Source: a virus
Length of the DNA stretch: 25,220 nt
Reading direction: 5' to 3' (one strand)
Virus record (IMG/VR): IMGVR_UViG_3300020162_000806
Span: 1-25,220 of that record
Both the position numbers and the translations under genes were made by a program. The notes under the pieces were generated by a model that made no database searches, was not told the origin of the DNA, and saw nothing but the letters and a program-made list of their open reading frames with translations. How positions within the stretch are numbered: position 1 is the stretch's first letter; every line of letters begins with the position of its first letter. Shown here in pieces: positions 1-25,220 of the stretch.

Positions 1-1236
1 AACCAGAACGCGAATCGGATTGGACGGAGCGTTGGTGGTTGACGAACCGGTGATAACACCGACCACACTAAAGAAATGAGACGAAGCGCCCTGAACAATC
101 GGAACCATCAAAGTGAACTGACCGGCAAGGAATCCACAGGTGGCACTGAAGTTAACCGAGGTCACGGACCCGGTCATGGCGGCCAGCGTGTTCATTACGG
201 TCAGAGTACGAATGTCATCCACATAGGTCTTGGTAGCCGCATCGGTGCCCGACGTCGGAGTGGCAAGACTGGTGATGCGCTGGCTGTTCATCGACACCGA
301 AGCGGTAGGAGCGGCCATCTGATCGAGACGGCTGGTCCTAACCTGGGTGTCGAAATTGGTAATGAGCGAGGCGGTAGGAGTCGTCCATGCGGTGTTTCCA
401 GCCACAGTGGCGATGACCTGACCGTTGGTGCCCTCGGCAATCTTGGCGACGGTGACTGCATTGTCCTGCAGGGCCGTCGTGGTGACCGTGTTGGTGGTCA
501 GTACGGCGGAGACTGCGCCCTCTGGGTAAGCCAGCAGAATGCGATCAGCCGCAACGGGTGCTGGGGTGATCGAGACGTTTGTGCCGCTGAGGGTGTAGTG
601 AGTACCGGGTCGCTGACGTAGACCATTGATGTATACCTCGACATCCGACGGGTCCGTGATCCCCGAGATCGCGGACGGAAGGGCAAACAGAGTCGTTGCA
701 CCATCACCGTTGTGAACCAGCGTACCGATTCCACTGAGGGAGGCTGGAAGGGCTCCGGTGACGGCTGCCTGAAGTTGGTTGACGGTCACGGCATCGGTAC
801 CGTTGACGCCAGCGGCAATGTTGCCGATCTTGCGTCCACGTCCGGCCCATGCTCCGTCGGTGCCAATAGTCATGGCATCGGTCTGGAGGTCGATGGCCTC
901 CTGAACTAGGAAGAACAACTGGTTGCTGTCAAGATCCAGAAGTTCGGAGGTGATGTTGGTCGAGTCGACGTAATCGACGTACCGAGCATCGCCCTTGGTC
1001 TCTCGAACGATACGCAGGGTATCGGTATCGAAGACATTAGACACGGTGTCGACCTCATCGTTGATGGTGTCGAGTGTGTAGTCTGTGGTGATTGTGAGAA
1101 GTGTACCGTTCTTGTACACCTTGATCTGAGTGGAGATGGACTCCGTGTCGGCGTCCAGCAGCGCCACCGACCCGTATGAGAACGGGCCGGTGGTGCCGCC
1201 GACGGTACCGACATACTCTACATAAGAGAATGCCAT
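1..1236 (-). CDS. T7-like tail fibre protein, N-terminal part (runs off left edge)
   Basis: The frame opens at an ATG at 1234-1236, 6 bases after the stop of the large internal virion protein, and stays open for 412 codons to base 1, so the C-terminal receptor-binding part lies outside the window. The protein starts MAFSYVEYVGT. Near residues 105-155 it carries the series VQEAIDLQTDAM, GRKIGNIAAG and DAVTVNQLQ, typical of the N-terminal domain by which T7 gp17 fibres attach to the tail (Phage_T7_tail family). The following part is Thr/Ala/Ser-rich beta-type sequence with phrases such as ITSLATPTSGTDAATKTYVDD, usual in trimeric fibre shafts. The start has only a loose purine-rich ribosome site. 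Position after the last internal virion gene equals that of T7 gene 17. The attachment role is a family inference; receptor specificity cannot be read. Confidence 0.93.
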   Translation of the reverse strand, partial: MAFSYVEYVGTVGGTTGPFSYGSVALLDADTESISTQIKVYKNGTLLTITTDYTLDTINDEVDTVSNVFDTDTLRIVRETKGDARYVDYVDSTNITSELLDLDSNQLFFLVQEAIDLQTDAMTIGTDGAWAGRGRKIGNIAAGVNGTDAVTVNQLQAAVTGALPASLSGIGTLVHNGDGATTLFALPSAISGITDPSDVEVYINGLRQRPGTHYTLSGTNVSITPAPVAADRILLAYPEGAVSAVLTTNTVTTTALQDNAVTVAKIAEGTNGQVIATVAGNTAWTTPTASLITNFDTQVRTSRLDQMAAPTASVSMNSQRITSLATPTSGTDAATKTYVDDIRTLTVMNTLAAMTGSVTSVNFSATCGFLAGQFTLMVPIVQGASSHFFSVVGVITGSSTTNAPSNPIRVLV

Positions 1237-1242
1237 TGGTAG

Positions 1243-4200
1243 TTATTCCAGTCCACCGGTAATCAACTGAGAGTACCAGGTGTTAAAGAGTGGGGTGTGG
1301 GTGTTCAAGAACTTCAGGTCTCGTTCGCCTGTCTTCTCATCGGAGAAGATCAACTTGTTTACCTGTCCAAAACTCTGCATGATCGGAGCAAGAGCACTGT
1401 TTCCTCGCATGTTTGCTCCGGCGGATCCACCAGCAATCTGATCGATGACCGATAGAGCAGACGAGTTATGGGCTCCAAGCCACGGAGACTTGACAGCCCG
1501 CGACACGAAGAATGCGGAAGGATTGTCCTCCCACTCCTGCTCGAGATCCTCTACAGTCTTCTTTCCGGTGATCGTCTCACGGGTTGCCTGATAGATGTTC
1601 TCACCAATCATGACAGCAGCAATGGTTGAAAGCATGGTTGCATAACTTCCGTTGGTTGCAGTCCGATATGCGACGTTGAGAGCGAACGCACGACTGTACG
1701 ACGTGAGGTTGTACACCAGTTTGTGCCAGACGCTACGGGACTCGACGGAGGAGGCAAGACTGGCGGTGGGAACGTGGAAGTTGTGGGCTGCCGTGAGATA
1801 GTCCATGACGGAAGACATTGTCTGGTCATCGACTCGCCCACGCATCATACCCATGCTCCAACATTCCTCCTGACCGGCAAGACCATTCCGAAGATTCCGG
1901 ATGGCGTTGGGAGTCAGAAGTCCCGAGTGGTTCATTTGAAGTGCAACGTCGTACGGGAGACCCGCTTCCGCTGCTGCATTCTTAAACGCGGCTCGAGCCT
2001 GAGGAGTATTCTCGGCAACCGCTCCGATACGCTCAAGAGCGGTGGCAAGACGTTCCATGTTGTCAATGTTGCGGGTGACAAAGCGCTTGGCCTGACGGTC
2101 AGCGACCAATCGAGCGACACCTGAAGCCCACTGCATTCCACCAAGACGCATACCGGTTTCACCGTATGCTTCGGCGGCTGCAACGACAGTACTAGTACCA
2201 CGGCCCATTGGAGTGCCGCCGTTGGTAATGACCTCACGACCCGTCATGGTGTGCCAGACACGTTCCCACGGGGCGATGAATCGCTGTGCCATGGTAGTAC
2301 CGACACTGGAGCCAAACGAGGAATGAGCAAGCGAACTATACTGATCCGTGGCGTGGGCAATGTCTTCCATTGCCGCAAGGTCGTTGGAGTGACGAATGGC
2401 ATGCATGAGATCAAAGATACCACGCATACCACCTCCATATAGACGAGAGGCGGTAACTGCCCTGTTCATCTCCGTTGCAATGCCAGCCATTCCCCAGAAG
2501 GCACCGAACGATCCACGAACCACGCCCGTACTGACACGGAACGCAGGATCGAAGAACTTCGTATTGTTGTACTGGGCTCGACCGGTATTGTAGTGCCACT
2601 TCTGTTCGAGAAGATCGACTCCCTGTTCGTATTCACGCTTGACCTGGCTGTCCAGAATCGTATTAGCGTGAGACCTGAGGGCATCGATAACTTCGTCGAA
2701 ATTAGCACGTTCTCCAAGCATTTCCGTCAACTGTGCATCGAACAGGATCTGGGGAGACCTGATCTCCATGTACAGTTTGTGCTCCTGAACGGGAGAACCG
2801 ATGTAGTACTGACGCACTCGGGGATCCCGATAGACGGCATCCTCGAGCGTACGGGCGGCTGCACTATCGGCTCGAGAGGTAGCCACTCGATATCCGACGC
2901 CAGCCTCGGTAACACCCGAGGTAAGGCGACTAATAGTGTGGACAGCCATCTGGTTGGCGTATTCCTCAATGGCAGGACGGAATGCATTCTGATCGGCAAC
3001 CGACAGGACGTTGTACGCTGTTCCACGTGGAACACCGATGGCGTCTGCGACGGTATCCGGAATGGGTTCTCCAGAAGTCATGATACGATGCGCATAGGCA
3101 TCTCGGAAGTTGCCCTGAGCCTCGTTCATGCGAGCCATGATGGCTCCGCTGTTGGGTTCACGGGGACGGTAGTTGGGACGCACCGTTCCTGCGCCGTGGC
3201 TAACAGCCAGACGCTGACCCGCCTCGTCGTAATGACGACGCATGATCTGGTACATCTCCAGCATACCGGCATTAAGTCCCGTAGTATCTCCACTATCAAG
3301 AGCATCCTGAAGGAGTTGATCCTCATCAGGTCGACCACGATAATGACCGGCATTCCTTGCCCTGACTTCGGCCGAGGTAAGTTCATTGACGGCAAGACGA
3401 CCGCGATCGCGGAAGTTCTGCATCGTACGAACAGCACCGTCGTTAAAGCCAAGCGACTTGACAAGCGCTTCAGGACGATCAAGCATGTTGAACGCCGTCA
3501 CCATCATGTCAAGAACACGGGCAGAGTTGTGGATATCGGCAAAACCAGTACCGGCGGTCTGAAGACTAAAGATTGCACGACCAAGACCCCGAAGGATGGG
3601 AACCTGTCCCATTCTCATCAGGATTTCATTGGTAATGACCAGTCGCTCTCCAGGATTGCTCTTAGACGAAAGTTTCTCGAGAATGCGCTTCTGCTTCTCT
3701 GCCCTCTCGTTTGCTTTGACCTCTTCCTTGGTCGGGGCCTTGGTTCCCTTACCACCAGGGGAGGCTGGCTTAGATCCGGACGCTCCCGACGTTGCCGTAG
3801 GAGCGGACGGAACGGAGACGGTCGGATCCGTAACCGCACTGTTGACGTACGACACGGTCCTAGCCTTGGAAGCACTGCGAGCCTCCGCCGTAGCGGGATC
3901 GGACTCCATGGCCGCTTCCAGCATCTGCTGGTCGCGCATGTCCTTGGCGGCCTTCTTGGTGTTTTCGGTGGCAACACGAACGCCCTTCATGGACGGCATG
4001 TCAGGACGAGTCGGAAGATCTCCAATCACGTCATCGACACCGACCTGAACAGCGATATCCTCAGCCTCGCGAGAGGCAACCGAGAATCGGATGTTACGTC
4101 CGTCCATCGTTGCCGACAGAATGTCCTCGACGGGCCTACCGTCAAGAGTGTCCATCTGTCGTGCAATAAAGAAGTCCTCAAGGGCAGTCCACCGCGGAAG

Positions 4201-7200
4201 TTGGGTAGCATCGCCGTACAGGTTGTACAGACGACGATTCAACTCCTCGGCAAACTCATTCTCACCACGCCTAACGGCGACGGCAATCTGAGCCCTGAGA
4301 CGGGAGATCTCCATCACGTTCTCTACCTTGGGGGCAGCCGAACCAAGTTCGTGGCTACGACGAATCATCGCGGGGCGACCCTCGATGGTGTTCATCTCAC
4401 TAGCAATCTTGGTACGACGCTTCTCAAGATAGGTAATCTCATCCAGGGCATCAACCAAACGAGGATCAGCATCAGTGGCCTTAGCGGCCCTAAGTGCATC
4501 TCGTTCGGCCTGCTTGGCTGCAAGTTCCGCATCAATCAGTTCCGTCTCGCGACGCAGGACGGAATATTCGGTGTTGTTACCGACTTCCGACGCTGCCCTG
4601 CGAGCCTTGTTCCTAATATTGCGACCCTTCTTGGTGGCGAACTCCTCTGGCTTAAGTTCGTTAAGTTTCTTGGCTGCAGTGTTATTTGCTGCAATCTTGA
4701 CAGCAGCACGTTCTGCACGAACGGTGTCGGCGGTAATGATGGCGGTAGGAACGACATCCCTGTTCAGGACATCGACCTGACCGTTAAGTTGCTTGTCAAG
4801 ACGGTCGATCAGATTCTGGGTACGCTTGATGGCGCGCTCGCGCTTGGCGATGGCATCCTTGTAGGCTTCCTGAACCTTGCGACCTGCTCCACCAGCCTTG
4901 GCCTTCTCCGCTGCTTCCTTGAGTTTAGGAAGGTTGTCCGTCATCTGAGTAAGACCACCACGCAGGTTGGTGATCTTCTGATCGAGTGGAAGATCCTTGG
5001 CTCCTGCCCTGATGGCCTCGATTTCCGGGGCAACCTTGGCAAGTTCCGCCGATAGAGCCGCTTCCTGCTCAGCCACAGTCATGCGCTGAATCGGAGTCCT
5101 AGCCTTGTAGACAGGACGCAATGGATTGGTACCGGCCGTCAGATGAGTATCTGCCGACTTGGATCCCAGGAACCTGTCGACAAACTCGACCTTCCAGCGA
5201 TTGGCGGCCTGAGTCTGCTGAATGGCGCCACGACGAACGGCGTTGAAACCGGACTGGGAGAGAGACACCTTCCACAGCGGGAAGGTACCAGATTCCTCCA
5301 TGGTTCGATTAAGAGCATCGGATCCACCCTTAGCCAAGATCTCTCGACGGGTCTTACGGACTTCGTCAAGAGTCTCCGCAAGAGCGGCATCACGTTCCCT
5401 GAACAACCGAGTCGCTTCGTTCAGTTCATCGACGGCGTCGGACAGAGCCGTTGTCATCGCTGGATTGTCATCGATGATATCGGTCGCTGCGGTAAGCACG
5501 GTGGCATTATCCGCATCTGGATCAAGGGCTCGCATGGTGCGAGCACGGGTGGCTTCACCACGACGTGCCGACGCCTGAGCGGCATCCCTGACCTTCTTGA
5601 GGGCGTTGATCATTTCCTTGAAGTGATCAAGACGCTCAAAGCCCTCGTCGTTAAGACGCACAAAGGCGTCGTTAAGTTGATTGATTGCTCCATCGACGGA
5701 TGCAATCATGTTACCAGTGCGGGTAGCCGCTTCGGTATGCATCTCGTTGAGGATGTCGACACCACCCTGGAAACGACCTTGGGTAATGTTGTCGTTGACG
5801 CGGTTCATTGCCTGAACGGCTTCATCAGTAGCCGCGGCGTAGCCACGATCGCTGATCTGCTTGAGAGCCGCATTGACAGCCTTATCCTCTAGGACGCTGA
5901 TGCGCTTGTTGGCATTAATGGCGTTGGCAACGCGGACAACACGGTCCTTGTCACCACGTGCCATCCACTCAGCGACAAGACGAGCATCCCCGCTAGCCCC
6001 CTCGAGATAGTCCACGATGAACCTGTACTGTGCAAAGTCATCGCCCATGTGAGAACGAAGGAGATCCATGGCCTTCTTGCGGAAGAAGTGAGCCTGATCG
6101 CCTCCATTGAGGACGTAGGTCTCGACCTCTCCGGTCCAAGCCGCCACCTGCTCCTGGGTACGCTGGGCAGCGGTAAGACGATCGGAGACGTACTGATTAA
6201 GTTCAGCAGCGTCAGGACGGTTGGTTTCAATCCAATCCGACAGATCGTCCATGTCCTCACGGGTGCCCCAGTGGGCATTGGTACGGGCTTCGTCATCCAT
6301 AAGGACACGACGAAGTTCGGTATCGGGACCGGTAATGGTGTCGAGGCTGCGTTCAAGACGACTCTTGGAGGAGCGCCATGCACTCAGAGCGACTTGATCA
6401 ATGGCGGTACCAAGAGTACCTTCGGCACTATTGGCTGCCATGTTCTCGATAGGAGACAGACCGGAGACGGCGTTATTAGCCTTGTTACCGGCTCGGTTGA
6501 GCAGATCTCCACCAACGGAGAAGCCCAGACCAAGCATGGTACCGAACGCAACATCGTCAGTCCAATTGGTATCGGCCTCGTAGGTCTTGCCATAGATGCG
6601 AAGACCGTCGTCATTCATCTGCTTGAAAGACGAATAGGCAGACGATGCTCCATCCATACCGTCCCACAGGTAAGTGGCGGCCTTATACGTCTTGCCGTAG
6701 TTGGTGGCAAGGCTGGAGATGCGAGCACCGATGGACATGCCGCGAGATACATTGGTACCCGCGGCTGCAGCGGCCGATGCAAGAGATCCTGCTCGGGCTG
6801 CCGTAGCCATACCACCGGTGGCGACAAACGACACCGCGGTGGTGGGATCCGATGCGATGTAGTTGACGATCGCAGAGAACGTCTTGTTGAACCCGTAGGT
6901 CAGGAAGTTGGACTCGGCGTCATAGCGATCGATTTCCAACTCTGCTCGGGCAATGATTTCGATTTCGCTGACTCGCTGAAGGAAATGAGCCTGAGAAACG
7001 GAGTTCTCAATCAGATCCTTCTTCAGTTCCTCTCCACCACGGAAGAGGACCGCTGCGGTCATCTCTTGGGGAAGGACCTTTTCCCACAAGTGGGTGGCCG
7101 CTTCACGATTAAAGTTTGGGTCAGGACGATCCGCAATATTGGGATCCCAACCATACTTCCAGTCAACTAAATTGCGCTGCGGAGTATCCGCGGCACCGAA

Positions 7201-7365
7201 TGCAAACCGACCTGCACCACCAGCGGTGGCAGCATAGGTGGCACGTTCGGCCATGGCACCGAAATTAAACGAACCCCCGAGTCCCCCGCTAAGGAGACTA
7301 GGAGCATTGAAGATTCCACTTTCCTTGTCATACTCAAACGCCTGATTGTAATTAAAAGTACTCAT
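1243..7365 (-). CDS. Giant internal virion / ejection protein (T7 gp16 position), 2040 aa
   Basis: This is the largest gene in the window. By position and architecture it corresponds to T7 gp16, the core protein ejected into the cell envelope to form the DNA conduit, but it is much longer than T7 gp16 (about 1318 residues). Visible parts are: an Ala/Gly-rich N-terminus with a hydrophobic stretch near residues 165-210; a long charged, helical, probably coiled-coil middle (roughly 430-1000); a Pro/Ser/Thr/Lys-rich low-complexity linker near 1170-1220; and a C-terminal block with Trp/Tyr-rich helices, including a hydrophobic segment around YATMLSTIAAVMIGENIY near residue 1920. I do not see the N-terminal lytic transglycosylase motif present in T7 gp16. 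It starts at ATG 7363-7365, 18 bases after the 901-residue gene. The sense codons avoid TTA, CTA and TCA over most of its length, which leaves long open frames on the opposite strand. Confidence 0.85.
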   Translation of the reverse strand: MSTFNYNQAFEYDKESGIFNAPSLLSGGLGGSFNFGAMAERATYAATAGGAGRFAFGAADTPQRNLVDWKYGWDPNIADRPDPNFNREAATHLWEKVLPQEMTAAVLFRGGEELKKDLIENSVSQAHFLQRVSEIEIIARAELEIDRYDAESNFLTYGFNKTFSAIVNYIASDPTTAVSFVATGGMATAARAGSLASAAAAAGTNVSRGMSIGARISSLATNYGKTYKAATYLWDGMDGASSAYSSFKQMNDDGLRIYGKTYEADTNWTDDVAFGTMLGLGFSVGGDLLNRAGNKANNAVSGLSPIENMAANSAEGTLGTAIDQVALSAWRSSKSRLERSLDTITGPDTELRRVLMDDEARTNAHWGTREDMDDLSDWIETNRPDAAELNQYVSDRLTAAQRTQEQVAAWTGEVETYVLNGGDQAHFFRKKAMDLLRSHMGDDFAQYRFIVDYLEGASGDARLVAEWMARGDKDRVVRVANAINANKRISVLEDKAVNAALKQISDRGYAAATDEAVQAMNRVNDNITQGRFQGGVDILNEMHTEAATRTGNMIASVDGAINQLNDAFVRLNDEGFERLDHFKEMINALKKVRDAAQASARRGEATRARTMRALDPDADNATVLTAATDIIDDNPAMTTALSDAVDELNEATRLFRERDAALAETLDEVRKTRREILAKGGSDALNRTMEESGTFPLWKVSLSQSGFNAVRRGAIQQTQAANRWKVEFVDRFLGSKSADTHLTAGTNPLRPVYKARTPIQRMTVAEQEAALSAELAKVAPEIEAIRAGAKDLPLDQKITNLRGGLTQMTDNLPKLKEAAEKAKAGGAGRKVQEAYKDAIAKRERAIKRTQNLIDRLDKQLNGQVDVLNRDVVPTAIITADTVRAERAAVKIAANNTAAKKLNELKPEEFATKKGRNIRNKARRAASEVGNNTEYSVLRRETELIDAELAAKQAERDALRAAKATDADPRLVDALDEITYLEKRRTKIASEMNTIEGRPAMIRRSHELGSAAPKVENVMEISRLRAQIAVAVRRGENEFAEELNRRLYNLYGDATQLPRWTALEDFFIARQMDTLDGRPVEDILSATMDGRNIRFSVASREAEDIAVQVGVDDVIGDLPTRPDMPSMKGVRVATENTKKAAKDMRDQQMLEAAMESDPATAEARSASKARTVSYVNSAVTDPTVSVPSAPTATSGASGSKPASPGGKGTKAPTKEEVKANERAEKQKRILEKLSSKSNPGERLVITNEILMRMGQVPILRGLGRAIFSLQTAGTGFADIHNSARVLDMMVTAFNMLDRPEALVKSLGFNDGAVRTMQNFRDRGRLAVNELTSAEVRARNAGHYRGRPDEDQLLQDALDSGDTTGLNAGMLEMYQIMRRHYDEAGQRLAVSHGAGTVRPNYRPREPNSGAIMARMNEAQGNFRDAYAHRIMTSGEPIPDTVADAIGVPRGTAYNVLSVADQNAFRPAIEEYANQMAVHTISRLTSGVTEAGVGYRVATSRADSAAARTLEDAVYRDPRVRQYYIGSPVQEHKLYMEIRSPQILFDAQLTEMLGERANFDEVIDALRSHANTILDSQVKREYEQGVDLLEQKWHYNTGRAQYNNTKFFDPAFRVSTGVVRGSFGAFWGMAGIATEMNRAVTASRLYGGGMRGIFDLMHAIRHSNDLAAMEDIAHATDQYSSLAHSSFGSSVGTTMAQRFIAPWERVWHTMTGREVITNGGTPMGRGTSTVVAAAEAYGETGMRLGGMQWASGVARLVADRQAKRFVTRNIDNMERLATALERIGAVAENTPQARAAFKNAAAEAGLPYDVALQMNHSGLLTPNAIRNLRNGLAGQEECWSMGMMRGRVDDQTMSSVMDYLTAAHNFHVPTASLASSVESRSVWHKLVYNLTSYSRAFALNVAYRTATNGSYATMLSTIAAVMIGENIYQATRETITGKKTVEDLEQEWEDNPSAFFVSRAVKSPWLGAHNSSALSVIDQIAGGSAGANMRGNSALAPIMQSFGQVNKLIFSDEKTGERDLKFLNTHTPLFNTWYSQLITGGLE

Positions 7366-7383
7366 GGAATTTGCTTTCTGTTG

Positions 7384-10089
7384 TTACTTTACGAATTTTT
7401 CCAGTCGACGCATGGATTCGGCCTGTTCCTTCTTCTCTACATTGGGAAGAACAGTCGTGGTAAACTCGTAGAAATTCTGAGCGTTGGTCTTTACCTTCGA
7501 AGTTGGAATGTGAATCCAACGATTTGCTACCTTGACACGGATGGCTGAATGACCTTCAAGAAGATCCTGATCGTATGGATCAATTTCAACTGCTTGGATC
7601 TCTTCAGGTTTGTAGATACGAGGCATTCCCGTATTGTCAAGTTGCGGCATGGTGGACAAAGCCTGAGCAGCCGCTGGCTTGAGGTGATCCATGTACTTAC
7701 CCCAGGCAGGGGTTTCCATTGCTTCAGGATCAGGAAGAGGAAGATTCCCGTTGTACCCTGGAACGTTTCGATACATTCGGATAGTGGGGGTTCCATCTCG
7801 CGTATAACGATAGAAACCGTAGCCGTCCTGCTTCATCATGTCATGCATAAGCGTGGCTTGATCCGATGCGTTTGGATAGCAAGCAGCAAGAGCGGCATAT
7901 TCAAGAAGAGTTGATTGCTCCGACGGGGAGCGACTATCGAACGCTTCAGAAGCAGACACCTGACCAAAGTCGGTAAACCAACCACTATCGAATGCCGCAT
8001 CTGAACTTAGCCGTGTGATGGCTTCATTGATGTCCTTAAGTCGCTTCTTACCTTCTTCGCTTCCCATATTGGGAGCGCTCCACGCCTTTCGATTTGCAGT
8101 GAACTCAGTGATCATTCCGATGGTTTCATCGGGAGACATTTCCTTATTTCTATCCATGTACCTGAGAGCGGCACCAATAGCGAACGAATCCTTGTATTTG
8201 GGATTGGTAAGCAGTTGGTTTCTGACCGTTGGATCCTTGGCACTGTTCATCACGGTCCAAAAGGCCTTGATGAGCGGATAGTTCTTCGGATTGTCGACAC
8301 CCTCTAGAACAGCCTTTCCAAGGGCAGAAGGAACCGCAACATCACTGTATCCCGACAAGGAATCAATGAGCATCGGAATCAGTTCCGCTTCCTTCAGATT
8401 GACATAAGAACCATCTTCCAGCGCTGCACCAAGAGGAGAAGTCTTCCAACCGGTTTCAGTACTCATGGTCTTGCGACCAGTAGGACTCATGCGACGGGCA
8501 TCGGCCTCATCTCGACGCTGCTGGGCGGCAAACTTTTCGCTGTCCTGGGTGTACTGGTTCGTCATAGAGACGAGCGTCGGTCCCAGAATCTGCTGAAGAG
8601 CGGGACTGGATTCAAAACCCTGTCGGTTAGTACCAAATGTACTAAGGACATGGTCTTGAAATTCCTCAAGAGTGTTGTGAACAGTATTCCATCCGGTTGC
8701 CGCCACATCTCCAGTGGCGGGAGTCTTCTGGATGATTCGACTGCGCTCAAGGGCAAGTTCGTTTGTCTTGCCTATGATCATCTGGTTAAGTTGCTTACCA
8801 GCACGGGATGCTACGGCAGGGTTGTCCGTCTGCGTTAGTCTCCAAGCGCGGTTCATCCTATCCGTTAGATCGCTTCCGTTATCGATGTAAGCGTCGGTGG
8901 TTTCCTTATAGGCTCGGACTTTTTGATCTGAAGTCCATTTAACGCTACTGTCGATCTCATCAAACAGAGTATCGACATCTTCCTGCTTGGTACGCTCAGC
9001 AAGAGACAGAAGATTTCTTTCCTGCTCGCGTCGAATGTTTTCGACGTTTCTTGCTCGAGTAATTGCGTCTACCGCCGGAGTAATCATGGCATCAATCTGG
9101 GCGGTTACAGCATCCTGTTCCTTTTGAGAACCCAATAGAAGCGCTGCGGTAACGTCGGGATTTTCTTCCACAAGTTTGTCGCGAGCCCGCTCAAATAGAG
9201 TCAGCCTAATTGCGTTGTCGCTAACTCCTGTCAAGGAATTGGCCAAGTATTCGGTGTCAGCCATTAATCCATCAAGATACCGTGACAACGTTTGCTTAAC
9301 CGAAGCGGCTGCAAGAGTTGCTGCGGCATTCTCTGATTTCTGATTCTCCGCCTCTTCCCGATTTTGAAGGGTTTCCAGACGGTTGTTGGCTTCGTTTCGC
9401 AGTGACTGATAAGCCGCTGCGGTCTTGGCATCAGGAGCGTCTTCCGCGGCCTTGGCGTAAGTAACCCTGAGTGCCTTGAGACTATCTTGACTGTTGCTCT
9501 CATAAGCAGTCTGGATTGCTCCGGCTGCAAGAGACTTAATGGCGTCTATGGAATCAAAGATCTTCTTGTCTTCTTCGGTTTCAGCAAGACGGGCGGCTGA
9601 CTCGATCTGTCGCTGTTCCGACTGAGACGCCTGGGCCGCTTGTGCTGCTACGGATTTATCCATAGCCGCAGATTCAGGAGTGACGCTACCAAGCGCCTCT
9701 TTCTGAATTGCTTGCTGCTCTTCAACCGTGGTTGCCTTGGCAATACGAAGGTTGTAGTCAGCCAACTTTGCCTTGGCTGCTTCATCTTCCTCGCGCTTCT
9801 GCTTGGCTTCCGCACGATCTGCTTCCCGTTCCGCTCGTTCCTTCTTGAGTTCAATTGCTCGATCAAGATTGATCTTGCCCTCAAGTTCTGCGGTCTGCAT
9901 CTTCAGCATCTGGGAACCGATGTCGGCTCCGATGCCAAGGACCTTCTGCAATACCGCAAAGGGATTTTCTGGCTGCGCCACGTTAGTCTGAGCGACAAAC
10001 CGCGGCGTCTGCAGATTGATATCGGCTGAGCCAAAGCCAGACGGCGAAGGAGCCGCCGGACCGGAGCCTGTCCTGTATTCACGTGGCAT
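7384..10089 (-). CDS. Internal virion / ejection protein (T7 gp15 position), 901 aa
   Basis: The gene lies between a gp14-like and a gp16-like gene and has the size and composition expected for the middle core protein of T7-like virions (T7 gp15 is about 747 residues). These proteins are packed inside the head and ejected with the DNA. The N-terminal 60 residues are Pro/Gly/Gln-rich. They are followed by a highly charged Lys/Glu/Ala helical region (about residues 65-260, for example KLKKERAEREADRAEAK-type sequence), then a mixed helical body with many Asp/Glu. No signal peptide, membrane segment or catalytic motif is obvious. The ATG is preceded by AAGGAA about 7 bases upstream. Codon use differs from the neighbouring giant gene: the codon-aligned opposite strand is interrupted more often, so TTA, CTA and TCA are used here. 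The assignment rests on synteny and composition. Confidence 0.8.
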   Translation of the reverse strand: MPREYRTGSGPAAPSPSGFGSADINLQTPRFVAQTNVAQPENPFAVLQKVLGIGADIGSQMLKMQTAELEGKINLDRAIELKKERAEREADRAEAKQKREEDEAAKAKLADYNLRIAKATTVEEQQAIQKEALGSVTPESAAMDKSVAAQAAQASQSEQRQIESAARLAETEEDKKIFDSIDAIKSLAAGAIQTAYESNSQDSLKALRVTYAKAAEDAPDAKTAAAYQSLRNEANNRLETLQNREEAENQKSENAAATLAAASVKQTLSRYLDGLMADTEYLANSLTGVSDNAIRLTLFERARDKLVEENPDVTAALLLGSQKEQDAVTAQIDAMITPAVDAITRARNVENIRREQERNLLSLAERTKQEDVDTLFDEIDSSVKWTSDQKVRAYKETTDAYIDNGSDLTDRMNRAWRLTQTDNPAVASRAGKQLNQMIIGKTNELALERSRIIQKTPATGDVAATGWNTVHNTLEEFQDHVLSTFGTNRQGFESSPALQQILGPTLVSMTNQYTQDSEKFAAQQRRDEADARRMSPTGRKTMSTETGWKTSPLGAALEDGSYVNLKEAELIPMLIDSLSGYSDVAVPSALGKAVLEGVDNPKNYPLIKAFWTVMNSAKDPTVRNQLLTNPKYKDSFAIGAALRYMDRNKEMSPDETIGMITEFTANRKAWSAPNMGSEEGKKRLKDINEAITRLSSDAAFDSGWFTDFGQVSASEAFDSRSPSEQSTLLEYAALAACYPNASDQATLMHDMMKQDGYGFYRYTRDGTPTIRMYRNVPGYNGNLPLPDPEAMETPAWGKYMDHLKPAAAQALSTMPQLDNTGMPRIYKPEEIQAVEIDPYDQDLLEGHSAIRVKVANRWIHIPTSKVKTNAQNFYEFTTTVLPNVEKKEQAESMRRLEKFVK

Positions 10090-10100
10090 GTGTTAATTCC

Positions 10101-10631
10101 TTATCGAGGCGAATTGAGCGCCGCCTGTTGCTTGGCTAGATCGAGACCCTGCTGTCCCTGAAGAAGGGACATACCCATGCTGAGTCCCTGAAGGCCTCCC
10201 TGAATTCCTGCATACAGGGGAGAGGACGTTTGAGCAACCTGCCACTGAGGCATGGCGCTGATGGCGAGATTCTGCTGATTAAGATTCTGTTCGAGGGAAA
10301 CCTTGGCGGACTCGCGAGCAGCCTGTACGCTAATGCTGTTGGTCAAAGCAAGTGTACTACGGCTTCCAGCGACCCCACGCTCTGCAGCGGAAGAGACGAT
10401 GGCACCACGGTAGGTGTCGTAACGATTCTGAATCTGACGTCGCTTCTCGGCTGCGGTGATCTCACCCTGTGCCTTAGAGACAGCAAGGGTCTTTTCGTAC
10501 GCAGCCTTCTGCTGGGAGTTTTGATAGTCGGCAATACGCCGCTGCTGCTTGTTCTGTGACGCCGATGCCGCGACAGATGCTGCCGTGGATACGGCGCTGA
10601 TAGCAACAGCGACTGCTGGTGTAATAGCCAT
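10101..10631 (-). CDS. Internal virion protein (T7 gp14-like), 176 aa
   Basis: A small Ala/Gln/Ser-rich protein that begins with a hydrophobic Ala/Val segment (residues 2-24, AITPAVAVAISAVSTAASVA) followed by a basic, Gln-rich helical region. This is the layout of T7 gp14 (about 196 residues), which forms the outer-membrane part of the ejection conduit. The phrase RGAIVSSAAERGVAGSRST is comparable to the IRAAIGESMLEGSS-type segment of gp14. The start ATG overlaps the stop of the tail tubular B gene in a TAATG arrangement, so translation is probably coupled. The next gene starts 11 bases on. Similarity to gp14 is by layout and position rather than strong residue identity. Confidence 0.78.
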   Translation of the reverse strand: MAITPAVAVAISAVSTAASVAASASQNKQQRRIADYQNSQQKAAYEKTLAVSKAQGEITAAEKRRQIQNRYDTYRGAIVSSAAERGVAGSRSTLALTNSISVQAARESAKVSLEQNLNQQNLAISAMPQWQVAQTSSPLYAGIQGGLQGLSMGMSLLQGQQGLDLAKQQAALNSPR

Positions 10632-12742
10632 TAGGTGCTCGCTGCGCTTCTCTTGTTCAGGACAAAGTCGGCCACGAACTCAAGACCCGTGATGTTGACG
10701 GGGGCCGGACTATCGGATTGAAGACTGATGTCGACGTTTCCGCTAGAGCCCATGACCTTGAAGTTCTGGCTGTCTCTGTCGCTGAGGGTGTTCTGGTTGG
10801 TAATGAATCCAATGGCTCCGAGTGACTTTCCGGTGTACTTGTACACGCGGTTGTTCGCTGGAGACGTTCGCGGATCTACGACGAACGTGAAGTATCCCGT
10901 ATTGCGGTGATGAACGGTGCACTGCTTCAACTGAAGCGCACCAACGGCCTGAACGCCATTCTGATCCTTGACATGCTGCTTGGACAGTTCGACAAACATG
11001 TCGTAACTACATCCCACAAAGATGTCGTGAGCACTGAGATTGCCAACCACTTCAAATGTGGTAGTCGTTCCCGGTGTAAGGGTATGGATCGGATAGCGTT
11101 CACCCTCCTTGTTGCCCCAATCGGGACCAAGGATGATCTCATCAAGTTCCGGCGCAAGGAAGGACACGGAGAACGTGGTCCTCTTGGTCGTGGAATTGAA
11201 GGTACCACCGGTGGCGGTAATGATCGAGTCCATACGAGGATAGTAGGAAGGCAGAGCGTCTGAATGACGCAGGGCGATCTTGTCTATGCGAATACGGTTG
11301 GTGGAATTGTGAGTGATGCGGCTGACAAGATGGAGGTGGTCATCAATGACGTGCACACCAAGGATGGTGCGACTATCATCGAAGGTCCATCGACACCAAG
11401 ACGATTGAAGTTTCTTATCGCCCTGCCAGAACATGTGGTTGACAAACAGGGTGTTTTCGGACCTGATAAACAGCATGTCGTTGGACGACGACGCCTTGAG
11501 TTCCGAAACACCTGACGGGATGTACCCGTCGACATGTGCGGAAGCATCGATAGCCACCGACTGGGCTGCCGCTTCGTCGGTCAGGTACTCGTAGATCTGG
11601 GACCACGGTCCCTTGTCCGCTGCCCAATACAACTGGGATCCAATGACCGCGGGGCGAACATTGGGCGAGGTGTAGGTGGTGGAGGGGATGACCGACACAG
11701 TGGTCGGGCTCATGGCCTCCTGAGCACGGATCTCGTACTGCTGTCCACTGGAGGTGAACACGACGATGCTGCGCTGGAAGGGAGCCATCCACAGGATGGA
11801 GGTCACCTGCTTGGACGACAACTTGATGTCAATGGGATCGGAATCGACAACGCTGGCATAGGAATCAAGCCAGAAGTTGTAGAAGTCTCCGGAAACAGAT
11901 CCAACAACATTTTCACCTGCGGAGAACCACAAACGGTTACGATGAAGGCAAACGTCCGTAATCTTCTTACCGATAAACGACGGACCTGGATTGGTCTGGC
12001 TGTCTCCACTAAGACGGGAAACCCAAGGACAAAACTTGACTTCAAACGTGGTTGTTCCAGTCTGCACAATTCGAATAGGCATCGTGGATGAATTGTAGGT
12101 GGAATTCACCATCGGGGTTCGAACCCGTTCATACCACGGCTGAGACGACAGAGAAATGGAATTATACCAACCGGACGGATGCCCAAGGGCATCGTCTCTA
12201 GCGTACCACTTTTCACCTGCAACCGTCGGGGGAAGATCAAATTCCTCCCAAGACGCCTTGTTATGGGCGTTGGCGGAGTTATCGACATCCGTGCCACCAA
12301 AGGTGTAGGACAACGCCGCTGCACCGCTGAATGCGGTGGTTACTGAGGTATTGACTACAATGGTGGTATCGTCTACCGTGATTGCCTTGAGATTGGTGTG
12401 AGTCGTGGCAAGGTAGGCTTTTAGGGCTACAATATCAGCGACATCGTATGTAATCGAGCACGACGTTCCACTCAGTGTGCGGATATGCAGGGGGGTCGAG
12501 GCGTCGTTGTGGAACAGAACGAAATATCGTTCCGCAGCCGACCGCTCAATCCAGTGGACGCCAATACCACCAGTAAGGTTCAGGAAGTCGTTGACAATGG
12601 TTGAACCGGGGCGCTTTTCGATACCACGGCTGAGATGCATGACGACATTGTCGGCTTCCTCGACCTGATTCGGGAAACGCTGGCCGTCGGGCTGACGGCT
12701 GACACCGCCGTTGAGATCAGGAATGACAATGCGCTGAAGCAT
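10631..12742 (-). CDS. Tail tubular protein B (nozzle, T7 gp12-like), 703 aa
   Basis: The product forms the distal nozzle of the short tail. The N-terminus contains NGGVSRQPDGQRF, then QVEEADNVVMHLSRGIEKRPGS (residues about 9-46, read here in two parts), which matches the conserved opening of gp12-family proteins (GVSQQP, then RPG). The rest is long beta-rich sequence, about 90 residues shorter than T7 gp12. I place the start at ATG 12740-12742, which overlaps the stop of tail tubular A as TGATG. A frame-compatible ATG 42 bases upstream would give 717 residues, but lies inside the previous gene and adds an atypical Arg/Thr-rich leader. It is followed immediately by the gp14-like gene, as in T7. 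Confidence 0.92.
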   Translation of the reverse strand: MLQRIVIPDLNGGVSRQPDGQRFPNQVEEADNVVMHLSRGIEKRPGSTIVNDFLNLTGGIGVHWIERSAAERYFVLFHNDASTPLHIRTLSGTSCSITYDVADIVALKAYLATTHTNLKAITVDDTTIVVNTSVTTAFSGAAALSYTFGGTDVDNSANAHNKASWEEFDLPPTVAGEKWYARDDALGHPSGWYNSISLSSQPWYERVRTPMVNSTYNSSTMPIRIVQTGTTTFEVKFCPWVSRLSGDSQTNPGPSFIGKKITDVCLHRNRLWFSAGENVVGSVSGDFYNFWLDSYASVVDSDPIDIKLSSKQVTSILWMAPFQRSIVVFTSSGQQYEIRAQEAMSPTTVSVIPSTTYTSPNVRPAVIGSQLYWAADKGPWSQIYEYLTDEAAAQSVAIDASAHVDGYIPSGVSELKASSSNDMLFIRSENTLFVNHMFWQGDKKLQSSWCRWTFDDSRTILGVHVIDDHLHLVSRITHNSTNRIRIDKIALRHSDALPSYYPRMDSIITATGGTFNSTTKRTTFSVSFLAPELDEIILGPDWGNKEGERYPIHTLTPGTTTTFEVVGNLSAHDIFVGCSYDMFVELSKQHVKDQNGVQAVGALQLKQCTVHHRNTGYFTFVVDPRTSPANNRVYKYTGKSLGAIGFITNQNTLSDRDSQNFKVMGSSGNVDISLQSDSPAPVNITGLEFVADFVLNKRSAAST

Positions 12743-13350
12743 CAGAAGGGTCCTTGTAGACGGCGTGCGCCGATGCTCGGCCACGTGCTCTTGGTGTTGC
12801 TGGTAAAGGCACTGACGTCACGGGATCGCATGTCGGCTGCGCGGCTCTTGGCACGCGACATGAATGCAATCTCCTGCAGGAGTTTGTCCTGAGCCATCTC
12901 TCCGACGGTAGCCATCTGGTACATGCGAGCCGCCTGATCCACGACCTCGAACTGCTCGGCGGTGGGAAGGGACTCGAATGACAGCGAGACGGTGATACGG
13001 ACGTTGAGAGGAGTGCCTACGGTGAAGATGTCGGTGTTGTTGTCGACATCAAATAGATAGGTGGGAGTACGACCACGTTGAACGACATTGCGTCCATAGT
13101 CGGTACCGACCGTATCAATGGCAAGGGTGTCGTCGGGAATGAAGATGTGACCGTCGATGTCGGGAAGGTATTCCTTCTCGACGGTGTTGCAGTTAAGACC
13201 CGTCATCTGGCACTGAAGTGCAACCTCGTCCAGAGTCTGGATGGCGAGGGTGACGTCGTTGGAGCCAGTGACGGCAAGGGTGGACACGGGATACTCTCCC
13301 GACGCCCGAAGGATGCGATTGACGGCATCGAGTTTGGATAGTGCGCCCAT
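12742..13350 (-). CDS. Tail tubular protein A (adaptor/gatekeeper, T7 gp11-like), 202 aa
   Basis: The N-terminus LDAVNRILRASGEYPVSTL and the length close to T7 gp11 (196 residues) identify the tail tubular A family. Gp11 forms the ring that joins the portal to the nozzle protein gp12. The pattern of an N-terminal helix, a central beta region (YLPDIDGHIFIPDDTLAID) and a C-terminal helical part (FEVVDQAARMYQMATVGE) fits the family. The gene sits directly downstream of a strong terminator and has an AAGGAA ribosome site about 7 bases before its ATG. It overlaps the gp12-like gene by one base, which suggests coupled expression of the two tail-tube parts. Confidence 0.92.
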   Translation of the reverse strand: MGALSKLDAVNRILRASGEYPVSTLAVTGSNDVTLAIQTLDEVALQCQMTGLNCNTVEKEYLPDIDGHIFIPDDTLAIDTVGTDYGRNVVQRGRTPTYLFDVDNNTDIFTVGTPLNVRITVSLSFESLPTAEQFEVVDQAARMYQMATVGEMAQDKLLQEIAFMSRAKSRAADMRSRDVSAFTSNTKSTWPSIGARRLQGPF

Positions 13351-13367
13351 GTGTGTTCCTTGAAGTT

Positions 13368-13399
13368 AAAAGCCCCTCACGCCTTTCAGCATGAGGGGC
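13368..13399 (-). terminator. Strong intrinsic terminator between the small paralogue pair and tail tubular A
   Basis: Bases 13372-13382 and 13389-13399 form an 11-pair stem (one wobble pair) with a 6-base loop, immediately followed on the minus strand by TTTT (complement of 13368-13371). This is a textbook Rho-independent terminator read in the direction of transcription. It lies between the stop of the 129-residue gene and the start of tail tubular A. Confidence 0.9.
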
Positions 13400-13421
13400 C
13401 GGGAGCGAATTCCCCGAAGGG

Positions 13422-13811
13422 TCAGAAGAGACGAACGATCTTGACGGCCTGATTAGTACCGAACGTACCGTTGGCCGTAATGGAAATCGTGGTTCCAGAC
13501 TTGGTAACCTTGGCCTGATTTGAGGTGGAAGTACCACCGCTGTTAACCAGGTTAACACCGCTATAAACGTCCACAGTAGTCGTGGAAGCCGAGTAAGCAA
13601 TGGCAATTCCAAAGACCTGAGCCGCGGCGTTGTTGATAAACACAACATAAGCAGCGGGATAGGCTTCAGTTTCTACGTTAAACGAAACAACTCCGTTTGC
13701 AGAAATGGTTGTCTGGATGTCGTCGCTATTTGCGTTGGCAGCCCTACCAATTGCGGTGGGCGTTACAATAGTCGACGTAGGGTTGACGGTTTTGGCGGGA
13801 TCAATAGGCAT
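13422..13811 (-). CDS. Small structural-looking protein, likely paralogue of its upstream neighbour, 129 aa
   Basis: I do not recognise a named family. The protein is almost free of charged clusters and rich in Thr, Ser, Ala, Asn and Val, as in small beta-sandwich virion proteins. It starts MPIDPAKTVNPTST and ends ISITANGTFGTNQAVKIVRLF (read as two overlapping parts). The neighbour starts MPINGNATINPFST and ends LTLTANSTWTARDIVVTRIG. The shared opening and closing patterns suggest a tandem duplication. The ATG is preceded by GAGGT six bases upstream, 8 bases after the neighbour's stop. Because the gene follows the capsid gene closely and lies between two terminators, a capsid decoration or head-fibre role is a reasonable inference, but nothing in the sequence proves it. 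Confidence 0.75.
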   Translation of the reverse strand: MPIDPAKTVNPTSTIVTPTAIGRAANANSDDIQTTISANGVVSFNVETEAYPAAYVVFINNAAAQVFGIAIAYSASTTTVDVYSGVNLVNSGGTSTSNQAKVTKSGTTISITANGTFGTNQAVKIVRLF

Positions 13812-13819
13812 GTGTTACC

Positions 13820-14191
13820 TCAACCAATTCGAGTGACGACAATATCACGCGCGGTCCACGTGCTGTTGGCAGTCAGGGTAAGGATGCTGCTGGCTACAGC
13901 CGGAACAAGAACGTTAGCGCCGGCAGTGGTGGAGAGGTTGGCCGTTGCTGCGCTGACAATCAAGTTACCAGCCGCAGTGACAGTCACAAAACCAACCGGC
14001 TGAAGCGAGGTGCCCGTTCCAGCAACAGAAAAGATCGCGGGAAAGTTTTCGATCTTTGGAAGAGTGCAGACACCGCTAGCGGCGAGGGCCTTAAAGACAT
14101 ACGAATTTGAATCCCCGTAGTCACGCGTACCGGGACCAAAAGCCGCGGCAGTAGAAAACGGATTGATAGTGGCATTTCCGTTGATAGGCAT
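13820..14191 (-). CDS. Small structural-looking protein, tandem paralogue, 123 aa
   Basis: Unnamed family. The sequence is Ala/Thr/Val/Ser-rich and beta-type, with no membrane segment or catalytic motif. It shares an N-terminal pattern (MPI, then N-P-x-ST) and a C-terminal pattern (T-hydrophobic-TAN-x-T, then a basic-hydrophobic end) with the 129-residue protein encoded directly downstream. The ATG follows AAAGGG at a good ribosome-site distance, just after the terminator that closes the capsid gene. Its place next to the capsid gene fits a highly expressed decoration, head-spike or head-fibre protein; this is inferred from context only. Confidence 0.76.
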   Translation of the reverse strand: MPINGNATINPFSTAAAFGPGTRDYGDSNSYVFKALAASGVCTLPKIENFPAIFSVAGTGTSLQPVGFVTVTAAGNLIVSAATANLSTTAGANVLVPAVASSILTLTANSTWTARDIVVTRIG

Positions 14192-14206
14192 GAGAGCCCT
14201 TTCTTT

Positions 14207-14233
14207 TAAAGAAGGGGCCCCTTTCGGGGCCCC
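14207..14233 (-). terminator. Strong intrinsic terminator after the major capsid gene (T7 T-phi analogue)
   Basis: Two copies of GGGGCCCC at 14214-14221 and 14226-14233 form a perfect 8-pair stem with a GAAA loop on the minus strand, followed by TTCTTT. The hairpin begins about 9 bases after the capsid stop codon. T7 has its main late terminator at the same place, just after gene 10. Confidence 0.9.
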
Positions 14234-14241
14234 CCTGATTA

Positions 14242-15330
14242 TTAGGTCGTACCAGCAACCTCGAACGCGCAGTACGGACGAAGAACGCCTCCGCCCATCA
14301 GCATCTTCGAGACCATGAAGTCCGACTGACGACGAACATCGCGGAACTTCTCGCTCTGGACGCCCATCATCTGAAGCACGGCGATGGCCGACTTCTGGAA
14401 GATCACGCCACCCGAGAAACTGTAGTCACCCTGATACTTAGCAGGACCAGTCGTGATGTTGCTCGACGGGATGTGGTTCGAGCAGTACACAGGAACGCCA
14501 AGGACGTCGATCGGGAGTTGGTATCCCTGACCGTCCTGAATCTTAGGACCAGCCGCACCGGTGTCGGAACGACCCCAAAGAGCCTGGGTGGTCATATTCT
14601 GCGCAGCGGTGCCGTTGCTGAACGGAAGACCCAACTTGCGGAGGGCGTAGTACAGCGGGACGTTGATGATAGCACAGCGATCATTGACCGGAACATCGTT
14701 CTGGTCCATGACCTGACAGACTTCTCCCATGTACTCGATGAAAGCAGCCGCGTTGTTCTCAGTATTCCACGAAGACGGAGTAGCGCTAGTGACGTTAAAG
14801 TCAGCGTAACCGTTGAGAACACCAGCGGCGGTCTCGATACCGACAAGGACGTTACCACCGGCGGGGAACGAGTTACGCGCAGTGGCGCCACCGTCTGCGG
14901 TAGTACGCGAAGCGAGAATCAGGAGAGACGCAATCTTGCGGTCCATCTGACGAGCAAGTTCGCGACCGGTCTCGGTGGCAAGTTCGTTGCGGACGTCGAA
15001 GTGCGACATCGCGGTGTCGATGTCATCGACCTCGAAATGGGCGACCAGCGGACGATCGTCGAGGCTGATCGAGTACTCCTTCGTCTCGACATCGAGGCCG
15101 AGGAGTTCGGTACCGGCCTCATGGTACTCGGAGCCGATCTTCCACGTAGCGGGGAACTTCATGGTCGTGCCGCTAGTGAGAGTCTTGTAGTTGACCTTAT
15201 CCAGGAACTGATTGTACTCCTGGAAGGCGGTGATGACTTCGCCGCCGTAGACGGGAAGCCACATGTCGGACGGGGTCGGGCTTGCATTAGCAAGGTTGGA
15301 TCCAAAGCGGATCAGATTGGTAGTTGCCAT
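14242..15330 (-). CDS. Major capsid protein (T7 gp10-like), 362 aa
   Basis: The product forms the HK97-fold shell. Length (362) is close to T7 gp10A (345). Typical features of the T7 capsid family are the opening with WLPVYGGEVITAFQEYNQFL (residues about 24-43), the segment FPATWKIGSEYHEAGTELLG (about 59-78), the DDRPLVAHFEVDDIDTAMSH helix entry, and the C-terminal block with RDVRRQSDFMVSKMLMGGGV. The gene follows the scaffold and small membrane protein genes and is preceded by a long structured leader. Its ribosome site is weak (AGAGAA about 9 bases upstream of the ATG). A strong terminator follows the stop, consistent with high separate expression. I see no clear frameshift signal for a 10B-like product. 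TTA, CTA and TCA are absent from about the first 286 codons. Confidence 0.95.
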   Translation of the reverse strand: MATTNLIRFGSNLANASPTPSDMWLPVYGGEVITAFQEYNQFLDKVNYKTLTSGTTMKFPATWKIGSEYHEAGTELLGLDVETKEYSISLDDRPLVAHFEVDDIDTAMSHFDVRNELATETGRELARQMDRKIASLLILASRTTADGGATARNSFPAGGNVLVGIETAAGVLNGYADFNVTSATPSSWNTENNAAAFIEYMGEVCQVMDQNDVPVNDRCAIINVPLYYALRKLGLPFSNGTAAQNMTTQALWGRSDTGAAGPKIQDGQGYQLPIDVLGVPVYCSNHIPSSNITTGPAKYQGDYSFSGGVIFQKSAIAVLQMMGVQSEKFRDVRRQSDFMVSKMLMGGGVLRPYCAFEVAGTT

Positions 15331-15437
15331 TGTTTTTGTTCTCTATCTAGTTCATTCGATTCTATTCCTCTGCTTTGATTGTCGTCACAAGGATTATTCC
15401 ACACCATGTGGAGTCCGGACGGTCTCAACTTCGGAAA

Positions 15438-15497
15438 GGCCTAGCGGGATTCGACACCCGCACACCCATTGATGGGATCCTTCTTAGATGATAGGCC
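15438..15497 (-). ncRNA. tRNA-like cloverleaf fold, possibly a degenerate tRNA or processing element
   Basis: On the minus strand GGCCTA (15497-15492) pairs with TAGGCC (15443-15438). The closed loop holds a 3-pair arm (15489-15487 with 15479-15477), a 4-pair arm (15476-15473 with 15468-15465), and a 5-pair arm GCGGG/CCCGC with loop TGTCGAAT (15461-15444) that directly abuts the closing stem, as a T arm does in tRNA. Against a working tRNA: 60 bases is too short, the second arm cannot hold a 7-base anticodon loop, the T loop is 8 bases, the D loop lacks GG, and no CCA follows. The pairings are read by eye. Confidence 0.3.
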
Positions 15498-15498
15498 A

Positions 15499-15514
15499 GC
15501 ACGGCGAACCGTGC
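15499..15514 (-). other. Perfect UUCG-loop hairpin directly after the membrane protein gene
   Basis: Six pairs, GCACGG with CCGTGC, close a TTCG loop on the minus strand, starting one base after the stop codon at 15516-15518. No T-run follows, so it is not a standard intrinsic terminator. It could stabilise a processed 3' end or block exonuclease. Confidence 0.55.
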
Positions 15515-15515
15515 G

Positions 15516-16007
15516 TCAGTTCTGCTTAATGGTGGTACCGATTTCGATACCCTTGTTGTAACTATCGCGCTTCTCCTTGGCGACACGGGCATCCTCGCCC
15601 GGGCGCTTGAGGAAGAGACCAGTCAGCAGCGATAGGCCGGACAGCAAGATGGTGCCACCGGGAATGCCGCTGACCTCACCCTCGAGCGTCTTAAGACCGA
15701 TGTCGGTGACCTGAGTAAGAACGGCGTAGCGTTCATTGGCATCACCGATGGCGCGCTCGAACTTGTTGGTGTTCGACTCGACGTAGGCCTTCCAGTCGTC
15801 CCAAACCATGTCGACGTTGGCAAGGTTGACGTTGTCGACCGGGATGGCGGTAGCCACCTGAACGGCCGGAGGGACGTCGACGCTGACAAGCGACGCAAGA
15901 TTACATCCCTGAAGCAGTGCGAGGATAGCCGCACACAGCACAGTGAATGCAATCATGAACATGAACTGGGGACGATCCTTGACGAATGCCTTGATGTTAT
16001 CAACCAT
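15516..16007 (-). CDS. Small membrane protein or lipoprotein, holin-like layout, 163 aa
   Basis: The start is chosen at ATG 16005-16007 because AGGAGT lies 8 bases upstream; a longer frame upstream overlaps the scaffold gene and has shadow-like composition. The real gene overlaps the scaffold 3' end by 8 bases. The protein has a short basic N-terminus, a hydrophobic segment at residues 15-34 ending in LLQGC (Cys35, a near-lipobox), a soluble region (about 36-112, VSVDVPPAVQ then many acidic residues), a second hydrophobic segment at about 113-133 (GIPGGTILLSGLSLLTGLFL), and a charged tail. It could be a lipoprotein, a two-span holin-like protein or a head-associated membrane protein. Its place between scaffold and capsid is unusual for a lysis gene. 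Function is unassigned. Confidence 0.8.
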   Translation of the reverse strand: MVDNIKAFVKDRPQFMFMIAFTVLCAAILALLQGCNLASLVSVDVPPAVQVATAIPVDNVNLANVDMVWDDWKAYVESNTNKFERAIGDANERYAVLTQVTDIGLKTLEGEVSGIPGGTILLSGLSLLTGLFLKRPGEDARVAKEKRDSYNKGIEIGTTIKQN

Positions 16008-16767
16008 TCTTGAGTACTCCTGATGCGCGGACGCGATCCTGTACGTGTGCCTGATACTCGCTGTCGAACTTGTATCGGGGATCTCGCATTGCCGCAACCA
16101 TTTCCTTAGAAGAAGCAAACGGCTTGATGCCAGCGGGAACTCCAGACACGGCATTGACGCGGGTCTTGGGCTCGGTGTTGGTTGCAGCCCGACGCGCCTT
16201 GAGCCCAAGGATCACGTTCTGCCAGCCCGGCTGACGCAGTGCTGCGTTGACAGCATTGCGCTCGGCTTCATCGAGGTTGTCAGCAGCCCACTGGATGGTG
16301 GCCTGAAGTTCCTCGGTGCCTCCGACGATCTTGCTGGCCTCCTCGGCCAACTGGCGCTGCTTCAGACGAATGCCATCGACATAGGCGTCCACAACCTGAT
16401 CGGGAATACCGAACTTGCTGCGGATGGCTTCCTTGGTCTCGGGAGAGACGGCACCGGTGGCTGAGATCTCCTGACCCCAGTTGTTCCACTCGTCCTCGGT
16501 CGGCTTGGTCTCTACCTTCTTCTCGGGGATGGTCAGGTTGTTGGGAGCCTTGGCCTGGGGCGGTTCCTCGGCTGCCTGAGGAGGCGCTTCCTGCTTCTTG
16601 CCCGCCTGTTGAAGGCGGGTGATCTCGGCGCGCATGTCCTTCCAAGACTTGATGAACTTGTCAGGGTCTCCGCCATACTGCGGCGGAAGATTGTTTGGAT
16701 TGCTGCGGGCGAAGTTCTCGACCTGCTGCAGTTCACTATCCACTTCGGGGGTTTCGTTTTCGCTCAT
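16000..16767 (-). CDS. Capsid assembly scaffolding protein (T7 gp9-like), 255 aa
   Basis: The protein is acidic and Gln/Glu/Pro-rich, with an N-terminal helical part containing LPPQYGGDPDKFIKSWKDMR (residues about 27-46), a Pro/Ala/Lys-rich linker (about 57-90), a central helical part, and a basic C-terminus (KFDSEYQAHVQDRVRASG). This matches podovirus scaffolding proteins, which direct shell assembly and then leave the head. The gene lies between portal and capsid, as T7 gene 9 does. Its ATG overlaps the portal stop as ATGA (16764-16767), so the two are probably translationally coupled. The length is somewhat below T7 gp9 (about 307). Confidence 0.9.
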   Translation of the reverse strand: MSENETPEVDSELQQVENFARSNPNNLPPQYGGDPDKFIKSWKDMRAEITRLQQAGKKQEAPPQAAEEPPQAKAPNNLTIPEKKVETKPTEDEWNNWGQEISATGAVSPETKEAIRSKFGIPDQVVDAYVDGIRLKQRQLAEEASKIVGGTEELQATIQWAADNLDEAERNAVNAALRQPGWQNVILGLKARRAATNTEPKTRVNAVSGVPAGIKPFASSKEMVAAMRDPRYKFDSEYQAHVQDRVRASGVLKNG

Positions 16768-18320
16768 TGTGCCTGTTGTCCTTGCATTGCAGCCGACGCT
16801 CCGGTCTCAGCCATCGCGCCCATGCTGCTGATCATCTGCTCAGAGGCCATAGCCTGAATAGACTGCTGTGCCTGCTGCTGCTGCTCTTCCTGAAGTTGCT
16901 GCGGAGTCTTGACGAGACCGACCGGCTCGAGGCCGAACGACGACGTCCACTTGATGGCCCATCCGTACCAGTCGATGTACGGCTGAACGGCTTCCATCTG
17001 ACCAACGACACCGGCCCACTGGGACAGTTGTCCGTTGGTGACCTCGCGATTGAGGGCTTCGAGACCGGTGCGAACCTTGAGGTTCAGTGGGCCTTCGCCT
17101 TCGATCAACTTGATGATTTCCTTGGGAACAAGTTTGTCTCGTCCCATCAGGACAAGGACGCGCTTGACGATCGGAATCTGGATGTCGCGGGCGAGGCCGC
17201 TGAAGATTCCACCAAGGGTCTGGTCAAGTTCCTGAGCAACCTCGCGGATCTCGGTGGCGGTGACACGGTCACCGGCACGCTGAACAGACGACTGAAGAAG
17301 GAAGGTTCGACCAAGTTGCTGGGTCAGGTCGCTGCGGAGAGCGGCCATGGGCCCAAGATCGATCTGCTTGAGAAGTTGGATCGGGAAGACGTCGGCCTGA
17401 CGGGCAGGGACGAAGTCTCCGTTCTCGGTATCCTGAAGGTCCGACACCTCGGTGATGCCCGTGGGGTCGACACCGATGCGGAACTCGGAGTTGGCGACAG
17501 CCGCCTCGACAAGGGCCTTGGTGATGGCCTCGAGGGTACGGATGTCTCCGATGTGCTCCTCGACCAGCGAGCGACCGTAGTCCTCACCGGCAATGCGAGA
17601 CCACACTTGGGGAACATAGGGACAGACATCGTAGGAACCACTGTCGACCATGACGCCGCAGTATTCCTTCTCGACCTCCCACTTGCCTGACTCCTCATCC
17701 CACTCGATCTCGGTGTAGAAGGGCTTGTGATCCTCGGTGGGACCGGTACCCTCGTACTCCTCGTCCATGTCGACGTCCTTCGGCCAATCCTCGGGAACGG
17801 CGTCGGGATCGACCCACTCGCGCAGGATGATGCGCTTGACGCGACCATCGGGATAGCGCTGAACGACGTACTGATCGATGCGATGAACGCGGAACTGGTA
17901 CTCGTCGACGATCTCGAAGAGAGCGTCACCGCAGATGATCAGGTGCTGGAAGAGGACGAACAACTCCTGACGGAGATTGGTCGAACTCAACTTGTCCATG
18001 ATCTTGCGGTCAAGACGGGACAACTGCGACATGGTCTCGGTCGGGTCCGCGCCCTGAGGGACGAAGGCTTGATCGAGTTCGAAGTTGAAGAAGGGGGCTT
18101 GGTTCAGTGGATAGATGGCACTGACCATTCGGGATGCCAGAGCCATCACGCCACGGGCGGGAAGACTGCTGTAGACATCCGGAAGTTCCATGGTCTCGGT
18201 GAACCCATCTTCAGGGTACAGACCGGGAACCGTGAGGCGAGCACAATCCTGAGCACGCTGAAGTTTGTTGCTTCGACGGCTGTCAAGACGCTCAAATTCA
18301 ATTTGAATCTCACCTTGCAT
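16764..18320 (-). CDS. Portal / head-tail connector protein (T7 gp8-like), 518 aa
   Basis: This protein forms the 12-fold ring through which DNA is packaged and ejected. Length is close to T7 gp8 (536). Family features include the N-terminal segment with LPDVYSSLPARGVMALASRM (residues about 46-65), the crown and clip region with ICGDALFEIVDEYQFRVHRI, the segment WSRIAGEDYGRSLVEEHIGD, and the QRAGDRVTATEIREVAQELD segment. The C-terminus is a Gln-rich tail. The start at 18318-18320 has GAGGA seven bases upstream and overlaps the preceding stop as TAATG. The 3' end overlaps the scaffold start by 4 bases. The codon-aligned opposite strand is nearly free of stops, which reflects rare TTA, CTA and TCA use. 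Confidence 0.95.
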   Translation of the reverse strand: MQGEIQIEFERLDSRRSNKLQRAQDCARLTVPGLYPEDGFTETMELPDVYSSLPARGVMALASRMVSAIYPLNQAPFFNFELDQAFVPQGADPTETMSQLSRLDRKIMDKLSSTNLRQELFVLFQHLIICGDALFEIVDEYQFRVHRIDQYVVQRYPDGRVKRIILREWVDPDAVPEDWPKDVDMDEEYEGTGPTEDHKPFYTEIEWDEESGKWEVEKEYCGVMVDSGSYDVCPYVPQVWSRIAGEDYGRSLVEEHIGDIRTLEAITKALVEAAVANSEFRIGVDPTGITEVSDLQDTENGDFVPARQADVFPIQLLKQIDLGPMAALRSDLTQQLGRTFLLQSSVQRAGDRVTATEIREVAQELDQTLGGIFSGLARDIQIPIVKRVLVLMGRDKLVPKEIIKLIEGEGPLNLKVRTGLEALNREVTNGQLSQWAGVVGQMEAVQPYIDWYGWAIKWTSSFGLEPVGLVKTPQQLQEEQQQQAQQSIQAMASEQMISSMGAMAETGASAAMQGQQAQ

Positions 18321-20317
18321 TATGGGGTCCTCATTTGTGCATCAATGCAGTTTACATACCAATCATCAGTACCCCACACAGGTGCCGGACCGGTTGCTCC
18401 GGGCGGCTTTGCTGACATGTTCAAAGTTGCGTGGATGTTGCCCAACCAGTCTTCCCAATTAAATAGGATTAGTCCTGAACCGCCTGCATCGTATCCTCTG
18501 ATGTTGACATCAAAGAATGCCTTAGTGGCAGGCGTCCAATAACCCAAAGAGTACGTTGCTGGGTTTGCCTGAAACGTAGCAAGATTCCACGTTGTTGGCA
18601 TGAAATTAACATTTCCATGGTACCAGACGTATCGAGCCTGTGTGCTGTTCTTGTTTGCGGGACCTGGAACGGCGTCTGCAAAATGATTGAAGGGCATCAA
18701 CTGACCACATAGTGCGTAGGTGTCTACAAAGTATGTGGCAATCGACTTGAAGATTCTCCGCTCTTTCCACTTTCTCGTCTTGTCGCCCCGTCGCATAAAC
18801 GTATCCTGCAGCAGATCGGCAATGATGTACAGATGCTGCATGGCGTAGTGGGGACTGTAGACAGTCGCGTGACCAGGAGATGGGTTCAGGAATAGATCTC
18901 GGACGGATGCTCCATTGAATACCTTGCTTCGGTATCCATACCTTACCTTGTCTTCGTTTGCAAGAAAAGATCCTTGCAGAAGAACAGTGTGCGGTAGATT
19001 CTGAGACGAGATGAATGGAAACGCGGGATCCGGATTTAGGCTCGGCTCAACGGTAAGCATCCAAGCGGCGTCTCCAGCGCTGGGTCCCCAATAGTTATAA
19101 AGAGGACGGTCGGCGGTGGGACTGGTGGTTCCAAACGGAGACTGCTCATCAGTTACCTGAGCCTCGTCTGAATACGGCACCGCTCGAGACTCACATCGAA
19201 CTTGAATACCAGCACTTTCAATTGCCGTTGCAACATAGTAGTCGGCAAGTTCGCAGAAATCGGAGATGTAGGACTGAGCGGCCCGGTCTCCGTTGGCCGG
19301 AGGATCATCGAGCGTACGCCACAGTTTAAGGTTGTGAGGAGACGCCGAAAGAGAGGAGACATCGAAAATGCAGGTCAGAATTCCCTTGTTCGGCGCGGGC
19401 TTCATCGAAACCACGCGAGCAATGAACCGATCGAGCAGGGACTTTACCGCTGCGTCTCCAGCCGCTCCGCCACCCGCTCCGTTGTAGACGGCAAACAGTT
19501 CGTCGCGATAGGTCTTATATGAACAGCAGCCATTGAAATAAATGGTGATGTCCACAGGATCGGTAAACTGAGGTCTGGTCGCGGGATCAACGGCGGTTGG
19601 AGCCGGGAAGGTTCCATCCAACAATTGCTTGGTGGCTTCCCAGAAACCCTTCCAACGTGCAGGAGACTGCCAGTAGTTTCCAGATGCTGGCTGTGTAAAC
19701 GTATCTTCCTGCTGAATTGGCGAGCAAAGCCAAATTCCGGTTGTGGGTCCATACGCTCCAAACGGCATGTAAAGCAGAAACGAACGGACTCCGTACCTGT
19801 AATCCTCTACAAGATGCTCGTACAGAATGTTGTGCCACGGGGAGGTGGCAAACGCTCCAGTGAGGTTTGTCGGGTCGGCGTTCCATTGAGTACTGAAGTT
19901 AACGGAAGTAGGATTGATATTGGCACCAAACGCTCGGGCGCCCTGCCAACCCTGTCCAGTTCCCACAATCGGCTGACCGACGTAGAAAGAAATCGTGCTA
20001 GGGGACCAACCATCCCAATTCGGTTCTGCTCCGCTGGGATTGGAGATGTACTTGATGACACCAAAACGCCGATTCAGATCGGTGGCTCTCTTTACGGCGG
20101 TTTCGTTGGTCCACGTGATTGCATCGAGGGCCTGATTCTTAGGACCCCCACGACCAGCAATGGAGTCAAGAATTTCCTGCGCCCCGGCGTAGGTCTTGTA
20201 CTTACCTGCAAATCTGTTGTTGATCTTCAGAATAAAATGACCACCCGCGGCAATGATCTTGGCTGACCTTATTCCAATGTTGGCGAACACGCTGCCAAGT
20301 GTTTTATAGTGATTCAT
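18320..20317 (-). CDS. Large protein of unknown function upstream of the portal, possibly a virion-associated hydrolase, 665 aa
   Basis: I do not recognise the family. The sequence is aromatic-rich (many Trp and Tyr). It shows alternating beta and helix segments that could form a barrel: GVRSFLLYMPFG (about 176-187), DPVDITIYFNG, ILTCIFDVSS, IQVRCESRAVPYSDE and later AWMLTVEPSL. Several strands end in Asp or Glu, as in glycoside-hydrolase barrels, so a sugar-cleaving or virion-associated enzyme is possible. This is an inference from pattern, not a match. There is no signal peptide or membrane segment. The start ATG overlaps the upstream stop as TAATG, with GAGGT six bases before. T7 has no gene of this size here, between the 7.3 position and the portal. 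Its codon use includes TTA, CTA and TCA more freely than the portal, a hint of separate origin. Confidence 0.82.
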   Translation of the reverse strand: MNHYKTLGSVFANIGIRSAKIIAAGGHFILKINNRFAGKYKTYAGAQEILDSIAGRGGPKNQALDAITWTNETAVKRATDLNRRFGVIKYISNPSGAEPNWDGWSPSTISFYVGQPIVGTGQGWQGARAFGANINPTSVNFSTQWNADPTNLTGAFATSPWHNILYEHLVEDYRYGVRSFLLYMPFGAYGPTTGIWLCSPIQQEDTFTQPASGNYWQSPARWKGFWEATKQLLDGTFPAPTAVDPATRPQFTDPVDITIYFNGCCSYKTYRDELFAVYNGAGGGAAGDAAVKSLLDRFIARVVSMKPAPNKGILTCIFDVSSLSASPHNLKLWRTLDDPPANGDRAAQSYISDFCELADYYVATAIESAGIQVRCESRAVPYSDEAQVTDEQSPFGTTSPTADRPLYNYWGPSAGDAAWMLTVEPSLNPDPAFPFISSQNLPHTVLLQGSFLANEDKVRYGYRSKVFNGASVRDLFLNPSPGHATVYSPHYAMQHLYIIADLLQDTFMRRGDKTRKWKERRIFKSIATYFVDTYALCGQLMPFNHFADAVPGPANKNSTQARYVWYHGNVNFMPTTWNLATFQANPATYSLGYWTPATKAFFDVNIRGYDAGGSGLILFNWEDWLGNIHATLNMSAKPPGATGPAPVWGTDDWYVNCIDAQMRTP

Positions 20318-20721
20318 TAATTACCTCGAGGGGTGGTCTTCCGAGACTGGCGACTCCAGTACTTGCCCTGATCTGCAGGGTTGTTGCTGGTCATGCTCGG
20401 GATGTTGAGGGTCGGGATTGGCGCAAGACCAAGATTGGGGGCCTGGAACCAACTGAGATCCTGACCAGCGAATTTGGTTGGATCGAAGGTGGGGTCGAAC
20501 TTCTGGGGGATGTAGATCCCAGCGTTGTTCATTGGGATGAAGTCGGCCTGTTCGAATGAACTCCGCTCGCCGCTGAGACGATCACGGGTCAGGGCCTCGT
20601 AGGCACCGGCACGTTCGATGAACTGACGCTTCTCTCCTTCGAACCTGACGCGCTCTTCCTCGAGTTGCGCTTCGGTCTTGATCTGTGCATCCGACTTGGC
20701 TTTAGGTGTGCTCGGTCCCAT
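20317..20721 (-). CDS. Small virion-type protein at the T7 gene 7.3 position, 134 aa
   Basis: The N-terminal half (residues about 10-55) is charged and helical, rich in Glu, Arg and Gln, and probably a coiled coil. The C-terminal half is Pro/Asn/Phe-rich and likely extended (for example FIPMNNAGIYIPQKFDP). No family is recognised. The gene overlaps its upstream neighbour by 20 bases, and its stop overlaps the start of the 665-residue gene as TAATG. In T7 a small tail protein gene (7.3) lies at the same place, two positions from the portal. The sequence is not clearly related, so only the position is shared. Confidence 0.8.
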   Translation of the reverse strand: MGPSTPKAKSDAQIKTEAQLEEERVRFEGEKRQFIERAGAYEALTRDRLSGERSSFEQADFIPMNNAGIYIPQKFDPTFDPTKFAGQDLSWFQAPNLGLAPIPTLNIPSMTSNNPADQGKYWSRQSRKTTPRGN

Positions 20722-20887
20722 GGCGCTTCTGCCTTTCGTGAATTGCCTTCAGGTGCTCGACCACGGAGTGTTGACCTGACTTGAAGTCAATCTCGCGGAG
20801 GTCGATGCCACGGGTGTCGGTCACAGGGATGAATGTCTTCTGAAGCCAGAGGATCAGTTCTGGGGTGATGTTGGGGATGTCCTTCAT
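20702..20887 (-). CDS. Small phage protein, 61 aa
   Basis: The protein starts MKDIPNITPELILWLQKTF and ends with a helical basic tail around SGQHSVVEHLKAIHERQKR. The pattern of a short helix opening with TPEL-x-x-WL, then an aromatic-free linker and a final helix, resembles small conserved proteins encoded just before the portal in many T7-like podoviruses; I recall the pattern but cannot name a family. The ATG overlaps the previous stop as ATGA and is preceded by AAAGGG, a good ribosome site. The real-gene case rests on this coupling, sensible composition and the overlap with the next gene. Confidence 0.75.
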   Translation of the reverse strand: MKDIPNITPELILWLQKTFIPVTDTRGIDLREIDFKSGQHSVVEHLKAIHERQKRHGTEHT

Positions 20888-21357
20888 TGGACCCTTTCGA
20901 TGCCGTACAGACCCTCAAGGAGGGACAGTTGGCTGTGAAGACCGGGAGCCGTGGTGGCGGTCACCGGAATGTTGCAGGAGGACAGGATCATGGAGATGGT
21001 CCCGACACAGGAGATACGATGTGGACGCCATGACCACAGGCCATGGTCGGCACCGTAGTGGGGCCATTCGGTAAGGAACAACCTCAACCTGCTGTCGACT
21101 ACCCATCCCTCTCCCAGCATGGCGATCATCGACGGTGAACCCAGTGACAGGTCGACATGCCAGGAAGAGTGGATGTATGGGGTGATCACCTTATGGGCAG
21201 CCTCATAGGGTCGCCAAGATGATGCCTCCCCCTCTGGGAGAGTCAGGTAGTGAGGGCCCATTTTAAGACCCAGATGGACCGCACGAAAGCCCGTTAGTAC
21301 TCCAGAAGAGATACTTAAGGGGTCCTTTAGATCCATAAAGTCTATTCTAGATGTCAT
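20884..21357 (-). CDS. Hypothetical protein behind twin palindromes, 157 aa
   Basis: No family is recognised. The protein is rich in Leu, Ser, His and Trp. It includes PYIHSSWHVDLSLG (about residues 59-72), an acidic-aromatic middle, and a segment ISCVGTISMILSSC followed by a short helix near the C-terminus. His and Cys residues at these places could be catalytic in a cysteine-enzyme fold, but that is speculation. The ATG at 21355-21357 lacks a clear ribosome site and lies inside a palindrome. An alternative start at Met8 (ATG 21334-21336) cannot be excluded. The gene is the first after the fibre-like gene and starts a set coupled by ATGA overlaps that runs to the portal, so it may begin a new transcript. 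Confidence 0.68.
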   Translation of the reverse strand: MTSRIDFMDLKDPLSISSGVLTGFRAVHLGLKMGPHYLTLPEGEASSWRPYEAAHKVITPYIHSSWHVDLSLGSPSMIAMLGEGWVVDSRLRLFLTEWPHYGADHGLWSWRPHRISCVGTISMILSSCNIPVTATTAPGLHSQLSLLEGLYGIERVQ

Positions 21358-21379
21358 CTAGTATATCTCTACAGTAGAG
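21347..21379 (-). promoter_or_regulatory. Two adjacent perfect palindromes with a promoter-like TATACT between them
   Basis: CTAGATG-T-CATCTAG at 21347-21361 and CTCTAC-A-GTAGAG at 21367-21379 are both perfect inverted repeats around a single central base; the centres are 19 bases apart. On the minus strand TATACT (complement of 21360-21365) lies between them and could be a -10 element, with only a weak -35 candidate (TTGAGG) 19 bases upstream. The first palindrome covers the start codon of the 157-residue gene. The layout looks like paired operator sites, but RNA hairpins or chance AT-rich repeats are alternatives. Confidence 0.45.
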
Positions 21380-21404
21380 GGTTTCCTCAATTTCGGTGGG
21401 TAAA

Positions 21405-22580
21405 TCAACCGATGACCGCTACGGCACCAGAACCAATCTGGGCGGTTACGGCTGATGCAGCCACCTCAGACCTAAATTCAACCGTAACAGTGGTGTTTAC
21501 GTTACTTGCTTGGTTCCAGACAATTGCTTCAATACGGGCTGCGTTATTACCGGCAGTAGTTGCGGTACCGAGTATTTCAAAGAATGAAGACGCTCCAGCG
21601 GCGACATTAAACGTGTTACCGCTAGAAAGACCTGTAGCCGCTGCAGCGCTGCTGAGATTGACGTAAGCAACGGCAGAGCCTGTTGCATTAGCCGTTGCGG
21701 TTGCTGCTTGAGCAACTCTAACCCCAAGAGCACCACCGGTAGCGGTTGCGGCTGCTGTAAAGATCAGGTTGGCTACCAACGTCATTGTTTGACCCGGTGT
21801 CAGGGTAAAAGTACAGCCAGTTAGAACAGCAGGTGTGACGGTGCTGTTAGCCTGAGTGGCTGTCAAGATGGATTTAGCAATAGTGACGCTTCCGCTGCCT
21901 CCTGATGGAGTAGCCCATGTCTGATTACCGCACAGAAATGTAGTAGCATTGGCTGTACCAGAACCAAGACGGGCCGTTGCTATCGTTCCCGAAGTAATAT
22001 CCGTGGCTGCATGGGTGTGAACTGTGGCTGCTTTTCCAGCGAGATCAGTTACAAGATTTGTGATATCGGCTTGCGGATGGGTATGGGTAAGTGGCGTACG
22101 GGCATCGCTAAGACGACTGTCGTTTCCAATACATACGGTACTAGAAGTCGTACCTGTTGGAATGCGCCCAATGTTAAACGCACCCGAGGTAACATCACCG
22201 GCTGAGTGAGTATGAGCGGTCGCCGCCTTGCCCGCAAGGTCGGTAACCAGATTGGTTACATCGGATTGGGAGTGGGTATGTACCGAGGCTGCTTTTCCAG
22301 CAAGATCAGTTACAAGATTTGTGACGTCCGTCTGGGGATGCGTGTGTGCCGTAGGAGTACGGGCATCGCTAAGACGGCTGTCGTTACCAACACATGCGGT
22401 GGTTCCGGTAGTACCAAAGGACACATTTAGAGTTCCAGTGGTAGTAATAGGACCTCCGGACAGGCCCGTACCGGAATTAACCTGAGTTACGGTACCACTA
22501 CTACCACCACCAGAGGCTGCAACAACCTTCTTGGCAATCTTTTCGATCTGACTCTGCTCGATGCGGTCAAACTGACTCAT
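21405..22580 (-). CDS. Second fibre-like protein with HTH-motif repeats, 391 aa
   Basis: The start is placed at ATG 22578-22580, which overlaps the kinase stop as ATGA and has GGAG nearby; the frame continues 8 codons upstream but into the kinase gene. After a short helical N-terminus and a Gly/Ser linker comes VTQVNSGTGLSGGPITTTGT, a common phage fibre motif. A repeat region follows (about residues 65-215) with NDSRLSDARTP, HTH and DVTNLVTDLAGKAA units, then a Thr/Ala-rich beta domain to the C-terminus, probably a knob. His-x-His repeats of this kind bind metal in some trimeric fibres. It lacks the T7 N-terminal attachment domain of the main fibre. The role is probably a secondary receptor-binding or head/tail decoration fibre. 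Its position directly after a nucleotide kinase gene is unusual. Confidence 0.85.
   Translation of the reverse strand: MSQFDRIEQSQIEKIAKKVVAASGGGSSGTVTQVNSGTGLSGGPITTTGTLNVSFGTTGTTACVGNDSRLSDARTPTAHTHPQTDVTNLVTDLAGKAASVHTHSQSDVTNLVTDLAGKAATAHTHSAGDVTSGAFNIGRIPTGTTSSTVCIGNDSRLSDARTPLTHTHPQADITNLVTDLAGKAATVHTHAATDITSGTIATARLGSGTANATTFLCGNQTWATPSGGSGSVTIAKSILTATQANSTVTPAVLTGCTFTLTPGQTMTLVANLIFTAAATATGGALGVRVAQAATATANATGSAVAYVNLSSAAAATGLSSGNTFNVAAGASSFFEILGTATTAGNNAARIEAIVWNQASNVNTTVTVEFRSEVAASAVTAQIGSGAVAVIG
22026..22328 (-). repeat. Intragenic fibre repeats: 42-base units and a 261-base period
   Basis: The peptide DVTNLVTDLAGKAA, or a one-residue variant, is encoded at 22287-22328, 22221-22262 and 22026-22067. 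The first and third copies differ at only 3 of 42 bases and lie 261 bases apart, and flanking NDSRLSDARTP-coding DNA repeats at the same distance (22100 and 22361). The middle copy encodes an identical peptide to the first but differs at 12 of 14 third codon positions. Confidence 0.92.
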
Positions 22581-23212
22581 GAGAATGTCTCCACGTCGAT
22601 CCAAGCCGGAGCAAGGGCCTCGACAATTTTCTTGAACTCTTCCTCGGACCTGTCGTTCTTGACGTAGAAGTCAAAGATCTCGTCTGGAATCGATCCAAAC
22701 GTATACAGCATTGCAAGTTTCTCCGACTCATGCCGGCGCCAATCGGCGTCAAGATCATTGAGCCTGAGCGCTCCGTCAACAAAGACGGTCGTTCCATTCA
22801 GGGCTTGGACCATTTCAAGTTCATTCATGTACCGCATGTCGTCAAAGATGATGACAGTCTCCCTGAACTCGTTATTCCAGGAGAAACGATCCATGCGAGC
22901 ATAATTGGTCTGCTCGTCAATCTGAATCTCGGCAAGTTCTAGAAGAACTCGGTGGACCCAGTAGTCAGGCCCAGTAATGCCTGGCTTGTAGTCGGGATTG
23001 CGACGGGACTCGCCCCACCGCTGCAGCGTCTTGCGATACAGTTCAGGCTGGGTGTCTTTGTCAAGACCGATGCGCTTGGCTGCTCGCTTCATTGGCTGAG
23101 CGAACGAATACAGCATGGGATTCATACCATGATCCATGCACCACTTGTACATGAACTGCGCTGCCGTCGTCTTGCCACCACGGGCAAGTCCTGCAAATCC
23201 AATTACGTGCAT
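22577..23212 (-). CDS. Deoxynucleoside monophosphate kinase-like P-loop protein, 211 aa
   Basis: The start at ATG 23210-23212 is chosen because GGAGG lies four bases upstream and the ATG overlaps the thyX stop as TGATG; an in-frame codon 24 bases upstream lies inside thyX. The protein begins MHVIGFAGLARGGKTTAAQF, with a Walker A loop at residues 8-15 for ATP phosphate binding. FDDMRYMNE at 123-131 matches the conserved D-x-R-x-x-NE segment common in phage dNMP kinases of the T4 gp1/T5 type. These enzymes convert dNMPs to dNDPs in the cytoplasm. The substrate range cannot be read. Gene context with ThyX (which makes dTMP) and DNA polymerase supports a dNTP-supply role. The 3' end overlaps the fibre-like gene by four bases. 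Confidence 0.85.
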   Translation of the reverse strand: MHVIGFAGLARGGKTTAAQFMYKWCMDHGMNPMLYSFAQPMKRAAKRIGLDKDTQPELYRKTLQRWGESRRNPDYKPGITGPDYWVHRVLLELAEIQIDEQTNYARMDRFSWNNEFRETVIIFDDMRYMNELEMVQALNGTTVFVDGALRLNDLDADWRRHESEKLAMLYTFGSIPDEIFDFYVKNDRSEEEFKKIVEALAPAWIDVETFS

Positions 23213-23850
23213 CAGACCTCCGTAAGGGCATTCCAAGAGAGAGGGAAGTGCTTGGTCGCAATGTCTCCAACCTGTTGGGCGTAGGACTGAACCTCGCGCT
23301 GAGCGTGAGGATCAATGCGCAACTTAAACATGCGGCTCCAAGCGTACAGCGATCCAGTCCACATCCACTGGGTGATCATTGTCTGGGGAAGGATGGCTCG
23401 AGCCTGTTCAGGACAGACACCCTTGTAGATCATGTCATTGTACACCATTTCGGAGTACATATGAAGATCCTCCCACTTCTGGGCAAAGCGGGCGGAATCC
23501 GGATGGATCTCGTCTGACGATCCCTGCTTGACGTTGTCGGCTCGCTTGCGGAACTCGCGGGAGTCTGGAAGCCAGAACGACGGCTTCGAGTCGACATATC
23601 GTCGAGACACCTCGTTCCATGCGAAGCCAATCTGGTGCTTGGCGAGTTGACGGGCAACGAAGATTGGAGCCGTGAAGCGCAACTGCAGGGTACAGTGGGC
23701 AAACGGAGACCAGTGATTGTGCTTGGCCAAGTATGCGATCAACTTGGCATTCTGGTTGACGCTGAACATGTCAGCGGTCTTGTCCATCGAGACGCGAGCC
23801 GCATTGCATACGGTGTCGTCGTCTCCCATGTGATTAATGTAATCCACCAT
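23212..23850 (-). CDS. thyX: Flavin-dependent thymidylate synthase ThyX, 212 aa
   Basis: ThyX makes dTMP from dUMP with methylenetetrahydrofolate and FAD. Visible family features are the N-terminal HMGDDDTVCNAARVSM segment (7-22), HWSPFAH (46-52, usual form H-x-SPFEH), RQLAKHQIGFAWNEVSRRY (67-85, the signature region), and the C-terminal LPQTMITQWMWTGSL, then LRIDPHAQREV. The signature differs from the classical RHR-x7-S form: it reads KHQ and has one extra residue before the Ser. NE-x-S-x-RY is kept. Length is near the usual 210-250. The ATG overlaps the polymerase stop as TGATG, with GGAG upstream, and the stop overlaps the kinase start. An enzyme of the phage-type ThyX branch is the best reading. 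Confidence 0.93.
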   Translation of the reverse strand: MVDYINHMGDDDTVCNAARVSMDKTADMFSVNQNAKLIAYLAKHNHWSPFAHCTLQLRFTAPIFVARQLAKHQIGFAWNEVSRRYVDSKPSFWLPDSREFRKRADNVKQGSSDEIHPDSARFAQKWEDLHMYSEMVYNDMIYKGVCPEQARAILPQTMITQWMWTGSLYAWSRMFKLRIDPHAQREVQSYAQQVGDIATKHFPLSWNALTEV

Positions 23851-25220
23851 CAGTGTGTCTCCGCCCAGTTGTTACCGATCTTGTATTCGCCCTTGAGCGG
23901 GCACTTGAGATTGAGAATTGCACCAGCGGCGGTGATCGACTGACAGGCAAGACGCCCAACATCATCGGCAATCTTGGGATCGCACTCGATCTGCCACTCG
24001 TCGTGAACATTGGCCATGAACGCATAGCGACCCGGATACAGCCCGTTAAGTTCATTATCGAGGATGTACAGCGCTTGCTTCATGACAACCGCACCGGCCG
24101 ACTGCAGCAACAGGTTAAGGGCACTGTGAGCCGAGCGGACGGGAAGGGGGCGGCTGTCGAGACCGCGCAAGAAGCCCCGTTGTGCCGTGACGTACTCGAG
24201 TTGATTGAGTAACTTGGCGTACGCGGGGACTTGACGCTTGAACTGATTCTTGAGACGAGCGCCGTCAGCGACGGTGCCGTCAACGATCTTGCCTACCTTG
24301 GCATCACCGGCACCGTACAGAAGACCGTAGATGAAGGTCTTGGCCTGATCGCGGGTCTTGAGGCCGGCCATGGTCTGGTTGTGAGTATGGACGTCTCCCT
24401 CGCACACGACCTTGGCGTACGCTCCGTCGTCAAAGGCGGCGAGGTAGTGGGCAAACATGCGCAACTCGAGTCCGCTGGCGTCTGCACCGACCTGAACCCA
24501 GTCAGGCTGTGTCGGCTTGAACAGGGCGCGACACTCATGCCCAAGCGGAGAGCCGCAACGCGGTACCTGAGCCATGTTGGGACCGCTGTGGGTCATGCGA
24601 CCCGAGACGGCACCATTGGTATTTACCGAACCGTGGATGCGGTCGTTATGGGCAGCCTCGATCCAAGAAGCCAACTGAGACTTACGCTTGTCCAGCATGA
24701 AGTACTGAGACAGGATCTTGGCCTCTGGATAGGGGAGGTCATCGAGGACAGACTCATCGATCTTCGGCTTACCGGTCTCGGTGAACTCGCTAGGCTTCCA
24801 CTTGTACTTCTTCATGAAAGCCGCGGCGATCATATCGCGGGAACCCGGGTTGAAGTCGACGTACCTGATCTTGGTCTTGAGTGGGATCTCCTTGGGTGGG
24901 AACACCTTGCGGAGTTCCTCGGTCACTTCGGTGATCTTGAGATTGAGATCAGCCATCAGACAGTCGGCATCACGGGTGTTGAAGCCGAATCCGTTGGCAA
25001 TCTGCCTACCAATGATGGTTGCAGTAGAATGCTCGAGTGCCATGGCATGCGGACAGGCATCAACAAGCGGGTACAACTTGTTGTAGATCTGCTCGGTGAT
25101 TGCCACGTCCTGAATGCAATAGGCAATCATCTCAGGCGACAACTTGGTAAAGTCGGTGTGATCGCCCTTGTGCAGACCAAGATGCTTGCCCCACGCCTCC
25201 AGACTGGAGCCACCGGCTGG
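23850..25220 (-). CDS. T7-type family A DNA polymerase, C-terminal 456 residues (5' end outside window)
   Basis: The frame is open to the right edge, so the true start is outside; the codon at 25140-25142 is TTG inside the protein, not a start. The fragment opens with SLEAWGKHLGLHKGD and a YCIQD motif, the third exonuclease motif of the 3'-5' proofreading domain. Polymerase motif A reads DASGLELR (near 24470), motif B RDQAKTFIYGLLYGAG (near 24310-24355) and motif C VHDEW (near 24000). The C-terminus KIGNNWAETH resembles the T7 end GPNWAICH. The motif B Tyr corresponds to T7 Tyr526, the residue that allows dideoxynucleotide acceptance in T7. T7 polymerase works with host thioredoxin; whether this one does cannot be seen. 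The gene is followed without a gap by thyX. Confidence 0.96.
   Translation of the reverse strand, partial: PAGGSSLEAWGKHLGLHKGDHTDFTKLSPEMIAYCIQDVAITEQIYNKLYPLVDACPHAMALEHSTATIIGRQIANGFGFNTRDADCLMADLNLKITEVTEELRKVFPPKEIPLKTKIRYVDFNPGSRDMIAAAFMKKYKWKPSEFTETGKPKIDESVLDDLPYPEAKILSQYFMLDKRKSQLASWIEAAHNDRIHGSVNTNGAVSGRMTHSGPNMAQVPRCGSPLGHECRALFKPTQPDWVQVGADASGLELRMFAHYLAAFDDGAYAKVVCEGDVHTHNQTMAGLKTRDQAKTFIYGLLYGAGDAKVGKIVDGTVADGARLKNQFKRQVPAYAKLLNQLEYVTAQRGFLRGLDSRPLPVRSAHSALNLLLQSAGAVVMKQALYILDNELNGLYPGRYAFMANVHDEWQIECDPKIADDVGRLACQSITAAGAILNLKCPLKGEYKIGNNWAETH

Follow-up and report, generated by a model that had tools for sequence, protein, structure and literature searches.

Most of the phage depolymerases described are β-helical (PMC5380687). 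In DepoScope, TIM barrels were found in 10 of 984 polysaccharide-degrading cases, about 1% (PMC11326577), and tail fibres or spikes with a TIM barrel (a transglycosidase domain) are known from Acinetobacter phages with depolymerase activity (PMC11823257). Phage T7 carries two small virion proteins, gp6.7 and gp7.3 (PMC11784390). In this paper we looked at a 665 amino acid protein, P0001, which is encoded in the record of a T7-like podovirus (IMGVR_UViG_3300020162_000806; the whole stretch that was analyzed, 25,220 bases, is referred to as the window). Its gene lies directly before the portal gene, and in T7 the genes of gp6.7 and gp7.3 also lie just upstream of the portal gene.

The order of the portal, scaffold, capsid, tail tube and nozzle genes in the window is of the T7 type (PF12236, PF05396, PF21703, PF17212, and PF25675). 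The minus strand carries the late genes: DNA polymerase, a ThyX-like and a nucleotide-kinase-like gene (both assigned by inspection) and the tail-repeat gene come first, then small genes, the 665-aa gene and the portal, and after these the scaffold, capsid, tail tube and nozzle genes, those of the internal virion proteins, and the beginning of a fibre gene (Table 1). The 134-aa gene upstream of the 665-aa gene, which we call the 7.3 position, has no family match. The tail-repeat gene keeps a short N-terminus (~MSxFDRIEQxEIxxIAKK) in five related contigs (L012, L019, L021, L022, and L026), whilst its body differs; in L012 and L026 it apparently has a shorter form that is followed by two extra genes. 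This suggests a second variable, appendage-like slot. Two small adjacent minus-strand genes after the capsid gene (13422-13811 and 13820-14191) encode proteins with similar N-termini (MPIxxxxTxNPxST); neither was matched in PHROGs and they are possibly paralogous decoration proteins.

Table 1. Features of the 665-aa gene and its surroundings (window coordinates).
Feature	Position	Strand	Evidence or remark
3' end of the 665-aa gene, ATGAGGACCCCATAATG	18318..18334	-	Contains GAGG, similar to a ribosome-binding motif, and the TAATG restart of the portal gene
Portal (head-tail connector)	16764..18320	-	PF12236/phrog_449
665-aa protein P0001 (subject of this study)	18320..20317	-	ORF calling, homologues, models
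Predicted conserved α/β core, aa 86-376	19190..20062	-	Predicted secondary structure; invariant residues
N-terminal segment, aa 1-80	20078..20317	-	Alignment; common to podophage members
Small 134-aa gene, 7.3 position	20317..20721	-	Upstream of the 665-aa gene; conserved in relatives
157-aa gene	20884..21357	-	Its L005 counterpart is immediately followed by the inserted homologue of the 665-aa gene
Phage-tail-repeat protein	21405..22604	-	PF12789; variable and appendage-like, lies in the same segment

The 665-codon frame is uninterrupted on the minus strand, as found by ORF calling, whilst the plus strand over the same positions contains numerous stops. Tight coupling to the portal gene, which the first-pass annotation had pointed out, was confirmed: the stop of the 665-aa gene overlaps the portal ATG by one nucleotide (CATAATGCAAGG, TAATG), and the upstream 134-aa gene likewise shares one nucleotide of its stop with the 665-aa start codon (AATTAATGAATC, TAATG). 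In a scan of 2.9 million viral contigs, relatives were found in six contigs beyond the window's own record, giving four distinct proteins overall that are 27-48% identical. One contig, a second IMG/VR record from a metagenome accession (L002), carries the same gene with one synonymous and no other difference over 1998 nt. Two others (L003 and L004) do not differ across the gene and are 35% identical to the window protein in the best segment. A further two (L005 and L006) are one codon apart over their shared 298 codons and 42-48% identical to the window protein, and the most distant relative, from a T4-like phage (L007), is 27% identical over aa 101-607. The diverged homologues retain a full-length frame, with 627-672 aa in other lineages. 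Because of the near-identical second copy and these homologues, an assembly chimera or artefact and a chance ORF were both ruled out, and the 665-aa ORF is confirmed as a genuine gene.

Neither the protein nor its homologues match a family in PHROGs, Pfam or NCBIfam. No glycoside hydrolase (GH) profile of Pfam or NCBIfam was matched by any of them, and PF13204 specifically was absent; a search of the PDB sequences with the protein and two profiles also gave nothing credible, and for these reasons we place the protein under no GH family. The same was found when the protein, two homologues and a consensus were run by tblastn against 50,697 phage records. A scan of 84,980 species genomes, one per species, gave zero relatives; like the contig scan it is pattern-based, so that very distant relatives could escape both. 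A hand-made FxFxFPFGG pattern hit 59 other stretches in the viral contigs and none of these had a profile match. The profile search for relatives that had been advised gave nothing in the family libraries, but the contigs yielded the four distinct viral proteins, and by these searches the family is new and rare.

A comparison of close genomes shows where the gene is missing. By a portal-based scan, 22 contigs were collected, and the nearest relatives of the window, with portals 93-95% identical, do not have the 665-aa gene, which agrees with the earlier suggestion of a recently gained (or lost) module. In nine relatives (L016, L012, L017, L019, L021, L022, L023, L026, and L028) the portal comes directly after the 7.3-position gene, and the stretches examined contain no homologue. 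In L016, whose portal and tail tube are each 95% and whose scaffold is 89% identical to those of the window, the two flanks of the empty site align with window DNA at 79% and 86%. In L005 (the same as L015) the homologue is present one slot further upstream, flanked by the 157-aa-type gene and a 64-aa gene; on its right-hand side the DNA matches L026, a contig that has no homologue, at 92% identity, and so do the first 283 bases of the left-hand gene. This adjoining 177-aa gene (1011-1544) has a C-terminal half unlike its L026 counterpart, which, together with the identity of its first part, suggests a recombination break inside the gene. In L003 the homologue takes the same slot as in the window, but has short spacers.

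On a portal tree three changes are needed to explain the pattern of presence and absence; these may be gains or losses, between which the tree does not distinguish, and its inner nodes are weakly supported. The homologues are only 35-48% identical where the portals are 90-93% identical. Judged from these comparisons, the 665-aa gene is an optional insertion, and its patchy presence together with its fast divergence would be as expected of host-interaction genes. The 3' end ATGAGGACYCCRTAATG is common to the window and L005, nearly the same in both despite the different downstream gene, and the cassette may come with a ribosome-binding motif and a restart of its own for the gene that follows. 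One possible option is that the gene is a selfish element, a free-standing gene of the homing-endonuclease type with its insertion point close to the conserved portal gene. The two insertion points, the sporadic presence and a sub-threshold NUMOD1 match at the N-terminus of L003 (E 0.0011, 19.6 bits, cut-off 22.8) point in that direction. Yet a nuclease domain was matched in no member, NUMOD1 was unmatched in the window protein and in L005, and 630-670 aa is large for such genes; we consider this option very improbable.

Codon use had also been brought forward in favour of a recent gain, on the ground that the gene uses codons that the portal gene largely avoids. The difference from the portal is there (GC3 of 0.536 vs 0.711; mean log codon score of -1.168 vs -0.938), but it is not specific to the 665-aa gene, because other variable genes are as atypical or nearly so: the scores are -1.315 for the tail-repeat gene, -1.332 for the 157-aa gene, -1.171 for a 123-aa gene and -1.149 for an internal-virion gene. 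Among the homologues, the GC content is near that of the own portal in L005 (0.62 vs 0.64) and below it in L003 (0.45 vs 0.52). As several phage genes are equally atypical, the argument for recent gain or loss comes from the empty sites and not from the codons.

The T4-like relative places the same domain in another genome type. The L007 capsid protein is of the gp23 type and about 55-56% identical to the capsids of Synechococcus, Pelagibacter and Methylophilales phages. It is followed by genes for a 1363-aa protein, a 732-aa protein, a tail-tube-like protein (a weak match) and a UvsW-like helicase (assigned by inspection). The N-terminal part of the 1363-aa protein holds the domain of the 665-aa protein, fused to a further ~590 aa. 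In the phages Melnitz-3, Sf-FS3 and Mosig a short gene, annotated as tail tube in Mosig, comes directly after the capsid gene, and UvsY and UvsW or a similar protein come after it, so that two genes appear to have been inserted beside the head gene of L007. The C-terminal half of the 1363-aa protein (3786-5567) contains RILFDNESI and EFFGFYNDEFGDP; it was unmatched in Pfam and the PDB sequences and is possibly a second enzyme domain. The 732-aa protein (5575-7773) has the motif HTHRDAGQISV...LMDSG, which we take to resemble heparinase II/III-type lyases; as Pfam, NCBIfam, PHROGs and the PDB all gave no match, we keep this as a lead only, which would fit a glycan-directed role of the adjoining domain.

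Two AlphaFold models were made from five-row alignments, one led by the window protein (mean pLDDT 38.8) and one by the L005 core (mean pLDDT 41.1). In both, strands alternate with helices over about aa 86-376 in window numbering, with 5-6 strands; the predicted strands are 86-92, 179-183, 256-261, 314-319, and 372-376, with helices between them. The core block reaches a pLDDT of up to 87 in the L005-led model. The models stop short of the last strands that a barrel would have, most of the protein outside the core is below pLDDT 50, and the C-terminal part (377-665) is poorly modeled. A parallel β-helix tailspike seems less likely, since the core of these low-confidence models is α/β. By VIA-align, nearly all matches of both models are TIM barrels, mostly glycoside hydrolases; the GH5-type structure 3kzs leads both lists (rmsd 5.2 over 149 residues in one and 4.5 over 156 in the other), and 4qfu, GH6, GH20, PgaB and Cwp19 are also listed. 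The best Z of 6.2 should be read against the 7-8 typical of models that lack a clear match, and according to the tool Z below 8 is common when a model is unmatched. In Foldseek, neither model against the PDB, nor one of them against a viral library, gave a match at E <= 0.001. The barrel that the first-pass annotation had proposed is thus favoured by the strand-helix alternation and the TIM-barrel matches, but not by model confidence or by Foldseek. The advised structure prediction gave no barrel in a good model, and it gave neither a confident match to a non-enzymatic family nor a high-confidence model free of a barrel. Based on the models, a TIM-barrel fold of the core is fairly likely.

The four proteins share 68 invariant residues, 48 of which are in aa 151-400, and 11 of the 68 are acidic. 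D319 and E376 are invariant down to 27% identity and end, or directly follow, successive predicted strands in both models, in line with the strands ending in Asp or Glu that had been noticed at first. We suggest them as the best candidates for a catalytic carboxylate pair. The protein had also been called aromatic-rich, and its W, Y and F make up 13.5% of residues, the highest value among the 18 window genes tabulated, with 13.4-13.5% across all three podophage proteins. A high aromatic content is usual for sugar-binding clefts. It would also suit a non-enzymatic protein that serves in adsorption or decorates the head, neck or tail, i.e., a glycan-binding module without catalysis, as would the fast divergence and the position in the structural block close to the variable tail-repeat gene. 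However, phage adhesins are usually mostly-β, and here we find strand-helix alternation with invariant acids at strand ends; in our judgement the invariant set of W, H, N, R, D and E also resembles an active site. A purely binding function is therefore quite unlikely.

Another hypothesis is an auxiliary metabolic (moron) gene, whose product would be a TIM-barrel enzyme that acts on an intracellular host metabolite and is not packaged. TIM barrels are common metabolic folds, the weak structural matches include old yellow enzymes, UROD and radical-SAM proteins, and the presence/absence pattern would fit as well. Yet there are zero metabolic family matches in the libraries, and auxiliary genes usually have cellular relatives, whereas the pattern-based scan of the 84,980 species found none. 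The gene also overlaps its neighbours in the structural block at both ends, and the T4-like relative sits between capsid and tail-tube-like genes. We regard a metabolic role as unlikely.

The reading that we prefer, and hold tentatively at somewhat below an even chance, is a horizontally exchanged, optional cassette that encodes a glycan-active barrel enzyme, probably packaged or released with the progeny. By horizontal exchange the cassette would have reached the block of late, structural genes in a T7-like podovirus. The encoded (β/α)-barrel enzyme would act on a glycan, most likely a host surface or extracellular polysaccharide, which would be cut by a pair of carboxylates, D319 and E376 being the best candidates. 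Carried on the virion, or released with it, the enzyme would help the particle through the host's sugar layers. The protein is probably virion-associated, judging from its genomic position, and packaging of a product encoded upstream of the portal is plausible because T7 gp6.7 and gp7.3 belong to the virion. The N-terminal segment (to about aa 80) is specific to the podophages, with no convincing alignment to the T4-like member, and may be a docking segment. We infer, on weak support, the glycosidase chemistry, the substrate and the attachment to the virion through these N-terminal 80 residues. That the protein stands for a new stand-alone barrel-glycosidase family without detectable relatives in cellular genomes or isolated phages, on a cassette that enters beside the head genes of unrelated T7-like and T4-like phages and, in two podophage lineages, has its own restart site for any gene that follows, seems to us rather doubtful. 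The probability beyond the preferred reading and the three alternatives belongs to functions that are not listed here. The first-pass reading as a whole is partly supported: the module and the strand-end acids held up, and the codon argument proved weaker than stated.

If the preferred reading is true, the portal-adjacent slot, where this gene lies instead of in the fibre gene, would be another place in which to seek host-interaction enzymes in environmental phages. A stand-alone family of this kind escapes the family libraries, and the close genome pairs with and without the 665-aa gene offer a natural comparison. Among known systems, T7 gp6.7 and gp7.3 share the position upstream of the portal; they are small and no resemblance to the 665-aa protein was noted, their positional counterpart being the 134-aa neighbour. 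The barrel glycosidases (the GH5-type 3kzs and 4qfu, GH6, GH20, Cwp19, and PgaB) are like the model in the likely barrel topology and are its top structural neighbours, but with about 10% identity, a weak Z and no Pfam match. The β-helix virion-associated depolymerases (PMC5380687) have the same proposed role, whereas here the predicted core is α/β and the gene is not a tailspike gene. The TIM-barrel phage depolymerases are alike in both the proposed fold and the glycan-degrading role, but they are domains of fibres or spikes, whilst the 665-aa protein is encoded by a stand-alone gene beside the portal and has no family match. Since such fibres and spikes are known in Acinetobacter phages, the proposed role is of a known kind; these examples cover neither the protein family nor a stand-alone gene of this type located next to the portal.
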